From: Winogradskyella thalassocola
Lineage (GTDB): Bacteria; Bacteroidota; Bacteroidia; Flavobacteriales; Flavobacteriaceae
Assembly (NCBI RefSeq): GCF_900099995.1
Contig: NZ_FNCZ01000001.1
Span: forward strand, 62,001 to 126,000
DNA length: 64,000 bases
Direction of reading: 5' to 3'
The position numbers were made by a program, and so were the translations under genes. Each line of letters starts with the position of its first letter. The stretch's first letter is position 1. Below, one piece after another: positions 1 to 64,000 of the stretch. The notes below the pieces were generated by a model. It saw only the letters and a list, made by a program, of their open reading frames with translations. It was not told the DNA's origin and did not search any database.

Positions 1-760
1 GTTTAGCTGTTTCTACTTTTTTCTTCTTAGGCTTGTTAAATTGAGATAAATCAATTTTTTTACCTGTAGTAACAGGACCGGTAAGTTTTTTGTATTGTGT
101 CTTAAGTGTTTCTTCTACTGGTGCACTTGGAGTTGTAGGAGCTTCTTCTTTTTTAGTCTCTTCTTTAGATTTAGTCTTTTCAGTTTTTTCAACTTTTTCA
201 ACCTTCTCTACTTTCTCAACTTTGTCTACTTTCTCGGTTTTCTCAACTTTTTCAAGCTTTTCTACCTTTTCAACTTTTTCAGTTTCCTTTGGTTTTTCAA
301 CTTTAGGTGCTTCCTTAGGTACTTCAGACGTTACCTCAGGTTTTTCAGCTTTAGGTTCTTCCTTAACTTCTGGAGCTTTAGGTTCTTCCTTTTTTTCAGC
401 TTTAGGTTTTTTATCTAAGTCAATTTTACCAACTTGTTTTGGTCCAGTTAACTCAGCCTTAGCCTTAACAACGGCTTCCCTCTCGGCTTTTTGCTTTTGC
501 TTCTCTTCAATTTCGCGTTCTCTTTGTTCGCGAAGCTCTTCTTTTTCTTTAAGCTTTGCTTCACTTACCTCTTGAGCTTTTTCACGCTTAGATGCATCCG
601 TCTGAAATTCATCAGAAAGCGTGTTATAAACCTCTTCCGAAATTTTAGTATTAGGACTTTTCTCAATTTCGACACCTTTGGATTCTAAAAAATCCACAGC
701 ACGATCTATTGAGATATTTAATTCCCTTAATACTTTGTTTAATCTTGTTGTTTGAGCCAT
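1..760 (-). CDS. infB: Translation initiation factor IF-2, N-terminal part (cut by window edge)
   Basis: IF-2 brings initiator tRNA to the 30S subunit; only about 253 N-terminal residues lie here and the GTPase core is beyond position 1. The ATG at 758-760 opens MAQTTRLNKVLREL, the small helical IF2_N motif, followed by a region predicted to alternate alpha-helical and charged segments (E/K/R rich, QREREIEEKQKQKAEREA) and a long acidic-basic low-complexity linker with many VEK triplets and repeated PKAE/PKVE units. This layout is usual for IF-2 of Bacteroidota. The gene is third in the order rimP-nusA-infB, 115 bases after nusA, an arrangement conserved widely in bacteria. Identification rests on the N-terminal motif plus operon context because the G domain is not visible. 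Confidence 0.9.
   Translation of the reverse strand, partial: MAQTTRLNKVLRELNISIDRAVDFLESKGVEIEKSPNTKISEEVYNTLSDEFQTDASKREKAQEVSEAKLKEKEELREQREREIEEKQKQKAEREAVVKAKAELTGPKQVGKIDLDKKPKAEKKEEPKAPEVKEEPKAEKPEVTSEVPKEAPKVEKPKETEKVEKVEKLEKVEKTEKVDKVEKVEKVEKVEKTEKTKSKEETKKEEAPTTPSAPVEETLKTQYKKLTGPVTTGKKIDLSQFNKPKKKKVETAK
178..284 (-). repeat. VEK/TEK triplet repeat inside infB
   Basis: About a dozen consecutive (V/T/L)-E/D-K codon triplets form a 9-base degenerate tandem repeat in the IF-2 linker. Third-position changes show that the repeat is not a recent perfect expansion. On the plus strand it gives long Phe/Ser/Thr-rich open frames that are not genes. Confidence 0.75.
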
Positions 761-875
761 AAACTGCCTGTAAAATACTTAAATATATTATATATTAATT
801 TTAAATTAAAATTAATACAGTACCAATTAACTTAAAAATGAATTACTATAAATCATTTTTGAAATTATTTTGATA

Positions 876-2108
876 TTATTCTTCAAATTCTTCTCTTAGA
901 ATTCTAATGACATCTAAGATTGTTTCTTCTTCTAAATCTGTACGCTTCACTAAATCAACAATATCTTGCTCTAAAATACTTTTTGCAGTATCTAAGCCCG
1001 CTTTGCTAAATTCAGAAATTACCCAACCTTCAATTTCATCAGAGAATTCTTTTAATTCTACATCTTCTTCTGCGCCTTCTCTAAATACATCAATCTCGTA
1101 ACCTGTTAATTGACCAGCCAAACGAATATTGTGACCACCTCTACCAATGGCTTTAGAAACCTCTTCTGGTTTTAACAACACTTCAGCTCGCATCGTTTCT
1201 TCATTTAATTTCAATGAAGTTACTCTCGCAGGACTTAATGCTCTAGTTACAAAAAGTTGAATATTATTAGTGTAATTAATAACGTCGATATTCTCGTTTC
1301 CTAACTCACGTACAATACCGTGAATTCTTGATCCTTTCATACCAACACAAGCTCCAACAGGATCGATTCTATCATCATAAGAATCTACCGCTACTTTCGC
1401 TTTTTCACCAGGAATACGCACTACTTTTTTAACGGTAATTAAGCCATCAAAAACTTCTGGTATCTCTTGTTCGAATAATTTCTCAAGAAATACAGGAGAG
1501 GTTCTAGACATTATAATTGCCGGTTTACTTCCTTTTAATTCAACACTTTCAATTATTCCTCTTACATTTTCTCCTTTTCTAAAGAAATCTGAAGGAATTT
1601 GTTTGTCTTTTGGAAGTATAATTTCATTACCATCATCATCTAACAAAATAATTGCTCTGTGACGAATGTGATGAACTTCTGCCGTATAAATCTCACCTTC
1701 AAGCTCTTTAAAGTGCTTGTAAATGTTAGTATTATCGTGTTCGTGAATCTTAGAAATTAAATTTTGTCTTAATGCAAGGATTGAACGTCTTCCAAGGTCA
1801 ATTAACTTAACTTCTTCTGCAACATCTTCACCAACTTCAAAATCTGGTTCTATTTTCTGAGCTTCTGATAAAGCTATTTCTTGGTTTGGCTCTTCAACTT
1901 CACCATCTGCAACTACGATTCGGTTTCTCCAAATTTCTAAATCTCCTTTATCTGGATTTATAATGATATCAAAATTATCGTCATCACCATATTTCTTTTT
2001 TAATGCATTACGTAATACATCTTCAAGAATCGCCATTAGCGTAACTCTATCTATTAATTTGTCGTCTTTAAATTCTGAAAATGACTCAATTAACGCTATA
2101 TTTTCCAT
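876..2108 (-). CDS. nusA: Transcription termination/antitermination factor NusA
   Basis: NusA binds RNA polymerase and controls pausing, intrinsic termination and antitermination. The 410-residue protein has the expected order: N-terminal polymerase-binding domain (1-130), S1 domain (about 135-200, with ELEGEIYTAEVHHIRHRAIILL) and KH domains (about 230-345, including VGACVGMKGSRIHGIVREL and KAIGRGGHNIRLAGQLTGYEIDV). An acidic C-terminal tail follows. Length fits the short bacterial form without the E. coli duplicated acidic repeats. It starts 13 bases after the rimP stop and precedes infB, so the three genes are almost certainly one transcript driven from upstream of rimP. Confidence 0.97.
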   Translation of the reverse strand: MENIALIESFSEFKDDKLIDRVTLMAILEDVLRNALKKKYGDDDNFDIIINPDKGDLEIWRNRIVVADGEVEEPNQEIALSEAQKIEPDFEVGEDVAEEVKLIDLGRRSILALRQNLISKIHEHDNTNIYKHFKELEGEIYTAEVHHIRHRAIILLDDDGNEIILPKDKQIPSDFFRKGENVRGIIESVELKGSKPAIIMSRTSPVFLEKLFEQEIPEVFDGLITVKKVVRIPGEKAKVAVDSYDDRIDPVGACVGMKGSRIHGIVRELGNENIDVINYTNNIQLFVTRALSPARVTSLKLNEETMRAEVLLKPEEVSKAIGRGGHNIRLAGQLTGYEIDVFREGAEEDVELKEFSDEIEGWVISEFSKAGLDTAKSILEQDIVDLVKRTDLEEETILDVIRILREEFEE

Positions 2109-2121
2109 ATATTGATATGAA

Positions 2122-2586
2122 TTAAAATTTTATTTTAACTTTCGCTTCTTTAATATTATCAAAAGCAATTGTTGCTGTTTTAGCTACTGTTACTTTTCCT
2201 TTTCCAACGGGTTTTGGCTCTCTTGCTTTCCAGCTTAAAACCACCCCATCATCGTTTACTTCTGTGAGTTCTCCTTCTAAATCTTGATTATCTAAAGTCT
2301 TTACTTCTAAGTTTCTGCCAACATGTTTGTTATACTGTCTTGGCAAAATTAACGGAGTTGCGGCACCAGATGATAAAACCTCTAGAGAAAAATCGTGTTC
2401 TTCTCTGTCTATGTTGTGTTCAATCGATCGACTTATAAACATACAGTCTTCTACTAACACACCATTATCACCATCTATTACAATTTTGACAGCATTATCT
2501 CCAGACAAAGAAAAATCTATTAAGAACAGATCTTGTCTTTCTGTTAACGCCGTTTGTAATAAGTCTTCTACTATTTTCTTAAACAT
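2122..2586 (-). CDS. rimP: Ribosome maturation factor RimP
   Basis: RimP assists 30S subunit maturation. The 154-residue protein shows the family core: an N-terminal alpha/beta domain with the pattern LFLIDFSLSGDNAVKIVIDGDNGVLVEDC (broken here only for description), the I-D-R-E-E segment, and a C-terminal SH3-like beta domain with the GRNLEVKT-x-x-G-E-L motif region (about residues 88-154). It is the first gene of the rimP-nusA-infB operon. The ATG at 2584-2586 overlaps the stop codon of a short upstream ORF, and a hairpin followed by a T-run lies only 15 bases upstream, so expression of the operon may be set by attenuation. Confidence 0.95.
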   Translation of the reverse strand: MFKKIVEDLLQTALTERQDLFLIDFSLSGDNAVKIVIDGDNGVLVEDCMFISRSIEHNIDREEHDFSLEVLSSGAATPLILPRQYNKHVGRNLEVKTLDNQDLEGELTEVNDDGVVLSWKAREPKPVGKGKVTVAKTATIAFDNIKEAKVKIKF

Positions 2587-2632
2587 TTGTTGATATAAAA
2601 AGAGAGGACTTTTCGTCCTCTCGCTTATTCAT
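2579..2632 (-). CDS. Putative 17-residue leader peptide upstream of rimP
   Basis: An ATG at 2630-2632 opens MNKREDEKSSLFISTNV, and its TAA stop (2579-2581) overlaps the rimP start region (ATG 2584-2586) in another frame. The ORF runs straight through the leader hairpin at 2602-2622. A ribosome translating it would open that hairpin and would terminate next to the rimP start, which would suit translational coupling or attenuation. There is no codon-bias or homology evidence, and a short ORF in a leader can occur by chance, so this is a hypothesis resting on position only. Confidence 0.35.
   Translation of the reverse strand: MNKREDEKSSLFISTNV
2596..2622 (-). promoter_or_regulatory. Terminator-like attenuator hairpin in the rimP leader
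   Basis: On the minus strand the arms GAGAGGAC and GTCCTCTC (8 perfect base pairs, loop GAAAA) are followed directly by TTTTTATA. This has the shape of an intrinsic terminator but sits between the promoter (2651-2658) and the rimP start. No convergent gene ends here, so a role as an ordinary end-of-operon terminator is unlikely. Confidence 0.6.
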
Positions 2633-2650
2633 TTTTAGTAAATAACGGTG

Positions 2651-2682
2651 CAAATATACGACTTTTATATTAAATTACCCAA
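2651..2682 (-). promoter_or_regulatory. Bacteroidota-type promoter of rimP-nusA-infB
   Basis: The minus strand carries TATATTTG (2651-2658), an exact match to the -7 consensus TAnnTTTG of Bacteroidota, and a TTG at 2680-2682 with a 21-base spacer that can serve as the -33 element. The predicted leader is roughly 55-60 bases. Confidence 0.7.
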
Positions 2683-2740
2683 GCTATGTAATGTGGATTT
2701 ATTTTCTTAAATTTAGAAAGACTAACTCAAACCGATAAAT

Positions 2741-3565
2741 ATGAATAGAATATTAGTTCCAACAGATTTTTCAGAGCAAGCAGAAAACGCCTTAAAAGTA
2801 GCTGCCATGCTCGCTAAAACGCATAATGCAGAGATTTATTTATTGCATATGATGGAGATTCCGATGCAACAAACGGATCCAGGACAAACTCAAAGTGATA
2901 TTCCTGAAACTTTATTTTTTATGAAGTTAGCACGAAAAAGGTTTGAAAATCTAATGGCACAAGACTATTTAGAAAATATTACTGTTCATGAAACCGTAAA
3001 GGCAGACATCACTTTTAATGAAATTAAAGATTCTTGCAAAGAGTTTAATATCGATTTGATTGTTATGGGTTCTCATGGAGCAACAGGAATGAAAGAAATG
3101 TTTGTAGGTTCTAATGCCGAAAAAGTGGTTCGTTCTTCAGATGTACCCGTATTGGTTATAAAAAACGAACATCAAAGCTTTAAAGTATCTGATTTTGTAT
3201 TTGCATCTGATTTCAAAAATGACAACAAAGAAACTTATAAGCAAGCCGTAAAATTTGCGCAAGCCTTTGGGTCAAAAATTCATTTATTATTGGTTATAAC
3301 CTCTAGTAATTTTATGACGTCGTATGAAGCAAAATCTAGAATTAATGATTTTATTTCCGGACAAACTTTTGATAACTATACCATTACCATACACAATGAC
3401 CATACGGTCGAACAAGGTATCTTAAATGTTTCTAAAGATATAGATGCCGATCTTATTGGAATTAGTACCCACGGCAGACAAGGTATTGCCCATTTCTTCA
3501 ACGGCAGTATAAGTGAAGATTTAGTGAATCACGCAAAGCGACCTGTGATTACTTTTAAGATATAA
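2741..3565 (+). CDS. Universal stress protein, tandem UspA domains
   Basis: The 274-residue protein has two UspA folds in tandem. The first (1-142) begins NRILVPTDFSEQAENAL and ends with the nucleotide-binding pattern VMGSHGATGMKEMFVGSNAEKVVRSS (given in pieces: G-x2-G-x9-G-S/N), giving a likely ATP-binding site. The second (about 150-274) has DFVFASDF at its start and a matching GISTHGRQGIAHFFNGS loop near the end. The fold is cytosolic and the protein is presumably a stress or energy-state response factor, but the specific target is unknown. It is monocistronic, ending at a strong hairpin terminator. Confidence 0.93.
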   Translation: MNRILVPTDFSEQAENALKVAAMLAKTHNAEIYLLHMMEIPMQQTDPGQTQSDIPETLFFMKLARKRFENLMAQDYLENITVHETVKADITFNEIKDSCKEFNIDLIVMGSHGATGMKEMFVGSNAEKVVRSSDVPVLVIKNEHQSFKVSDFVFASDFKNDNKETYKQAVKFAQAFGSKIHLLLVITSSNFMTSYEAKSRINDFISGQTFDNYTITIHNDHTVEQGILNVSKDIDADLIGISTHGRQGIAHFFNGSISEDLVNHAKRPVITFKI

Positions 3566-3625
3566 AAAACTGATATCTAATACATTAAACAAACATATTA
3601 GTCTTTAGTAAATATTATAAAAACG

Positions 3626-3659
3626 AAAAAATCCTAATCATATTGATTAGGATTTTTTT
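3626..3659 (+). terminator. Intrinsic terminator after the universal stress gene
   Basis: The arms ATCCTAATCA and TGATTAGGAT form a stem flanked by an A-run on the left and seven Ts on the right. It can act in both directions and lies between the plus-strand stress gene and the minus-strand tRNA. Confidence 0.85.
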
Positions 3660-3666
3660 CTTTTGG

Positions 3667-3740
3667 TTGGCCTACTAGGTTTCGAACCTAGACTCTTCTG
3701 TACCAAAAACAGATGTGTTAGCCAGTTACACCATAGGCCA
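3667..3740 (-). tRNA. tRNA-Gln (anticodon TTG)
   Basis: The minus strand folds as a tRNA: acceptor arms TGGCCTA and TAGGCCA, a T-loop GGTTCGAAAC, and an anticodon stem-loop TCTGT-TTTTGGT-ACAGA with anticodon TTG. The discriminator is A, and a CCA tail is encoded at 3664-3666. Confidence 0.95.
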
Positions 3741-3859
3741 ATCTCTCATTTTGAGGGTGCAAATTTAATACAAAGTTTCACTTCCGCAAAAAAAAACAAG
3801 AAAATTTTTTAAAATACTTAACGTTAACTTAAAAATGTAGGCTTTTAGGTATTAATTAG

Positions 3860-3867
3860 TAGATTTG
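3860..3867 (+). promoter_or_regulatory. -7 promoter box for the GT117 gene
   Basis: TAGATTTG matches TAnnTTTG exactly. The TTG inside it (3865-3867) is in frame with the gene downstream and could be mistaken for a start codon; the box shows that translation must start later, at the ATG 3892. No good TTG -33 element is seen. Confidence 0.6.
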
Positions 3868-3891
3868 CGAGCATTAATAAGCAACGTTTTC

Positions 3892-6800
3892 ATGAAAGAT
3901 TTTAACTTTAAAAAGTGGAACAACATCCTAGGATGGTCTGTTTTTACAGTAGCAGTTGTAGTTTACGGACTAACTATAGAACCAACCGTTAGTTTTTGGG
4001 ATGCTGGAGAATATATTTTAACGTCATCCAAATTACAAGTTGGCCACCCTCCTGGAGCACCATTATTTCAAATGTTAGGAGCTTTTTTCTCAACGTTTGC
4101 TTTAGAACCTTCACAGATTGGAGCCATAATGAACATGATGAGTGGTGTTGCAAGTGCATTTACCATCCTTTTTATGTTTTGGACCATTACTTTGTTGCTT
4201 GTAAAACTCACCAAATACAATGAAGACAAAGACACGAGCAAAGCTTATGCTATTTTAGGAAGTGCTTTAGTGGGTAGTTTAGCTTTTACATTTACGGATT
4301 CGTTTTGGTTTAATGCTGTAGAAACAGAAGTGTACGCCATGGCTACACTAATAATGGCCGTTTTATTTTATTTAGGACTACGCTGGGAACAAGACATGAA
4401 CGAGCCACGAGGTAATCGTTGGTTAATCCTTATCGCTTTTGTTATTGGTTTATCTTTTGGAGTTCACTTTATGGGATTATTAACGATTCCTGCAATTGGT
4501 CTACTTTATTATTTTAAGAATTATAAAACCATTACGGTAAAGAATTTCATCATTGCAAATATTGCTTCGGCCGCAATTCTACTTTTTATATTTAAATTAC
4601 TATTGCCTTCAACCTTAAAACTTTTTGGTTACTTAGAAGTATTTTTTGTCAATTCTATAGGCTTACCATTTAACTCTGGGACTATTATTACAGGTATAAT
4701 GGTTATTGCTTTATTTTATTTGGGTCTGAATTACACTCAAAAAAAGGGCATGAAACATACCAATACATTAGTGTTATGTCTAATGTTTATTTTTATAGGT
4801 TTCTCATCTTGGATGATGCTTCCTATTCGTGCGAATGCCCAAGTTGTTATTAATGAAAATAACCCATCGGATGCGAGAGAACTTTTAGCATACTACAACT
4901 TAGAACAATATCCTGAAACGCATTTATTCTATGGGCCGTTTTTTACAGAAGTATATTCTGGAGCAGATAAAGATGAACCGTTTATTGATGATAAAAAGAA
5001 TTATGAACGCGACGATGAGGCTGGAAAATACGTTATTATAAACGATTGGGAAAAAAGTAAGCAAAACTACAATCATGAGCATGCGTCTATACTTCCAAGA
5101 ATGTGGAGCTCAGAACACGCTGAAAACTACATGATGTTTACAGGCTTAATTGATTTTAAAGTTGATCCAAGTTTACAAACGCGTGCCTATAATGAAGCGC
5201 TTAATGCTGGTTTAACGGAAGAGCAATCTGCGCAATATGCCCTTGGAGAAAAACAACAATTTGATCAACTGATTAATGACTTCAGAATGCGTGTTGCAAA
5301 TGGAGAAGTAGACTATGATGGTTATAATCAATTTTTAAAGCGTTATGGCCAACAGTATCTGATTATAGAGAAACCTACCTTCATGGACAATATTATGTAC
5401 ATGTTTCAATATCAGTTTGGATATATGTATTGGCGTTATTTTATGTGGAATTTCACTGGACGACAAGATGATATTCAAGGAAAATACACTCATAAAAATG
5501 GAAATTGGATTTCGGGTATAAACTTTATAGACTCGATGCATATAGGAATGTCTCAAGATAATTTACCTACTGATGTTCTAGACAATAAAGCGAGAAACAC
5601 CTATTACTTCTTACCGTTATTGCTAGGATTAGCAGGTTTCTTTTTCTTAATGTATTCCGATTTAAAACGTTTCTGGGTACTATTAGTCTTCTTTTTACTA
5701 ACCGGTTTAGCCATTCAGTTTTACACCAATGTAAGACCTTTTGAACCTAGAGAACGTGATTATTCTGTTGTAGGTTCATTCTATGTCTTTGCGATTTGGA
5801 TTGGTTTTGGAGTTTATGCCATTTATGACCTCTTAAAATCGAGCCTAAAAACGAAACTTTTAGCTCCTATAGTCACATTAGCTTGTCTTATTATTGTGCC
5901 TGGAATTTTAGCAGCAAACAATTGGGACGATCATGATCGTTCTGGTAAGTACACCACAAACTCTATGGCCCGGAAGTATTTAGAGTCTTGTGCGCCAAAT
6001 GCGATTTTATTTACTATTGGAGATAACGATACATTCCCACTATGGTATTTACAAGAGATAGAAGGTGTACGTACAGACGTACGTGTTGTAAATACCAGTT
6101 TGTTTCAAACAGATTGGTACATTGATCAAATGAAACGCAAAGCTTATGACAGTGACCCTATACCTTCTCAACTTACCCACAATCAATATAGAGGAGGAAC
6201 AAGAGATGTCATTATTAGAAGAGAAATCACTAAGGATACATTACCGATTAAGGATTTTATGGATTTTATTTCTAGTGAAAGACCTGATACAAAATTTAAG
6301 TTTGTAGCAGAAAAACAAGGTGAAGATCCAAGTCAGTATCCAAAGCATTTGTTGAATTCTAATTATTTCCCTACACGAAACATTAGTATTCCTGTGAATA
6401 AGGAAATGGTTCTAAAAAATGGTGTTGTAAAGCAAAAAGATGCTGATAAAATAGAAGACAACTTATACACTCAAATTGAAGGGAGTTACATTTATAAAAA
6501 CCGCTTATTAATGTTAGATATCATTGCTAACAATAATTGGGAGCGTCCTATATATTTTACAGGAGGAGCTTTTGGTGCTGAAGATTATGTTTGGCTAAAA
6601 GATTATTTACAGCTCGATGGTATGTGTTACAAACTCGTGCCAATTAAAACTGCAGTAGACAAAGCTAATCCATATGATATGGGACGCGTTGATCCAGAGC
6701 TTATGTACGATATGGTTAAGAACTGGGAATGGGGAGGCAGTGGAGACGATATCTACTACGACATTGAAACTAGGAGAAATGGTATCACCTACAGAGGGAA

Positions 6801-7290
6801 CTTAGCACGATTAATTGAGCAATTAATTAATGAAGACAAATTAGATAAGGCGGAAGAAATAGCAGACATCGCTATGGAAAAAATGCCGGTTGATAAATTT
6901 GGTTTTTACTCATTACTTGAGCCTTATGTAAGTGCGTATTATGAAATCGGAAACCTTGAAAAAGGACGTGCACTCTACAAAGATGTCGCTAAAAAATATC
7001 AAGAAAACTTAGTGTATTACAGCGGACTTTCTTTAGAAAACCAAGAACGTATGGTTGGTGAGGATATTTACTTAGACATTCAACGCTATAGAGCTCTAAT
7101 TGATATTTTAGTCATCTACAACGATAAAGAATTTGCTTTACAGGAAACCAAAACCTTTAATAGTTATTTAAGCTTGTTTGACGAACTTATGAATCGTTAC
7201 AGTCAAGACGAGTTACCAGAACTACCAAGTGATTTAGATCTACAAGAAGCAACTAGAGACACGATAGACTTAATAGCTCCTGAGAATTAA
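3892..7290 (+). CDS. GT117 family (DUF2723) membrane glycosyltransferase
   Basis: The protein (1132 residues from the ATG at 3892) belongs to the DUF2723 family, classed as GT117, predicted GT-C fold enzymes resembling protein O-mannosyltransferases. Near the N-terminus it carries the acidic loop PTVSFWDAGEYI and the HPPGAPLFQ motif between the first membrane helices, typical of this family. About twelve transmembrane helices occupy residues 15-700, with a large soluble insertion near 300-500, and the C-terminal third is soluble with helical repeats that may be TPR-like (EEIADIAMEK, YEIGNLEKGRALY). Sugar donor and acceptor are unknown. A polysaccharide deacetylase starts 6 bases downstream, so the pair is probably cotranscribed and acts on envelope glycans. 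Confidence 0.88.
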   Translation: MKDFNFKKWNNILGWSVFTVAVVVYGLTIEPTVSFWDAGEYILTSSKLQVGHPPGAPLFQMLGAFFSTFALEPSQIGAIMNMMSGVASAFTILFMFWTITLLLVKLTKYNEDKDTSKAYAILGSALVGSLAFTFTDSFWFNAVETEVYAMATLIMAVLFYLGLRWEQDMNEPRGNRWLILIAFVIGLSFGVHFMGLLTIPAIGLLYYFKNYKTITVKNFIIANIASAAILLFIFKLLLPSTLKLFGYLEVFFVNSIGLPFNSGTIITGIMVIALFYLGLNYTQKKGMKHTNTLVLCLMFIFIGFSSWMMLPIRANAQVVINENNPSDARELLAYYNLEQYPETHLFYGPFFTEVYSGADKDEPFIDDKKNYERDDEAGKYVIINDWEKSKQNYNHEHASILPRMWSSEHAENYMMFTGLIDFKVDPSLQTRAYNEALNAGLTEEQSAQYALGEKQQFDQLINDFRMRVANGEVDYDGYNQFLKRYGQQYLIIEKPTFMDNIMYMFQYQFGYMYWRYFMWNFTGRQDDIQGKYTHKNGNWISGINFIDSMHIGMSQDNLPTDVLDNKARNTYYFLPLLLGLAGFFFLMYSDLKRFWVLLVFFLLTGLAIQFYTNVRPFEPRERDYSVVGSFYVFAIWIGFGVYAIYDLLKSSLKTKLLAPIVTLACLIIVPGILAANNWDDHDRSGKYTTNSMARKYLESCAPNAILFTIGDNDTFPLWYLQEIEGVRTDVRVVNTSLFQTDWYIDQMKRKAYDSDPIPSQLTHNQYRGGTRDVIIRREITKDTLPIKDFMDFISSERPDTKFKFVAEKQGEDPSQYPKHLLNSNYFPTRNISIPVNKEMVLKNGVVKQKDADKIEDNLYTQIEGSYIYKNRLLMLDIIANNNWERPIYFTGGAFGAEDYVWLKDYLQLDGMCYKLVPIKTAVDKANPYDMGRVDPELMYDMVKNWEWGGSGDDIYYDIETRRNGITYRGNLARLIEQLINEDKLDKAEEIADIAMEKMPVDKFGFYSLLEPYVSAYYEIGNLEKGRALYKDVAKKYQENLVYYSGLSLENQERMVGEDIYLDIQRYRALIDILVIYNDKEFALQETKTFNSYLSLFDELMNRYSQDELPELPSDLDLQEATRDTIDLIAPEN

Positions 7291-7296
7291 TAAGGT

Positions 7297-7962
7297 ATGC
7301 AGATTATTCCAGCTAAAACGCCAGACTTTGTAAAAATAGTGTTCCCAAATTTTATCTGGAATATCAATACCAAAAGTAAAGAACTCTATCTAACGTTTGA
7401 TGATGGCCCAACTCCTGAAATTACAGATTGGGTACTTACAATATTAAAGGCTTACAACGCAAAAGCTACCTTTTTTTGTATTGGAAATAATATTGAAAAA
7501 CATCCTAATATTTTTCAAACTATTATCAATGAAGGGCATGCTATTGGTAACCACACTTACAATCATTTAAAAGGCTGGAAACATAAAGCCAAGGATTATA
7601 TTAACGATATTGCATTAACGCAATCTTTAATAGATTCTGTATTTGAAAATTCCCAAGTCGTTAATCAGAAGTCCTCAATCTCTCCTCTTTTTAGACCTCC
7701 ATATGGTAAGTTAAAATCTAAGCAAAGTCAACAACTTCAAGAATTAGGCTATAAGATTGTTTTATGGGATGTTTTATCTTATGATTGGGATAGTTCAGTA
7801 ACTGAAGAGACTTGTCTTAAAAATGTAACTTCTGCTGCTGTAGAAGGAAGTATAATTGTATTTCATGATAGCGTAAAAGCCTCCCGAAATTTAAAATATG
7901 TCCTCCCTAAGGTTTTGGAATATTACAGTGAGCGCGGTTTTGAATTTAAAAGTATAAATTAA
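7297..7962 (+). CDS. Polysaccharide deacetylase family protein (NodB domain)
   Basis: The 221-residue protein is one NodB homology domain of carbohydrate esterase family 4. It has motif 1 LTFDDGP (metal and catalytic Asp), motif 2 HTYNH (two metal-binding His), a FRPPYGK motif 3, a DVLSYDWD motif 4 and IIVFHDS motif 5, so all catalytic residues are present. It has no signal peptide. Substrates in the family are N-acetylated polysaccharides such as peptidoglycan or chitin-like polymers, and the substrate here is not known. The 6-base gap to the GT117 gene suggests translational coupling and a shared glycan pathway. Confidence 0.92.
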   Translation: MQIIPAKTPDFVKIVFPNFIWNINTKSKELYLTFDDGPTPEITDWVLTILKAYNAKATFFCIGNNIEKHPNIFQTIINEGHAIGNHTYNHLKGWKHKAKDYINDIALTQSLIDSVFENSQVVNQKSSISPLFRPPYGKLKSKQSQQLQELGYKIVLWDVLSYDWDSSVTEETCLKNVTSAAVEGSIIVFHDSVKASRNLKYVLPKVLEYYSERGFEFKSIN

Positions 7963-7999
7963 TACCTGTCTGGTTGTATCTTGAAAGACTAAAACCTAC

Positions 8000-8296
8000 C
8001 TAAATATATTCTTGAATTATATTAATTAAGGTATTAGCATCTTGCTCTCCGCTATGTCGCCATTTCATTTCACCATTCTTATAGATGATTAAGGTTGGTA
8101 AACCTTTAACGCGCAATGCTTCTGCAAGTTCTCTGTTTTTTTCTACATCAATCTTAATCACTTTAGCTTTATCACCTAATGCAGCCGCAACATCTCTAAG
8201 AATAGGATGCATCGCTATAGATTGATCTTCTCGTTCGGTGTAAAAATCCAGAAGTACTGGAATTTCAACATCTATTAATTCCCCAAATTTTGACAT
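8000..8296 (-). CDS. Thioredoxin-fold protein lacking the CxxC active site
   Basis: The 98-residue protein follows the thioredoxin pattern along its whole length: VLLDFYTE strand and helix start, KVIKIDVEKNRELAEALRVKG, the cis-proline segment GLPTLIIYKNGE and a final helix. Where thioredoxin has WCGPC it has REDQS, and no cysteine occurs anywhere in the protein. It therefore cannot do dithiol redox chemistry and more likely works as a binding or scaffold protein. The conserved LPTLIIYKNGE strand argues that it is a maintained gene rather than a decaying one. It sits alone, 76 bases after the metallophosphoesterase gene on the same strand. Confidence 0.88.
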   Translation of the reverse strand: MSKFGELIDVEIPVLLDFYTEREDQSIAMHPILRDVAAALGDKAKVIKIDVEKNRELAEALRVKGLPTLIIYKNGEMKWRHSGEQDANTLINIIQEYI

Positions 8297-8372
8297 ACGT
8301 TTTAGTTTTAGTCAAATATATAAGCACTTCAAGTAAGATACTCATATCATAAAAATAAGCAATTCTTTACAA

Positions 8373-9602
8373 TTAAGCACTTTTCGAGCCTTTTTTGAGC
8401 TCAATCACTGTGATTTCTGGCCAAATACCAACGCGACCAGGATATCCCAAATAGCCAAAACCTCTATTCACATTGATATGCTGACCTAACTCTGTATAAA
8501 TTCCAGCCCATTGTTTATAACGCCATTTTGCAGGACTCCATTTTATCCAACCCGGAATTTCAATTCCAAATTGCATACCATGTGTATGACCACTCAAGGT
8601 TAAATGGTAGTGATAAGGATCTTTTAATACTTTCGCTTCCCAATGACTTGGGTCGTGTGACATTAATATTTTAAAGTCATGAGCATGAATTTCTGCCGAA
8701 GCTTTTTCTAAATCTCCAGCTTTTTTAAAACCACCTTTTCCCCAATTCTCTACTCCAACTAAAGCTAAGCGTTGACCATCCTTTTCAAGATAGCGACTCT
8801 CATTTAATAATAAATCGAAACCTATATCTTTTTGAATCGTTTTTAAATCTTCAAGATTTTGCGCTTTTTCTTCAGGTGAATTCCAATCGACATAATCTCC
8901 ATAATCATGATTTCCTAAAACAGAAAATTTACCATCCTTAGCTTTCAATCTTCTGAAGGTCTTTAACCATGGCAACATTTCAGAAGCTTTATTATTTACC
9001 ATATCACCTGTAAATAATAACACATCAGATTTTTGTTCATTGATTAAATCTACGGCATATTCTATCTTTTCGTGATTATCAAAACTACCAGAATGAATAT
9101 CACTAATCTGCGTTATCCTGTACCCATCAAAAGCGTCAGGCAAATCTTCAAAATGAAGCGTATAACTAAGAACTCTAAAATTATATTTCCCTCTAAACAT
9201 CCCGTACAACAATGAAGACAATGGTATTGCTGCCAGACCTAATGCCAGTTGACTCACAAATTTTCGGCGTGATGGCATATAAAATGTATCATTTTTAGTT
9301 ACAACTTTATCGTATAACCCTATGATGCCTCTAATAATATCTTCACCAATTAAAAAAGGAACTATCACCAAATTAAAAGCCATAAACGCTAATAAAAACC
9401 CAAAAGCAAAACTTTTACCTGTTGTTAATACACGACCTTCGCTAGTTATTGCAAACTGGTAAATAAAATTACCAACAACAATAATTGCAATACCAAAGAA
9501 CAAATAATAAACCCAAGTTTGTTTAGTTACTGTTCTTATAGCTTGAAAACCATAAACAGTTAGAATTATAAATAAAATAGCAAATAGTATCCAACGAATC
9601 AT
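8373..9602 (-). CDS. Membrane-anchored metallophosphoesterase
   Basis: The 409-residue protein has an N-terminal membrane part with about three or four helices (1-105) and a calcineurin-like phosphoesterase domain (about 145-400). All metal-ligand motifs are visible: QISDIHSG, FTGDMVNN, VLGNHDYGD, LMSHDPSHW and LSGHTHGMQFG. Relatives of this layout include YkuE/YaeI-like enzymes that act on lipid or envelope phosphodiesters, such as UDP-diacylglucosamine hydrolases, but the substrate cannot be deduced. The domain order puts the catalytic part outside the membrane or at its inner face; topology was not determined. Confidence 0.92.
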   Translation of the reverse strand: MIRWILFAILFIILTVYGFQAIRTVTKQTWVYYLFFGIAIIVVGNFIYQFAITSEGRVLTTGKSFAFGFLLAFMAFNLVIVPFLIGEDIIRGIIGLYDKVVTKNDTFYMPSRRKFVSQLALGLAAIPLSSLLYGMFRGKYNFRVLSYTLHFEDLPDAFDGYRITQISDIHSGSFDNHEKIEYAVDLINEQKSDVLLFTGDMVNNKASEMLPWLKTFRRLKAKDGKFSVLGNHDYGDYVDWNSPEEKAQNLEDLKTIQKDIGFDLLLNESRYLEKDGQRLALVGVENWGKGGFKKAGDLEKASAEIHAHDFKILMSHDPSHWEAKVLKDPYHYHLTLSGHTHGMQFGIEIPGWIKWSPAKWRYKQWAGIYTELGQHINVNRGFGYLGYPGRVGIWPEITVIELKKGSKSA

Positions 9603-9788
9603 CTTGATTTTTTTGAGCTTACAAATTTAAAGCTTATAACAAGCCACCTATCTTATGAAAGTGTTAAAGGTTTTTCAACCTCAATACTCGAAACAGCAAA
9701 ACACAAACTAGACAAAAAGGACGACAGTTAAAGATGGTCTTGATTTCATTTTACTATATTAGATGCATTAAAATTAATAGTCTTTTTG

Positions 9789-12722
9789 ATGAATCTTATA
9801 CGGACCACTATTGTAATTGCACTTACACTTCTTATAAGTTGTAATACCTCAACTTCGATTACCGAAGCTCAAAAAGACCAACCACTAACCCACTACGTCA
9901 ACACATTTATTGGCACTGGAGGTCATGGACACACCTATCCTGGAGCCACATTACCTTTTGGCATGATGCAGTTAAGTCCCGACACACGCTTAGACGGTTG
10001 GGATGGTTGCTCAGGCTATCATTATACAGACAGTTATATTTATGGGTTTTCGCATACGCATCTAAGCGGAACAGGCATTAGTGATTATGGTGATGTGCTT
10101 TTAATGCCAACAAACGAAATCAATTTTAATAATGGAGCTGATGGTAAAAAGGGCTATCGTGCACATTTTAGTCATGATAATGAATTTGCAGAACCAGGCT
10201 ATTATAAGGTGCATTTAGATTCTACTAATATTAATGTAGAGCTTACGGTTGCGCAACGAAGTGGTGTTCATAAATATGAATTTCCAAGTTCTGAAAATCA
10301 ATATGTGATTTTAGATTTAGAACATCGTGATAAAGTTTTAGATGCTAAGATTGAAATGATTTCAGACACTGAAATTGTGGGTTATCGTCATTCTGAAGCT
10401 TGGGCAAAAGATCAACGATTATACTTTATTATAAAAACATCGCACTCGTTTAATGATGTGTTACAATCTCCATCCGAAACAGGAATGCCAGGAGCTAGAC
10501 GGTCAGCCTTAAAATTTATAAACCCAAATAACGAACCTGTTTATATCAAAGTTGGCATTTCAGCAGTTGATTTAGATGGTGCACGTAAAAATTTGGAAGC
10601 CGAAGTTTTAAACAAAGATTTTGAAACCGTTAAAAAAGAAGCCCAACAGACTTGGGAATCGCAACTCGAAAAAATTGTGATTGAAGGTGACGATTTAGAC
10701 AAAAAGACCAATTTTTATTCGGCATTATACCATACGATGTTGGCACCGCAATTGTATCAAGATGTTGATGGCCGTTATAGAGGCATGGATTTAGAGATTC
10801 ATAAAACAAATGATTTTAATTATTATTCGGTGTTTTCACTTTGGGACACCTATAGAGCTGCACATCCACTATACACTATTATTGAACAAGATCGCACCAA
10901 TGATTTTATAAAAACATTTTTAGCCAAATACGATGAAGGTGGCATTATGCCCATGTGGGATTTAGCTGGTAACTATACCGATTGTATGATTGGCTATCAT
11001 GCCGTACCAGTTATTGCAGATGCCTATTTAAAAGGCTTACGTGATTATGATACCGAAAAAGCATTTGAAGCTATGAAGTATTCCGCTACAAGAGATAAAT
11101 TTGGACTTGAAGCTTATAAAAAATATGGATTTATTCCTGTGGATGAAGAAAGCGAATCGGTTTCAAAAACTTTAGAATATGCTTACGATGATTGGACGAT
11201 TGCACAAATGGCAAAAGCCATGGGTAAAACGGATGATTACAAAACCTACATTCAACGCGCACAGTACTACAAAAATGTATTTGATCCGGAAACCAATTTT
11301 ATGCGTGGACGATTCAGAAATACATGGTTTACTCCTTTCGATCCTTACGAAGTGAATTTTAATTACACCGAAGCCAATGCTTGGCAATACAGTTTTTATG
11401 TCCCTCAAGATATTTCAGGATTTATAGAACTACTTGGAGGAAAAGAGCAATTGGAAGCACAACTTGATGAATTATTCAGCGCCAAGACAGAAATATCCGG
11501 ACGCCATCAATCGGATATCACAGGCTTAATTGGGCAATATGCACATGGCAATGAGCCTAGTCATCATATGGCTTACCTCTATAATTTCGTGAACAAACCA
11601 CATAAAACGCAAGAGAAAGTCCATCAGATTTTAACGGAATTGTATCATAATGATCCCGATGGCGTTTCAGGAAATGAAGATTGCGGACAAATGAGTGCTT
11701 GGTATGTGTTGAGCTCCATGGGTTTTTATTCCGTAACTCCAGGAAGTAATGAGTACATTATTGGAACTCCTCTTTTTGATAAAGCAACCATAAGTCTTGA
11801 AAGTGGAAAGAAATTTTCAATAATAGCCCATAATGTTTCAGATAAAAATAAATATGTCGGTTATGTTCTTTTAAATGGTGAGCTTTTAGATAGAAGCTAC
11901 ATATATCATAATGAAATAATGCAGGGTGGAACAATGGAGTATTTTATGACAGATTCTATTTCTCGATGGGGAAGAGAAAAATGGCAGATGCCAAAAACTG
12001 AAATAAAAGACCATATTATTCTGCCGTCACCTTTTATAGCAAAAGGAGATATTACGTTTAGAGATTCGACCGAAATTGTTCTGTCTACTTCTGAAGTTGA
12101 TGCTAAAATATATTACGCTTTAGATGATAATGACTTCAAATTATATAAAAACCCATTTACCATTTCCGAAGACACGAAAGTGAAATTATATTCTGAAAAA
12201 GGAGATTTAAAAAGTCCGGAATTAACCACTACATTCTTCAAAATTGATCCTAATTTGAGTATTACTCTAAAAAGTGACTATGCGAATCAATATTCTGCAG
12301 GAGGCAACGATGCGCTTATTGACGGTATTAGAAGCACCAAAAATTACAGAACCGGGAGTTGGCAAGGTTATGAAGATACAGATATGATTGCGATAGTCGA
12401 TTTGGGCTCAGAGAAATGGATTGAATCTATAACAACGGCCTTTTTACAAGATCAAGGTGCATGGATATTTTTTCCGACTGAGGTTGAATACTTGGTTTCA
12501 AAAGATGGTAAACAGTTTAAATCTGTAGCTAAAACCAAACTCAATCCTTCAGAAAAAAATAGTGATATCGAAATTGAAGACCTTCAATACCATCTTAAAG
12601 GTGAAAATGCAAGGTATGTAAAAGTTATAGCAAAAAAACTTGGCAAAGTACCAAAATGGCATGTTGGCTATCTTATGGATGGACGAAGTTGGATTTTTGT
12701 GGATGAAATATCCATAAAATAG
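9789..12722 (+). CDS. GH92 alpha-mannosidase, lipoprotein
   Basis: GH92 enzymes are calcium-dependent exo-alpha-mannosidases that trim N-glycan mannose. The 977-residue protein (ATG 9789; a TTG lies just before it) starts with a lipoprotein signal (LTLLISC), so it is anchored to the cell surface or periplasmic membrane. The N-terminal beta-sandwich starts YVNTFIGTGGHGHTYPGA, and the catalytic barrel carries GNEPSHHMAYLY and GNEDCGQMSAWY, which hold the conserved acid/base and calcium residues. A C-terminal chitobiase-like segment (about 750-820) and an F5/8-type carbohydrate-binding module (about 830-975) follow. It heads a cluster with a sugar permease and a glycosylasparaginase. Confidence 0.95.
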   Translation: MNLIRTTIVIALTLLISCNTSTSITEAQKDQPLTHYVNTFIGTGGHGHTYPGATLPFGMMQLSPDTRLDGWDGCSGYHYTDSYIYGFSHTHLSGTGISDYGDVLLMPTNEINFNNGADGKKGYRAHFSHDNEFAEPGYYKVHLDSTNINVELTVAQRSGVHKYEFPSSENQYVILDLEHRDKVLDAKIEMISDTEIVGYRHSEAWAKDQRLYFIIKTSHSFNDVLQSPSETGMPGARRSALKFINPNNEPVYIKVGISAVDLDGARKNLEAEVLNKDFETVKKEAQQTWESQLEKIVIEGDDLDKKTNFYSALYHTMLAPQLYQDVDGRYRGMDLEIHKTNDFNYYSVFSLWDTYRAAHPLYTIIEQDRTNDFIKTFLAKYDEGGIMPMWDLAGNYTDCMIGYHAVPVIADAYLKGLRDYDTEKAFEAMKYSATRDKFGLEAYKKYGFIPVDEESESVSKTLEYAYDDWTIAQMAKAMGKTDDYKTYIQRAQYYKNVFDPETNFMRGRFRNTWFTPFDPYEVNFNYTEANAWQYSFYVPQDISGFIELLGGKEQLEAQLDELFSAKTEISGRHQSDITGLIGQYAHGNEPSHHMAYLYNFVNKPHKTQEKVHQILTELYHNDPDGVSGNEDCGQMSAWYVLSSMGFYSVTPGSNEYIIGTPLFDKATISLESGKKFSIIAHNVSDKNKYVGYVLLNGELLDRSYIYHNEIMQGGTMEYFMTDSISRWGREKWQMPKTEIKDHIILPSPFIAKGDITFRDSTEIVLSTSEVDAKIYYALDDNDFKLYKNPFTISEDTKVKLYSEKGDLKSPELTTTFFKIDPNLSITLKSDYANQYSAGGNDALIDGIRSTKNYRTGSWQGYEDTDMIAIVDLGSEKWIESITTAFLQDQGAWIFFPTEVEYLVSKDGKQFKSVAKTKLNPSEKNSDIEIEDLQYHLKGENARYVKVIAKKLGKVPKWHVGYLMDGRSWIFVDEISIK

Positions 12723-12830
12723 CATAACATTCAATACTTTTAAATCCGATTAAAATTAACCACACAAGATTGTATTGACAACAAAACACAATTTAAACAA
12801 GACCTTAACACTAACTAACAATTAATAACA

Positions 12831-14501
12831 ATGAACAATCAAAATAACAAATCTGCACTAGCTACGCTTTGTACGGTCTTCTTTTTCTGGGGATTTATAG
12901 CCGCTTCTAATAGTGTGTTTATTCCGTTTTGTAAAACCTATTTTAATATCGATCAGTTTCAATCGCAATTAGTTGATTTTGCTTTTTATGGCGCTTATTA
13001 TATTGGTGCGCTATCATTATTTGTAATGTCTAGTGCTGTAAAGCGTGATATATTAAATAATTGGGGTTACAAAAATGGTATTGTTTACGGCTTACTGTTA
13101 TCTGCAATAGGAGCTTTTGTAATGTATCCTGCAACTGCTGGTGCAGAACAAGGCCAAACAGAGGTATTCTATTTTGTGCTTATCGCCTTTTTCATTGTAG
13201 CGTTAGGGTTCTCATTACAACAAACTGCAGCAAACCCGTTTGCTGTTGCGCTTGGTGATCCCAAAACAGGCTCGCATCGCTTAAATTTAACAGGAGGTAT
13301 AAATTCCTTTGGTACAACCATTGGCCCAATTGTAGTAAGTCTTGCTATTTTTGGATCTGCTTCTTGGTCCACTGAGCAATTGGCAGAAAAAATTAGTACT
13401 AATGAAATTACATTGGTCACCGTGCAAGTTTTATACATGTGCGTTGGTGCCTTATTTTTAATTGCAGCAGCACTATTTCATTTTTCAAAAAAATTACCAG
13501 CTCTTAAATCAGAAACGGCTTTTGAACCCGCCAATAAAGCTAGAAACTTATTAATTGTTTTAACCTTAGTCATCGTCGGTTGTTTTGGTTATATTTTTAG
13601 CACTTACTCAGGAGATGCTGTTGCCACTGAAGAGCTAGAACATACAAGATTAATCATTTTATTTATCGCATTATTGGCAGTTATCGCAACTGTATTTGTC
13701 GCAAATTCTAGTGCTTCTAAAAATCCGGAAGGTTGGGGAGCCATGAAATACCCTCAACTTGTTTTAGGCATGTTAGCTATATTTACCTATGTTGGTGTAG
13801 AAGTAACTATAGGAAGTAACCTTGGAGAACTTTTAAAACAAGGTGTAGAAAACACAGGTTTAAACACTATAGGTTTACCAGTCTTAAATGATTCCGAATT
13901 AGGAAAATATATTTCTATGTATTGGGGAGGTTTAATGATCGGTCGATGGGTTGGCGCAATTACCGTTTTTAATCCAAGTAAAGGATTGAAAAAAATACTT
14001 CTAATTATAGTTCCTTATGTGGCCTTTGCGGTAATCATTTTAGCCAATTTGGTTAAATACAGTTTTACTACCAATGAAATTCTGTTCTTTGGAATCTGTA
14101 TCGCTGTTCAAATTGGTGGCTTTTTCTTAGCAAAAGATAATCCTGTTAAAACCTTAAAAATATTTAGTATTCTTGGTATGTTAGGCATGTTGATTGGATT
14201 ATTCTCTTCAGGAAATCTCGCCTTATTTGCCTTTTTATCTGGTGGGTTATTCTGTTCTATTATGTGGCCATGTATTTTTACATTGAGTATTGCTGGCTTA
14301 GGAAAATACACGTCTCAAGGTTCTGCCTTTTTAATTATGATGATTTTAGGAGGTGCTATTATTCCACCTGTTCAAGGAAAGTTGGCTGATGTCTTTAACA
14401 TTCAAGCATCGTATTGGATGGCAGTGGCTTGTTTTGCGTATTTATTATTCTATGCATACAGAACCAAAACAGTGTTGGATAAACAGGGCGTAACCTACTA
14501 A
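12831..14501 (+). CDS. FHS-family sugar:proton symporter (MFS)
   Basis: The 556-residue protein is a major facilitator with at least 12 membrane helices. It matches the fucose/glucose-galactose permease (FHS) group: [19 protein letters not shown] at the start, [12 protein letters not shown] in helix 2 and [16 protein letters not shown] in helix 4. It is longer than FucP (about 440) because of extra helices and an extended central loop (about 215-300). Location between a mannosidase and a glycosylasparaginase suggests it imports the mannose or N-acetylglucosamine-type sugars released from N-glycans. The exact sugar is an inference. Confidence 0.88.
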
Positions 14502-14598
14502 ATATCGTAGAGTTCACCAGAAAACATTCAGTAACCAAATAGCCATTAAAATATTCAGGGTTTCCTTTTATGAAATCATGAATTAAATTCAGCACAAC

Positions 14599-15609
14599 AT
14601 GAAACGAAGAGATTTTATAAAAAATGCATCGTTAACCGGAGTTGGTTTAGCAATTGGCAGTTCTTTAATTAATTGTGATGAAGCCGTTTCTGATAAAACA
14701 ACAGAACAAAACAATAAAGCTATCCATGATTTGTATGGCCTACCTTTAGTTGTTGCCACTTGGCATGTTAAAAATGCAACAGCCAAAGCCATGGAGATTT
14801 TACAAGCTGGCGGAAATGCGTTGGATGCCGTAGAACAAGGTTGCAGAGTTGAAGAAGCTAACGAAAAAGACCAAACTGTTGGCAAAGGTGGCTTGCCAGA
14901 CAGGGAAGGTAATGTTACGCTCGACGCTAGTATAATGGACAAACATGGCAACTGTGGCTCGGTAGTGTATCTTCAAAATATTACGCATGCCGTTTCAGTC
15001 GCTAGAAAAGTGATGGAAGACACACCACATGTAATGCTCGCTGGCGAAGGGGCCAAACAATTTGCTATTTCTAAAGGTTTTGAACCTGAAGATTTATTAA
15101 CAGAAGCCTCAAAAGACGCATGGGAAAAATGGAAGGTTGAAGCCAAATACAAACCCATTATTAATATTGAAAACCACGATACCATAGGAATGTTAGCCAT
15201 TGATAAAAATGGTGATATTTCTGGTGCCTGTACCACTAGTGGATTAGCATATAAATTAGCAGGACGTGTTGGCGACTCTCCAATTATCGGTTCAGGATTA
15301 TTTATAGATAATGAAATCGGTGGTTGTGTTGCCACTGGTTTAGGTGAAGAAGTTGTAAAAACCGTGGGTAGTTTTTTGGTTGTTGAATTGATGCGTCAAG
15401 GTAAATCACCTCAACAAGCATGCGAAGAAGCAATTAGTAGAATTGTGAATAAACCCAATAGTAATTATAAAAATTTTCAAGTCGGTTATGTTGCCGTTAA
15501 TAAAAAAGGAGAAACGGGATGTTACTCAATTCATCAGTGGTTTAGCATAACTAAATATCAGGATGGAGTGAACGCGCAAATTCAATCTGATTATTATAAT
15601 AAGGCCTAA
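14599..15609 (+). CDS. N4-(beta-N-acetylglucosaminyl)-L-asparaginase (glycosylasparaginase)
   Basis: This Ntn-hydrolase cleaves the GlcNAc-Asn bond left after N-glycoprotein degradation. The 336-residue precursor has the diagnostic nucleophile motif HDTIGM (Thr195), where autoproteolysis would create the alpha and beta subunits, plus GCRVEEANEKDQTVGKGGLPDREG (read as two pieces) and GRVGDSPIIGSGLF around the substrate pocket. The N-terminus reads MKRRDFIKNASLTGVG, a twin-arginine-like signal, and ends in LINC, a possible lipobox, so it is exported. It follows the FHS permease gene by 97 bases. Its stop codon overlaps that of the convergent aldehyde dehydrogenase gene. Confidence 0.94.
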   Translation: MKRRDFIKNASLTGVGLAIGSSLINCDEAVSDKTTEQNNKAIHDLYGLPLVVATWHVKNATAKAMEILQAGGNALDAVEQGCRVEEANEKDQTVGKGGLPDREGNVTLDASIMDKHGNCGSVVYLQNITHAVSVARKVMEDTPHVMLAGEGAKQFAISKGFEPEDLLTEASKDAWEKWKVEAKYKPIINIENHDTIGMLAIDKNGDISGACTTSGLAYKLAGRVGDSPIIGSGLFIDNEIGGCVATGLGEEVVKTVGSFLVVELMRQGKSPQQACEEAISRIVNKPNSNYKNFQVGYVAVNKKGETGCYSIHQWFSITKYQDGVNAQIQSDYYNKA

Positions 15610-17018
15610 AACCACTTTATAGTCAACCTAGCCAGCTTCTCTTTAAACCCTGTATAAGGAGGAAACAACAGCTCGGTAACTCCAAACGTATGTTGTTTCA
15701 TTACTGAGCGTTCATTACTAAAAGCTTGAAATCCATAAAACCCATGGCTTTTACCAATACCACTATTATTAACCCCACCAAAAGGTAAATTATGGTTGGT
15801 ATAATGCAATACACTATTATTAATACAGGTTCCTCCTGCCCTAGTGTTATTTAAAATCGTATTCGTATTCGTTTTACTTTTACTATATATATAAAGCGCC
15901 AATGGTCGTGGTTTAGAATTGATGTAGGCTACGGCCATATCTAAACTATCATAAGTTACAATCGGCAAAATTGGTCCAAAAATTTCGTCTTCGAGCAATT
16001 TAGCTTCTGGTTTTAAATCGGAAATGATGGTCGGTTCTATATATTTTGAAGCACTATCGGTTTGTCCACCCACTTCAAATTTAGCATCTAGTGCTTTTGC
16101 ATTGTTGAGATAAGAACTTAAGCGCTCAAAATGTTTATCGGTAACGATTCTTCCATAAGAATCTGATGCTTTTGGATTATCGTTGTAAAATGTTTGAAGC
16201 CATTTTTTACAGGAATCTATAAATTGAGTTTTTACACTGGCATCAATTAAAACATAATCTGGAGACACGCAAATCTGTCCACAGTTCAGAAATTTAGCCC
16301 ACATAATCTTTTTTGCTGCTTTATCTATATTTGCAGTTTTATCAATTAAGGTTGGAGACTTACCTCCTAATTCTAAGGTTACAGATGCTAAATGTTCCGA
16401 TGCAGCTTTCATTACAACCTTCCCCACATTTGGAGAGCCTGTAAAAAAGATATGATTAAAAGGTAACTTTAATAATTGTGTAGAGACGTCAACTTCACCT
16501 TGTAGTACAGCAACTTCATCTTCAGTAAAAACATCTGCAACAATCTTAGCCATGAGATGAGACGAATTTGGTGTCATCTCAGAGGGTTTAATAATAACGG
16601 TATTACCAGCTGCAATTGCAGAGACTAAAGGCCCAAAGGTGAGATTGAAAGGAAAATTCCATGGAGAGATAATTAAACACACTCCTTTAGGTTCATACTT
16701 TATATAAGAACTAGAACCTAATAAAGACATCGGTGTGTCTACATTTTGTTTTCGCATCCATCTATGCAAATTCTGCTTAGCAAATTTTATATCACCAATT
16801 ATAGCATAGATTTCTGTGAGCTCAGTTTCTACAACGGGCTTTCCTAAATCTTTTTGTAATGCATCTTGGATTTGAGTCCTATAAGTGACTTCAATAGCCT
16901 GTTGAAGTTTGTTTAAGGTTTTAAGCCTTTCCTTATAACTACGATTACCCACGGCGTATTGATTGATGCTTTGTTTTGAAAACAATTCATAATAGGGGTT
17001 ATTCCTAAAATCATTCAT
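15606..17018 (-). CDS. Aldehyde dehydrogenase family protein
   Basis: The 470-residue enzyme oxidises aldehydes with NAD(P). Key residues are present: the catalytic Cys in FLNCGQICVSPDY, the general base Glu in LELGGKSP, and the cofactor segments SPWNFPFNL, IIKPSEMTP and FFTGSPNVGK. The C-terminal FPPYTGFKEKLARL resembles the fatty-aldehyde dehydrogenase ALDH3 subgroup, as does the short N-terminus, so medium- to long-chain aldehydes are plausible. It is transcribed alone and converges on the glycosylasparaginase gene with a 4-base overlap of stop codons. Confidence 0.93.
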   Translation of the reverse strand: MNDFRNNPYYELFSKQSINQYAVGNRSYKERLKTLNKLQQAIEVTYRTQIQDALQKDLGKPVVETELTEIYAIIGDIKFAKQNLHRWMRKQNVDTPMSLLGSSSYIKYEPKGVCLIISPWNFPFNLTFGPLVSAIAAGNTVIIKPSEMTPNSSHLMAKIVADVFTEDEVAVLQGEVDVSTQLLKLPFNHIFFTGSPNVGKVVMKAASEHLASVTLELGGKSPTLIDKTANIDKAAKKIMWAKFLNCGQICVSPDYVLIDASVKTQFIDSCKKWLQTFYNDNPKASDSYGRIVTDKHFERLSSYLNNAKALDAKFEVGGQTDSASKYIEPTIISDLKPEAKLLEDEIFGPILPIVTYDSLDMAVAYINSKPRPLALYIYSKSKTNTNTILNNTRAGGTCINNSVLHYTNHNLPFGGVNNSGIGKSHGFYGFQAFSNERSVMKQHTFGVTELLFPPYTGFKEKLARLTIKWF

Positions 17019-17295
17019 AATTAATTATCTATTTACAAGTGTTTCAAGCATGTTTTGTGCATTTCGTCGATAAAATTTATTGAGAAGTGTTTTTCATCTT
17101 ATAAAAAACGACGTTTAACTTTAATTGCAACGTATTTAAAGGGCTACCGACGCAAATAGTGCATTTCAACGATGCTTTTTGCTAGCGTTTACCACTTAAC
17201 AGTTTATCGACATATTTCATCTAAAAATTTTATTCACACTAGATATCTTGCGTTTCTTTGACCCGAAGTTAAAACAAATATAGCTTCTTACGATT

Positions 17296-17556
17296 ATGAA
17301 AAAAGGTTTATTCATCATATTATTCTTAACAATGTCTTTAGCAAGTTTCGCACAACAAGACGTAATAGTTAACAATGAAACTGAAGTTGTTGAAACCTCT
17401 AAAACCGTAAAATCTGAATCTAGTAGTGCTGCTATTTCTTCTGAAATTAAAGCTAAGGTTTTAAAAATGAATCGTAAAAAGAATAACGAAATTATCAGTA
17501 TCAAAACTTTTAGAAAAAGTCTTCAAATTAGAGTTAAGACCGTAAAGCTTTGTTAA
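17296..17556 (+). CDS. Small secreted protein of unknown function
   Basis: This 86-residue protein has a clear signal peptide (KKGLFIILFLTMSLASFAQ, cleavage likely after AQ) and a mature part of about 65 residues. The mature part starts acidic/polar (VIVNNETEVVETSKTV) and ends basic (KKNNEIISIKTFRKSLQIRVKTVK). I do not recognise a family. It is isolated, 277 bases after the start of the divergent aldehyde dehydrogenase gene, and is followed by a strong terminator, which supports it being an expressed single-gene unit. Confidence 0.65.
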   Translation: MKKGLFIILFLTMSLASFAQQDVIVNNETEVVETSKTVKSESSSAAISSEIKAKVLKMNRKKNNEIISIKTFRKSLQIRVKTVKLC

Positions 17557-17610
17557 TAAAATATTTAAAATGCTATTAACCATATAATGCTATTAACCAT
17601 TTATTGTTAA

Positions 17611-17642
17611 AAAAAAGCCGAAACTCACGTTTCGGCTTTTTT
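17611..17642 (+). terminator. Bidirectional intrinsic terminator
   Basis: The arms GCCGAAAC and GTTTCGGC (perfect 8-bp stem, loop TCAC) are flanked by a run of As and a run of Ts. It separates the small secreted gene from the convergent cyanophycin synthetase gene. Confidence 0.9.
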
Positions 17643-17665
17643 ATGTTTATATAATTACGAGTGGA

Positions 17666-20308
17666 TTAATCCGCATAGTTTAACTCACCATTCGCTTCTT
17701 GCTCTTTAAATTTCTTTACCAATTCTAAAGCGTCAGGTATCACATCACTACATAATATAATAAGTGAGCCTTTGACAGCATTTCTAACGGCAAATTTAAT
17801 CGCTTCTTTTTCTGATGGAATAATAGTCGTCTTCTTATTAGGATCTCGTTTCTTAATCCCATCATCTAGCATCTTAATCAATTCTTGTTCTGTTTTACCT
17901 CTTAAACGCTTGTCTTGTCTAATAATAATTTCATCAAACATGTCGGCAGCAATAGCTCCCATTTCATTGTTATCTTCTACACGTCTGTCTCCAATGCCTG
18001 CAATGATACCTACTTTTACGGTCGCTTCAAGTTCATTCGTAAACGCTTGCAAGGCTCGCATTCCTGCTGGATTATGAGCATAATCGAGTAAAATAGTAAA
18101 GTCTTTAAATTCAAATAAATTTAAACGTCCAGGTGTTTGAGATGCGGAAGGTATAAAGGTTTCCAAACCTGCCTTCATATCTTCAATACTAATACCTTGT
18201 ACATGTGCTCCTAAAACGGCTGCTAGTACATTCTGAATCATGAATTTTGCTTTCCCACCATAGGTCAACGGAATATTTTCAGCCTTCATTAAGCGCATTT
18301 TCCATTCTCCTCTACATATGGTTACGTAACCATTTTCATAAACTGCAGTAATACCATTTAAGCGTTGTAAAGCCTTAATATGCGGATTGTTTTCATCCAT
18401 AGAAAATAACGCGACATTACAATCTAAACTACGACGCATATCATACACCAAAGGATCATCTGCATTTAAAATAGCGTAGCCATCTGGTAAAACCGTTTCT
18501 GGCACGACTCCTTTTACTTTGGCCAATTGCTCTATGGTGTGAATGCCTTTTAAACCTAAATGATCTGCTGCAACATTGGTTACAATAGCGACATCACATT
18601 TTTTAAAGCCTAAACCAGCTCTGAGTAAGCCACCACGTGCACATTCTAAAACGGCAAAATTCACGGTAGGATCCTTTAATACAAATTCTGCACTTGCAGG
18701 CCCCGTACAATCGCCCGTCATTAATAAACGGTTCTGAATATAAACACCATCACTAGTGGTATAACCCACTCGATAGCCATTCATCTTGGCTATATGAGCC
18801 ATTAATCTAGACGTCGTTGTTTTTCCGTTAGTTCCTGTAATGGCAATAATTGGAATACGCCCTGTGTCTCCTTTGTTTGGAAATAATTTATCAATTACCG
18901 GAGCGGCTACATTTCTTGGCAATCCAGATGTTGGTGCTAAGTGCATTCTAAATCCAGGACCTGCATTAACTTCTAAAACAGCTCCTCCGGTTTCGGATAA
19001 AGGCTGTGAAATATCAGTGGTCATAATATCAATACCACAAATATCTAAATCAATAATTTTAGAAATACGCTCTGCCATACTTACGTTTGCAGGATGTATA
19101 ATGTCGGTAATATCTTCTGCGGTTCCTCCTGTACTTAAATTGGCGGTGTCTTTTAATATTAGACGTTCACCTTCTGCAATGACAGATTCTAAAGTATAAC
19201 CAGCATCTTTTATAATGGTTAGTGTTAATTCGTTCGTAGTGATTTTTGTCAATACATTTTCATGTCCAAAGCCACGACGCGGATCACTATTCACTTTATC
19301 CATTAATTCTTGAACTGTAGATGTCCCATCTCCAATCACATGTGCAGGAGTTCTAATCGCTCCAGCGACTAACTTATTATTAATGACCAGTAATCTATAA
19401 TCTTGACCAACAATAAACTTTTCAACGATAATCGCTCCACTTTTAGAACTTTCTTTCGCATGGTGAAAAGCCGCTAGTGCATCCTCATAATTTTGAATAT
19501 CTACAGTAATCCCACGACCATGATTACCATCAATGGGCTTAATTACCAAAGGATAACCAACATAATCACAAGCCTCTTGTAAACTACGTTCACGACGAAT
19601 AATATCTCCACGCGGTACTTCAACCTCAGCTTGTTCTAATAAAAACTTAGTATCTTCTTTATCGCAAGCCAATTCTACTCCAATACTACTCGTTTCAGAC
19701 GTTACGGTGGCTTGAATTCGTTTCTGATTCGCACCATAACCCAACTGACAAAGCGAATATTTATTAAGACGAATCCAAGGAATACCGCGCGCTTCGGCTT
19801 CTTCAACAATAGACCCTGTACTCGGACCTAAACGATCGGCTTCACGCAATTCTCTCATTTCCTGAATATCATCAGTCAAGTCGTAGGCTTCACCTGCAAT
19901 TAAGGCTTCACATATTCTCACTGCCGATTTAGCTGCAAAACGCCCAACGGATTCTTCCATATATGAAAAAACAACGCTATACACACCTTTTTCGCCATAA
20001 CCTCTAGTACGACCAAAGCCCGTATCCATTCCTGCAAGGGTTTGAATCTCTAAAGCAATATGCTCTATAATATGACCCATCCAAGTCCCATCATCAACGC
20101 GCATAAAAAAACCACCTTCACAACCTTCAGAACAGCGGTGCGAATACATTGTAGGAAACATGGTTTTTAATCGCTCTGGAAAACCTTCAATTTTATTAGA
20201 AGGTAATTCTTCCATCTCTTCAAGATCGAGAACCATTACAATTAATTTATGTCGTCTTACAGACCAGTAATTAGGTCCTCTCATCGCATTAATTTCGCGT
20301 ATTTTCAT
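17666..20308 (-). CDS. cphA: Cyanophycin synthetase
   Basis: CphA polymerises Asp and Arg into the storage polymer cyanophycin. The 880-residue length is standard. The N domain (1-165) includes H79-x-x-E82-H83, which matches the metal-site pattern reported for CphA N domains that make their own primers. The ATP-grasp domain (about 210-480) has EVPRGDII, YPLVIKPIDGNHGRGI and ICGIDIMTTD. The Mur-ligase-like domain (about 490-880) has the P-loop ITGTNGKTTTSRL and LDYAHNPAGMRAL. Cyanophycinase is encoded divergently 97 bases away and an isoaspartyl peptidase lies beyond, so synthesis and breakdown are encoded together. Confidence 0.96.
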   Translation of the reverse strand: MKIREINAMRGPNYWSVRRHKLIVMVLDLEEMEELPSNKIEGFPERLKTMFPTMYSHRCSEGCEGGFFMRVDDGTWMGHIIEHIALEIQTLAGMDTGFGRTRGYGEKGVYSVVFSYMEESVGRFAAKSAVRICEALIAGEAYDLTDDIQEMRELREADRLGPSTGSIVEEAEARGIPWIRLNKYSLCQLGYGANQKRIQATVTSETSSIGVELACDKEDTKFLLEQAEVEVPRGDIIRRERSLQEACDYVGYPLVIKPIDGNHGRGITVDIQNYEDALAAFHHAKESSKSGAIIVEKFIVGQDYRLLVINNKLVAGAIRTPAHVIGDGTSTVQELMDKVNSDPRRGFGHENVLTKITTNELTLTIIKDAGYTLESVIAEGERLILKDTANLSTGGTAEDITDIIHPANVSMAERISKIIDLDICGIDIMTTDISQPLSETGGAVLEVNAGPGFRMHLAPTSGLPRNVAAPVIDKLFPNKGDTGRIPIIAITGTNGKTTTSRLMAHIAKMNGYRVGYTTSDGVYIQNRLLMTGDCTGPASAEFVLKDPTVNFAVLECARGGLLRAGLGFKKCDVAIVTNVAADHLGLKGIHTIEQLAKVKGVVPETVLPDGYAILNADDPLVYDMRRSLDCNVALFSMDENNPHIKALQRLNGITAVYENGYVTICRGEWKMRLMKAENIPLTYGGKAKFMIQNVLAAVLGAHVQGISIEDMKAGLETFIPSASQTPGRLNLFEFKDFTILLDYAHNPAGMRALQAFTNELEATVKVGIIAGIGDRRVEDNNEMGAIAADMFDEIIIRQDKRLRGKTEQELIKMLDDGIKKRDPNKKTTIIPSEKEAIKFAVRNAVKGSLIILCSDVIPDALELVKKFKEQEANGELNYAD

Positions 20309-20374
20309 GTTCGTTGGTTTGTTTTAGTTATTGAAAGATTCTAAATATAGTATTTTTCACTAAAAAAAATGGCT

Positions 20375-20382
20375 TATTTTTG
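20375..20382 (+). promoter_or_regulatory. -7 promoter box for cyanophycinase
   Basis: TATTTTTG matches TAnnTTTG, 24 bases upstream of the start codon at 20406. No clear -33 TTG is visible. Confidence 0.5.
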
Positions 20383-20405
20383 GGCAATATTTTTAGATAC
20401 AAATT

Positions 20406-21269
20406 ATGCAGAAGATAAAGGGAACTTTAATACCTATTGGAGGAAATGAAGATAAAGGGATTGAAGAAAGTGAAATCTACACACTAGAGTTTATTGACGA
20501 AGGTATTTTGTACCACGTTGTTAAAGAAGCTGGAGGAGTTGATGCCAAAATTGTGGTGATACCAACAGCATCTAGTATTCCTGTTGAAGTAGGTGAAAAT
20601 TATCTAACAGCTTTTTCAACTTTAGGTTGTAAAAACGTTACCGTTTTAGACATTCGTTCTAAAGAAGATTCTGAAACGGAACACGCCATTGAACTTATAA
20701 AAAGTGCTAACTGCGTTATGTTTTCTGGTGGTGATCAATCTAAGATCACCGATAAAATTTGCGGAACTATAATACACACCATTCTGGCGGAACGCTTCGT
20801 TAATGAAGCTGGTTTTGTTATTGCGGGCACAAGTGCTGGCGCCATGGCAATGGCCAACGAAATGATTGCTGGCGGAAGTGCTTCGGAATCGTTTATTAAA
20901 GGTGCCGTGAATATGTATAAAGGTTTAGGCTTGATTCCTGAATTGATTATAGACACCCACTTTATACGTCGTGGTCGCTTTGGAAGACAGTCTGAAGCTG
21001 TTGCTAAATTCCCGAATCTTATTGGGTTTGGACTAGCTGAAGATACAGGCATGATTATTAAAAACGGAAATGATTGTACGGTTATTGGCTCTGGAATGGT
21101 CATTGTTTTTGATGGAAGCACATTAACGCATAACAATGAAAAAATATTAGAAGAAGGAACGCCAATGACTATGGCAAACCTTACGATTCATGTATTATCT
21201 AACGGAGATGAGTACAGTATTAAAACTCGAAAAGTAAAAGTGTTGCCTATTGAAGCTCCTTTCATCTAA
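20406..21269 (+). CDS. cphB: Cyanophycinase
   Basis: CphB is a serine exopeptidase that releases beta-Asp-Arg dipeptides from cyanophycin. The 287-residue protein has the nucleophile elbow GTSAGAMAM with Ser143, the upstream FSGGDQSKI loop, and DTHFIRRGRFGRQ, which holds the likely catalytic His and substrate-binding Arg residues. The start ELIPIGGNEDKG is typical of the family. No signal peptide is present, so the enzyme is cytosolic like the polymer. It is divergent from cphA, which suggests coordinated but separately controlled synthesis and breakdown. Confidence 0.95.
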   Translation: MQKIKGTLIPIGGNEDKGIEESEIYTLEFIDEGILYHVVKEAGGVDAKIVVIPTASSIPVEVGENYLTAFSTLGCKNVTVLDIRSKEDSETEHAIELIKSANCVMFSGGDQSKITDKICGTIIHTILAERFVNEAGFVIAGTSAGAMAMANEMIAGGSASESFIKGAVNMYKGLGLIPELIIDTHFIRRGRFGRQSEAVAKFPNLIGFGLAEDTGMIIKNGNDCTVIGSGMVIVFDGSTLTHNNEKILEEGTPMTMANLTIHVLSNGDEYSIKTRKVKVLPIEAPFI

Positions 21270-21349
21270 CACACACACATCCCTTTGAAAAAAGGGATCT
21301 CATTACTATATACTAGATTTTACTGATTTATAAAAACGTTTCCCAAAAT
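21270..21349. other. Spacer with small hairpin after cyanophycinase
   Basis: ATCCCTTT and AAAGGGAT (21279-21298) can pair just after the cphB stop, but no T-run follows, so terminator function is uncertain. An ACACACAC tract precedes it. Confidence 0.35.
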
Positions 21350-21730
21350 CACACTTCGCGTCTTAGCGCCTTTGCGAGAATATTTCACAGAGATACACAG
21401 CGGTTACACAGAGAGAAAGACATCAACAAAAAACAAATTCCAAAAAGTTTTTAAACAACCACACTTTGCGTCTTCGCGGCTTTGCGAGAATATTTCACAG
21501 AGATAAACAGAGGTTTCACAGAGATACACAGAGAGAAAGACATCAACAAAAAACAAATTCCAAAAAGTTTTTAAACAACCACACTTTGCGTCTTAGCGCC
21601 TTTGCGAGAATATTTCACAGAGATAAACAGAGGTTTCACGGAGATACACAGAGAGAAAGATCTCAAGAACAAAACTAAACAACAAGCAACCACACTTCCC
21701 GCCTTTGCGCCTTTGCAAGAAAATCACACA
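21350..21730. repeat. Imperfect tandem repeat, about 110-120 bp period, 3.3 copies
   Basis: Units begin ACACTT(C/T)GCGTCTT at 21351, 21461 and 21581, with a decayed partial unit near 21692. Each carries CTTTGCGAGAATATTTCACAG, then AGATA(C/A)ACAG and GAGAGAAAGA, and the first two end with the identical CAAAAAGTTTTTAAACAACC. The first unit lacks about 10 bases relative to the second. Open frames here are by-products of the repeats. Repeats with similar GCG-rich/CACAGAG wording occur between genes of many Bacteroidota; function is unknown. Confidence 0.85.
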
Positions 21731-21780
21731 GATTTCATAAACTTACACAAACACCCATTGGAAGCAATATCTTAATCGTT

Positions 21781-21868
21781 TTCAACCTTGAAACTATGAA
21801 ACCTTGACACCTTGAGACTTTGAAACTATACAACTCTGAGACTTTGAAACCTTGAAACTTTGAAACCT
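21781..21868. repeat. Short-period repeat of GAAAC(T/C)(T)TTG/ACCTTGA units
   Basis: About nine degenerate 8-10 base units (TTGAAACT, TTGAAACC, TTGAGACT) follow one another directly after the longer tandem repeat and end just before the isoaspartyl peptidase stop codon. Confidence 0.8.
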
Positions 21869-21875
21869 CACAAAC

Positions 21876-22814
21876 CTATCCATAAATAGAAACATCATCA
21901 ATCCCATCAGAAGATTTCTGCCCTCTGTACATCCCTTCGGTATTAAATGGCATCGCAATGTTCCCTTTCGTATCCACAGCAATTAAACCGCCATCACCTC
22001 CAATTTCGAGGATTCTTTTATGGATGACTTCACTTGAAGCGTCTTTTACGGACATGCCTTTGTGCTCCATTAAACAAGCCACATCATAAGCCACCACACC
22101 ACGAATAAAAAACTCACCGCTTCCGGTACAACTAATAGCACAGGTTTTATTATTGGCATAATTTCCGGCACCAATCATTGGTGAATCGCCTACACGTCCC
22201 CATTTTTTATTGGTCATACCACCTGTTGATGTTGCTGCTGCAATGTTTCCATCTTTATCGCAAGCAACCGCTCCAACAGTTCCGAATTTTGAATCTTTCT
22301 TCTTAGCATGATCTAACTGAAAACTATCGGTATCCTTAATCTCTAACCATTGGTTGTGTCGAAACTCATCATAAAAATAAGACGCATCTTCCAACTTATA
22401 ATTGAGTTCTTTCGCAAACTGCATTGCTCCGTCTCCGGCTAAAAACACATGCTCGCTTTTTTCCATGACGTCACGCGCCAAAGACACGGGATTTTTAATT
22501 CCTGTAATTAAACTCACGCCTCCTGCATTCAAGGTTTTACCATCCATGATACTGGCATCCATTTCATGCGTTTCAGTAGCTGTAAATACAGAGCCTTTTC
22601 CGGCATTGAATAAATGAGAGTCTTCTAATAATTTAACCGCAACTTCAACAGCTTCAACAGCGGTTTTTCCCGCTTCTAAAACTTTGTATCCTGAGTCTAA
22701 CGCTAATTGTAATGCTGATTTATACTGTGCTTCTAATTCTGGAGTCATCATCCCTTTGACTAAAGTTCCTGCGCCTCCGTGAATGGCTATTGAGAATGTT
22801 TTCATGGGTATCAT
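21876..22814 (-). CDS. Isoaspartyl peptidase / L-asparaginase (Ntn hydrolase)
   Basis: This plant-type asparaginase family enzyme hydrolyses beta-aspartyl dipeptides and asparagine. The 312-residue precursor starts with SIAIHGGAGT, carries NAGKGSVFT, HEMDASIMDG and the autocleavage site FGTVGAVA with nucleophile Thr179, followed by GRVGDSPMIGAGNYAN and CTGSGEFFIRG. A second in-frame ATG three codons in is an equally good start. No signal peptide. With cyanophycin synthetase and cyanophycinase nearby, the natural substrate is probably beta-Asp-Arg, giving free Asp and Arg; this last step is inferred from context. Confidence 0.93.
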   Translation of the reverse strand: MIPMKTFSIAIHGGAGTLVKGMMTPELEAQYKSALQLALDSGYKVLEAGKTAVEAVEVAVKLLEDSHLFNAGKGSVFTATETHEMDASIMDGKTLNAGGVSLITGIKNPVSLARDVMEKSEHVFLAGDGAMQFAKELNYKLEDASYFYDEFRHNQWLEIKDTDSFQLDHAKKKDSKFGTVGAVACDKDGNIAAATSTGGMTNKKWGRVGDSPMIGAGNYANNKTCAISCTGSGEFFIRGVVAYDVACLMEHKGMSVKDASSEVIHKRILEIGGDGGLIAVDTKGNIAMPFNTEGMYRGQKSSDGIDDVSIYG

Positions 22815-22909
22815 TTAAGTTTGGAAAATTACAAATTGCTTTTTAAATAAACGCTTTAGTTTTTGTAATTTGCAGGCTATTGTTTTACTTAAACTAAGCA
22901 ATTGTATTC

Positions 22910-22986
22910 CACTGTCATTTCGAGCGCAGTCGAGAACTTAAAACCTAGTGTTTTAATGAGCTTTCGACAACATTCAAAGTGACATT
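22910..22986. repeat. Imperfect inverted repeat of the TGTCATTTCGAGCG type
   Basis: CTGTCATTTCGAGCGCAGTC on the left is answered by CTTTCGACAACATTCAAAGT then GACAT on the right, which read in reverse complement resemble each other. This wording is a dispersed intergenic palindrome in many Bacteroidota. It lies in the 356-base gap upstream of polA. Confidence 0.6.
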
Positions 22987-23059
22987 AATTTTCAAATTAA
23001 CGCAATATCATTTTTTTGTTTAGGTTAGCTTATACGAAAAATGATGATTTTTTTAGATG

Positions 23060-23130
23060 ATGCGAGAAAGAAAAATTAAACATAGCCATAGCTACGTTTC
23101 ATTTTTATTTTGAAGCAGAAATGAAAAAAG
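23060..23130. repeat. Long imperfect hairpin upstream of polA
   Basis: The core AACATAGCCATAGCTACGTT matches its own reverse complement at 16 of 20 positions. Flanking AAAAATTAAAC and GTTTCATTTTT extend the pairing, giving a hairpin of roughly 45-50 bases. It may be a dispersed repeat or a structured leader element; the end is about 45 bases before the polA start. Confidence 0.5.
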
Positions 23131-23170
23131 AGCATTTTGCAAAGCTCACTTAAATAAAATATGATATAAA

Positions 23171-26023
23171 ATGTCAGATCAAAAACGCCTATTTCTAGTT
23201 GATGCTTACGCTTTAATTTTCCGCGGGTATTATGCTTTTATAAAAAATCCAAGAATCAATTCTAAAGGGGAAGACACCTCAGCCATTATGGGCTTTATGA
23301 ATTCACTTTTAGATGTCATTAAACGTGAACGACCAGATCATTTAGCTGTTTGTTTTGACAAAGGAGGTAGTGTAGACCGCGTGGAAATGTTCGAAGCCTA
23401 TAAAGCCAACAGAGACGCCACACCAGAAGGCATTAAAACAGCCATTCCGCATATTTGTAATATTCTTGAAGCCATGCACATTCCAATCATGGTAAAAGAA
23501 GGATACGAGGCTGATGACGTCATTGGTACCTTAGCTAAAAAAGCCGAAAAAGAAGGTTATAAAACCTTTATGGTAACTCCAGATAAGGATTTTGCACAAC
23601 TCGTTTCAGAAAACATTTTTATGTACCGACCTGTCTTTGGAGGTGGTTACGAAACTTGGGGCATCCCAGAAGTACAAAAGAAATTTGAAGTTACCGATCC
23701 ACTACAAGTCATTGACTTTTTAGGGATGATGGGAGATGCTTCTGATAATATTCCTGGACTACCTGGTGTTGGCGAAAAAACAGCTAAGAAATTTTTAGCG
23801 GCTTACGGCAGCATGGAAAACCTTTTTGCAAATTCACATGAGCTAAAAGGGAAGATGAAAGAAAAGATTGAAGCCAATCAAGAACTCGGTTTATTATCAA
23901 AACAACTCGCTACCATTATGCTCGACGTCCCTGTAGAGTTTAATGAAAAAGATTTTGAAATGTCAGAACCTGATATTCCAAAAGTGACTGAAATTTTTCA
24001 AGAATTAGAATTTAGACGTCTCATTGATAATTTTAATAAAACCTTTTCTGCTGAAGCTATGCAATCTGCTGGAACTTCAACTCCAACCTCTGATAAAAAG
24101 GAAGCTCCCAAAACAACACCTACTGAAGAAAAATCTGCCGGAGCTGGTCAATTCTCCTTATTTGGTGGTGCAGAACCATCAGCAACGGAAGCTGTATCTG
24201 AATTTACGCGTAAAACAGCTGAAACCACATCCCATTTTTATCAAAGTGTAGCATCGGGAATGGCAACCAAGCTCTTCGTTAATAATTTAATGAGTCAGAC
24301 CTCGGTGTGCTTCGATACCGAAACCACAGGCTTAAATGCATTAACCGCAGAATTAGTCGGGATTGCATTTTCTTGGGAAGTTGGCAAAGGATTTTATGTC
24401 CCATTTCCAGAAGATAGAAATGAAGCGCAAGAATTAATTGAAACCTTCAGACCATTTTTCGAAAATGAAACCATCGAAAAAATCGGTCAGAACTTAAAAT
24501 ACGACATCAAAGTATTAGCCAAATACAATATCGATGTTAAAGGCAAACTCTTCGATACCATGTTAGCGCATTATTTAATTAATGCAGACATGCGTCACAA
24601 TATGGACATCTTAGCAGAAACCTATTTAAACTATACACCAATTTCTATTACAGAGCTTATTGGTAAAAAAGGAAAGAATCAATTGTTTATGCGCGATGTG
24701 CCGTTAGAAAAACTAACAGAATACGCTGTAGAAGATGCCGATATTACCTTACAGTTAAAAGAACATTTCACAACGGAATTAGGCGAAGCTAATACTCAAA
24801 AATTATTCGATGAGATTGAAATTCCGCTACTACGTGTCTTAGCAGCTATGGAATTAGAAGGGATTAACCTTGATAAAGACTTTCTAGCCTCCTTATCTGA
24901 AGACCTAAATAACGACATCGCAACGCTCGAACAAGAAATCTACGCAACAGCAGGCGAGGAATTCAACATTGCTTCACCAAAGCAGTTAGGGATTGTGTTG
25001 TTTGAAAACATGAAATTGGTCGATAAACCAAAGAAAACCAAAACAGGTCAATATGCTACTGGCGAAGATATCTTATCCTATTTAGCAAAAGACCATGATA
25101 TCATTCAGAAAATATTAGATTTTAGAGGCCTTTCAAAATTAAAGAGCACCTATGTAGATGCTTTGCCTTTACAAGTAGAATCATCAACAGGTCGTGTGCA
25201 TACCGATTACATGCAAACTGTGGCAGCAACTGGGCGTTTAAGTAGTAACAATCCTAATTTACAGAATATTCCAATTCGTACCGAACGTGGTCGTCAAGTG
25301 CGTAAAGCCTTTGTGCCAAGAAACGAAGAGTACATCTTACTCGCTGCCGATTATTCGCAAATAGAATTACGAATCATTGCTGCTTTAAGTGAAGAAGAAA
25401 CCATGATAGAAGCCTTTAAAAATGGTGAAGATATTCATGCTTCAACCGCATCCAAAGTATTTAATGTGCCATTGGCTGAAGTCACCAGAGAACAACGTAG
25501 CAATGCCAAAACCGTCAATTTCGGAATCATCTATGGTGTGTCTGCCTTTGGGTTAAGTAACCAAACCGATTTATCGCGTGGTGAAGCCAAAGAACTCATT
25601 GACACCTATTACGAAACCTATCCAAAATTAAAAGCCTACATGAGTAAGCAAGTCGATTTTGCTAGAGATCATGGCTATGTCTCTACCGTTTTGGGTCGTC
25701 GTCGTTATTTAAAAGACATCAACTCGCGTAACGCTGTGGTGAGAGGTGCCGCAGAACGAAATGCCGTTAACGCACCCATACAAGGAAGTGCGGCCGATAT
25801 CATTAAAATTGCGATGATTAATATTTATAACAAGCTAGAAGCTGGTAATTATAAATCGAAGATGCTCTTACAAGTACATGATGAATTGGTCTTTGACATC
25901 TACAAACCAGAACTCGAAGAACTCACCACCTTAATTAAAACCGAAATGGAAAGTGCATTTATTATGGATGTGCCTTTAGATGTTGAGGTGGATACTGGTG
26001 TTAATTGGTTGGAGGCGCATTGA
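23171..26023 (+). CDS. polA: DNA polymerase I
   Basis: PolA fills gaps and removes RNA primers. The 950-residue protein has a 5'-nuclease domain (1-290; LFLVDAYALIFRGYYAF, EADDVIGTLA, TPDKDFAQL, GLPGVGEKTA), a linker rich in Thr/Ser/Glu (about 300-350), and a 3'-5' exonuclease domain (about 370-560) that keeps the acidic residues CFDTETTGL, NLKYDIKVL and YAVEDADITLQL, so proofreading is likely active. The polymerase domain has motif A LAADYSQIELR, motif B RSNAKTVNFGIIYG and motif C LLQVHDELVFDI. It ends in DTGVNWLEAH, and a second degenerate copy of this 3' end occurs at 30929-30967. Confidence 0.98.
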   Translation: MSDQKRLFLVDAYALIFRGYYAFIKNPRINSKGEDTSAIMGFMNSLLDVIKRERPDHLAVCFDKGGSVDRVEMFEAYKANRDATPEGIKTAIPHICNILEAMHIPIMVKEGYEADDVIGTLAKKAEKEGYKTFMVTPDKDFAQLVSENIFMYRPVFGGGYETWGIPEVQKKFEVTDPLQVIDFLGMMGDASDNIPGLPGVGEKTAKKFLAAYGSMENLFANSHELKGKMKEKIEANQELGLLSKQLATIMLDVPVEFNEKDFEMSEPDIPKVTEIFQELEFRRLIDNFNKTFSAEAMQSAGTSTPTSDKKEAPKTTPTEEKSAGAGQFSLFGGAEPSATEAVSEFTRKTAETTSHFYQSVASGMATKLFVNNLMSQTSVCFDTETTGLNALTAELVGIAFSWEVGKGFYVPFPEDRNEAQELIETFRPFFENETIEKIGQNLKYDIKVLAKYNIDVKGKLFDTMLAHYLINADMRHNMDILAETYLNYTPISITELIGKKGKNQLFMRDVPLEKLTEYAVEDADITLQLKEHFTTELGEANTQKLFDEIEIPLLRVLAAMELEGINLDKDFLASLSEDLNNDIATLEQEIYATAGEEFNIASPKQLGIVLFENMKLVDKPKKTKTGQYATGEDILSYLAKDHDIIQKILDFRGLSKLKSTYVDALPLQVESSTGRVHTDYMQTVAATGRLSSNNPNLQNIPIRTERGRQVRKAFVPRNEEYILLAADYSQIELRIIAALSEEETMIEAFKNGEDIHASTASKVFNVPLAEVTREQRSNAKTVNFGIIYGVSAFGLSNQTDLSRGEAKELIDTYYETYPKLKAYMSKQVDFARDHGYVSTVLGRRRYLKDINSRNAVVRGAAERNAVNAPIQGSAADIIKIAMINIYNKLEAGNYKSKMLLQVHDELVFDIYKPELEELTTLIKTEMESAFIMDVPLDVEVDTGVNWLEAH

Positions 26024-26024
26024 T

Positions 26025-26411
26025 ATGAAAACAATTCCTGTTACTTGTGCCATTATTCAATTTGGCAGTAAAGTTTTAGCTATTCAACGAAGTGAAACAA
26101 TGAAACTTCCGTTAAAATGGGAATTTGCTGGAGGAAAAATTGAACCTGGTGAATCTGAAATTGAATGTGTTAAAAGAGAAATATTTGAGGAATTGAATAT
26201 TCATATTGAAGTCAAAGAAAGGTTAAATCCTGTTATTCATCAATACCCAGATTTTAAAATAAAATTGATTCCATTTACTGCGGACTATGTTTCAGGAGAG
26301 CTGAAGCTTAAAGAACATTCCGATTATGTATTAGCAAATAAACAAGAATTGATTAATTTAGATTGGGCAGAAGCTGATTTACCAATTTTAAAAGAATATT
26401 TAAAAGCTTAA
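26025..26411 (+). CDS. NUDIX hydrolase (MutT-like)
   Basis: The 128-residue protein has a full Nudix box: G-x5-E-x7-R-E-x-x-E-E-x, reading GGKIEPGES then VKREIFEELNI. The N-terminal TCAIIQFGSKVLAIQRS and the small size resemble MutT/8-oxo-dGTP diphosphatases and related CTP pyrophosphohydrolases; substrate is not decided. I chose the ATG at 26025, one base after the polA TGA, because upstream in-frame starts would lie inside polA. Its stop overlaps the end of the convergent helicase gene by 4 bases. It may be cotranscribed with polA, or be the first gene of the block between the two polA ends. Confidence 0.9.
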   Translation: MKTIPVTCAIIQFGSKVLAIQRSETMKLPLKWEFAGGKIEPGESEIECVKREIFEELNIHIEVKERLNPVIHQYPDFKIKLIPFTADYVSGELKLKEHSDYVLANKQELINLDWAEADLPILKEYLKA

Positions 26412-28375
26412 AATAATTCTTCGATTCCTATCTCCTTCAAATAATTATAAGTCCCTTCATAAAATTTATTTGGTCTTGTATGGTCACTATCTGAACCTTT
26501 TGGAATGAAAATAATCATACCTTGTCTTGCTCTGGTTAACAAAACGCGGTAAGTATTTTTTAAGTAGCTCTTACTTACCTCCTGGTTTATATTTTGCCAT
26601 TTACTTCCTTTGAAGTTTTGGTAATTCCATCTATCTCCATTTAAATGAAAATTTGCGCCCCAAATTAAACAAGTTCTATCTATTTCTAAACCCTGAATAT
26701 CAAACTCAGTTGCGATATCTTCATGAAAATATGAAGACCTAATATCCTCACTTGAATTTAAAAACCAATAAGGTGCGGATATTTCATTTTTCACATTATA
26801 GCCTATAGCTTTCAACCTTCTAGCACCCGAAGAGGCAATTAGACCAGTTCTTTCTGTTCCCTTACTTTCTTTTCTCAACCAATTTTTAGCTATTTCCATA
26901 TCTCTAGTTAGAAATATAGGAAATGATTTTTTAACTTCTGAATATATCTTTTTCGTATTATCTAAATTCAATTCTAATAGTTCATGTACAAAAGCAGATA
27001 CCTGTTCTGACCTGAAAGAGCGTACTGAAACTGATAAATGTAAATCTGTTTCAGAAGTTCCATTTTCAATTAGCCATTTTCTTTGAGTTACACTTTTAAT
27101 ATAATTAGGACTATTAATTATTGTATTTGAAAAATGAATCTCCCAATCTTTATAGTTCTCTTCAAATGCATTAATCCACTCTTCTAAACCTGCTTCACCT
27201 GTATTTATCTCTTGTCCTCCTCCAATTAAACAAACTATTGTACACCAATCTTCATGACGATTCATTACATCAATTAGGAATTCAGGTTCAGACATAGCAA
27301 AATTTTCTATGCCCTTTTTTCTTTTCATAAAAGAGCTAACCTGCTTTTTAGTCCATGCTCTTTGAGCTTCATCAAAAACAACAACTTTTTCTGTTGGTTC
27401 AACATTATGTTTTAAATATTCATCTCTAAAATGATGAATGTTTTGAATAAATGTACTCGTTCTTCTTTTTGCATTTTCCTTAGTTACTTTTTCTCCATTC
27501 TCTAACGATGTTAAAACAAAATCTCTTGCTAAAGCCTCTCTTAATACCTCTACTAACGGACCATTTCCTGAAAGAAAAACAGCATGTTCATCTTCATCAG
27601 CAAGCATTCTTTCATTTGCAATGCTTAAACCCGCTAAAGTCTTTCCTGCTCCAGGCACTCCTGTTATAAAACAAATTGATTTTTTGTGGTTTCGTTTGGA
27701 ATTTTCAATAACTCCATTTATATAATTAGAAGTTTTATTAAGATTTATTTTACCTGAGTCATGTCTAGATATTTCTTCAACCTTATGTCCTTTATACAAA
27801 GCTTGCGCAGCCTCAACAATTGTCGGAGTAGGTTTATAAATTGAATTTTGCCATTCATCTATATTGATTCTCTCTTTAGAGTGCAAAAGAAATTTTTCTA
27901 TATTATCTTTTATACCTGATTTATTACATTTTGCAACTTGCCGATGCTCTAAGACTTCATTTATATTTATAGAACTATTATCAGCATTAGTAGCGACCAA
28001 TAACGGTATCAATTTCACAAAATGACTTCCTTCATGGAAATTTTTCAAATCTAAACAATAGTCAATTACTTGTAATTCGGCATGTTTACCATATGTATCA
28101 TCACCAATTTTAAATTCAACAACAAAAACGCAATCATCAACAATAATTATGTTATCTACTCTCTTTCCCATTCTTGGAATTTGAAATTCAAAATAAATTG
28201 AACCATCTATTCCATTCAATTCATCTTTAAGAATTTCAATCTGTTTTACCCAAGCATTCTTTTGTAAGTCCTCTAATGAACGATTTGTATGATTTAAGCT
28301 TAAGTATCCTAAAATTGAACTTAAGTCCTCTTTAATAAAACTTGAAATCGTATTACTATAATAAGCTCTACCCAT
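26408..28375 (-). CDS. Predicted PD-(D/E)XK nuclease fused to Schlafen-group-3/DUF2075-type helicase
   Basis: The 655-residue protein has two parts. Residues 55-115 look like a PD-(D/E)XK nuclease: E63, then D74 in RVDNIIIV, then E87-F-K89 in VFVVEFKIG, then a helix with Q102 and Y106. Residues 230-650 are a superfamily 1-like helicase: Walker A GVPGAGKT (239-246), Walker B VVVFDEAQRAW (DEAQ 336-339), a motif III-like CLIGGGQEINTG, and LLTRARQGMIIFIP at the end. This fits the DUF2075/SLFN-g3 helicase family, related to the helicase of vertebrate Schlafen proteins. It starts directly after the stop of the XRE gene (TAGATG), so the two are an operon. No function is established; defence against foreign nucleic acid is a hypothesis. 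Confidence 0.82.
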   Translation of the reverse strand: MGRAYYSNTISSFIKEDLSSILGYLSLNHTNRSLEDLQKNAWVKQIEILKDELNGIDGSIYFEFQIPRMGKRVDNIIIVDDCVFVVEFKIGDDTYGKHAELQVIDYCLDLKNFHEGSHFVKLIPLLVATNADNSSININEVLEHRQVAKCNKSGIKDNIEKFLLHSKERINIDEWQNSIYKPTPTIVEAAQALYKGHKVEEISRHDSGKINLNKTSNYINGVIENSKRNHKKSICFITGVPGAGKTLAGLSIANERMLADEDEHAVFLSGNGPLVEVLREALARDFVLTSLENGEKVTKENAKRRTSTFIQNIHHFRDEYLKHNVEPTEKVVVFDEAQRAWTKKQVSSFMKRKKGIENFAMSEPEFLIDVMNRHEDWCTIVCLIGGGQEINTGEAGLEEWINAFEENYKDWEIHFSNTIINSPNYIKSVTQRKWLIENGTSETDLHLSVSVRSFRSEQVSAFVHELLELNLDNTKKIYSEVKKSFPIFLTRDMEIAKNWLRKESKGTERTGLIASSGARRLKAIGYNVKNEISAPYWFLNSSEDIRSSYFHEDIATEFDIQGLEIDRTCLIWGANFHLNGDRWNYQNFKGSKWQNINQEVSKSYLKNTYRVLLTRARQGMIIFIPKGSDSDHTRPNKFYEGTYNYLKEIGIEELF

Positions 28376-28645
28376 CTAATTATCAGTCTTTAGTTCATAA
28401 TCTTGATGGTTTAATTTTGGATTCTGATTTTTGAAGTTTACTAAATCAGAAATATCCATTTCAAAGGCTTTTGAAAATACAGCAATATTGGTAAGAGATA
28501 TATTTCTCTCACCTCTTTCAATCATTCCAATATATGTACGATGAAATCCTGTTTTAAAAGAAAGCTGTTCTTGGCTCAACTGTTCTTGTGTTCTTAAGTA
28601 TCGAATTCTAGCCCCAAATTCTTTTAAAAGAAACTTATTTACCAT
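28376..28645 (-). CDS. XRE-family helix-turn-helix regulator
   Basis: The 89-residue protein is essentially one Cro/CI-type HTH domain (residues 8-65): ARIRYLRTQEQLSQEQLSFKTG, then the recognition region FHRTYIGMIERGERNISLTN (each a normal HTH_3 element). No sensor or effector domain is present. It is the first gene of a two-gene operon with the nuclease-helicase. A perfect 14-bp inverted repeat lies 12 bases upstream of its start codon, overlapping its probable promoter, so it most likely represses its own operon and perhaps the divergent gene. Confidence 0.92.
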   Translation of the reverse strand: MVNKFLLKEFGARIRYLRTQEQLSQEQLSFKTGFHRTYIGMIERGERNISLTNIAVFSKAFEMDISDLVNFKNQNPKLNHQDYELKTDN

Positions 28646-28656
28646 TTATCGAAACT

Positions 28657-28694
28657 ATACTTATTGTATGCGTAAATCAACATACAATAAGTAT
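28657..28694. promoter_or_regulatory. 38-bp palindrome, probable XRE operator
   Basis: The arms ATACTTATTGTATG (28657-28670) and CATACAATAAGTAT (28681-28694) are exact reverse complements with a 10-base spacer. They lie in the intergenic region between the XRE gene and the divergent cysteine-rich gene. On the minus strand the palindrome covers the spacer between a TTG and a TAGTTTCG box (-7-like, one mismatch), and its other edge lies 8 bases from the plus-strand -7 box. Confidence 0.8.
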
Positions 28695-28702
28695 CATTTT
28701 GT

Positions 28703-28710
28703 TATATTTG
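28703..28710 (+). promoter_or_regulatory. -7 promoter box for the cysteine-rich gene
   Basis: TATATTTG matches TAnnTTTG exactly and lies 25 bases before the ATG at 28736. The expected -33 region falls within the right arm of the palindrome, so a bound repressor would probably block it. Confidence 0.6.
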
Positions 28711-28735
28711 ATTTTAATAAGATGATTAAATTGTT

Positions 28736-29053
28736 ATGACTCGGTACGCAAGAAAATGTAGTGTTGACGGCAAAGGAATGAACTCAGGATTTCTATTTGA
28801 GAATGAAATGTATTATTGCAAAAATGAAGAGCAAGCAAAAGAATATGTAGAATCTTTAGGCTTAAATTGGGTAAAAGAATTAAAAACTATTCATACAAAA
28901 AAAGAGTGGTTCTACTATACCGAATGGGAAGAAATTGATGAAGATGAATTCTTTGATTCTCATGGAAACACTTATAAACTGTGTCTCAATTGCAGAAAAG
29001 CCGTGAGGGTATATACGGATTTTAACATGTGTAAATGCGAAAATCACCTCTAA
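28736..29053 (+). CDS. Small cysteine-rich, probably zinc-binding protein of unknown function
   Basis: The 105-residue protein has six Cys in pairs or singles: C8 in ARKCSVDG, one in MYYCKNE, LCLNC near residue 85, and MCKCENH at the end. The CxxC and CxC pairs suggest a zinc ribbon. The middle is strongly acidic and aromatic (WFYYTEWEEIDEDEFF). I do not recognise a characterised family. It is transcribed divergently from the XRE/nuclease-helicase pair across a shared palindrome, which is the only hint that it belongs to that module. Confidence 0.72.
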   Translation: MTRYARKCSVDGKGMNSGFLFENEMYYCKNEEQAKEYVESLGLNWVKELKTIHTKKEWFYYTEWEEIDEDEFFDSHGNTYKLCLNCRKAVRVYTDFNMCKCENHL

Positions 29054-29367
29054 AGTTCATACATTTATTTAAATTAATTTCAGCTTTTTACACCCCTAAA
29101 GTCCCCTCTAGGGGACAATCTAGACCAAGAAACTTTTGTGTAAAAATTAGTTTTTATTGATACCATTCATAATATACAATTTTATGAATAACATGTTTTC
29201 CTTAAACAAATTTCCCCTTGAGGATTATTAAGGTGAAAGAATTCTTTTATCAAAAATACCGAGCGTAGCGCATTAGCGAAGTTTTAGAAATTACACATAA
29301 TTCCGCATCCTATTCTAAACAACTAGCAACACTTTAAATCACACCAATTTATCAAAAAACACCAAAC
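29054..29367. other. Non-coding stretch with small palindrome
   Basis: No convincing gene. GTCCCCT and AGGGGAC (29101-29116, loop CT) form a 7-bp hairpin just after the cysteine-rich gene, and CGAGCGTAGCG and TTAGCGAAG occur near 29265-29280. The hairpin lacks a T-run, so it is not a typical terminator. Confidence 0.5.
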
Positions 29368-29400
29368 AAAAAAAAGCCTCAATTATAAAATAATCAAGGC
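29368..29400 (-). terminator. Terminator of the T9SS cargo gene
   Basis: On the minus strand GCCTTGATTAT and ATAATTGAGGC pair with two G-T wobbles and are followed by eight Ts. Confidence 0.8.
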
Positions 29401-29424
29401 CATTTCAATAAGATTTACGTAACG

Positions 29425-30351
29425 CTATTTTTTCAAAAGCTTATCTGTATGGGTCTTACCATCTGTGGTAACAATAGTTAACATATAAACGCCACCAGAA
29501 AGACGACTAACATCTAATGCATCTACAGAAGTACGTTCCATTAATTGCTGTCCATTTAAATTATAAACAGACACCTGTGCAATCTGCGCTCTCTGAATAC
29601 CTGTAATTTGTAATTCATCAGTAACCGGATTTGGATAGATACGCAATGTTGAACCATCAGCAACATCAGTAACACCTAAGGTACCCGTTTCAAAACTAAA
29701 ATTATCGTAATAAGCATCACCACCATAATTGTTATGCAACATATTAAAACCTACAATATCAACAGACGTAAAATTGCTACGTGTATGTGCCAAAACATCA
29801 TTTAAGTAATACTTTAATTCTGTGGCAGTCACTTCAATTTTAACATGTAACCAAGTATTTGGAGTCCATTCTGCTCCGTCAATATAGGCAGCCGTATAAT
29901 TAATGTCATCTATGGTATAAATAAATCCTCTATATTCCATAGCAATGCCTGCTACAGGAACAAAATCATCATTAGCATCAATACCAAAAAGCGTCATTTC
30001 AAAATCCGCTCCATTACTTTCTGTTACCATAACATCATACGAAAATGTAAAATCCTCAAATGACTTTGGTGTATTAAAACTCTTAACTGCACCAAAGATT
30101 GGCAACCATTGCGCATCAAAACCAGATTCATAAGAATTTTTAAAAGCATAAGTACCATCTGAAGACTCCTCATCAGACACGACTTGATTCTGAAGAAAAG
30201 CACCTTCGCTTCCTTCAGTAACTTCCCAACCATTTTGATTGTTTAGTGTTCCTAAAGTATAAGATTCACTGGTTTCAAAGGAAATTGTTTCCTGACTAAA
30301 TACACCTCCCGTAAGTAATAACATGAAGGCAATTGTGTAGTTTTTTATCAT
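29425..30351 (-). CDS. T9SS-secreted protein with C-terminal sorting domain
   Basis: The 308-residue protein has a signal peptide (KNYTIAFMLLLTGGVFSQ), a concanavalin/LamG-like beta-sandwich region (about 25-225) and a type A C-terminal sorting domain (about 235-308). The sorting domain begins LRIYPNPVTDELQI, with QVSVYNLNGQQLM and GGVYMLTIVTTDG and the end TDKLLKK. It is therefore exported by the type IX secretion system to the surface or medium. The beta-sandwich may bind a glycan but no catalytic residues are recognised. It is a single-gene unit ending in its own terminator. Confidence 0.9.
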   Translation of the reverse strand: MIKNYTIAFMLLLTGGVFSQETISFETSESYTLGTLNNQNGWEVTEGSEGAFLQNQVVSDEESSDGTYAFKNSYESGFDAQWLPIFGAVKSFNTPKSFEDFTFSYDVMVTESNGADFEMTLFGIDANDDFVPVAGIAMEYRGFIYTIDDINYTAAYIDGAEWTPNTWLHVKIEVTATELKYYLNDVLAHTRSNFTSVDIVGFNMLHNNYGGDAYYDNFSFETGTLGVTDVADGSTLRIYPNPVTDELQITGIQRAQIAQVSVYNLNGQQLMERTSVDALDVSRLSGGVYMLTIVTTDGKTHTDKLLKK

Positions 30352-30620
30352 TTTTTATGTTGTTTAGAGCAATAAAAATAATATAAACACAATGAAAAAA
30401 CCAAACAATTAACACTTGAAAGCCCCTAAATTCAGTAGTTAATTGAATTACTGACACCTATACCAATGATCTATTTAAGAAAGTAATAATTGCAATATGT
30501 TTTTACAGCATTAAAGCAGATTCTTAAGTCCTCTTATCGTGACATCTTCCAAAATATACCATCAGAAAACAAATCGAAAAGTGAGATTAATATAGATTAA
30601 AGTATGGGTTCACCCATAGC
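30352..30620. other. Intergenic stretch, nothing recognised
   Basis: AT-rich, no open frame with gene-like features, no tRNA fold. It would hold the promoter of the minus-strand T9SS gene but no exact TAnnTTTG box is seen close to its start. Confidence 0.4.
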
Positions 30621-30678
30621 TCCTCCGTATCTCCTCCGTATGTACTCCGTATCTAAGTCGGGTATGCGTCGGGTAGAA
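30621..30678. repeat. Two 11-bp tandem repeats side by side
   Basis: TCCTCCGTATC, TCCTCCGTATG and TACTCCGTATC follow one another (30621-30653). After a 3-base gap, GTCGGGTATGC and GTCGGGTAGAA follow (30657-30678). A flanking GGGTTCACCC (30606-30615) and GGGTAGAACCC add inverted complementarity. The origin is unknown. Confidence 0.7.
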
Positions 30679-30928
30679 CCCAACTTAATATAAGCTAAAA
30701 CTAAAAGAATAAATAATATAACCCACAAATCAGACTGAATTAAACAACTTAAGACTAACATAGCTTCCTCTTAGTACATCTCCCCAACACACTCACTAAC
30801 ACCCTTTAACAAACCTATATAAAATAAAAGCTTAAATTAGCAAGTGCGTAAATTTTGCACGCAACTATTGTTCTGTTTCAACCGTTTTGTGACTTTCTTA
30901 GGGATGAAGATCATAATTCTAGTAAGCT

Positions 30929-30967
30929 GTGGTTGATACTAGTCGTAATTGGTTAGAAGCACATTAA
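30929..30967 (+). pseudogene. Relic of a second polA 3' end
   Basis: The frame reads VVDTSRNWLEAH followed by TAA, matching the polA C-terminus VEVDTGVNWLEAH and stop. Over the last 33 bases (25991-26023 against 30935-30967) 26 of 33 are identical, and most differences are at third codon positions. Upstream of 30929 the frame has stops and similarity is lost. It is a short coding remnant, not a gene. Confidence 0.7.
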
Positions 30968-30980
30968 ATATTATCACGTT

Positions 30981-32144
30981 ATGAAGTACCGTTTTTTAAT
31001 TTCCATTTTAATACTTAATTTTCTATTGACGTCTTGTAATGGAAATAAAACAAACCAACAGCGTATTGGTGCTGATGAGATTCAAAAAAACAACATATCA
31101 ACTAGGGATCACCACGAATTCTCATTACAAGATTTTTATAATTATGATAGCAGGTTAGCTTATAAAACGGATAGTATTTTTAATACCATGTCCGACTCAG
31201 AGCGTGTTGCACAAATGATCGTAAGTTCTATTGGCGAGTTAGGTCATAGCTTAAGCAAAGCGAAACGTCTTGTTAAAAATAATAAAGTCGGAGGCTTTGT
31301 CATTTTAAAAGACACTAAAGAGGAGCACAAAAAGGCAATTGAAGAACTTAATTTAGCAGCTAAAAAGAATAAATCTCTCGGTCTTTTATTTAGTGCTGAC
31401 GCTGAACCAAGTCTCTTAAATAGTCGCATTATAGGTTCTCAAACCGTAAAAAACACGATTGATATAAATTCCCTTTCAGAAGCGGATTCGGTCGCTAAAA
31501 TAATAAGTAACGAATTAAAACATCTAGGAGTCCATCAAAATTATGCTCCCGTTTTGGATGTGAGCGAAAACAATTCAGCTATAAAAAACAGAAGCTTTGG
31601 TTCTAATCCCAAAGACGTTATCGATCTAAGTAATGCTTTTATAAAAAGTACTCAGAATGAAAATATAGTCGCAACGGTTAAACATTTTCCTGGTCATGGA
31701 TTAGTTAAAGGAGACTCTCATTTTAATTCGGTTTATATTGATGGTGACTTATTAGAACTCGACAATTACAAACCCATAATTAACAACGATGTTATAAGTG
31801 TAATGGTGGCGCATATTTCAATTAAAAACAATCCAAAATACAATACGTTTAATGTTCCTGCATCGTGTTCAAAGAAGATAGTTACCGGACTTTTAAAAAA
31901 CGAATTAAATTTTAAAGGCCTTGTCATTTCTGACGGAATGAAAATGAAAGCATTGCAACATATTCCGAACGCCACGCTTGAGGCGTCTAAAGCTGGCTGT
32001 GACATTATTTTAATACCTAAAGATGAAAAGGATACTGCTAAATTAATTCTACAGGAAATGAAGACGAATGCAGCCTATAAATCTCAAGTTTATGAATCTG
32101 TAATGAAAATAATTCGTTTAAAAATTTGTCTAGGAATTGCTTAA
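30981..32144 (+). CDS. GH3 family glycoside hydrolase, lipoprotein (beta-N-acetylglucosaminidase-like)
   Basis: The 387-residue protein has a lipoprotein signal (ILNFLLTSC). The single GH3 barrel domain has the NagZ-like signature KHFPGHGLVKGDSHF, ending in a D/H pair, and VISDGMKMKAL, which carries the catalytic Asp. A QMIVSSIGELG segment opens the domain. Family members of this short one-domain type release N-acetylglucosamine from peptidoglycan fragments or chitooligosaccharides. The enzyme would be membrane-anchored outside the cytoplasm. It starts 13 bases after the polA relic and is followed 10 bases later by a small membrane protein gene. Confidence 0.88.
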   Translation: MKYRFLISILILNFLLTSCNGNKTNQQRIGADEIQKNNISTRDHHEFSLQDFYNYDSRLAYKTDSIFNTMSDSERVAQMIVSSIGELGHSLSKAKRLVKNNKVGGFVILKDTKEEHKKAIEELNLAAKKNKSLGLLFSADAEPSLLNSRIIGSQTVKNTIDINSLSEADSVAKIISNELKHLGVHQNYAPVLDVSENNSAIKNRSFGSNPKDVIDLSNAFIKSTQNENIVATVKHFPGHGLVKGDSHFNSVYIDGDLLELDNYKPIINNDVISVMVAHISIKNNPKYNTFNVPASCSKKIVTGLLKNELNFKGLVISDGMKMKALQHIPNATLEASKAGCDIILIPKDEKDTAKLILQEMKTNAAYKSQVYESVMKIIRLKICLGIA

Positions 32145-32154
32145 ACAAAAAAAC

Positions 32155-32658
32155 ATGACTACCAGTTTAATAAAAAAAACACTGTGGATTATCTATGGCG
32201 CCGTTGCTTTAATTGCGATAGATTCGATTATAACATCCATTGTGTATTATATTTTTCATCTCACTATAGAAAACAACTATCAATTTTCCTCAAAAATAAA
32301 ACTCTATATTTTTGGCGCTACACTCGGTTTATATTTGCTCTCTGCCTGCTTATTGGCGTTTTTTATTACAAAAAAATCACGATTAAAAAATTACAAGATA
32401 AAAGAACGTCTTCCTGTGTTACCCTTCTTAATAGCTATAAGTATTGCTATAACCCTCAAACCTTTAACACTCTATTTCTCTGAGAAAAAACTTGAAAATG
32501 CGCTTGATGATTTATCTAAAACCAATTACATGAGTTCTCTTAACCTCTCTAGTATTAACGAGTTTATTACAAATTCTATCTACATCTGTAAATGGTCCAC
32601 AATCATCGTACTCGTTCTGTATCTATTTATTTTAAACAGTTATGCTAAGAAGCATTAA
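32155..32658 (+). CDS. Four-helix membrane protein of unknown function
   Basis: From the ATG at 32155 the protein has 167 residues and four predicted membrane helices (about 8-33, 46-68, 85-105 and 135-160), with a basic loop KKSRLKNYKIKERL after helix 2. An in-frame TTG at 32137 lies inside the previous gene and is less likely as a start. I do not recognise a family. It is probably cotranscribed with the GH3 lipoprotein gene. Confidence 0.68.
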   Translation: MTTSLIKKTLWIIYGAVALIAIDSIITSIVYYIFHLTIENNYQFSSKIKLYIFGATLGLYLLSACLLAFFITKKSRLKNYKIKERLPVLPFLIAISIAITLKPLTLYFSEKKLENALDDLSKTNYMSSLNLSSINEFITNSIYICKWSTIIVLVLYLFILNSYAKKH

Positions 32659-32691
32659 ACTTTCAGTTTAACTAATAGTAACACGAGGACT

Positions 32692-33378
32692 TTAGTTAAT
32701 TTCTATACCGTAAAAGGAATATTCACCCACATTACAATCACAGGTTAATTTAAAGCCAATACTCATAATCACAAAAATGATTAATGAGATAATTATGACT
32801 TTATTAGTAATCCTTTTAAAGCGCCATTTTATTTTACCAAAAAGATGAAGCATCATAACACATAGAAATAATACCAAGAAAATTACAATCGGTAATGTCT
32901 TCGTATTAGTCGTCATTATATTATATATATGACTATACTCCCCCATACACATATAGCCAAAAAACTTTATGATGATGCTAACTTCAGGTTGATATACATA
33001 GTAGTTTTGCGTTCTAAATTTGGCTAGTAAATCTTTAGTTTCACTTGCGTTTGAATCTATAGTATGACTTGTAATTTCATTATTAACTTGTTTTGCTAAA
33101 ACGGACAGTACGACGCTTCCTTTCATAACATTGATAGTGTTTAAACTATCATTTTTCATATGCAAGGCGTTATCAAAGGCTATCGAATACTCTTTTATGG
33201 TGTACCCACTAAAATCAATATTCGTAATTTCAGTTAGATCGCTATAATCTATAGTCTTCTCAATATTTGAATCATTTTCTTGTCCAAAAAGGCACAATTG
33301 AAACACAACTAGTAGTTTAGCTAACCAGATTTTTGAATTTTTCAAATTAACGTTTTTATTTATCCGTATAAAAAACAA
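32692..33378 (-). CDS. Membrane protein of unknown function
   Basis: The 228-residue protein begins with a signal-like hydrophobic segment (IWLAKLLVVFQLCLFGQ), followed by an extracytoplasmic region (about 35-145) and two membrane helices (about 155-175 and 187-208) with a short Cys-containing tail (TCDCNVGEYSFYG). The ATG at 33378 overlaps the upstream gene by 23 bases. A TTG at 33345 would remove eleven residues and put the signal sequence at the very N-terminus. I do not recognise a family. The overlap suggests it works with the upstream gene. Confidence 0.62.
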   Translation of the reverse strand: MFFIRINKNVNLKNSKIWLAKLLVVFQLCLFGQENDSNIEKTIDYSDLTEITNIDFSGYTIKEYSIAFDNALHMKNDSLNTINVMKGSVVLSVLAKQVNNEITSHTIDSNASETKDLLAKFRTQNYYVYQPEVSIIIKFFGYMCMGEYSHIYNIMTTNTKTLPIVIFLVLFLCVMMLHLFGKIKWRFKRITNKVIIISLIIFVIMSIGFKLTCDCNVGEYSFYGIEIN

Positions 33379-34273
33379 TCAGACTAGAAGCTCTTTCAAT
33401 TCTAGCAAGTTTAGTGGATGGATTTGGATTTAAATTTTCAAGATATGTTCCGTTATTTACATGCAATATATTTTTGCTCCCAGTATCTAGATTTAGTATA
33501 AAGTTTACATCGTAGTTTTCAGCTTTTAGGAGATTGAAAATATCTTGAGCCGCTTTTAGAATATAATCCTTGTTTTTAGTATCTATTATAAGGTTTTTTA
33601 GTTCCCCTTCTTTAGTGGCAATAACCAGAAATCGTCTTTCCTTACTATTAGAACCTACCAGAAGTGTTTTGAAATTTTCGTCTTCTGTTTTTAAATGGGA
33701 ATAAACCAATTGTGTTTGAAACACTGAAAGGTTGTTCTCTTCAACCCTATTATAAAACACATAAGAATCTAAAGCATTTTCTCTGGGATTTAAATTAAGA
33801 TGAGAATGATTAGATGCAATTATGGAATCACAATTTTTACTAGTAAAATCTAAATCGGTTATATCATTTGTGTTTATAAGGCCATCTGAATTAATAACCA
33901 CTAGCCCATCCATAGTTTGATCTGGCATTTTATTAAGAAACTCTCCTTCGTATGCACAAAGCCCAATTGGAGTTCCGTTACTAAAAAAAGCTGAAGTAAA
34001 AGATGCTGAAGTGACTAATAAAACATCTTTGTTCTTTTCAAGATCTAAAAATTTATTATACGCATCTTTTACCAAATACTTAATTTTTACTTTTTTAGAA
34101 TCTAAATGTGTATTACCAAATTCATACGACTGAAAATCATTGTCTGATAAACTGATTTTTTCTAACGCATTGTGACTTTCGCTTTGTGCTTCACTTAAAT
34201 TTATAGTTCTCATCGAGAAAAATAAAACGAGAAAGACACAACATGATATAGTTATTACAATGAATGATTTCAT
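33356..34273 (-). CDS. Membrane-anchored protein, distant phosphodiester-glycosidase (DUF2233/NAGPA) relative
   Basis: The 305-residue protein has an N-terminal membrane anchor (FIVITISCCVFLVLFF) and an extracytoplasmic domain. Three stretches resemble the NAGPA/DUF2233 fold: LLVTSASFTSAFFSNGTPIGL, here quoted without its final residues, then GLVVINSDG, and FILNLDTGSKNILHVNNG near the end, where the family has a NLDGGGS-type loop. The loop reads NLDTGSK, so the catalytic details may differ. I chose the ATG at 34273 because an exact -7 box lies just upstream at 34297-34304, so the upstream ATG at 34315 would precede the promoter. Function is uncertain. Confidence 0.55.
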   Translation of the reverse strand: MKSFIVITISCCVFLVLFFSMRTINLSEAQSESHNALEKISLSDNDFQSYEFGNTHLDSKKVKIKYLVKDAYNKFLDLEKNKDVLLVTSASFTSAFFSNGTPIGLCAYEGEFLNKMPDQTMDGLVVINSDGLINTNDITDLDFTSKNCDSIIASNHSHLNLNPRENALDSYVFYNRVEENNLSVFQTQLVYSHLKTEDENFKTLLVGSNSKERRFLVIATKEGELKNLIIDTKNKDYILKAAQDIFNLLKAENYDVNFILNLDTGSKNILHVNNGTYLENLNPNPSTKLARIERASSLIVFYTDK

Positions 34274-34296
34274 AAGTAAGTTGATAATAATTTTTT

Positions 34297-34304
34297 CAAA
34301 TCTA
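34297..34304 (-). promoter_or_regulatory. -7 promoter box, decides start of the DUF2233-like gene
   Basis: The minus strand reads TAGATTTG, an exact TAnnTTTG match, 23 bases upstream of the ATG at 34273. Confidence 0.55.
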
Positions 34305-34591
34305 ACTTTACTCAACGATTCACTATAAAAAAACGGCTAAAAGGAATATTAAAAAGATGAACATAACTTTTTATGGTTTTCAACTAAAAGTTTACATAAC
34401 ACATTAAGTATCAACATATGATAATAATCCTTTCGATTACAAGTTCACATATGGAGTGTATTAAGTATAAAACTGGCACAAATTAACGGATAGCCTATCC
34501 ATGTCATTAAATGAGCAGAAGATATAAACTAAGAAAAGTTAGTTTTAATGAAGAAAAATAAAATCTCGACAATTAAGGCGATGATTAGCGA

Positions 34592-36223
34592 TTACAAATC
34601 CAACCCTTTTAAACTCTCAACACGATTCCTAACCAAGAAATCATCTATAGTTTCAAAATGTTCAACGACGCGTTTTTCTTTAAATTCAAATACTTTATTA
34701 GATAGCCCTTGTAAAAAATCTCTATCGTGAGAAACAAGAATTAAAGTCCCATCAAAATTCTGTAAAGCTTCTTTTAAAACATCCTTTGATTTTAAATCTA
34801 AGTGATTGGTAGGCTCATCGAGAATTAATAAGTTAACAGGTTCTAATAAGAGTTTTACCATAGCTAATCTGGTTTTTTCTCCTCCAGATAATACGCTGAC
34901 TTTTTTCTCAATATCATCTCCTCTAAACATAAAACCACCCAAAATACTTTTAATCTGAGTTCTTACATCTCCTTTAGCAACATCATCAACAGTTTGAAAA
35001 ATGGTTAAGTCCTCATCTAGTAAACCTGCTTGATTCTGGGCAAAATAACCAACCTTAACATTATGACCTAAAGCACAAGTACCTTCCACATCAATTTCAC
35101 CTAAAATGGCTTTAATCATGGTAGACTTCCCTTCTCCATTACGACCTACAAAGCACACCTTCTCTCCTCTTGCAATAGACATATTAGCATTTTTAAACAC
35201 CACATGCTCGTCGTAAGATTTAGAAACATCCTTTACCGTCACCGGATAATCTCCAGATCGCTGTGTCGCTGGGAAACGTAATTTTAAAGCAGACGTATCA
35301 ATCTCGTCAATCTCGATGATTTGTAATTTTTCGAGCATACGCTCACGAGAGGTTACTTGGTTGGTTTTAGAATACGTCCCTTTAAAACGCTCAATAAATT
35401 GCATGTTATCTGCAATAAATTTCTGTTGTTCTTGATAGGCCTTTACCTGATGCACACGTCGATCTTCTCGTAATTGAAGGTAATGTGTATAATTAGCTTT
35501 GTAATCGTAGATACGCCCCATTGTTACCTCAATCGTTCTATTGGTAATATTATCTACAAACGCTCTATCGTGAGAAATAACCACAACGGCATTGGCTTTA
35601 TTCAGTAAAAAATCCTCTAACCAAATGACCGATTCTATATCAATATGGTTGGTTGGCTCATCTAATAGAATTAAATCTGGCTTTTGAAGTAAAATCTTAG
35701 CCAATTCTATTCGCATTCGGTAACCACCAGAAAACTCATTGGTTTGTCTTGAAAAATCGTCTTGTTTAAATCCTAAACCTTTAAGAGCTTTTTCGACTTC
35801 AGCATCGTAATTGACATCTTCGAGAGCATAATATTTTTCACCCAAATCCGAAACTCGCTCAATGATTTTCATGTACTCGTCAGATTCGTAATCGGTTCGC
35901 GTTTCCAATTGCTTGTTAAGGCCTTCCATTTCGTCACGCATTTCGTATACGTGCTTAAATGCTTTGGACGCTTCATCGAAAACAGTGGTATTATCTTCCG
36001 TTAGTAAATGCTGAGGCAAATACGCAATAATAGCATCTTTTGGACACCTCACATTACCACGAGTTGCACTTTGTACACCTGCAATAATTTTCATCATGGT
36101 AGACTTCCCTGCTCCATTTTTACCCATTAACGCAATTTTATCATTGGGATTAATCGTAAAAGACACATCACTAAAAAGGGTGTGACCACTAAATTCTACC
36201 GCTAAATTATCTACTGAAATCAT
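34592..36223 (-). CDS. ABC-F family ATPase
   Basis: ABC-F proteins act on ribosomes, in translation factor or ribosome-protection roles, and have no membrane domain. The 543-residue protein has two ATP-binding cassettes: Walker A GKNGAGKS and GRNGEGKS, signatures NEFSGGYRMR and SVLSGGEKTR, and Walker B LILLDEPTNH and LLILDEPTNH. A linker rich in charged residues (about 240-310, DRRVHQVKAYQEQQKFI) lies between them. The layout is close to the EttA/YbiT/Uup-type housekeeping members; which subtype is not decided. The gene is monocistronic. Confidence 0.93.
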   Translation of the reverse strand: MISVDNLAVEFSGHTLFSDVSFTINPNDKIALMGKNGAGKSTMMKIIAGVQSATRGNVRCPKDAIIAYLPQHLLTEDNTTVFDEASKAFKHVYEMRDEMEGLNKQLETRTDYESDEYMKIIERVSDLGEKYYALEDVNYDAEVEKALKGLGFKQDDFSRQTNEFSGGYRMRIELAKILLQKPDLILLDEPTNHIDIESVIWLEDFLLNKANAVVVISHDRAFVDNITNRTIEVTMGRIYDYKANYTHYLQLREDRRVHQVKAYQEQQKFIADNMQFIERFKGTYSKTNQVTSRERMLEKLQIIEIDEIDTSALKLRFPATQRSGDYPVTVKDVSKSYDEHVVFKNANMSIARGEKVCFVGRNGEGKSTMIKAILGEIDVEGTCALGHNVKVGYFAQNQAGLLDEDLTIFQTVDDVAKGDVRTQIKSILGGFMFRGDDIEKKVSVLSGGEKTRLAMVKLLLEPVNLLILDEPTNHLDLKSKDVLKEALQNFDGTLILVSHDRDFLQGLSNKVFEFKEKRVVEHFETIDDFLVRNRVESLKGLDL

Positions 36224-36396
36224 GTTCTGAATTTTGAATTTGCAAAACTACTAAATGGAAAGTCATTATTTTTAATTGTGAATAAAATTATATAACGTTT
36301 TATTTCAGTTAATTCTGGTAGTATTTCAGTCAAGCCTTGTGACACTTTTAAACTAATTTTAAAATTAGATTATAAATAACGTTTAATATCACAATT

Positions 36397-36546
36397 ATGA
36401 TTATCACAAAAGTATTAGGATTAACAAGTGCACTTACAAGAAGCAAAAAAGCCAAAATTGCAATTTTAGGTTTAGAGATGGCCGTATTAGGCTATGCACT
36501 TTATCAGCAAAAACAGGAAAAGAAAAATAAGAGACTTAAATCTTAG
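36397..36546 (+). CDS. Small single-span membrane protein (49 residues)
   Basis: An ATG at 36397 opens a 49-residue ORF ending at TAG 36544-36546. It begins MIITKVLGLTSALTRSKKAK, then a hydrophobic stretch IAILGLEMAVLGYALY, then a basic tail (QQKQEKKNKRLKS). The stop is 18 bases before the -7 box of the next gene. A basic-hydrophobic-basic layout with regular codons supports a real small membrane protein, but no family is known to me. Confidence 0.55.
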   Translation: MIITKVLGLTSALTRSKKAKIAILGLEMAVLGYALYQQKQEKKNKRLKS

Positions 36547-36564
36547 TCGTATGAGATTTTGAAG

Positions 36565-36572
36565 TAATTTTG
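36565..36572 (+). promoter_or_regulatory. -7 promoter box for threonylcarbamoyl-AMP synthase gene
   Basis: TAATTTTG fits TAnnTTTG. The in-frame TTG within it (36570) is therefore not the start; the ATG at 36591 is. Confidence 0.55.
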
Positions 36573-36590
36573 CAATCGGATTTTAAGATT

Positions 36591-37574
36591 ATGAGTATTA
36601 TTTCAAAAGATATATCAAAAGCGATTCAACTGTTAACAGCTGAAGACATTGTTGCTATTCCAACAGAGACTGTCTATGGCTTAGCAGGAAATATTTATAG
36701 CGAGAAAGCTATAAAAGCTATTTTTGAAACCAAGAAGCGCCCATTTTTTAATCCGCTTATTGTTCATATTCCTTCTATAGATAAGCTTTCCGACATCGTT
36801 GAATATATTCCTAAAAAAGCACAGTTATTAGCCGAAGCTTTTTGGCCAGGCCCCATAACTTTGGTTTTAAAAAAGAAAGCTATAATTCCAGATTTAATCA
36901 CTGGTGGAAAAGATACAGTTGCGGTTCGTGTTCCAAATCATCCTATAACTTTAGAATTATTAAGACAATTACCATTTCCTTTAGCTGCACCAAGCGCCAA
37001 TCCTTTTAGTAGCATTAGTCCAACGACAGCAGCACATGTAGAAACCTATTTTAAAGATACTATTAAAATGGTTTTAGATGGAGGGGCTTGTACAAGCGGC
37101 ATAGAATCTACCATTATAGGTTTTGAAAATGACGACCCTATTATTTATAGATTAGGTTCAACAGCTTTAGAAGACATTGAAGCCATTGTTGGAAAAATTA
37201 AAATAAAAAACATGGCTACTGAGCGTAGTCAAAATAATAAAGAAATAAGTCCGGATGCTCCTGGTATGTTAGAGAGACACTATGCACCAAAGACGACGAC
37301 GATCTTAACAGACAATATTCCAACCACATTAGATAAATATAAAGAGAAACGTATTGGACTCATAACGTTTCAATCTCAAATTGAAAATAACGCAATCGAA
37401 GTACAAATTGCGCTTTCAAAATCTGGCGACTTAGCCGAATCGGCTTCAAAACTTTACGATGTTCTACATCAGTTAGATAAAATGTATCTGGATGTTATTA
37501 TTGCCGAAAAATTCCCAGATTATGGCTTAGGAAAATCTATAAATGATAGGCTCACTAGAGCTACAAAAAATTAA
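36591..37574 (+). CDS. L-threonylcarbamoyladenylate synthase (Sua5/TsaC type)
   Basis: The enzyme makes threonylcarbamoyl-AMP from threonine, bicarbonate and ATP for t6A37 modification of tRNAs that read ANN codons. The protein is 327 residues from the ATG at 36591. The YrdC domain (1-190) has VAIPTETVYGLAGN, KKRPFFNPLIVHI, FWPGPITLVL, VAVRVPNHP, APSANPFSSISPTTA and SGIESTIIGF. A C-terminal Sua5-type domain (about 210-325) opens with APGMLERHYAPKT, so this is the longer two-domain Sua5 form rather than TsaC alone. Confidence 0.95.
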   Translation: MSIISKDISKAIQLLTAEDIVAIPTETVYGLAGNIYSEKAIKAIFETKKRPFFNPLIVHIPSIDKLSDIVEYIPKKAQLLAEAFWPGPITLVLKKKAIIPDLITGGKDTVAVRVPNHPITLELLRQLPFPLAAPSANPFSSISPTTAAHVETYFKDTIKMVLDGGACTSGIESTIIGFENDDPIIYRLGSTALEDIEAIVGKIKIKNMATERSQNNKEISPDAPGMLERHYAPKTTTILTDNIPTTLDKYKEKRIGLITFQSQIENNAIEVQIALSKSGDLAESASKLYDVLHQLDKMYLDVIIAEKFPDYGLGKSINDRLTRATKN

Positions 37575-37633
37575 TTTAAAGTGTCATTTTTGAAATCCTC
37601 TGATTTTCAGCAGAAAAATATATTAAGCAAGGT

Positions 37634-37663
37634 TTGGTAAATCAATAGTTTATCGTAAATTTG
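37634..37663 (+). promoter_or_regulatory. Promoter of rplM-rpsI
   Basis: TTG (37634-37636), a 19-base spacer and TAAATTTG (37656-37663) are an ideal Bacteroidota vegetative promoter. The leader is about 65 bases. Confidence 0.85.
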
Positions 37664-37698
37664 CAAACTCTTTTTTAAGAAGAGGAATGTTTAATCTT

Positions 37699-37718
37699 TT
37701 TGCGCTGTGAAGCGTAAA
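37699..37718 (+). promoter_or_regulatory. GNRA-capped hairpin in the rplM leader
   Basis: TTTGCGCT and AGCGTAAA pair (one G-T) around a GTGA tetraloop, 16 bases upstream of the GTG start of rplM. It could be part of an autogenous ribosomal-protein leader, as proposed for L13 operons in Bacteroidota; this assignment is inferred. Confidence 0.5.
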
Positions 37719-37734
37719 TATAAATCAAATTAGT

Positions 37735-38190
37735 GTGGATACATTAAGCTACAAAACAGTTTCAGCAAACAAAGCTACCGTTAATAAGGAGTGGGTTTTA
37801 GTTGATGCTGAAGGACAAACTTTAGGTCGCTTAGCTTCGAGAGTAGCAATACTTTTAAGAGGTAAGCACAAGCCTAATTTTACGCCACACGTTGATTGCG
37901 GTGACAACGTAGTTGTTGTTAATGCAGAGAAAATCAACTTAACTGGTAACAAATGGACGGAAAAAAGTTACATCCGTCACACAGGTTATCCAGGTGGACA
38001 AAGAAGTCTGACAGCTACTGAATTATTTGGGAAAGACCCAAGTAGATTAGTAGAAAAGTCAGTAAAAGGAATGTTACCTAAAAACAAATTAGGAGCAGCC
38101 CTTTTTAGAAATTTAACAGTTGTTACTGGTACAGAGCATGCTCATGCAGCTCAAAAACCAAAAGCAATTAAATTAAACGAAATTAACTAA
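37735..38190 (+). CDS. rplM: Large-subunit ribosomal protein L13
   Basis: L13 is an early assembly protein of the 50S subunit. The 151-residue protein has WVLVDAEGQTLGRLAS at the start and the RHTGYPGG and GMLPKNKLGAALFRNLTV signatures. The start is a GTG at 37735; it gives the N-terminus MDTLSYKTVSANKATV found in flavobacterial L13, and there is no nearby ATG. The TAA stop overlaps the rpsI ATG (TAATG), so the two genes are translationally coupled. Confidence 0.97.
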   Translation: MDTLSYKTVSANKATVNKEWVLVDAEGQTLGRLASRVAILLRGKHKPNFTPHVDCGDNVVVVNAEKINLTGNKWTEKSYIRHTGYPGGQRSLTATELFGKDPSRLVEKSVKGMLPKNKLGAALFRNLTVVTGTEHAHAAQKPKAIKLNEIN

Positions 38191-38576
38191 TGGAAGTAAT
38201 TCACAAAATCGGCCGTAGAAAGACGGCTGTTGCTCGTGTGTACCTTGCTGAAGGAAGTGGCAAAATCACGGTGAACAAAAAAGACATGGCGGATTATTTT
38301 ACTACTGCAACATTGCAGTATAAAGTAAACCAACCTTTAGCCTTGACTAACAATGATGGCAACTTTGATATTACTGTTAACGTATATGGAGGTGGTATCA
38401 CCGGCCAGGCAGAAGCAATACGTTTAGGCCTTTCTCGTATTATGTGCGAGATAGATCCTGAAAACAGACTAGTATTAAAGCCAGAAGGTCTATTAACTAG
38501 AGATCCACGTATGGTGGAAAGAAAGAAATTCGGACAAAAGAAAGCTCGAAAGAAATTCCAATTCTCGAAACGTTAA
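38190..38576 (+). CDS. rpsI: Small-subunit ribosomal protein S9
   Basis: S9 contacts P-site tRNA through its C-terminal tail. The 128-residue protein starts VIHKIGRRKTAVARVYL and carries YGGGITGQAEAIRLGLSR and the basic tail GQKKARKKFQFSKR, ending with the conserved K-R. It follows rplM with an overlapping stop/start and is closed by a hairpin at 38599-38622, giving the standard rplM-rpsI operon. Confidence 0.98.
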   Translation: MEVIHKIGRRKTAVARVYLAEGSGKITVNKKDMADYFTTATLQYKVNQPLALTNNDGNFDITVNVYGGGITGQAEAIRLGLSRIMCEIDPENRLVLKPEGLLTRDPRMVERKKFGQKKARKKFQFSKR

Positions 38577-38598
38577 TATCCAACAATTATTTTTTATT

Positions 38599-38622
38599 CA
38601 GAATCTGCTTCGGCAGATTCTG
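38599..38622 (+). terminator. Terminator after rpsI
   Basis: CAGAATCTGC and GCAGATTCTG form a perfect 10-bp stem with a TTCG tetraloop. T-rich sequence follows (GATTATTATTTTTTATT) rather than an immediate T-run, so termination may be incomplete and some rpsB expression may come through. Confidence 0.75.
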
Positions 38623-38637
38623 GATTATTATTTTTTA

Positions 38638-38668
38638 TTGAAATTGAAAAGATCCTGAAATAAATTTG
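38638..38668 (+). promoter_or_regulatory. Promoter of rpsB-tsf with structured leader
   Basis: TTG (38638-38640), 20 bases, then TAAATTTG (38661-38668). The leader of about 95 bases can form TTAGCA/TGCTAA (38679-38684 with 38736-38741) enclosing a GAAA-capped hairpin ATAGT/ACTAT (38706-38719). Confidence 0.75.
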
Positions 38669-38767
38669 GGATTAAAGTTTAGCATCTAAATGAAGCCAAC
38701 AGTAAATAGTGAAAACTATAAGCCAAATGGAACATTGCTAATTTAACAGAACGTAAACTATTACAAA

Positions 38768-39556
38768 ATGGAAAAAGTAGAAGTAAAAGAATTACTTGAA
38801 GCAGGTGTACACTTCGGTCACCTTACACGTAAGTGGAACCCAAACATGGCTCCTTACATTTATATGGAACGTAACGGTATCCATATTATCAACCTTTACA
38901 AAACAGCAGCAAAAATTGAAGAAACTTCTGAAGCTTTAGCTAAAATAGCAGCATCAGGAAAGAAAATCTTATTCGTTGCGACTAAAAAACAAGCTAAAGA
39001 CATCGTAGCTGAAAAAGCTGGTGCAGTTAACCAACCTTACATTACTGAGCGTTGGCCTGGTGGAATGTTAACTAACTTTGTTACAATCAGAAAAGCCGTA
39101 AAAAAAATGGCTTCTATTGATAGAATGAAGAAAGATGGTACATTCAACTCTTTATCTAAAAAAGAGCGTTTACAAGTAGATCGTCTACGTGCAAAATTAG
39201 AAAAGAATTTAGGTTCTATTTCTGATATGACACGTTTACCAGGTGCTATATTTGTTGTAGATATTATGCGTGAGCATATTGCAATTAAAGAAGCTCAGAA
39301 ATTGAATATTCCAATTTTTGCAATGGTAGATACAAACTCAGATCCTCGTGAAGTTGATTATTTAATCCCTTCAAATGATGATGCTTCTAAATCTATAGAC
39401 AAAGTCTTATCTATCGTAACTTCTGCTATTGCTGATGGTTTAAACGAAAGAAAAGCTGAACGTTCAGATAAAGAAGGTAAAGCTCAAAAAGGAGAAGCAA
39501 AAGCAAAGCCTGCTAAAAAAGCAGAAAAAGCTGTTGTATCTGAAGAAGAAGAATAA
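38768..39556 (+). CDS. rpsB: Small-subunit ribosomal protein S2
   Basis: S2 binds the 30S platform late in assembly. The 262-residue protein has ELLEAGVHFGHLTRKWNPNM, RWPGGMLTNF and DTNSDPREVDYLIPSNDDA, the family's signature stretches. An extra Lys/Ala/Glu-rich tail of about 35 residues (KAQKGEAKAKPAKKAEKA) follows the conserved core, as often seen in Bacteroidota. It is followed by tsf, the usual pair. Confidence 0.98.
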   Translation: MEKVEVKELLEAGVHFGHLTRKWNPNMAPYIYMERNGIHIINLYKTAAKIEETSEALAKIAASGKKILFVATKKQAKDIVAEKAGAVNQPYITERWPGGMLTNFVTIRKAVKKMASIDRMKKDGTFNSLSKKERLQVDRLRAKLEKNLGSISDMTRLPGAIFVVDIMREHIAIKEAQKLNIPIFAMVDTNSDPREVDYLIPSNDDASKSIDKVLSIVTSAIADGLNERKAERSDKEGKAQKGEAKAKPAKKAEKAVVSEEEE

Positions 39557-39575
39557 ATAACATTTATACAATATT

Positions 39576-39623
39576 AAAAGTCATTTGGTTCTTTTCATTT
39601 TGAAAATTAATTAAATGACTTTT
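39576..39623 (+). terminator. Weak hairpin between rpsB and tsf
   Basis: AAAAGTCATTT and AAATGACTTTT can pair across a 26-base loop and run into Ts. It may work as a partial terminator that reduces tsf relative to rpsB, but the long loop makes this uncertain. Confidence 0.4.
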
Positions 39624-39637
39624 TAAATTTAAAAATT

Positions 39638-40612
39638 ATGGAAAATACTGTAAAAATTACAGCAGCAGAAGTAAACAAGCTAAGACAAGCAACTGGTGCT
39701 GGGATGATGGATTGTAAAAAAGCCTTAGTTGAAGCTGGTGGAGATTTTGATAAAGCCATTGAAGTTTTACGTAAAAAAGGTCAAAAAGTTGCAGAAAAAA
39801 GAGCTGACAGAGATTCTTCTGAAGGTGCTGCAATCGCAAAAATTAATGCAGATAACACAGCAGGTGTTGCTATTGTATTAGGTTGTGAAACTGATTTTGT
39901 TGGTAAAAACGAAAACTTCGTAGCATTAGCTAATGACTTAGCTGATATCGCATTAAACCATGACACAAAAGAAGCATTTTTAGCTGCTGATTTTGGTGGT
40001 ATGACTGTTGCAGAAAAATTAGTAGAACAAACTGGAGTTATCGGTGAGAAATTAGACATCACTGCTTTCGAAAAATTAGATGCTCCTTATGTTGGACAAT
40101 ATGTACACATCAACAAAATTGCTGCTTTAGTCGGTTTATCTGCTAAAGTCGATAACGTTGAGACTTTAGTTAAAGATGTTGCAATGCAAGTTGCTTCTAT
40201 GGGAGCGTCATCATTATCTTACAAAGATTTTGACCCTGCTTTTATTGCTTCTGAAACTGAAGCGCGTATCGCTGTAATTGAAAAAGACAATATCGAATTA
40301 GGACGTTTAGGTAAAACCTTAAAGAATGTACCAAGTTACATCTCTATGGCTCAACTAACTCCTGAAGTTATTGCTGAAGCTGAAGAAGCTGCAAAAGCAG
40401 AATTAAAAGCTGAAGGTAAGCCAGAACAAATCTGGGATAGAATTTTACCTGGTAAAATGGAGCGTTTTATTTCTGATAACACAACTTTAGATCAAGAACA
40501 ATGTTTATTAGATCAAAAGTTTATCAAAGACGAAAAGCAAACTGTTGCTGATTACGTTGCAACTTATGGTGACGTTACTGTTACTGGTTTTAAACGTGCT
40601 ACAGTAGGATAA
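39638..40612 (+). CDS. tsf: Elongation factor Ts
   Basis: EF-Ts recharges EF-Tu with GTP. The 324-residue protein has the N-terminal UBA-like signature VNKLRQATGAGMMDCKKAL, then VLRKKGQKVAEKRA and the core motif VLGCETDFVGKNENF. It is longer than E. coli EF-Ts (283), with an insertion near residues 215-260 as seen in the phylum. It is the second gene of rpsB-tsf and is closed by a strong terminator. Confidence 0.98.
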   Translation: MENTVKITAAEVNKLRQATGAGMMDCKKALVEAGGDFDKAIEVLRKKGQKVAEKRADRDSSEGAAIAKINADNTAGVAIVLGCETDFVGKNENFVALANDLADIALNHDTKEAFLAADFGGMTVAEKLVEQTGVIGEKLDITAFEKLDAPYVGQYVHINKIAALVGLSAKVDNVETLVKDVAMQVASMGASSLSYKDFDPAFIASETEARIAVIEKDNIELGRLGKTLKNVPSYISMAQLTPEVIAEAEEAAKAELKAEGKPEQIWDRILPGKMERFISDNTTLDQEQCLLDQKFIKDEKQTVADYVATYGDVTVTGFKRATVG

Positions 40613-40650
40613 TTAAGTCACTGCATAAGCAGAATCTACATATCTTTTAA

Positions 40651-40688
40651 AAGTCATTATCCATATTTTGGATAATGACTTTTTTTTT
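40651..40688 (+). terminator. Intrinsic terminator of rpsB-tsf
   Basis: AGTCATTATCC and GGATAATGACT form an 11-bp stem followed by eight or more Ts. Confidence 0.92.
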
Positions 40689-40725
40689 AGCGTTTTTTTC
40701 ACTTTTACAGATGCTAATAATTACG

Positions 40726-40733
40726 TAGCTTTG
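40726..40733 (+). promoter_or_regulatory. -7 promoter box for pyrH-frr
   Basis: TAGCTTTG matches TAnnTTTG, after the tsf terminator and about 109 bases before the chosen pyrH start. No clear -33 TTG. Confidence 0.5.
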
Positions 40734-40841
40734 CTCAACTTTTAAATCATCTATTGAAATGAGCCAAGATGATACTAATTTTACAATAGTAATTACTTGG
40801 CAGATTTCATACAGACTCAAAATTTGAACAGAACCTATCTA

Positions 40842-41549
40842 ATGAAATATAAAAGAATATTACTAAAATTATCTGGAGAAGCCTTAATGGGAAATCGTCA
40901 ATACGGTATCGATCCTGAGCGACTTTCAGAATATGCTCTAGATATTAAAGAAATAACAGAATTAGGTGTAGAAGTCGCTATCGTTATAGGTGGTGGAAAC
41001 ATTTTTAGAGGTGTTGCAGGTGCTATGCAAGGTATGGATCGTGTTCAAGGTGACCATATGGGTATGCTAGCCACTGTGATAAATGGCTTAGCCTTACAAA
41101 ACGCACTAGAAGATAAAGGTATCAAAACACGTTTACAGACGGCTATTAAAATTAATGAAGTTGCTGAACCGTTTATAAGACGAAAAGCAATGAGTCATCT
41201 TAATAAAGGTCGTGTTGTAATTTTTGGTGGTGGAACAGGAAATCCGTATTTCACAACAGATTCTGCAGCCGTATTACGTGCTATAGAAATAGAAGCCGAT
41301 GTGATCTTAAAAGGGACTCGTGTTGATGGTATTTATTCTGCGGATCCAGAAAAAGATAGTACAGCAGTTAAGTTTGATCATATTTCTTTTAAAGATGTTC
41401 TACTAAAAGGTTTAAAAGTTATGGATACAACGGCATTCACTCTAAGTCAAGAAAATGAGTTGCCAATTATTGTTTTTGATATGAATAAAAAAGGAAACTT
41501 ATTAAAAGTAGTTTCTGGAGAAAGTATAGGAACAGAAGTCAATGTTTAA
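40842..41549 (+). CDS. pyrH: UMP kinase
   Basis: PyrH phosphorylates UMP to UDP. From the ATG at 40842 it is 235 residues, the usual length, beginning [17 protein letters not shown]; an in-frame TTG at 40797 would add 15 residues with no family support. Motifs of the amino acid kinase fold are present: [49 protein letters not shown] and [13 protein letters not shown]. The ribosome recycling factor gene follows 44 bases later, the classic tsf-pyrH-frr order. Confidence 0.97.
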
Positions 41550-41593
41550 CTTTGGCTTAAACTTTGATAACTCTCAATTAAAAAGTTAACACA

Positions 41594-42148
41594 ATGAACG
41601 AAGACATTCAATTTATAATAGACTCCACAAAAGAGGCCATGGATGCTGCTCTTAAGCATTTAGCTAAGCAATTTACAAACATTAGAGCCGGTAAAGCTAG
41701 CCCTGCGATGTTAGGTAGCGTAATGGTCGATTATTATGGCTCACAAACACCGTTGAGTCAAGTAGCAAATGTAAATACACCAGACGGAAGAACAATAACA
41801 GTTCAACCATGGGAAAAAAATATGCTTCAAGAAATTGAACGTGGAATTATGATTGCTAATCTTGGCTTTAATCCCATGAATAACGGTGATACCATCATTA
41901 TAAATGTACCACCATTAACTGAAGAGAGACGACGCGATTTAGCAAAACAAGCTAAAGCAGAAGCTGAAGATGCCAAAATCGGAGTTAGAAGCGCCCGAAA
42001 AGATGCTAATCATGACATTAAAGATTCTGACGTATCTGAAGATTTACAAAAAAATGCAGAAGCAGATATCCAAAAACTTACCGATTCTTATGTTAAGAAA
42101 ATAGACGAAATTCTAGAGCTTAAGGAAAAAGAAATAATGACCGTGTAA
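41594..42148 (+). CDS. frr: Ribosome recycling factor
   Basis: RRF splits post-termination ribosomes with EF-G. The 184-residue protein has the expected length and motifs: FTNIRAGKASPAML, VNTPDGRTITVQPWEK, NLGFNPMNNGDTIIINVPPLTEERRRDL (split here by domain), and the C-terminal helix ending ELKEKEIMTV. It is cotranscribed with pyrH and ends at a clear terminator. Confidence 0.98.
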   Translation: MNEDIQFIIDSTKEAMDAALKHLAKQFTNIRAGKASPAMLGSVMVDYYGSQTPLSQVANVNTPDGRTITVQPWEKNMLQEIERGIMIANLGFNPMNNGDTIIINVPPLTEERRRDLAKQAKAEAEDAKIGVRSARKDANHDIKDSDVSEDLQKNAEADIQKLTDSYVKKIDEILELKEKEIMTV

Positions 42149-42170
42149 TTTTAACACGCATAACATATAA

Positions 42171-42199
42171 CATCCCAACACATTTGGGATGTTTTTTTT
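42171..42199 (+). terminator. Intrinsic terminator of pyrH-frr
   Basis: CATCCCAA and TTGGGATG pair around CACAT and are followed by eight Ts. Confidence 0.92.
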
Positions 42200-42222
42200 A
42201 ATATCACAATTAAACATTTTAA

Positions 42223-43503
42223 ATGCGAAAGCACCTGTTTGTCGTTTTACTTATAACGCTTGCATCTTACAGTTATGCACAGCAAGCACGTGTAACTAAA
42301 AAAGACTCTACAAAAACAGCTCAAGATTCCATTAAGAAAACAGAATTCTTAAAAAACATTGGAAACGGATTTCTGCCTTTTAATTACTTTAATATCGATT
42401 TAAAGTATCTCATTAAATTCAATCAATACGAGGGTATACGAAGTGGATTAGGTGGTATTACAAATGATCGGTTTTCAGAACGCTACCGTATCGATGGCTA
42501 TTTGGTTTATGGTTTTAAAGATAAGGCGCTTAAATATAAAATTGGTGGAGGCTTTAGAATTAATGAAACTTCAAATACGTGGATTAATCTTGCTTATATC
42601 GATGATTTACAAGAAACCGGAAGTTCAAAATTTTTAACCGACAAACGTTTTTTTACTTTTTTTGAGCCACGATTATTAAATATTGATTTGTTTCACCGGC
42701 ACATTACAAAATCCATTTCACTACAGCATAAATTTTCTAACCACTTACTTTCGGAAACTCAATTCGCAATATCAAAAATAGACCCAACATATTATTATAA
42801 CTTTTTAATAGATAACAAAACCTACTCTAGTTATGATTTAAGTACGTCCAAAATCGGTTTGCAATGGAGTCCATTTAGCACGTTTGCTAAAACAAATGGT
42901 AAGTTAGAAGAAACCAAAGATGGCTTTCCAAAATTTACGCTTCAATACACACAAGCGTTCAAATCTATTTTAGGTAGTGATTTTAATTTTTCCAAGCTCG
43001 ATTTTAGAACCATACAGCAATTCCAACATAAAAATAACGCTATAACCAAACTAACACTGGTTGCAGGCATTGCGGGAGGAGACACACCAATAACGCATCT
43101 ATATCATGCCTACCCTAATAATATTCGGAAAGAAACCATACTACAGCGTTTCTCTGTGGCAGGTTTAAATAGTTTCGAAACGATGTATTTTAATGAATTT
43201 TTTAGCGATAAATTTTCAACATTACAATTGAAACACACGCTAAAACCCTTTAAAATTACGGATCGTTTTAAACCACAACTGGTATTAATATCGCGTTATG
43301 CTATTGGAGATATGAATAATACTAGCAGACATCAAGGCATTCAATTTAGCACACTTAACAAGCTCTATTCAGAATCTGGTTTTGAAATCAACAAATTACT
43401 CTTTGGTTTTGGACTTAGTTTTGCCTATAGATATGGGGGGTATCACCTACCCAATTTTGAAGATAACATCGCCTTTAAGTTTACCTTCAATATTTCACTA
43501 TAA
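42223..43503 (+). CDS. Outer-membrane beta-barrel protein, DUF5686-like
   Basis: The 426-residue protein has a signal peptide (KHLFVVLLITLASYSYAQ) and then mostly amphipathic beta strands with aromatic ends (RIDGYLVYGFKDKALKYKIGGG, KLLFGFGLSFAYRYGGYHL), with a terminal strand ending FKFTFNISL. The pattern matches the C-terminal barrel portion of DUF5686 proteins, here without the N-terminal carboxypeptidase-like regulatory domain those often have. It sits 75 bases after frr, past the terminator, and before an MMPL exporter gene. The role is unknown, probably in envelope transport or assembly. Confidence 0.75.
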   Translation: MRKHLFVVLLITLASYSYAQQARVTKKDSTKTAQDSIKKTEFLKNIGNGFLPFNYFNIDLKYLIKFNQYEGIRSGLGGITNDRFSERYRIDGYLVYGFKDKALKYKIGGGFRINETSNTWINLAYIDDLQETGSSKFLTDKRFFTFFEPRLLNIDLFHRHITKSISLQHKFSNHLLSETQFAISKIDPTYYYNFLIDNKTYSSYDLSTSKIGLQWSPFSTFAKTNGKLEETKDGFPKFTLQYTQAFKSILGSDFNFSKLDFRTIQQFQHKNNAITKLTLVAGIAGGDTPITHLYHAYPNNIRKETILQRFSVAGLNSFETMYFNEFFSDKFSTLQLKHTLKPFKITDRFKPQLVLISRYAIGDMNNTSRHQGIQFSTLNKLYSESGFEINKLLFGFGLSFAYRYGGYHLPNFEDNIAFKFTFNISL

Positions 43504-43526
43504 GGCAAATTATAATACTGTTAATT

Positions 43527-43550
43527 AACCTACAAATCCTTAGGTTTTTT
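43527..43550 (+). terminator. Weak terminator after the DUF5686-like gene
   Basis: AACCTA and TAGGTT pair across CAAATCCT and are followed by TTTTTC. The stem is only 6 bp. Confidence 0.5.
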
Positions 43551-43671
43551 CTACCTTTACCGCTCATTTTTGTCACTCAACGATATTAAAGATATTGAGG
43601 AGACTGTTTCAAAAATAATTATATTTTTCAACTAATACCTTATGAGCTTACTCTGAGGACGTTACTAAGAC

Positions 43672-46080
43672 ATGTTTAAACTTTTTACCACAGGTTTTTG
43701 GGAAGCTATTGCGAGACTTATTCTACGTAATAAAATTTTTATGCTTATTGCCATTATTTTGGCGACGGTGTTTTTCAGCTTTCAATGGAAACACATGCGT
43801 TTTTCATCTACTGAAGCTAATTTATTACCAGATGACCATGAAGTTAACCTTATTTATAACGAGTTTTTAGAAATTTTTGGAGAAGAAGGAAATTTAGTTG
43901 TATTAGGTGTAAAAGATTCTACATTATTCTCAGTAAAACAGTTGAATGCATGGAATGCACTTGCCGATTCCTTTAAAGGCTATGATGAAGTTGAAGCTGT
44001 TTTATCCATCAAAGACCTTCAAAAATTAGTTAAAAATACTGAAAAAGTTCAGTTTGAATTAGAGCCTTTTATAAAGGATTCTATATCTAGTATTGAAGAG
44101 GTCAATAAACTTCAAAAAGAGCTTTTTGAGCAATATCCTTTTTACGATAATTTCTTATTTAACCCAGAGACTAAAACCGTTAGAACGGCGCTCTACTTAA
44201 AGAAAGATATTATTAATACACCTGCCCGGAAAGCATTTATTATAAATAATCTTCAGGAAAAAGTTGATACGTTCGAAGCCCAAACAGGTTTAGACGTTAG
44301 AGTTTCTGGAATGCCGTATATCCGAACTTTAAATTCTCAAAGTATAATAGATGAAATTCCGATTTTTATTGGAGGAGCGCTATTTGTAACGTCATTAATT
44401 TTCTTCTTATTCTTTAGATCGTTTACAGCCACTTTTATTTCACTTATCGTTGTATGTATTGGTGTGATGTGGACCTTTGGTATTTTGGGATTACTTGGGT
44501 ATGAAATCACAGTTCTCACCGCTTTAATTCCACCGTTAATCATTGTAATCGGAATTCCGAATTGTATTTTCTTAATCAATAAATTTCAACACGAAGTAAA
44601 ATCTCATGGTAACAAAGTAAGGTCGCTACAACGTGTCATTACCAAAGTGGGGAATGCCACTTTAATGACTAATGTTACAACGGCTTCTGGTTTTGCCACA
44701 TTTATGCTTACCGAAAGTACATTACTTAAAGAGTTTGGTATTGTAGCATCATTGAGTATTCTGGCAATTTTCACATTGTGCTTACTCATTATTCCTATAA
44801 TGTATACGTTTTTACCTTACCCTAAAGAACGTCATCTCGAACATTTAAATAAACGTTGGATTGGTGCTTTTGTAAATTGGATGGAATCCATGGTAAAGAA
44901 CAAAAAAATTACGATATATATTACAACATTGATCTTAATTGTTGCCAGTATTATTGGAATTCATCAAATTAAAATTTCGGGAAGTCTTATAGAGGATATG
45001 CCTCAAAACACAGAGTTTTTTAAAGATATTCGGTTTTTCGAATCTGAATTTAATGGTATTATGCCATTAGAAATTATGATTGATACCAAACGTAAAAAAG
45101 GAGTTATGAAATTAGCGACTTTAAAACGTATGGATGAACTTGAAGACCTAATTCAAGACATACCAGAATTATCGCGACCAATTTCAGTAGTAAGCTTAGT
45201 AAAATACAGCAAGCAAGCCTATTACAACGGTAATCCTAAATATTATCAATTACCAACAAGTCAAGAAAATAGTTTCATCTTATCGTATGCTAAAAATTCA
45301 TCAACGAATGTTAACATGCTTAATAATTTCGTAGATAGCACAGGGCAATATGCACGTATTACTACGTTTATGAAGGATATTGGTACAGATAAAATGGAGC
45401 GTATTCAAGAAGACCTTCAAGTTAAAATTAACAAGCTATTTCCTAAAGAACGTTATAATGTTATTATTACAGGTAAAGCTTTGGTCTTTCAAAAAGGAAC
45501 TAAATATCTAGTTAAAAACTTAGCAATTTCACTGACACTTGCCATAGTCCTCATTGCTTTATTTATGGCTTATTTGTTCCGTTCTTTTAGAATGATTATT
45601 GTTTCACTTATACCAAACTTATTGCCGCTTGTAATAACAGCAGGTATCATGGGGTATTTGGGTGTACCTATAAAACCTTCAACTATCTTGGTGTTTAGTA
45701 TTGCCTTTGGTATTTCTGTAGATGATACCATTCACTTTTTGGCAAAATACAGGCAAGAATTACAAGCCAACAATTGGAAAATTAGGAAGTCTGTATATGC
45801 AGCATTAAGAGAAACCGGTGTTAGTATGATCTATACCTCTATTGTATTATTCTTTGGATTTTCGGTATTTACAATATCTAGTTTTGGTGGTACTGTAGCT
45901 TTAGGAGCTTTAGTATCTATAACCTTATTATTTGCTATGCTTTCTAACTTACTGTTATTACCTTCGCTATTATTATCTTTAGAGCGAAATATTGCCAATA
46001 AAGAGGTCTTAAGAAAACCTTCTATTAATATTATTGCTTCTGAGGATAGTGATGAAGACGATAAAGAGAATAAAGATTAA
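43672..46080 (+). CDS. MMPL/RND superfamily exporter
   Basis: The 802-residue protein has the MMPL/patched-like layout: one N-terminal helix (20-40), a large extracytoplasmic domain (about 45-225), five or six helices (225-390), a second extracytoplasmic domain (430-620) and a second helix bundle (625-770). The conserved helix 4 acidic pair appears as SVDDTIHFLAKYRQEL in the second half. The first half lacks that pair and has IVIGIPNCIFLINKFQHE instead. Such proteins export lipids or hydrophobic compounds by proton motive force; the substrate is unknown. The C-terminal tail is strongly acidic (EDSDEDDKENKD). Confidence 0.9.
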   Translation: MFKLFTTGFWEAIARLILRNKIFMLIAIILATVFFSFQWKHMRFSSTEANLLPDDHEVNLIYNEFLEIFGEEGNLVVLGVKDSTLFSVKQLNAWNALADSFKGYDEVEAVLSIKDLQKLVKNTEKVQFELEPFIKDSISSIEEVNKLQKELFEQYPFYDNFLFNPETKTVRTALYLKKDIINTPARKAFIINNLQEKVDTFEAQTGLDVRVSGMPYIRTLNSQSIIDEIPIFIGGALFVTSLIFFLFFRSFTATFISLIVVCIGVMWTFGILGLLGYEITVLTALIPPLIIVIGIPNCIFLINKFQHEVKSHGNKVRSLQRVITKVGNATLMTNVTTASGFATFMLTESTLLKEFGIVASLSILAIFTLCLLIIPIMYTFLPYPKERHLEHLNKRWIGAFVNWMESMVKNKKITIYITTLILIVASIIGIHQIKISGSLIEDMPQNTEFFKDIRFFESEFNGIMPLEIMIDTKRKKGVMKLATLKRMDELEDLIQDIPELSRPISVVSLVKYSKQAYYNGNPKYYQLPTSQENSFILSYAKNSSTNVNMLNNFVDSTGQYARITTFMKDIGTDKMERIQEDLQVKINKLFPKERYNVIITGKALVFQKGTKYLVKNLAISLTLAIVLIALFMAYLFRSFRMIIVSLIPNLLPLVITAGIMGYLGVPIKPSTILVFSIAFGISVDDTIHFLAKYRQELQANNWKIRKSVYAALRETGVSMIYTSIVLFFGFSVFTISSFGGTVALGALVSITLLFAMLSNLLLLPSLLLSLERNIANKEVLRKPSINIIASEDSDEDDKENKD

Positions 46081-46113
46081 CACATATTTTAGCATTCAAA
46101 AATTATTTATAAA

Positions 46114-47559
46114 ATGACTTCAAAAACTGTAGCACAATTATTATCACAAGATGTCACCTTACAAGATGTTTCTATTAAAGGTTGGGTAAGAACGTTTAGA
46201 GCTAATCGATTTATTGCCTTAAATGATGGTTCTACCATTAATAATATTCAATGTGTTGTTGATTTTGAGAATTTTGACGAAGCTCTTTTAAAGCGCGTCA
46301 CTACAGGGGCAGCAATACACGTAACCGGAGAGTTGGTAGAAAGCCAGGGCAAAGGACAATCGGTTGAAATTGTTGTAAAAAGTTTAGAAATTTTAGGTGA
46401 TTCTGATCCTGAAACTTACCCTATTCAACCTAAAAAACATTCCTTTGAATTCTTAAGAGAAAATGCACATTTGCGTACTAGAACAAACACGTTTAGTGCT
46501 GTGATGCGTTTAAGATCATCGTTATCATTTGCTGTTCATAAATATTTTAACGAGAATGGTTTCAATTACATGCATACACCTATTATAACCGGAAGTGATG
46601 CAGAAGGAGCAGGTGAAATGTTTAAAGTTTCAAATTTAGATCCTAAAAACCCACCTTTAAATGACGATGGTTCTATAAATTATAAAGAAGATTTCTTTGG
46701 TAAGGAAACTAATTTAACGGTATCTGGTCAACTTGAAGCTGAAACTTACGCGATGTCTTTAGGTAAAGTTTACACTTTCGGACCAACATTTAGAGCAGAA
46801 AACTCTAATACTACGCGTCACTTAGCTGAATTCTGGATGATTGAACCAGAAGTTGCTTTTATGGATTTAGCAGGAAACATGGATTTAGCTGAAGATTTTA
46901 TGAAATCTGTTTTAAGCTATGTACTTGAAAATAACAAAGAGGATTTAGAATTCTTAGACAAGCGTTTACTTGATGAAGAAAAGGTAAAACCACAAGCGGA
47001 CCGCAGTGACATGAGCCTAATTGAAAAAATTAAGTTTGTTGTAGATAATAACTTTAAACGCGTAAGCTATACCGAAGCTATTGATATTCTAAGAAACTCC
47101 AAGCCGAACAAAAAGAAGAAATTCAACTATATCATTGAAGAATGGGGAGCAGATTTACAATCTGAACACGAACGTTTCTTAGTAGAAAAGCACTTTAAAT
47201 GTCCTGTAATTTTATTTGATTACCCAGCCAACATTAAAGCATTCTACATGCGTTTAAATGAGCCTGACAGTGAAGGAAGAGAAACCGTAAGAGCTATGGA
47301 TATTTTATTTCCAGGTATTGGTGAAATGGTTGGAGGATCGCAACGTGAAGAACGTTTAGATGTCTTAAAAGAAAAGATGAAAGCTTTAGATATTTCTGAA
47401 GAAGAATTATGGTGGTATTTAGATTTACGTAAATACGGAACAGCTGTTCACTCTGGCTTTGGATTAGGTTTTGAGCGTTTAGTTATGTTCGCTACAGGTA
47501 TGGGAAATATAAGAGATGTCATTCCTTATCCTAGAACACCACAAAATGCAGAGTTTTAA
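46114..47559 (+). CDS. asnS: Asparaginyl-tRNA synthetase
   Basis: AsnRS charges tRNA-Asn with asparagine. The 481-residue class II enzyme has an OB-fold anticodon domain (1-105, with VSIKGWVRTFRANRF) and a catalytic domain with motif 1 (FNYMHTPIITGSDAEGAGEMF, first part), motif 2 FGPTFRAENSNTTRHLAEFWMIEPE (as its core RAENSNTTRHLAEF) and motif 3 GFGLGFERLVMFATGM. The insertion between motifs 2 and 3 is typical of bacterial AsnRS. A strong terminator follows. Confidence 0.97.
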   Translation: MTSKTVAQLLSQDVTLQDVSIKGWVRTFRANRFIALNDGSTINNIQCVVDFENFDEALLKRVTTGAAIHVTGELVESQGKGQSVEIVVKSLEILGDSDPETYPIQPKKHSFEFLRENAHLRTRTNTFSAVMRLRSSLSFAVHKYFNENGFNYMHTPIITGSDAEGAGEMFKVSNLDPKNPPLNDDGSINYKEDFFGKETNLTVSGQLEAETYAMSLGKVYTFGPTFRAENSNTTRHLAEFWMIEPEVAFMDLAGNMDLAEDFMKSVLSYVLENNKEDLEFLDKRLLDEEKVKPQADRSDMSLIEKIKFVVDNNFKRVSYTEAIDILRNSKPNKKKKFNYIIEEWGADLQSEHERFLVEKHFKCPVILFDYPANIKAFYMRLNEPDSEGRETVRAMDILFPGIGEMVGGSQREERLDVLKEKMKALDISEEELWWYLDLRKYGTAVHSGFGLGFERLVMFATGMGNIRDVIPYPRTPQNAEF

Positions 47560-47570
47560 TCACTATATTT

Positions 47571-47607
47571 AAACCTGTCAGGTTTTAAAAACCTGATAGG
47601 TTTTTTT
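47571..47607 (+). terminator. Intrinsic terminator after asnS
   Basis: AACCTGTCAGGTT and AACCTGATAGGTT form a 13-bp stem with one G-T pair, followed by seven Ts. Confidence 0.92.
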
Positions 47608-47634
47608 ATTATTTTTATAATCAACTAAAATTTT

Positions 47635-49101
47635 ATGTCTTTAAAGCAGTTTTTATCATTTAAGCTCTCACAAAAGCTTTCTCCACAGCAGATTCAGCTT
47701 ATGAAGTTGATTCAATTGCCGACTCAGGCTTTTGAGCAACGTTTAAAGCAAGAGTTAGAAGAAAACCCAGCTTTAGACACGGGAAAAGAATCGGACGAGT
47801 CTGACGACAACTTTGATGAATTCGATAATTCTGAAGAGACTTACGATGACAATGAAACTATTGAAGCTGATGATATTAATATTGATGAATATCTAAGTGA
47901 CGACGAAATCCCAGAATACAGAACACAAGCCAACAACTATAGCGCAGATGATGAAGATAAATCTGTTCCCTATGCTGCTGGAACGTCTTTTACACAACAT
48001 TTAATAAATCAATTAAATACTTTTCGTTTATCAGACCAAGAAGAAGAAATAGCGTATTTCTTAGTTGGTAGTGTTGACGAAAGTGGTTACATACGTCGAT
48101 CACTCGCTGATATTACAGACGATTTAGCGTTTACACAAAATGTGTATACGACTGAAGAAGAAGTTGAAAAGGTCCTCAACATCGTGCATCAATTAGATCC
48201 TGCCGGTGTTGGAGCTCGTAATCTTCAAGAATGTTTAAGTATTCAATTACATAGAAAAGAACAACATCCAGATGTCGAACTAGCAACAACTATTATAGAT
48301 AAAGGCTTTGAGCAATTCACCAAAAAGCACTATAAGAAGTTAATGCAAAAATTTAATATTGACGAAGAGCAACTTAAAGATGCTATAGAAGAAGTTGAAA
48401 GACTTAATCCTAAACCCGGTGGTTCTTATGCTGGTAATAACAAAATCGTAGAGCACATTGTACCAGATTTTGCGATAAAGATTGTGGATGGGGAATTAGA
48501 GTTGACGTTAAACGGTAGAAATGCACCAGAGTTACATGTCTCCCGAGAATACAACAACATGCTTAAGGGTTATAAAGAGACTAAAGAAAAGTCGAAATCT
48601 CAAAAGGATGCGATTATGTTTATAAAGCAAAAGCTAGATGCTGCAAAATGGTTTATAGAAGCCGTAAGACAACGCCAGCAAACTTTATTTGTAACTATGA
48701 GTTCTATAATGCATTACCAAAAAGAATACTTCTTAACTGGTGATGAGCGTAATTTACGTCCTATGATTTTAAAGGATATTGCTGACGAAATTGAAATGGA
48801 TGTTTCTACCATTTCTAGAGTTGCAAACAGTAAATATGTAGATACTCCTTACGGCACAAAATTAATTAAAGAATTCTTCTCAGAATCGATGACTAACGAT
48901 CAAGGTGAAGAGGTTTCAACTAGAGAAATCAAAAAAATCCTTGAGACCGTTATAGAGGAAGAAAGTAAAAAGAAACCTCTAACCGATGAAGCGCTTTCTA
49001 AAATATTGAAAGAAAAAGGCTATCCAATCGCAAGACGTACAGTTGCGAAGTATAGAGAGCAATTAGATATTCCTGTAGCACGATTAAGAAAGGAACTTTA
49101 A
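47635..49101 (+). CDS. rpoN: RNA polymerase sigma-54 factor
   Basis: Sigma-54 directs activator-dependent transcription. The 488-residue protein has region I at the start (QKLSPQQIQLMKLIQLPTQA, then LKQELEENPALD), an acidic region II (about 50-115) and a core-binding region. A HTH (ADEIEMDVSTISRVANSKYV) and the diagnostic RpoN box ARRTVAKYRE near the C-terminus follow. No activator gene of the bEBP type is seen in this window, so its regulon is elsewhere. It ends 4 bases before the convergent neighbour. Confidence 0.97.
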   Translation: MSLKQFLSFKLSQKLSPQQIQLMKLIQLPTQAFEQRLKQELEENPALDTGKESDESDDNFDEFDNSEETYDDNETIEADDINIDEYLSDDEIPEYRTQANNYSADDEDKSVPYAAGTSFTQHLINQLNTFRLSDQEEEIAYFLVGSVDESGYIRRSLADITDDLAFTQNVYTTEEEVEKVLNIVHQLDPAGVGARNLQECLSIQLHRKEQHPDVELATTIIDKGFEQFTKKHYKKLMQKFNIDEEQLKDAIEEVERLNPKPGGSYAGNNKIVEHIVPDFAIKIVDGELELTLNGRNAPELHVSREYNNMLKGYKETKEKSKSQKDAIMFIKQKLDAAKWFIEAVRQRQQTLFVTMSSIMHYQKEYFLTGDERNLRPMILKDIADEIEMDVSTISRVANSKYVDTPYGTKLIKEFFSESMTNDQGEEVSTREIKKILETVIEEESKKKPLTDEALSKILKEKGYPIARRTVAKYREQLDIPVARLRKEL

Positions 49102-49105
49102 ACGT

Positions 49106-50998
49106 TTATTGCGTACAACTTTCACAATAACTTTTGCGCAAATAATCGTTTGCCAATAGCTGAAATGTTACTCCTCCATTTTCAACAGCATTAAATATTT
49201 TACAATATCTGTTACTGTTAAGGTTTATAGCGTTTAACATAATTGCTCTATAAGCATCAGTCTTAGTGAGCTCATTATCGGTTAGTGTTAAGTTTAAGTA
49301 GTAAAACAGTAAGTCTTCATCCACATCTATAGAACGCACTTTTTTAGTTAATAATTCAGCCGCTTTATCCGTATTTGCATAATACACTAAATACTGCGCT
49401 AAACTAAAATAGTCAAAATCTGAAAGTGAGACTTTCTTATATGCATTAGTAATGTAATTTACCGACTTATCTTTGTTTTTGTAATCGCGCTCGCGCATAT
49501 ACTTTTCACTTTTAATGATGTGATAATTGATCATCATCCTATCGATAAGCTGCTGGTCAATACCAAAACTCTTTAGAGCGTAAATTTCTGATTTAAACTT
49601 ATCGTCATTTACAGGTTCAATATTGTGACGCCAAATTAAAAATTTTAAGGCTACTAAATTATAACGCACTTTAGGATTCTTAGCTTCTAATTTTTTTAGA
49701 GTTTCTAGTTCATTCCTTACGATAATAAGTTGCTTTTGGTCTAATTGGTATTTAATGGCACTATTGTTATTTAAAAAATTAATGAATTTCAACTGTGCAG
49801 GAATTTCCATATTTTTTAAAATATCTGGTGATACTTCCTTATTCTTTAGCTTTTCAAAAATTGAATTCTGTATTTGGGCAGCTTCATCTAATTTACCATC
49901 CTTTATAGACGAATTAAAGAGACTTACCAATTCTGTAGAAGATTTTGCTTTATAGATATCTTTACGCTCTAATTCTAACGTAATAACCGCTTTTCTATGA
50001 TTTTTTAAATAATGCTCCATGTCTTGAGAAAATGAACCAACAAGTTTAGATTTTAATTCATCTTTACTTAACAACTTAAGATTCTCGTGTTGTGTACCTT
50101 CAATATCATTTAAAAATTCAACCCAATTTTCTGAAGACGAAATAGTTGTTCTAATATTTGGTTTTTGATACGATTGAATGGCCTTGGCAATACTATTAGC
50201 TCTTTCCTGTTGCAATTCTATATTGCGTTCTAAACTTCCCTCAATAGATGAATACGCTTTTATATTTATACTCTTTATATTAAAGTTTGTTAAGTTTAAT
50301 GAATCGTAAACTGGTTTTATATCCGCTGATGAATATTGCGTCTTATTCTTCTCAAATGGTATTTTAAAGCGAAGCGTTTTATAGGTTATCTGAAATGATT
50401 CATCTCCAGTATCTGAAACTCTTTCATTTTTAAAACTTATAGAATCTAAATACATGCCCATATCTAATAAGTCCCATTTGTAGGCTTTAATATCATAGAT
50501 GATTTGATAGCGACACAGCGTTTTATTACCTAAGAAAAGCATATTGTATTCTAGTTCTTTATTTTTTAGGTTATCTGGTAATTTACCTACTAATACACGA
50601 TAGGAATTTTCACCAATAGATTTTAAGCCGCTTTTAAGTCGGGATGCATACACAGGTCTTAATAATTCACCTCTAATCTGATCCGTTTTTATATTTTCTA
50701 TTGTACAATCATAAATATCATTAGAAACGACATCAATAGCGATACCATCATCATTACTTGTAAATAAACTATTAAACCACGTTTTATCGTTAGTGTGAAA
50801 ATACAAGTTACCATTGTCATTTTTTATGGTGAAATTTACTTCTTTTGGTTTTTGCTGAAATGCTGAAAAACAACTTCTGCAAGATTGATTTCTTTCGGAT
50901 TCTGACTTAGGAAAAATGATTCCGTAATTACCTTGAGCCAAAGCATAATTGATACTTAGTAAAATGAATAAACTTAAAATGAGGTATTTTTTAATCAT
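49106..50998 (-). CDS. Secreted protein with OmpA-like region, function unknown
   Basis: The 630-residue protein has a signal peptide (KKYLILSLFILLSINYALAQ). Near residues 240-345 the sequence NIKSINIKAYSSIEGS followed by NIELQQERANSIAKAI resembles the OmpA C-terminal fold, where peptidoglycan binding uses N-x2-L-x2-R-A; the pattern is present but diverged. The N-terminal part has a C-RS-C pair (QSCRSCFSAF), and the C-terminal 280 residues are helical and repeat-like (YLVYYANTDKAAELL). I would call it a periplasmic, possibly cell-wall-associated protein. It converges on rpoN with a 4-base gap and has its own start region near 51000. Confidence 0.7.
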   Translation of the reverse strand: MIKKYLILSLFILLSINYALAQGNYGIIFPKSESERNQSCRSCFSAFQQKPKEVNFTIKNDNGNLYFHTNDKTWFNSLFTSNDDGIAIDVVSNDIYDCTIENIKTDQIRGELLRPVYASRLKSGLKSIGENSYRVLVGKLPDNLKNKELEYNMLFLGNKTLCRYQIIYDIKAYKWDLLDMGMYLDSISFKNERVSDTGDESFQITYKTLRFKIPFEKNKTQYSSADIKPVYDSLNLTNFNIKSINIKAYSSIEGSLERNIELQQERANSIAKAIQSYQKPNIRTTISSSENWVEFLNDIEGTQHENLKLLSKDELKSKLVGSFSQDMEHYLKNHRKAVITLELERKDIYKAKSSTELVSLFNSSIKDGKLDEAAQIQNSIFEKLKNKEVSPDILKNMEIPAQLKFINFLNNNSAIKYQLDQKQLIIVRNELETLKKLEAKNPKVRYNLVALKFLIWRHNIEPVNDDKFKSEIYALKSFGIDQQLIDRMMINYHIIKSEKYMRERDYKNKDKSVNYITNAYKKVSLSDFDYFSLAQYLVYYANTDKAAELLTKKVRSIDVDEDLLFYYLNLTLTDNELTKTDAYRAIMLNAINLNSNRYCKIFNAVENGGVTFQLLANDYLRKSYCESCTQ

Positions 50999-51075
50999 TA
51001 GATGCCTTTTTCATAAAAATATAATATATAATGCTACTATTAAATTATAGCATGATTTTTTTGCGGATAAAACTT

Positions 51076-51083
51076 TACATTTG
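51076..51083 (+). promoter_or_regulatory. -7 promoter box, near-leaderless gene
   Basis: TACATTTG matches TAnnTTTG; the ATG at 51093 is only 10 bases after it, so the transcript would be almost leaderless. The in-frame TTG within the box is not a start. Confidence 0.55.
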
Positions 51084-51092
51084 TTACTAGAC

Positions 51093-51701
51093 ATGAAAGA
51101 ATTTATTTTAAAAGGTATATCGTTTGTTTTTCACCCCTTAATTATGCCATTATTGGGTATACTTTTTTATTTTTCTAAAACACCACGTTATATTCCTGAA
51201 CCTGTAAGAAATGCAAAAATTTTTTCGATTGTTATCCTTACGATCATATTACCTATTCTTCTATTCTTTCTGCTAAAAACAATTAATAAGGTCAATTCTA
51301 TCTACTTAAAGAGTACTAGAGAACGCTTAATACCACTTTTTATAAATTGTATAATAATTGTATTGATTTTAATCCGCGTCCTGACGCCTGAAGAAATTAT
51401 AGAATTATATTTCTTCTTTTTAGGTATTCTATTTTCTACCCTAACATGTTTTATACTGGCTGTTTTTAAAGTAAAGGCAAGTATTCATATGATCGCTGCT
51501 TCTGGATTTTTTATGTTTGCTGTGGCATTAAGTATGCACTATCATATAAATATTAATGGCACCATTGCCCTAATGATGGTAATTCTTGGAGCGATTGCGA
51601 CCTCGCGTTTACATCTAAAAGCACATACGTCTCAAGAATTAGTTATAGGTGTTTTTACAGGATTGGTACCGCAGTTTATCCTACTTAATTATTGGTTATA
51701 G
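51093..51701 (+). CDS. PAP2-like integral membrane protein
   Basis: The 202-residue protein has about six membrane helices. Near the end SRLHLKAHTSQELVIG resembles PAP2 phosphatase motif 3 (SR-x5-H-x3-D) with Glu in place of Asp, and KASIHMIAASGFFMFA sits where motif 2 (PSGH) would be but lacks its exact residues. It may be a diverged lipid phosphatase or an inactive relative. The start is the ATG at 51093 because an earlier TTG falls inside the promoter box. It overlaps the next, convergent gene by 6 bases. Confidence 0.65.
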   Translation: MKEFILKGISFVFHPLIMPLLGILFYFSKTPRYIPEPVRNAKIFSIVILTIILPILLFFLLKTINKVNSIYLKSTRERLIPLFINCIIIVLILIRVLTPEEIIELYFFFLGILFSTLTCFILAVFKVKASIHMIAASGFFMFAVALSMHYHININGTIALMMVILGAIATSRLHLKAHTSQELVIGVFTGLVPQFILLNYWL

Positions 51702-52394
51702 AATGTAAAACATCAATCCTATTTTTAAGGATTTCATATCTATACTTGCTCCATCAAACGTTGCAGAGTTGTCAAAAATAGAATTTAGACCATAATACAC
51801 ATGAAAATTCCATGTACTATAACCAGCACTCAAGGTTAGACCATATTGAAGTTTATTAAAGCTGTCTATATTAGAAAGTTTTTCATTAGTCACTTCACTT
51901 TTAAATTTCGAAGAATTATAAAACACATAGCCCATTTTAAATCCGGTATAAATACGCCAAAAATTATAATCTTGTTGATTTGATGTTCTCCATCTTATCT
52001 CTAAAGGAACCTCAACAAGATAGGTGGTAAACTTGTTCTTTGAGACATTATATTCACCTTCATCGATTTTAGTGAAGTAAATAGTATTGTCAATATCTTC
52101 AATCAATACATTCTTTTGATTGTATGAATTTGTAGAAATACCCATACCTAAACCAATAGCCACATTACGTTTTTGGTTAATTGGCATATCTCTAATAAAG
52201 CCAAAATGAAAACCAGAAGAAAAACCAGTTTGAGAAATACCTTTTGGCTTTTCATTAAGTAAGTTATAGGTTACAGAGGCGTAGAATTGATCTTCTCTAT
52301 ATTTCTCATCAAGTTCAGATGTATCCGAATTATAGCTTTGAGAAAACCCTAAAAAACCAACTAATGTTACTAAAAGTAAAAGGTAACTTTTCAT
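51696..52394 (-). CDS. Outer-membrane beta-barrel protein, PorT-like
   Basis: The 232-residue protein has a signal peptide (KSYLLLLVTLVGFLGFSQ) and a small outer-membrane barrel of about eight strands (GFHFGFIRDMPINQKRNVAIGLGMG in two strands, YLVEVPLEIRWRT, YTGFKMGYVFY, FHVYYGLNSIF, MKSLKIGLMFYIL). This is the PorT/SprT-type porin family layout. PorT is required for type IX secretion, and a T9SS cargo protein is in this window, but I cannot separate PorT proper from other small barrels by eye. Its own terminator is not clear. Confidence 0.7.
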   Translation of the reverse strand: MKSYLLLLVTLVGFLGFSQSYNSDTSELDEKYREDQFYASVTYNLLNEKPKGISQTGFSSGFHFGFIRDMPINQKRNVAIGLGMGISTNSYNQKNVLIEDIDNTIYFTKIDEGEYNVSKNKFTTYLVEVPLEIRWRTSNQQDYNFWRIYTGFKMGYVFYNSSKFKSEVTNEKLSNIDSFNKLQYGLTLSAGYSTWNFHVYYGLNSIFDNSATFDGASIDMKSLKIGLMFYIL

Positions 52395-52519
52395 GTATTA
52401 ATCCTTAATTTATTTAAATGTTAGATGCTGTTTATTAGTATCAATGCATTTGAATCTAATAGACTTAACATACTCGTTTAATATTGATAAAGCTACAAAA
52501 TCTTTAATATCTATTAAAC

Positions 52520-52554
52520 AAAAAAACGTCCCGATTGCTCAGGACGTTTTTTTT
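52520..52554 (-). terminator. Terminator of the ExbB/ExbD cluster
   Basis: AACGTCC and GGACGTT (plus strand) pair across a 10-base loop and are flanked by runs of As and Ts, so it works in both directions. Confidence 0.85.
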
Positions 52555-52571
52555 ATAAAATTAAGATTTTA

Positions 52572-53039
52572 TTATAACTTTTCAGTTTTTGTATTAGCGA
52601 TATACATTACTTTTAATGCATTAGCCTTACGCAGTTCTTGCTTAATATCCGATACTAAACCAGCATTGGTATTCTTATCGATCTTAAGACCTACAACCAC
52701 TTTACTTTGAAGTTCTTCATTCATTTCACTTATACCTTGATATACTGAAGACTGAACATCTTCAACTGTAATAAAAGCATCATTAAACTGAATTCTTGGT
52801 TCAACACCAAATTGCTTATACTGACTACTAGGTTTACCTGCATAGATAAAAATAGTTCTATCTTTTTTAAGTTTTTCTACTTGATCTGCACTTGGCAATT
52901 GGTTTTCAATCATTAAAGAACTATCTCGCATAACAGTTGCAACCATAAAAAAGAAAAGCAACATAAATACAATATCTGGAAGGGATGCCGTTGAAATTGC
53001 CGGCAATTCACCTTTTTCTTTATTTCTAAACTTAGACAT
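52572..53039 (-). CDS. ExbD/TolR-type biopolymer transport protein
   Basis: The 155-residue protein has one N-terminal membrane helix with the conserved Asp (ISTASLPDIVFMLLFFFMVATVM) and a periplasmic domain. It follows the ExbD/TolR pattern, in which the helix Asp takes part in proton flow with the ExbB pentamer. It is the last gene of the ExbB-membrane protein-ExbD-ExbD cluster, 12 bases after the first ExbD gene, and is closed by a terminator. Confidence 0.9.
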   Translation of the reverse strand: MSKFRNKEKGELPAISTASLPDIVFMLLFFFMVATVMRDSSLMIENQLPSADQVEKLKKDRTIFIYAGKPSSQYKQFGVEPRIQFNDAFITVEDVQSSVYQGISEMNEELQSKVVVGLKIDKNTNAGLVSDIKQELRKANALKVMYIANTKTEKL

Positions 53040-53051
53040 AATTGTTACGTT

Positions 53052-53687
53052 TTATTTTTTATCTGGTTCTGCTTCGGACAATTTCATCGGGAATAATTTC
53101 TTAATGGTCTCTATACGCTCATTAAGCACTTCATCCTTACTAAATTGATTCTTCTCTTTCTCTTCAAGCATTGCAGTAAACACTTTTTCTGCATCTGGAT
53201 AATACTTTTTATAAAGTCTAGATGCTTCACGCTCTCTTAAGAAATTATAAGCCGCCACCAACTCATTTTGTACATCCATGTACTTCTCATAAGTGGTTTC
53301 TCTATCGTGTTTCATTGAGATAATTGCTTTATCAGGATGATCAGAGGACTCCTCTAAACGTTTTCCTTTACAATAATCACAAGATTCACCTGCTTGGTTT
53401 GTTCCACCACCATTATCTAAGAAATCTATTGTAGCCTGTCTTAACTGACTAATTGGAATCTCCTCTTCTTCTACTAAGAGTTGATTGTTACGGTTAATAT
53501 TAACCGTAAATAGATTCTTTTGTCTAATAATTGGTGGTTCAACTTCGGTATCATCAATAGGCGGCAAACTTCTTAATAATCCTTTATCTTTCTCAATAGT
53601 TGTTGTTACTAAGAAAAATATCAGTAATAAGAAAGCAATGTCAGCCATTGATCCTGCATTAACTTCGGGTGCTGCTCTTTTTGCCAT
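53052..53687 (-). CDS. ExbD/TolR-type biopolymer transport protein, longer paralogue
   Basis: The 211-residue protein has the same N-terminal helix as its neighbour (GSMADIAFLLLIFFLVTTTI, with the critical Asp). The longer periplasmic region includes a CDYCKG pair (about residues 103-107) and ends in charged helices (KEKNQFSKDEVLNERIETI). The Cys pair and longer tail distinguish it from the second ExbD. The two together suggest a heteromeric motor with the ExbB channel. Confidence 0.9.
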   Translation of the reverse strand: MAKRAAPEVNAGSMADIAFLLLIFFLVTTTIEKDKGLLRSLPPIDDTEVEPPIIRQKNLFTVNINRNNQLLVEEEEIPISQLRQATIDFLDNGGGTNQAGESCDYCKGKRLEESSDHPDKAIISMKHDRETTYEKYMDVQNELVAAYNFLREREASRLYKKYYPDAEKVFTAMLEEKEKNQFSKDEVLNERIETIKKLFPMKLSEAEPDKK

Positions 53688-53693
53688 GTTATA

Positions 53694-54140
53694 TTATTTA
53701 CTGATTACTTTTTTAACTCCTGAAAAAATCATAGTTATTGCAGCAACAGCTAATAATATATAAAACGCTACTAAACCAGCTCCTACCATTGTTGATTGTC
53801 CTTCTGTTGCAAAGCCATCTTGTAATTTATACTGCATAGCATCTCCACCAGATAGCACATAAGAAATTATCAATACTGCTGCAAAAGCACCTACACCTAT
53901 CAGTGTATTTTTTAGTCCTGCTGTATTTGTGAATAGATTCTTTAATACAAAAACCACCACAAATAATAAAACGAGTCCTAATATAATATAAGCTGTAATA
54001 GCCATCGGATCTACAATAGCAGTATCTCCTGCTAAAGCTGCTGCTTTTATTTCATCATCGCCTTTAGCAATTATCCTTCCAAGAAAGATAATGCCAAGTA
54101 CGCTTATAATAGCAGCTACTATTTTTAATATTTTGTGCAT
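53694..54140 (-). CDS. Membrane protein of unknown function in the ExbB/ExbD cluster
   Basis: The 148-residue protein has four predicted helices (about 5-23, 47-69, 80-98 and 122-145) and small acidic loops between them. I do not recognise a named family. Its place between the ExbB and ExbD genes, with gaps of 9 and 6 bases, indicates that it is cotranscribed and probably a part or regulator of the same motor. Confidence 0.75.
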   Translation of the reverse strand: MHKILKIVAAIISVLGIIFLGRIIAKGDDEIKAAALAGDTAIVDPMAITAYIILGLVLLFVVVFVLKNLFTNTAGLKNTLIGVGAFAAVLIISYVLSGGDAMQYKLQDGFATEGQSTMVGAGLVAFYILLAVAAITMIFSGVKKVISK

Positions 54141-54149
54141 AATTGTTTT

Positions 54150-54920
54150 TTATTTTTTGTGTCTTACTAATAAATCCATCAATGTGATTGATGCATCTTC
54201 CATATCATTTACAATGCTATCAATTTTAGCAATGATATAATTATAAAAGATTTGAAGTATAATCGCTACTATAAGTCCAAATACCGTTGTTAAAAGTGCT
54301 ACTTTAATACCACCCGCAACTAAAGAAGGTTGCATATCACCAGCAGCTTCAATCTTATCAAAGGCTTGAATCATACCAATTACCGTACCCATGAAACCAA
54401 GCATTGGTGCCAAAGCGATAAACAATGAAATCCAAGACACATTCTTTTCTAATTGTCCCATTTGTACACCACCATAAGCTACAACAGCTTTTTCAGCAGC
54501 ATCGATATCTTCGTCGGCTCTGTCTAAACCTTGATAGAATATAGAGGCAACTGGTCCTTTTGTATTTCTACAAACTTCCTTTGCAGCTTCGATACCACCA
54601 GAATTTAGTGCATCTTCTACATTTTGGGTTAATTTTTTAGTGTTTGTAGTCGAAAGGTTTAAAAAGATAATTCTCTCAATAGCAATCGCTAATCCAAGAA
54701 TTAAACATAGTAGTACAATACCCATAAAGCCTGGACCACCTTCGATAAAACGCTTTTTTAATTCTTGATGGAAACTCAAATCTTCGGAAGCTGCTTCTTC
54801 TGCTTGAGTTACACTTGTTACAGTTGCTGTTGCACTTGCAAATGCTGTTGTTGCATTAGCATTAACAGTTCCGATAGCCATTAAACATGTTATGGCAAGG
54901 ATAGAAAATAATCTTTTCAT
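54150..54920 (-). CDS. MotA/TolQ/ExbB proton channel family protein
   Basis: The 256-residue protein has an N-terminal signal-like segment (RLFSILAITCLMAIGTVNA) and three membrane helices (about 55-78, 165-188 and 200-228). The conserved channel region is ISLFIALAPMLGFMGTVIGMIQAFDKI with Pro, Gly and Thr on the pore face, and IKVALLTTVFGLIVAI is the last helix. It heads the four-gene cluster with two ExbD paralogues. The motor probably energises TonB-type transport or gliding; the partner is not visible here. Confidence 0.92.
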   Translation of the reverse strand: MKRLFSILAITCLMAIGTVNANATTAFASATATVTSVTQAEEAASEDLSFHQELKKRFIEGGPGFMGIVLLCLILGLAIAIERIIFLNLSTTNTKKLTQNVEDALNSGGIEAAKEVCRNTKGPVASIFYQGLDRADEDIDAAEKAVVAYGGVQMGQLEKNVSWISLFIALAPMLGFMGTVIGMIQAFDKIEAAGDMQPSLVAGGIKVALLTTVFGLIVAIILQIFYNYIIAKIDSIVNDMEDASITLMDLLVRHKK

Positions 54921-54996
54921 TGTTCTGAATCTTAATTTTATTAGTTAAAGTGTTAAAGGTAAAAAAAAATATGCAATAATCACGTAAAAATATCAG

Positions 54997-55084
54997 CAGA
55001 GAGGAAGGGATTCGAACCCTCGATACCCTTTTGAGGTATACACACTTTCCAGGCGTGCGCCTTCGACCACTCGGCCACCTCTCT
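54997..55084 (-). tRNA. tRNA-Ser (anticodon GGA)
   Basis: The minus strand folds as an 88-base class II tRNA: acceptor arms AGAGAGG and CCTCTCT, D-loop GCCGAGTGG, anticodon loop CTGGAAA (GGA), long variable arm (TATACCTCAAAAGGGTATC), and T-loop GGTTCGAATC. Discriminator G; no CCA is encoded. Confidence 0.96.
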
Positions 55085-55167
55085 CTAAATTTATTTCAAA
55101 TTACATAGTGCCAAATAACGAAAAAAACTTCAAACACTAAAATTTATAGTGTTATTTTCTGTTATTT

Positions 55168-56196
55168 TTAGGACATTTCGCCTCTTAAGGACGTTTCGAA
55201 AATAGTTTTGAATTCTTTTCCTTCAATTTTCTCTCCCAAAAGGTACATTAATTTGGCAATTGCTGCTTCTATAGTAATATCTTTTCCGGAAATAACACCA
55301 ATAGATTTTAACTGTGAACTCGTTTCATATTGCCCCATATTTACACTACCTCCGGCGCATTGGGTAACATTAATTATATGAAGTCCATTGTTAATTGCTT
55401 CGCTTAATAATTTTATAAACCAAGCTTCGCTTGTTGCATTACCAGAACCGTAAGTTTCTATGATAAGTCCTTTAATTAATTTACTTGTAAGTATGGCTTC
55501 ACAAATTGGTCTAGAAATACCCGGAAATAACTTTAGGACTCCAATATTAGTGTCCATAGCTGTACGTAAAATCAATTTTGTATTTGGGGTTGGCTTCCAT
55601 AAATGTTCTGAATTAACTTTTAAGTGGACTCCAGATTCGGCCAAATGCGGATAATTTAATGACTCAAAAGCTTCAAAATGTTCTGCATTTAATTTTGTAG
55701 TTCTATTGCCTCTGTATAATTTATATTCAAAATACAAGCCTACTTCTCTAATGACAGGTATACCTTCAATATTTAAAGATGCCATCTGTATCGATGTAAT
55801 TAGATTTTCCTTAGCATCTGTTCGTAAATCTCCAATAGGCAATTGTGAACCGGTAAAGATTACTGGTTTTGCTAAGTTTTCTAACATAAAGCTAAGTGCA
55901 GATGCCGAATAACTCATGGTATCACTACCATGCAAAACCACAAAACCATCATATTTTAGATAATTTTCACCTATAATCGTCGCTATATCTCCCCAATATT
56001 TAGGATTCATGTTGGATGAATCTATAGGTTCTTCAAAAGAAATGGTATCAATGGTACAATCCAATAATCGTAATTCTGGAATCTTAACAAGCAGACTTTT
56101 AAAATCAAATGCCTTTAGCGCACCAGTTTCAACATCTTTAATCATACCAATGGTGCCGCCGGTATATATTAATAGAATATGTGGTTGTTTTGTCAT
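55168..56196 (-). CDS. ansA: Type I L-asparaginase
   Basis: The cytosolic enzyme hydrolyses asparagine to aspartate. The 342-residue protein begins HILLIYTGGTIGMIKD with nucleophile Thr in the GGTIGM motif and has VVLHGSDTMSYSASAL with the second catalytic Thr (here GSDTM). The C-terminal domain has GLIIETYGSGNA and NVTQCAGGSVNMGQYETS. No signal peptide. Its ATG follows the TatD stop directly (TAAATG), so the two genes are coupled. Confidence 0.95.
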   Translation of the reverse strand: MTKQPHILLIYTGGTIGMIKDVETGALKAFDFKSLLVKIPELRLLDCTIDTISFEEPIDSSNMNPKYWGDIATIIGENYLKYDGFVVLHGSDTMSYSASALSFMLENLAKPVIFTGSQLPIGDLRTDAKENLITSIQMASLNIEGIPVIREVGLYFEYKLYRGNRTTKLNAEHFEAFESLNYPHLAESGVHLKVNSEHLWKPTPNTKLILRTAMDTNIGVLKLFPGISRPICEAILTSKLIKGLIIETYGSGNATSEAWFIKLLSEAINNGLHIINVTQCAGGSVNMGQYETSSQLKSIGVISGKDITIEAAIAKLMYLLGEKIEGKEFKTIFETSLRGEMS

Positions 56197-56964
56197 TTAA
56201 ATTCCGAATATAGCTTTTGAATTTTCTGTAGTAATACTAGCAATTTCTTCGTGACTTTTACCATAAAGTTCTGCCAATTTTTCTAAGACTTTATATATAT
56301 GAGCACTTTCATTTCGTTTTCCTCGGAATGGTTTTGGAGCCAAATAGGGAGAATCGGTTTCTAAAACTATGTGTTTGAGATCTATTTGATTTATAAATTG
56401 ATCTATTTTACCATTCTTAAAGGTAACGACTCCTCCTATTCCTAATTTCATATTATAAGAAATGGCTTTTTGTGCTTGTTGTAAATCCCCAGTAAAACAA
56501 TGAAAAATTCCGTATAAATCATCGGACTTCTCTTGTTCTAAAACTTCAAAAATTTCATCAAAAGCTTCTCTACAATGAATGACTATTGGCAGCTTATATT
56601 GTTTTGCAAGATTTATTTGATGTCTGAAGGCTTCAATTTGAATCCCTAAAGTAGATTGATCCCAATACAAATCAATTCCGATTTCCCCAATCGCACAAAA
56701 TTTTCGTTGAGCTAATAAGTCGTCAACAATACGCAACTCTTCTTTATAATTTTCTTTTACAGAAGTGGGGTGTAAACCCATCATTAAAAAGACATGCTCA
56801 GGGAAATCTTTTTCGAGTTGAAGCATAGATTCTGTATAGGTAGAATCTATTGCCGGAATGAAAAACCGTGTTACATTAGCATCTATGGCGCGCTGTATCA
56901 TTTCCGCTCTGTCTTCATCAAAAGCATCGCTGTACAAATGGGTATGGGTATCTGTAATAATCAT
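56197..56964 (-). CDS. TatD family metal-dependent DNase
   Basis: The 255-residue TIM-barrel protein has metal-binding residues DTHTHLYSD at the start, IGEIGIDLYWD (Glu ligand), PIVIHCREAFDE, FHCFTGDLQQA and LETDSPYLAPKPFRG, all expected of TatD hydrolases. Family members are 3'-5' DNA or RNA exonucleases acting in DNA repair. It is first of a two-gene unit with the asparaginase gene. Confidence 0.95.
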   Translation of the reverse strand: MIITDTHTHLYSDAFDEDRAEMIQRAIDANVTRFFIPAIDSTYTESMLQLEKDFPEHVFLMMGLHPTSVKENYKEELRIVDDLLAQRKFCAIGEIGIDLYWDQSTLGIQIEAFRHQINLAKQYKLPIVIHCREAFDEIFEVLEQEKSDDLYGIFHCFTGDLQQAQKAISYNMKLGIGGVVTFKNGKIDQFINQIDLKHIVLETDSPYLAPKPFRGKRNESAHIYKVLEKLAELYGKSHEEIASITTENSKAIFGI

Positions 56965-57058
56965 TTTGCAAAAGTAAAAAAGTCATCTTGGATTTGATGA
57001 CTTTCGTTTTAGTATTTATTTTAAAGGGCTATAGCACTATATCGCAAGCATTTAAAGT

Positions 57059-57805
57059 TTAGTCTAATTTCTGCAATAATTCTTGAGCCATTTTGTAATC
57101 TTCTGCATCCTGAGGTATCGTTTTAAGAACTTTAATACACTCTGAATCCTTGTCCTGTTTTAAGTAATTTAAGGCTAAAATCCATTTTGCTTTATTTTGA
57201 TACGCTGAATTTCCATTAGTTATTTTTCTTAATAAAATTTCAGCTTCTTCAAATTGACTGGTTTCAACCAAAGCCATAGATTTATATAGTTGAATTTCTA
57301 AATTCGTAAAATCATTCTCTAAAATGTTATTAAAACTCTTGATAGCTTCATTATAATTCTTTGCATTAAAGCTTTCTTCTGCTTTACTAAAATCAGCATC
57401 ATTAGAACTTCTAACCGTTAAACTAATAGGGTCAAAATTATTATATTCATCATACTTAGGACCTCCAAACTGATTAAAAAGAAAGAAACCTAATAAAACA
57501 ACCACAGAGGCTGCTATCGCATATTTATAAAATTTAGATTTTTCTGAAGTTCTATTTGTATTGTCCATATCATCAATTGTATTAAAATGTTTATTCGAAA
57601 TCACATCTAAATTAGCTTTAAAATCTGATGTTTCCTGTTCATTCCCAATTTCATGCTCTAAATGAGCAGACATATCTTTATAAATTTCAAAGGCCTTATT
57701 AAATTTAGGATCTAATTCTAATCGCTTATTAAATGTTATTAAGTCTTCATCAGATAAGTCTCCGACGAGATAAGCTTCAAACTGTATATAATCTTGTTCT
57801 TCCAT
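57059..57805 (-). CDS. Membrane protein with N-terminal anti-sigma-like region and TPRs
   Basis: The 248-residue protein has a cytoplasmic N-terminal region (1-75, DYIQFEAYLVGDLSDEDLITF), which resembles the start of anti-sigma proteins of this phylum. One membrane helix follows (about 92-110, YAIAASVVVLLGFFLF) and a periplasmic TPR-type region (about 140-248, AEESFNAKNYNEAIKSFNNIL). It starts 4 bases after the ECF sigma factor stop, the usual arrangement of a sigma/anti-sigma pair. The anti-sigma role is inferred from position and layout. Confidence 0.75.
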   Translation of the reverse strand: MEEQDYIQFEAYLVGDLSDEDLITFNKRLELDPKFNKAFEIYKDMSAHLEHEIGNEQETSDFKANLDVISNKHFNTIDDMDNTNRTSEKSKFYKYAIAASVVVLLGFFLFNQFGGPKYDEYNNFDPISLTVRSSNDADFSKAEESFNAKNYNEAIKSFNNILENDFTNLEIQLYKSMALVETSQFEEAEILLRKITNGNSAYQNKAKWILALNYLKQDKDSECIKVLKTIPQDAEDYKMAQELLQKLD

Positions 57806-57809
57806 AATT

Positions 57810-58391
57810 TTAATATTTCAAGCTGTTAAATTTTGGTGAGGCTTGCACTAATTTCGTCAATTGCCCTATGCATAATGATTTTTTCTTTCGTGCATAAGCA
57901 TAGCTGATGTTAAGACTTTTAGCAACGTCTTCCATTGATTTTATACTAAAAGTCGCTTTTAACAAATCTTTACAAGCATCTCCTAATTGTTGATACATCT
58001 CATTAAAGAGGGCTTGTTTATTTTCAAAAATTGACGTCTCAAAAGATAACACTTGTGCATCATCATCCTTAGATAACACTTCTTCATTAATTGTTACCTC
58101 TTTTCCTTTACTTTTCTTCAATTGATTTAGCCACTTTCGTTTACATAACAAGAAAAAATAAGCATCAAACGGACATGTTAATTGCAACTTCTTCTGTTTG
58201 GCTTGGTTATATATTGTTATAATCGTTTCTTGAATAACATCCTGAGCATCATATGCATCTCCACTATTCTGCTTTATATAATTTATCACTTTGGGCGCAA
58301 ACTTATCATAGATGGCCTGAATAATAAAGGTATTGTTTTCGGCTAATCCATCAATATATTTTTGGTCTTCGTGTAATTTTTTATCGCTCAT
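57810..58391 (-). CDS. ECF-type RNA polymerase sigma factor
   Basis: The 193-residue protein has sigma region 2 (about 25-90, FAPKVINYIKQNSGDAYDAQDVIQETIITIY in the DAQDVxQE motif area) and region 4 (about 130-180) with the HTH KSMEDVAKSLNISYAYARKKKS. It recognises the promoters of an envelope regulon, probably including the genes on the other strand beside it, which is not shown. It overlaps nothing and is followed 4 bases later by the membrane protein that may hold it inactive. Confidence 0.9.
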   Translation of the reverse strand: MSDKKLHEDQKYIDGLAENNTFIIQAIYDKFAPKVINYIKQNSGDAYDAQDVIQETIITIYNQAKQKKLQLTCPFDAYFFLLCKRKWLNQLKKSKGKEVTINEEVLSKDDDAQVLSFETSIFENKQALFNEMYQQLGDACKDLLKATFSIKSMEDVAKSLNISYAYARKKKSLCIGQLTKLVQASPKFNSLKY

Positions 58392-58530
58392 GAACCCTTT
58401 ATTTTCAACGAATTTAAAGAATATTTACAAATTGAGGGTAACAATTTTAAATGTGTTTTTATATAAGGGTGTAACAGTGAAACAAAACTGAACAAACAAA
58501 TCAAAATAATTAATTCAAAAACCCTCGATT
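58392..58530. promoter_or_regulatory. Divergent promoter region with repeated GGGT(GT)AACA
   Basis: AGGGTAACA (58435-58443) and AGGGTGTAACA (58466-58476) are near-direct repeats in the gap between the divergent sigma factor and secreted-protein genes. AAC-containing sequences are typical of ECF -35 elements, so these are candidate self-regulated promoter parts, but no start site is known. Confidence 0.4.
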
Positions 58531-58968
58531 ATGAAACGTACAATTTTAATTTTCGCAACAGTAGTATTAGGATTCACAACTTTAAATGCTTCAACAGAAC
58601 ACACGATCGTAACTAATGAAACCTCATTAGAAATTACAACAGACAATATCATAGAAGTTTATGATTGGAAAGTCATCACTAAAAGTGGTAAAAGTGAAGG
58701 CACCTCATTAAACCTTGAAACTGCGAAACGCATGATTACCTTATTCAGCGCTGGAGAAATCATCTTAGAAAAGCAGATTAAAAACTTTAAGGTTTTAAGA
58801 TCTGAAGCAACTGAGATCTCACAGCGACTTTTTTTCTGGAAGGTGAAAAGTAATTACGGTAAATCTGAAGGTTTTGCATCATCCAAATCATCAGCCGAAA
58901 GAATGATTAGGTTAGCTTCAAAAGGTGATATAATAACATATAAAGTTATCGCAAGTAGCAAATATTAA
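58531..58968 (+). CDS. Secreted protein with two repeats
   Basis: The 145-residue protein has a signal peptide (KRTILIFATVVLGFTTLNA). The mature part holds two copies of a roughly 40-residue unit. Unit one: WKVITKSGKSEGTSLNLETA, then KRMITLFSAGEII. Unit two: WKVKSNYGKSEGFASSKSSA, then ERMIRLASKGDII. Conserved positions are W-K-V, G-K-S-E-G and RMI. I recognise no family. It is the first plus-strand gene opposite the sigma factor and has its own terminator, which suggests a strongly or separately expressed product. Confidence 0.75.
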   Translation: MKRTILIFATVVLGFTTLNASTEHTIVTNETSLEITTDNIIEVYDWKVITKSGKSEGTSLNLETAKRMITLFSAGEIILEKQIKNFKVLRSEATEISQRLFFWKVKSNYGKSEGFASSKSSAERMIRLASKGDIITYKVIASSKY

Positions 58969-58981
58969 AAGAAAATTAAAA

Positions 58982-59011
58982 AAACAGGGTAACAATAGTA
59001 TTACCCTGTTT
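58982..59011 (+). terminator. Terminator after the two-repeat protein gene
   Basis: AAACAGGGTAA and TTACCCTGTTT form an 11-bp stem; the T-run is short and interrupted by A. Confidence 0.7.
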
Positions 59012-59044
59012 ATATAACTACAAATAATAATAAATTCAACGATT

Positions 59045-60079
59045 ATGAAAACAAGTAAAAACATTTACATCAGAACAAGTACAAAACGTATTTTAACTAA
59101 AAATTTATTCAGCCTTTTTGCCCTATTATTAACGACCTCACTACTTACAACCAGCTGCAACCCTACCGACGATGCAAATGACGGATTACAAAATGAAGAG
59201 CCTCCTACAGCTCAAGAATTTAAAAACAATAGAGACATCGCACTTAATAACCATACTCAACTATTTAATTTTAATACAGGCGATGGTTACATTTCATTAA
59301 CCTCAGAAAACGGTGTTCAAATTAATTTAAACGCAAATTGTCTTACCGACAATGGCAACCCAGTTTCTGGAGACATAACTTTAGAATATGTTGAAATTTT
59401 TGAAAAAGGCAGTATGTTAACGACCAATAAACCCACTATGGGAAAATTACCAAATGGTGATAAAGCCTTAATAATTACAGGAGGAGAATTCTTTATAGAA
59501 GCCACTCAAAACGGTACTATTTTAGATACAAACTGTGGCTTACAATTAATGATCCCAACAAGCTTAACAGGAGGCGCTGATCCAGATATGAGCCTTTGGA
59601 CTGGCGAAATAGATGCAGATGGCAACTTAGTTTGGGATGAAATTGAGGATAACACCAATGGAGATGGAGGTCTATTTTTAGAAGGTGAAAATTATTATGG
59701 AATTTTAGACGGATTCGGTTGGACCAATGTAGATAAATTCTATAACGATCCACGTCCTAAAACAACATTACAAGTAGAAGCTCCAGGAGGTTACGACAAT
59801 CAAAACAGTGCTATTTACTTGTCTTATGATGGCGAATTACCAGCCTTAGCACAACTAGACACTTATGATGATACTTTAAATATTTTCAGTGAGCATTATG
59901 GACAAATACCTATTGGTTTAGATTGTCATGTTATTTTTATTTCTGAAGCTGATGGAGAATGGAGATACGCTATTAAGCCAGTAACTATTGTTGCTAACGA
60001 AATTATTACGTTTTATTTAGGGGAGACTACAGTAGGAACAGAGGCTTCATTAACAGCTTTGATAAATGATTTACCATAA
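59045..60079 (+). CDS. Lipoprotein of unknown function
   Basis: The 344-residue protein has a long basic N-terminus and a lipoprotein signal ending LLTTSC at about residue 38. An acidic linker (NPTDDANDGLQNEEPP) follows. The body has beta-rich stretches (GVQINLNANCLTDNGNPVSG, DITLEYVEIFEKGSM, ALIITGGEFFIEATQNG) that resemble a ZU5-like or similar sandwich, and acidic Asp/Asn-rich loops. No catalytic residues are evident. It lies between the two-repeat secreted protein and the PKD/barrel protein, and ends at a strong hairpin. Confidence 0.7.
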   Translation: MKTSKNIYIRTSTKRILTKNLFSLFALLLTTSLLTTSCNPTDDANDGLQNEEPPTAQEFKNNRDIALNNHTQLFNFNTGDGYISLTSENGVQINLNANCLTDNGNPVSGDITLEYVEIFEKGSMLTTNKPTMGKLPNGDKALIITGGEFFIEATQNGTILDTNCGLQLMIPTSLTGGADPDMSLWTGEIDADGNLVWDEIEDNTNGDGGLFLEGENYYGILDGFGWTNVDKFYNDPRPKTTLQVEAPGGYDNQNSAIYLSYDGELPALAQLDTYDDTLNIFSEHYGQIPIGLDCHVIFISEADGEWRYAIKPVTIVANEIITFYLGETTVGTEASLTALINDLP

Positions 60080-60103
60080 ATCATTGTGGCCTACTTAGTT
60101 AAT

Positions 60104-60135
60104 AAAAGTCAGAAATTAATTTTTCTGACTTTTTG
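60104..60135 (+). terminator. Terminator after the lipoprotein gene
   Basis: AAAAGTCAGAAA and TTTTCTGACTTTTT pair with a short AT loop and end in a T-run. Confidence 0.9.
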
Positions 60136-60284
60136 TGCTATCTATAAATGGGCTTAACTTTTAATCCTTAAATTTAATCACAATAAATCTAATGTTGTAA
60201 AATGAGCATGCTCAAACCATTATCTCTAAGAATGATTAAATAACCAACAGCACGTTAACCTTGAAAAACAACACATATAAACAC

Positions 60285-62237
60285 ATGAAACCTACACTCT
60301 TATTTTATATAGCTGTTAGCTTTTCCGTTTTTAGTTTTGCACAGCAAGATATTGCAATAGACACGACACGTAGAACAGCAAGTATTGAACAGAAAACTCT
60401 AGGCAACCAAATTGAATTTAAGGCAAACGCACCAGAACTCAATCAAATTGCGGGTGCACCAAAAGCCTTTTACACCAATTTTTGGGAGTTTGGAGATGGT
60501 ACGTTTAGTAAAGAACTAGAACCCAAAAAAACCTATAAGAAAAATGGCGACTACACCGTTCGGTTATGGGCCACCAATAATTACGATACCGGAAAACCAC
60601 CAGTAACACGTCCTAAAAAAATAACCGTTGACAATGTATCTGACGATTTTAAAGATGAATCATCAATGGATAATGCTCTAAACCTTCAGCGGAATAGAGA
60701 GCCCATGCCAGATGAGGATATCGTCATCGTTTTAAGTTATAAAAACACCAAATCGTATACAATAAATGGAAAGTTCTTTTTGTTTTACAACGAAGCGAAA
60801 TACAAAGCAGACAACTTCGACCTTATTGAAACTAGAGCGTATCATAATGAAAAAGAAATAGAAGACGCTATTGTGTATACCTCAAAATTTGATTCTTATG
60901 TGTATTATGCCTCAGCTGACGATAATTTGCTATCTCTAAAAGCAAAACCTCAAGATACAACGGTACGAAAAAATCTACCTCAAACTTTAGACGATGCTAA
61001 ATTCGCGTATAGAAACTCAAGTCAACTTCGTTTTGACAATATGGAACCAAATGAAGAACGCCATGTCTTTTACAGCTTAAAGACCACCAAAGAAATGCTA
61101 AAGGATACGTCTGCTATTATTTCTGTTAGAGGAGTCTATGTGCCAGATAATAGTTACGATAATCACCATGTAAAAGATATGGAAATGGAAATTGTAACAT
61201 CTCACGACCCTAATAAAATGTCCTCTAATGCCTCATTTCTAAATTATAGGTTAGTACGTTTTAAAAAGCCTAAATTTAAAATTAGATTTCAGAATAATGG
61301 TGAAGGTCCGGCTACAACGATTCGTTTAGAAACTGATATTCCAGATATGTTTGATAAATCGAGTATTGAAGTTTTAGACATGTATCCCAAAGTAAAAATA
61401 TGTCCAAAATATGATGTTGCCTATAGTTGCCTCGACACTACTTATACGGCAAAGCAAGCGATTTTCACATTCAAAAACATCTATCTTCCTGGAAGCGAGC
61501 AGAAAAATGTAAAAGCATACGATTCAACAAAAGGATTTGTAAAATACAGATTAAAGTTCTCTGATGATTTTCATAAAAAGAAAACGAAATCACGAACAGC
61601 CATAATCTTTGACAAAAACGAACCAATAATAACCAACTATTCTACAACACGATTTTTACCAGGTATTTCTATTGGTGTAAAAGCGGGTTACAATTCATTT
61701 GCAGATTTAAAAAATTCAGAAAGTTACTTTTTAGGAGCTACTATTTCACCTTATAAATCTTATCGTTGGTATTGGCAGGTTGAATTATTAAACAGCATTC
61801 ATAAATACGACAGTAATACAGACGTTGTGGAAGAAGTAATAGATGACGGAGCCATTGGTTTTCCATTTACCCAACGCACTACAACAAGCAGAAACTACAG
61901 CAATATAGATTGGGAAATCCCAGTATTAGCTAGGTATAATGTAAATAATTATATCGGTTTAGGAGCCGGAATTATCGGTACCGTTTCGGTAAACGAAAAA
62001 CAAAAGCAATCCATTTTAATTGAACAATTTGAAGGGCAAGGTGCCGATTTATTTCTTTTTGATAGTCGCACCACTAATGAAGAAGTTACAGAATCCTTCA
62101 CTAATTTCAGAAAAGGGTTCTTAGTGGAAGCTACAGCTGGCTTTGCTCGTATTGGCCCGAGTCTTGGAGCACGTTATGTGTTTAATTTAGAAGACGATTA
62201 TAATTATTTACAACTTTATGCGATTTGGAAATTCTAG
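60285..62237 (+). CDS. PKD-domain protein with C-terminal outer-membrane barrel
   Basis: From the ATG at 60285 the protein has 650 residues, with a signal peptide (KPTLLFYIAVSFSVFSFAQ). A PKD domain (about 30-120) carries TNFWEFGDGTFSKELEP and GDYTVRLWATN. A long region (about 130-440) contains beta-sandwich repeats, one resembling a DUF11-type domain (RFQNNGEGPATTIRLETDIPD, truncated here). The last 170 residues are barrel strands (ISIGVKAGYNSFADL, FFLGATISPYKSYRWYW as separate strands, GLGAGIIGTVSV, NYLQLYAIWKF). A TTG at 60261 is a weaker start. It is followed 22 bases later by a TPR-CHAT gene, so they are probably cotranscribed. Confidence 0.82.
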   Translation: MKPTLLFYIAVSFSVFSFAQQDIAIDTTRRTASIEQKTLGNQIEFKANAPELNQIAGAPKAFYTNFWEFGDGTFSKELEPKKTYKKNGDYTVRLWATNNYDTGKPPVTRPKKITVDNVSDDFKDESSMDNALNLQRNREPMPDEDIVIVLSYKNTKSYTINGKFFLFYNEAKYKADNFDLIETRAYHNEKEIEDAIVYTSKFDSYVYYASADDNLLSLKAKPQDTTVRKNLPQTLDDAKFAYRNSSQLRFDNMEPNEERHVFYSLKTTKEMLKDTSAIISVRGVYVPDNSYDNHHVKDMEMEIVTSHDPNKMSSNASFLNYRLVRFKKPKFKIRFQNNGEGPATTIRLETDIPDMFDKSSIEVLDMYPKVKICPKYDVAYSCLDTTYTAKQAIFTFKNIYLPGSEQKNVKAYDSTKGFVKYRLKFSDDFHKKKTKSRTAIIFDKNEPIITNYSTTRFLPGISIGVKAGYNSFADLKNSESYFLGATISPYKSYRWYWQVELLNSIHKYDSNTDVVEEVIDDGAIGFPFTQRTTTSRNYSNIDWEIPVLARYNVNNYIGLGAGIIGTVSVNEKQKQSILIEQFEGQGADLFLFDSRTTNEEVTESFTNFRKGFLVEATAGFARIGPSLGARYVFNLEDDYNYLQLYAIWKF

Positions 62238-62259
62238 TTTAAAAACGGTTCCATAATAA

Positions 62260-64000
62260 ATGAAAAAAGGACTCATTTTAATTTTTATGCTGGTCTTCGG
62301 AACTTGTTTTGCTCAAGATTTAGAAGAGGCTATTTACGTGGCTACTGAAACGTTTAGTCAAAATCAAACAGATGAAGGTTTAGAGGCATTGAATAAAAGT
62401 AGTCTTCAATTTGAAACACAACTTAATACAAAGGATGAGTACTATGCTTTTATAAATCTATTAGTTAATAAAGCGTACTATCTCGATAAAACAAATAGAA
62501 AAAAGGAAGCGATTAGAAGCTACGAAAAAGCACATCAGCTTTATAACGACCACAATATTTCATCTTATGATATTGTAGAGTATTGTTTGATTCCTTTAGG
62601 TATTCTCTATCATAAAACGAATGCCTATATAAAAGCAGAACAAATTACCACCTATTATCTTCAACTTGCCGAAAAACAACATAACAAACAACAACAAATT
62701 TCTGGTTACATTAATTTGGCAAAGCTCTATCAATCGTTACATAAACATCAGCAAGTCATTGACATTTCGAATAAAGGGCTTAAAGTTGAAGGCATAATAA
62801 AACATCAAAAACAAAACCTCAACTATATAAAAAGAAAAAGTAATCTACTTATAAAAAGCAACCAAAAGCGATTGTTTCTGGAAAATGATGTCATTGTTCC
62901 AAGACGTGATCTTGGCACTATTGAAGCCCTTCAACTCCACTACGAATCGGCTATAAACAATAAAGATTATGAGAAAGCTTATTCGTATTTAAATCGTTTA
63001 AGACCTCTAACAATTAATAACCTTTCCACAGCACGAAGTAGAGCGCAATTTAGTTTTCAGGAAGCACAATTAAATTTTAAACGCAACGAAAATGACAAAG
63101 CTATTGCTAAATTAAAAAATTGCTTAGCCATTTTATTACCCAATTTTGACGGCACTCAATTACCAAAAACAACCGATTTATATCCCGAAAACACCTTTAT
63201 AGATATTTTCGATTTATGGGCAGAGTTAGAAACTAAACCTGAAACCATATTGCATTATTATGATTTAAGTTTTTTCGTTTCAGACTTACTCGCACAAGAA
63301 AATACCAGCCAAGAAAGCTATATAATTAATGCAAGCATCAACAAGAACCGCAGTGAAAAATGTATAGCCATACTATACAATATGTTTCAGCTAAAAGGAG
63401 AAAGCCACTATGCCGAACGTGCTTTTAACTACGCAGAATACACTAAAGCTTCAGCCCTAAAATGGTATACTAACAAAACGACACTTTTAGAAAAACACCC
63501 AACTGATAGCCTTCTTTTAAAAGAACATTATTTATTAAAACAGCAACAACAATTATCTAACAGATTACTTAATAGACCTATAAATAGAGCGCAATTGCAA
63601 TTATTAGATCGCGATAGTTTACAATTAAAACTCATAACTACAAGCACTAAATTAAAGCAATTACAAGATTCTATTAATAAAAGATATCCTTCAAATTATT
63701 CGAAGAGTATAAATATAGCCAACCTAAAATCGAAATTAAACATAGACAACGCCTGTTTAATAGAATACTTTTATGGGAAAAATAACTTGTATCAATTTGT
63801 ATTTACACCAAATCATATTGATTTTCAACACATAGAATTATCAGAATCCAACAAACTTAAAATTGCAACATTTATAGATTATTTTGATAATGCTTCCGTT
63901 ATCAACAATAATATCTCTCAGTTTACTGATGATGCATTTGAACTCTATGAATTTTTAAAATTGAATGAAATTAGCACTTATGAAAATGTAGTGATGATTG
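62260..64000 (+). CDS. Secreted TPR-CHAT domain protein (cut by window edge)
   Basis: An ATG at 62260 opens an ORF of at least 580 residues with no stop before 64000. A signal peptide (KKGLILIFMLVFGTCFAQ) is followed by TPR-like helical repeats to about residue 480 (YYAFINLLVNKAYYLDKT, AIRSYEKAHQLYNDHN, KAYSYLNRLRP). From about residue 490 the start of a CHAT (caspase-like) domain is seen: LNIDNACLIEYFYGKNNLYQF, quoted without its last residues, and IDFQHIEL. The catalytic His and Cys would lie beyond the edge, so activity cannot be judged. The signal peptide places it outside the cytoplasm. Confidence 0.8.
   Translation, partial: MKKGLILIFMLVFGTCFAQDLEEAIYVATETFSQNQTDEGLEALNKSSLQFETQLNTKDEYYAFINLLVNKAYYLDKTNRKKEAIRSYEKAHQLYNDHNISSYDIVEYCLIPLGILYHKTNAYIKAEQITTYYLQLAEKQHNKQQQISGYINLAKLYQSLHKHQQVIDISNKGLKVEGIIKHQKQNLNYIKRKSNLLIKSNQKRLFLENDVIVPRRDLGTIEALQLHYESAINNKDYEKAYSYLNRLRPLTINNLSTARSRAQFSFQEAQLNFKRNENDKAIAKLKNCLAILLPNFDGTQLPKTTDLYPENTFIDIFDLWAELETKPETILHYYDLSFFVSDLLAQENTSQESYIINASINKNRSEKCIAILYNMFQLKGESHYAERAFNYAEYTKASALKWYTNKTTLLEKHPTDSLLLKEHYLLKQQQQLSNRLLNRPINRAQLQLLDRDSLQLKLITTSTKLKQLQDSINKRYPSNYSKSINIANLKSKLNIDNACLIEYFYGKNNLYQFVFTPNHIDFQHIELSESNKLKIATFIDYFDNASVINNNISQFTDDAFELYEFLKLNEISTYENVVMI

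Follow-up and report, generated by a model that had tools for sequence, protein, structure and literature searches.

A Schlafen-type helicase-nuclease and its NUDIX neighbour in Winogradskyella thalassocola: a candidate modification-dependent restriction module

A nuclease-helicase gene with its own small regulator in the genome of Winogradskyella thalassocola raises the question of what DNA such an enzyme attacks and how its host escapes the attack. The locus lies in the window, a 64,000-nt stretch of contig NZ_FNCZ01000001.1 (positions 62,001 to 126,000 of the forward strand), to which all coordinates below refer. The original prediction grouped three genes, an XRE-type regulator, the nuclease-helicase (HEL) and a divergent cysteine-rich gene (CYS), into a candidate defence or toxin module.

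HEL (26,408 to 28,375, minus strand) encodes 655 residues that join a PD-(D/E)XK nuclease to a Schlafen-group-3/SF1 helicase. The nuclease core (27,992 to 28,270, minus strand; residues 36-128) carries E63, D74, E87-x-K89 and Q102-x3-Y106 and has the alpha-beta-beta-beta-alpha-beta arrangement with D...ExK that defines PD-(D/E)XK membership. Matches of the nuclease part include a McrBC chain as well as the CRISPR effectors Can2/Cdn1, and the N-terminal model best fits DNA-type PD-(D/E)XK folds, in which it appears to differ from the vertebrate group 3 Schlafens SLFN11 and SLFN14. The nuclease assignment, for which structure prediction had been proposed as a check, is thus borne out by motifs and modelled fold alike. 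The helicase part (26,501 to 27,682, minus strand; residues 232-625) contains Walker A at 239-246 and DEAQ at 335-338; the Walker A/B motifs are invariant, HEL scores 260 bits against the PF09848 profile (Schlafen group 3 helicase; gathering score 24), and this part matches SLFN11/SLFN14 and UvrD, in agreement with the Schlafen-type helicase originally proposed. Of the nuclease, NTP-driven motor and base reader expected in a type IV enzyme, HEL shows the nuclease and ATPase motifs; a base-reader domain was recognised in none of the three proteins HEL, XRE and CYS.

The XRE/Cro-type regulator (28,376 to 28,645, minus strand; 89 aa) abuts HEL, and next to it lies the putative operator (28,657 to 28,694), a 14-nt perfect inverted repeat with arms at 28,657-28,670 and 28,681-28,694 around a 10-nt loop. 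This palindrome is near-invariant in 8/8 aligned loci, which supports a unit of XRE gene and operator. A putative XRE-HEL promoter (28,650 to 28,680, minus strand) would place TTG (28,680-28,678) in the palindrome loop and TAGTTTCG (28,657-28,650) where the right arm ends, and the transcript is predicted to be near-leaderless; the elements were called by the Bacteroidota promoter consensus. A putative -7 box of the divergent gene, TATATTTG (28,703 to 28,710, plus strand), adjoins the palindrome, and the scan for promoters and terminators gave no excess over shuffled sequences. The arrangement resembles restriction-modification controller (C) proteins and their C-boxes in the small XRE protein, the palindrome over a putative promoter and the best PADLOC match of the regulator (Control_protein, 1.4e-20). 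In contrast to such controllers, it stands in a genome in which searches for PF00145 and PF02384 found no C5-methyltransferase (PF00145) and two PF02384 genes, both on another contig (C18).

The divergent gene itself, CYS (28,736 to 29,053, plus strand), encodes 105 aa with six cysteines and belongs to no family. It was found in 2/80 fetched HEL loci (L006 and L050, the latter copy matching as two pieces) and has nine relatives among about 5.8 billion proteins, which rules it out as a core part of the module; CYS is a variable, rare passenger beside the operator. With CYS so rare and an XRE match directly upstream of HEL in only 17/80 loci, the three-part composition first described is not conserved. 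The XRE count, together with the resemblance of the XRE-HEL operator to a controller site, makes a toxin-antitoxin pair with XRE as antitoxin and HEL as toxin less likely, and the data point to modification-dependent restriction over a toxin.

The distribution of HEL was followed in 199 Flavobacteriaceae genomes, 326 genomes of the phylum and the 80 fetched loci; the loci and the 199 genomes are non-independent sets because some genomes apparently recur as loci (G117, G005 and G109 look like L021, L029 and L047). The analysis drew on 1974 of 2000 genomes. HEL is present in 11/199 (12 genes) and 21/326 genomes (22 genes), and this sporadic occurrence means that it is not the widespread housekeeping gene that would have counted against the original prediction. 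With one occurrence in 50,697 phage records and four in 72,556 plasmid records, it is not mainly phage- or plasmid-borne either. PADLOC already lists the family as the single-gene defence candidate PDC-S41, which HEL matches over its full length (8e-284, nearly the whole model). A PADLOC scan of randomly drawn neighbour proteins of up to 900 aa (100/146 proximal, 100/104 distal) found defence genes in both sets and no clear difference between them, and in a Pfam scan the proximal families were mostly ordinary among the 25 listed of 115. The neighbourhoods of homologues show no clear excess of defence genes near the helicase.

A recurrent partner that the original prediction missed lies on the other side of HEL. 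The NUDIX gene (26,025 to 26,411, plus strand) encodes a predicted 128-aa, NudG-like (d)NTP diphosphatase that matches PADLOC PDC-S07 over nearly the whole model (1.3e-45); it starts 1 nt past the stop of polA (23,171 to 26,023, plus strand; named from its sequence) and is convergent with HEL, the gene ends overlapping by 4 nt. In Flavobacteriaceae, 7/12 HEL genes lie within 500 bp of such a gene or are fused to it, against a rough chance expectation of 0.0015, and NUDIX is itself sporadic there (25/199 genomes, 27 genes). Among the 80 fetched loci it is adjacent in eight and fused in two, and the polA neighbourhood is common to 5/8 loci that have HEL and a convergent NUDIX. Fusions to the HEL N-terminus occur in P0120, L019, L041 and G160, and the link is found in convergent, operonic and fused forms, in two helicase clades, and at polA, pepP and elsewhere. 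For the 22 HEL genes of the phylum sample, a NUDIX gene within 1.5 kb was seen only beside the window genome's two and that of G160, and none outside Flavobacteriaceae. The second helicase of the window genome sits in a NUDIX-helicase-SRA/HNH operon; among the listed relatives of this type 17/120 are NUDIX fusions, the type has weak matches to AbiO and Nhi, and on an Exiguobacterium plasmid it stands beside McrC and an AAA ATPase; two further plasmid stretches carry no annotation.

The NUDIX family is not confined to HEL. Among the 27 Flavobacteriaceae genes, 13 directly precede a PLD-SF2-DUF3427 enzyme, which PADLOC names a type IV methyl-directed restriction enzyme; one more precedes an AAA ATPase and DUF2357/PD-(D/E)XK pair (L112; PADLOC PDC-M26A), which we read as McrBC-like, another comes after an HNH gene that matches SRA weakly (L119), and four places have no recognised partner, one of them near a contig end (G089). 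In 20 phylum places, a non-random choice that leaves out many long frames of the NUDIX search (about 360-420 aa, presumably MutY fusions), ten stand beside a SauUSI-like enzyme and one beside SRA-HNH. The NUDIX of the window falls in a 99/97 clade of 16, whose partners are HEL in nine cases, SauUSI-like enzymes in five, a McrBC-like pair in one and an HpaII restriction-modification system in one, the last adjoining NUDIX in the polA neighbourhood (L111). Partners are swapped at matched sites, namely at polA, at pepP and at a third site, whose flanks share 81% and 68% identity and in which HEL-XRE stands without NUDIX. From both trees we left out G084 and G153, probably the same strains as L008 and L011, and from the HEL tree also G109 and L079.

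What this NUDIX hydrolyses is suggested by its relatives. The best solved matches are, in order, 3gwy (putative CTP pyrophosphohydrolase, 8e-25), 5x1x (named Mutator mutT protein, 1.8e-18), 3ees and 2rrk (CTP pyrophosphohydrolase, 7.5e-14). An excerpt of PMC5158307 gives kcat/Km values (in 1000 /M/s) for E. coli NudG of 1,300 for 5-methyl-dCTP and 47 for CTP. Asp118 is present in 56/56 aligned sequences and the NUDIX box is intact in 55/56, the fused NUDIX of L041 being without some box residues. By this likeness NUDIX probably clears 5-substituted dCTP; we call the support thin because the MutT-named 5x1x outranks 2rrk and because the score against the NudG model NF007834 (77.1 bits) is under the cut-off of 156.

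The methyltransferase content of the genomes bears on the target of HEL. In a comparison fixed as a test before the data were inspected, C5-methyltransferases (PF00145) occur in 0/11 HEL genomes of the Flavobacteriaceae versus 85/188 others (p 0.003), and phylum-wide in 3/21 versus 146/305 (p 0.003), both being raw counts that ignore phylogeny and multiple tests. N6-adenine methyltransferases (PF02384), the undepleted control, occur in 10/11 versus 100/188, and DUF3427 genomes, the positive control, contain a C5-methyltransferase in 2/18 cases. The depletion is a statistical tendency, with two phylum genomes (G248 and G381) that carry an unbroken HEL together with a C5-methyltransferase. The locus contains no cognate methyltransferase of PF00145 or PF02384, as in type IV systems. 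Vsr, which usually accompanies C5-methyltransferases, is found near HEL in three loci (L060, L070 and L075).

Taken together, we lean towards XRE, HEL and NUDIX forming a modification-dependent, type-IV-like restriction module. HEL would be an SF1 translocase powered by ATP, whose PD-(D/E)XK nuclease attacks DNA bearing 5-methylcytosine or a related modified cytosine. NUDIX, read with polA, would probably hydrolyse 5-methyl- or 5-hydroxymethyl-dCTP, keep the forbidden base from host DNA and so spare the host as a HEL target, and XRE, bound to the palindrome over its own promoter, would keep itself and HEL low, like restriction-modification controllers. Weighing against this reading are the lack of a recognised base reader, HEL without NUDIX outside Flavobacteriaceae, the two genomes that combine HEL with a C5-methyltransferase, the Vsr genes near HEL, the thin substrate support for NUDIX and its lost box residues in L041, and neighbourhoods with no clear defence excess. 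A rather unlikely alternative is a Schlafen- or RecB-like HEL that recognises intermediates of phage replication (ends, forks or single strands) and responds by destroying DNA or aborting infection, without requiring modified bases; NUDIX would then form a second arm that drains dNTPs or their phage-modified forms. The matches of both HEL parts and the lack of a recognised reader suit this alternative, as do the weak AbiO and Nhi matches of the second helicase type and a relative (L113) whose neighbours, a STAND-NTPase protein and a protein with a deaminase domain, are both defence-like; however, it predicts neither the specific absence of C5-methyltransferases while N6-methyltransferases are present nor the exchange of type IV enzymes around one NUDIX.

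We consider it improbable that hotspots after polA and pepP merely attract insertions and that NUDIX is an ordinary MutT-type enzyme unconnected to HEL in function. The HpaII system beside NUDIX near polA, the partnerless NUDIX genes, the rank of the MutT-named chain and HEL without NUDIX outside Flavobacteriaceae all agree with such a bias, which fails to account for the recurrence of the link at several sites, in three arrangements and in two helicase clades, or for the sporadic occurrence of NUDIX itself. The MutY NUDIX-like domain reads 8-oxoG, and by analogy NUDIX might read modified cytosine in DNA and recruit or gate HEL instead of cleaning the pool. The missing reader in HEL, the fusions that place NUDIX beside the nuclease and the retention of the L041 NUDIX despite its lost box residues fit this idea, whereas the box is otherwise conserved and an adjacent NUDIX is missing from most HEL genes seen; we regard it, too, as improbable.

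Our best reading of these sequences is thus that HEL would be a nuclease-helicase of a new, type-IV-like sort, dependent on modified cytosine and controlled by XRE. It resembles the SauUSI-type enzymes, described in excerpts of PMC7913695 and PMC3874153 as a PLD-SF2 helicase-DUF3427/SRA type IV restriction enzyme, in joining a helicase to a nuclease, in sharing the NUDIX neighbour and insertion sites, and in carriers that tend to lack C5-methyltransferases. It differs in being SF1 Schlafen-type with PD-(D/E)XK rather than SF2 with PLD, and in having no recognised SRA/DUF3427 reader. SRA-HNH and McrBC systems lie beside members of the NUDIX family or beside the second type of helicase, whereas no SRA or McrB was recognised within the window module. 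A figure legend of PMC7641849 notes that in Streptococcus homologues of MutT lie next to those of SauUSI. Among the papers listed from the open-access PMC literature, none showed a tie of NUDIX to a Schlafen-group-3 helicase or a proposal that NUDIX cleans the nucleotide pool in type IV restriction, and excerpts of PMC7159879, PMC9503650 and PMC3710099 mention neither.

We tentatively suggest that NUDIX might be an overlooked self-protection partner that keeps methylated dCTP from host DNA, a shared, swappable, antitoxin-like part serving unrelated effectors: the SauUSI-like, McrBC-like and SRA-HNH enzymes as well as a new type IV class of Schlafen-helicase/PD-(D/E)XK proteins that would include this locus. 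Bacterial Schlafens are reportedly the subject of a preprint. If the proposed module is real, a large uncharacterised helicase-nuclease family, kin of the human antiviral Schlafens, could be assigned a mechanism, the attack on modified-cytosine DNA, and PDC-S41 and PDC-S07, separate single names in PADLOC that are linked here, would be joined in one system. The module would also hint at how hosts avoid being restricted by their own enzymes where these lack a protective methyltransferase.

The nuclease-helicase gene HEL (655 aa; 26408-28375, minus strand) is abutted by the gene of the small regulator XRE (89 aa; 28376-28645, minus strand), and the CYS gene (105 aa with six cysteines; 28736-29053, plus strand) is divergent from the XRE-HEL pair. 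To these three genes of the original prediction, our analysis added a fourth, NUDIX (128 aa; 26025-26411, plus strand), which starts 1 nt past the polA stop codon and is convergent with HEL, the two genes overlapping by 4 nt. PADLOC already has models for both HEL and NUDIX as candidates. Upstream of the polA region, three genes lie together (17666-22814) that we take, from how they read, to be a cyanophycin synthetase (17666-20308), a cyanophycinase (20406-21269) and an isoaspartyl peptidase (21876-22814).

Among 80 HEL loci taken from a collection of genome contigs, NUDIX is convergent with HEL in eight and fused to the HEL N-terminus in two (L019, L041), and one more fusion (the HEL-relative record P0120) lies outside these loci. 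The trio of XRE, HEL and CYS is not conserved as a unit in these loci: an XRE match lies directly upstream in 17 of the 80 and CYS is found in two. In a sample of 199 Flavobacteriaceae genomes from 198 genera, we located 12 HEL genes, spread over 11 genomes, and 27 members of the NUDIX family, spread over 25. Of these HEL genes, seven are fused to a NUDIX or lie within 500 bp of one, where roughly 0.0015 would be expected by chance. In the phylum sample, with 22 HEL genes in 21 of 326 genomes, a NUDIX within 1.5 kb of HEL (less at contig ends) was found only in the window genome, for both of its HEL genes, and in G160. The association is therefore strong within Flavobacteriaceae as sampled, and it was not seen for HEL genes outside that family. 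On a HEL tree of 92 rows, built by a quick method and with long branches flagged, NUDIX linkage requires five changes and XRE linkage nine. A second system in the window genome (C19, ~1672.9-1676.0 kb; L126:4421-7514) has NUDIX, a 608-aa helicase and an SRA-HNH gene in the same direction; this helicase is of the same PADLOC family as HEL (4e-132), and NUDIX fusions make up 17 of its 120 relatives listed.

Several HEL proteins (L028, L029, L030, L043, L047, L079) have a C-terminal extension marked by the motif ICSEWYE..NNDRP; its counterpart in L113 is encoded on its own, by a gene of 99 aa (5107-5406) lying between those for HEL and NUDIX. This extension may act as a reader or confer specificity. 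Adjoining that locus, the stretch L113:7569-11878, likely a defence cluster, encodes two proteins, one a STAND-NTPase that matches Mrr_cat weakly and the other containing a deaminase domain (dCMP_cyt_deam_1).

NUDIX also has other partners. In the Flavobacteriaceae sample, 13 of the 27 NUDIX genes directly precede a 972-1157-aa protein, in every case with DUF3427; the two examined with Pfam also contain PLD and SF2 helicase domains and are mREase_IV in PADLOC (1.5e-225, 2.6e-237), that is, SauUSI-like enzymes. Seven NUDIX lie with HEL, one (G093) with an AAA and DUF2357/PD-(D/E)XK pair that appears McrBC-like by our reading, one (G132) with an HNH gene having a weak SRA match, one (G013) with an HpaII restriction-modification system, and four, one of them close to a contig end, have no recognised partner. 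Conversely, DUF3427 has 18 places in the 199 genomes: 13 behind NUDIX, one in the NUDIX-HEL operon of G007 and four without an adjoining NUDIX. Across the phylum, the NUDIX search was positive in 175 of 326 genomes, and of 20 places fetched, a non-random choice of high-scoring short frames, ten adjoin a SauUSI-like enzyme, one an SRA-HNH gene and nine neither.

These partners are exchanged among close relatives. In a tree of 56 rows, the window NUDIX falls within a clade of 16 (support 99/97) whose partners are HEL (9), SauUSI-like (5), McrBC-like (1) and HpaII (1). Starred sub-clades unite L007 (HEL) with G093 (McrBC-like) and G013 (HpaII), and G173 (SauUSI-like) with L005, L006 and L050 (HEL). 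The place after polA is occupied by SauUSI-like genes in G061, G091, G173 and G387, by HEL in the window, G084, G153, L004, L005 and L009, and by HpaII in G013; an extra gene separates polA from NUDIX in G173 and L005. Beside a gene that we take to be pepP (83% identical), a SauUSI-like gene is found in G157, a genome of the same genus as the window, and HEL in L006 and L050. At a site flanked by genes 81% and 68% identical, G074 has NUDIX and a SauUSI-like gene while G073 has HEL-XRE without NUDIX. At L111:2165-4527, an HpaII restriction endonuclease and a C5-methylase adjoin the same NUDIX at polA, a system that makes 5-methylcytosine in the place of those that attack it. An uncharacterised 78-189-aa family (EYLxxSRTIE...YNYEG) recurs alongside the polA-linked NUDIX, in divergent orientation to XRE, and by a SauUSI-like gene (L008:8369-8626, L011:8394-8642, L118:1487-1735, L123:7432-7668), and also beside XRE in L060, L070, L071, L072 and L075; three members scanned gave no Pfam match above cut-off.

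All NUDIX rows but one (55 of 56) have an intact box, the exception being the fused L041, and the Asp at position 118 of the window NUDIX (start Met counted) is retained in all 56. Its best solved matches are 3gwy (putative CTP pyrophosphohydrolase, 8e-25), 5x1x (Mutator mutT protein, 1.8e-18), 3ees (probable pyrophosphohydrolase, 6e-15) and 2rrk (CTP pyrophosphohydrolase, 7.5e-14), the last presumably E. coli NudG; the E. coli MutT entry 1mut gave 4.7e-5. The NudG equivalog NF007834 is the top NCBIfam match, yet its 77.1 bits fall below the cut-off of 156, so that NudG-like is taken as a lead and not as membership. For E. coli NudG, tabulated kcat/Km values (in 1000 /M/s) are 1,300 for 5-methyl-dCTP versus 47 for CTP (PMC5158307), and a 5-methyl-dCTP figure of 300 at pH 9.1 is quoted in PMC3744803, where MutT itself is reported to be weakly active on 5-methyl-dCTP. 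Orf135 is among the pool sanitisers listed in PMC10742078.

If HEL attacks 5-methylcytosine DNA, C5-methyltransferases are expected to be missing from its carriers, and this test (PF00145, E <= 1e-20) was fixed before the data were seen. PF00145 occurs in 85 of the 199 Flavobacteriaceae genomes and in none of the 11 with HEL (p 0.003, uncorrected for phylogeny or several tests); it is in 2 of 18 DUF3427 genomes, the positive control (p 0.005, uncorrected), and in 0 of 9 HEL genomes without DUF3427 (p 0.011, uncorrected). HEL genomes are not poor in restriction-modification, since in this family sample the N6-adenine PF02384 is in excess (10/11 versus 100/188 others; p 0.025, uncorrected). The phylum sample, in which seven of the 21 HEL genomes are of one genus, gave 3 of 21 versus 146 of 305 others (p 0.003, uncorrected), or 3 of 19 minus the two genomes common to the family sample (p 0.008, uncorrected). 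In one of the three (G479) HEL is split over two frames, while G248 and G381 are plain exceptions. Vsr mismatch endonuclease genes lie ~2 kb from XRE-HEL in L060:3191-3679, L070:3859-4251 and L075:3234-3848, an additional tie to 5-methylcytosine, in either direction.

The palindrome that the original prediction placed between XRE-HEL and CYS holds up well. ATACTTATTGTATG-loop-CATACAATAAGTAT is near-invariant in the window and seven loci with a close XRE (L004, L006-L009, L011, L050), around which the flanks and divergent gene vary (CYS-like in L006 and, in two pieces, L050; different genes elsewhere); its window arms are perfect over 14 nt, matched by 0 of 500 shuffles. G073, whose XRE is 73% identical, has a diverged copy in the same position (6 mismatches of 34) with outer-arm pairing preserved (ATACTCATTGT and ACAATGAGTAT), and L005, without XRE, has no copy (best candidate 11 mismatches). 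TTG in the loop and TAGTTTCG at the right-arm end, 4 nt ahead of the XRE start codon and resembling the Bacteroidota -7 box, suggest that XRE may repress its own gene and that its message may be near-leaderless, as in controller genes of restriction-modification systems.

Domain searches of HEL, XRE and CYS recognised no reader of a modified base. MutT homologues adjoining SauUSI homologues appear in Streptococcus according to a figure legend of PMC7641849, and in the PMC open-access text returned by our searches we found no paper linking NUDIX to the Schlafen-group-3 helicase family. We propose that HEL would restrict modification-bearing DNA and XRE would limit HEL, while NUDIX, in a protective role, may clear 5-substituted dCTP coming from phage or DNA breakdown.
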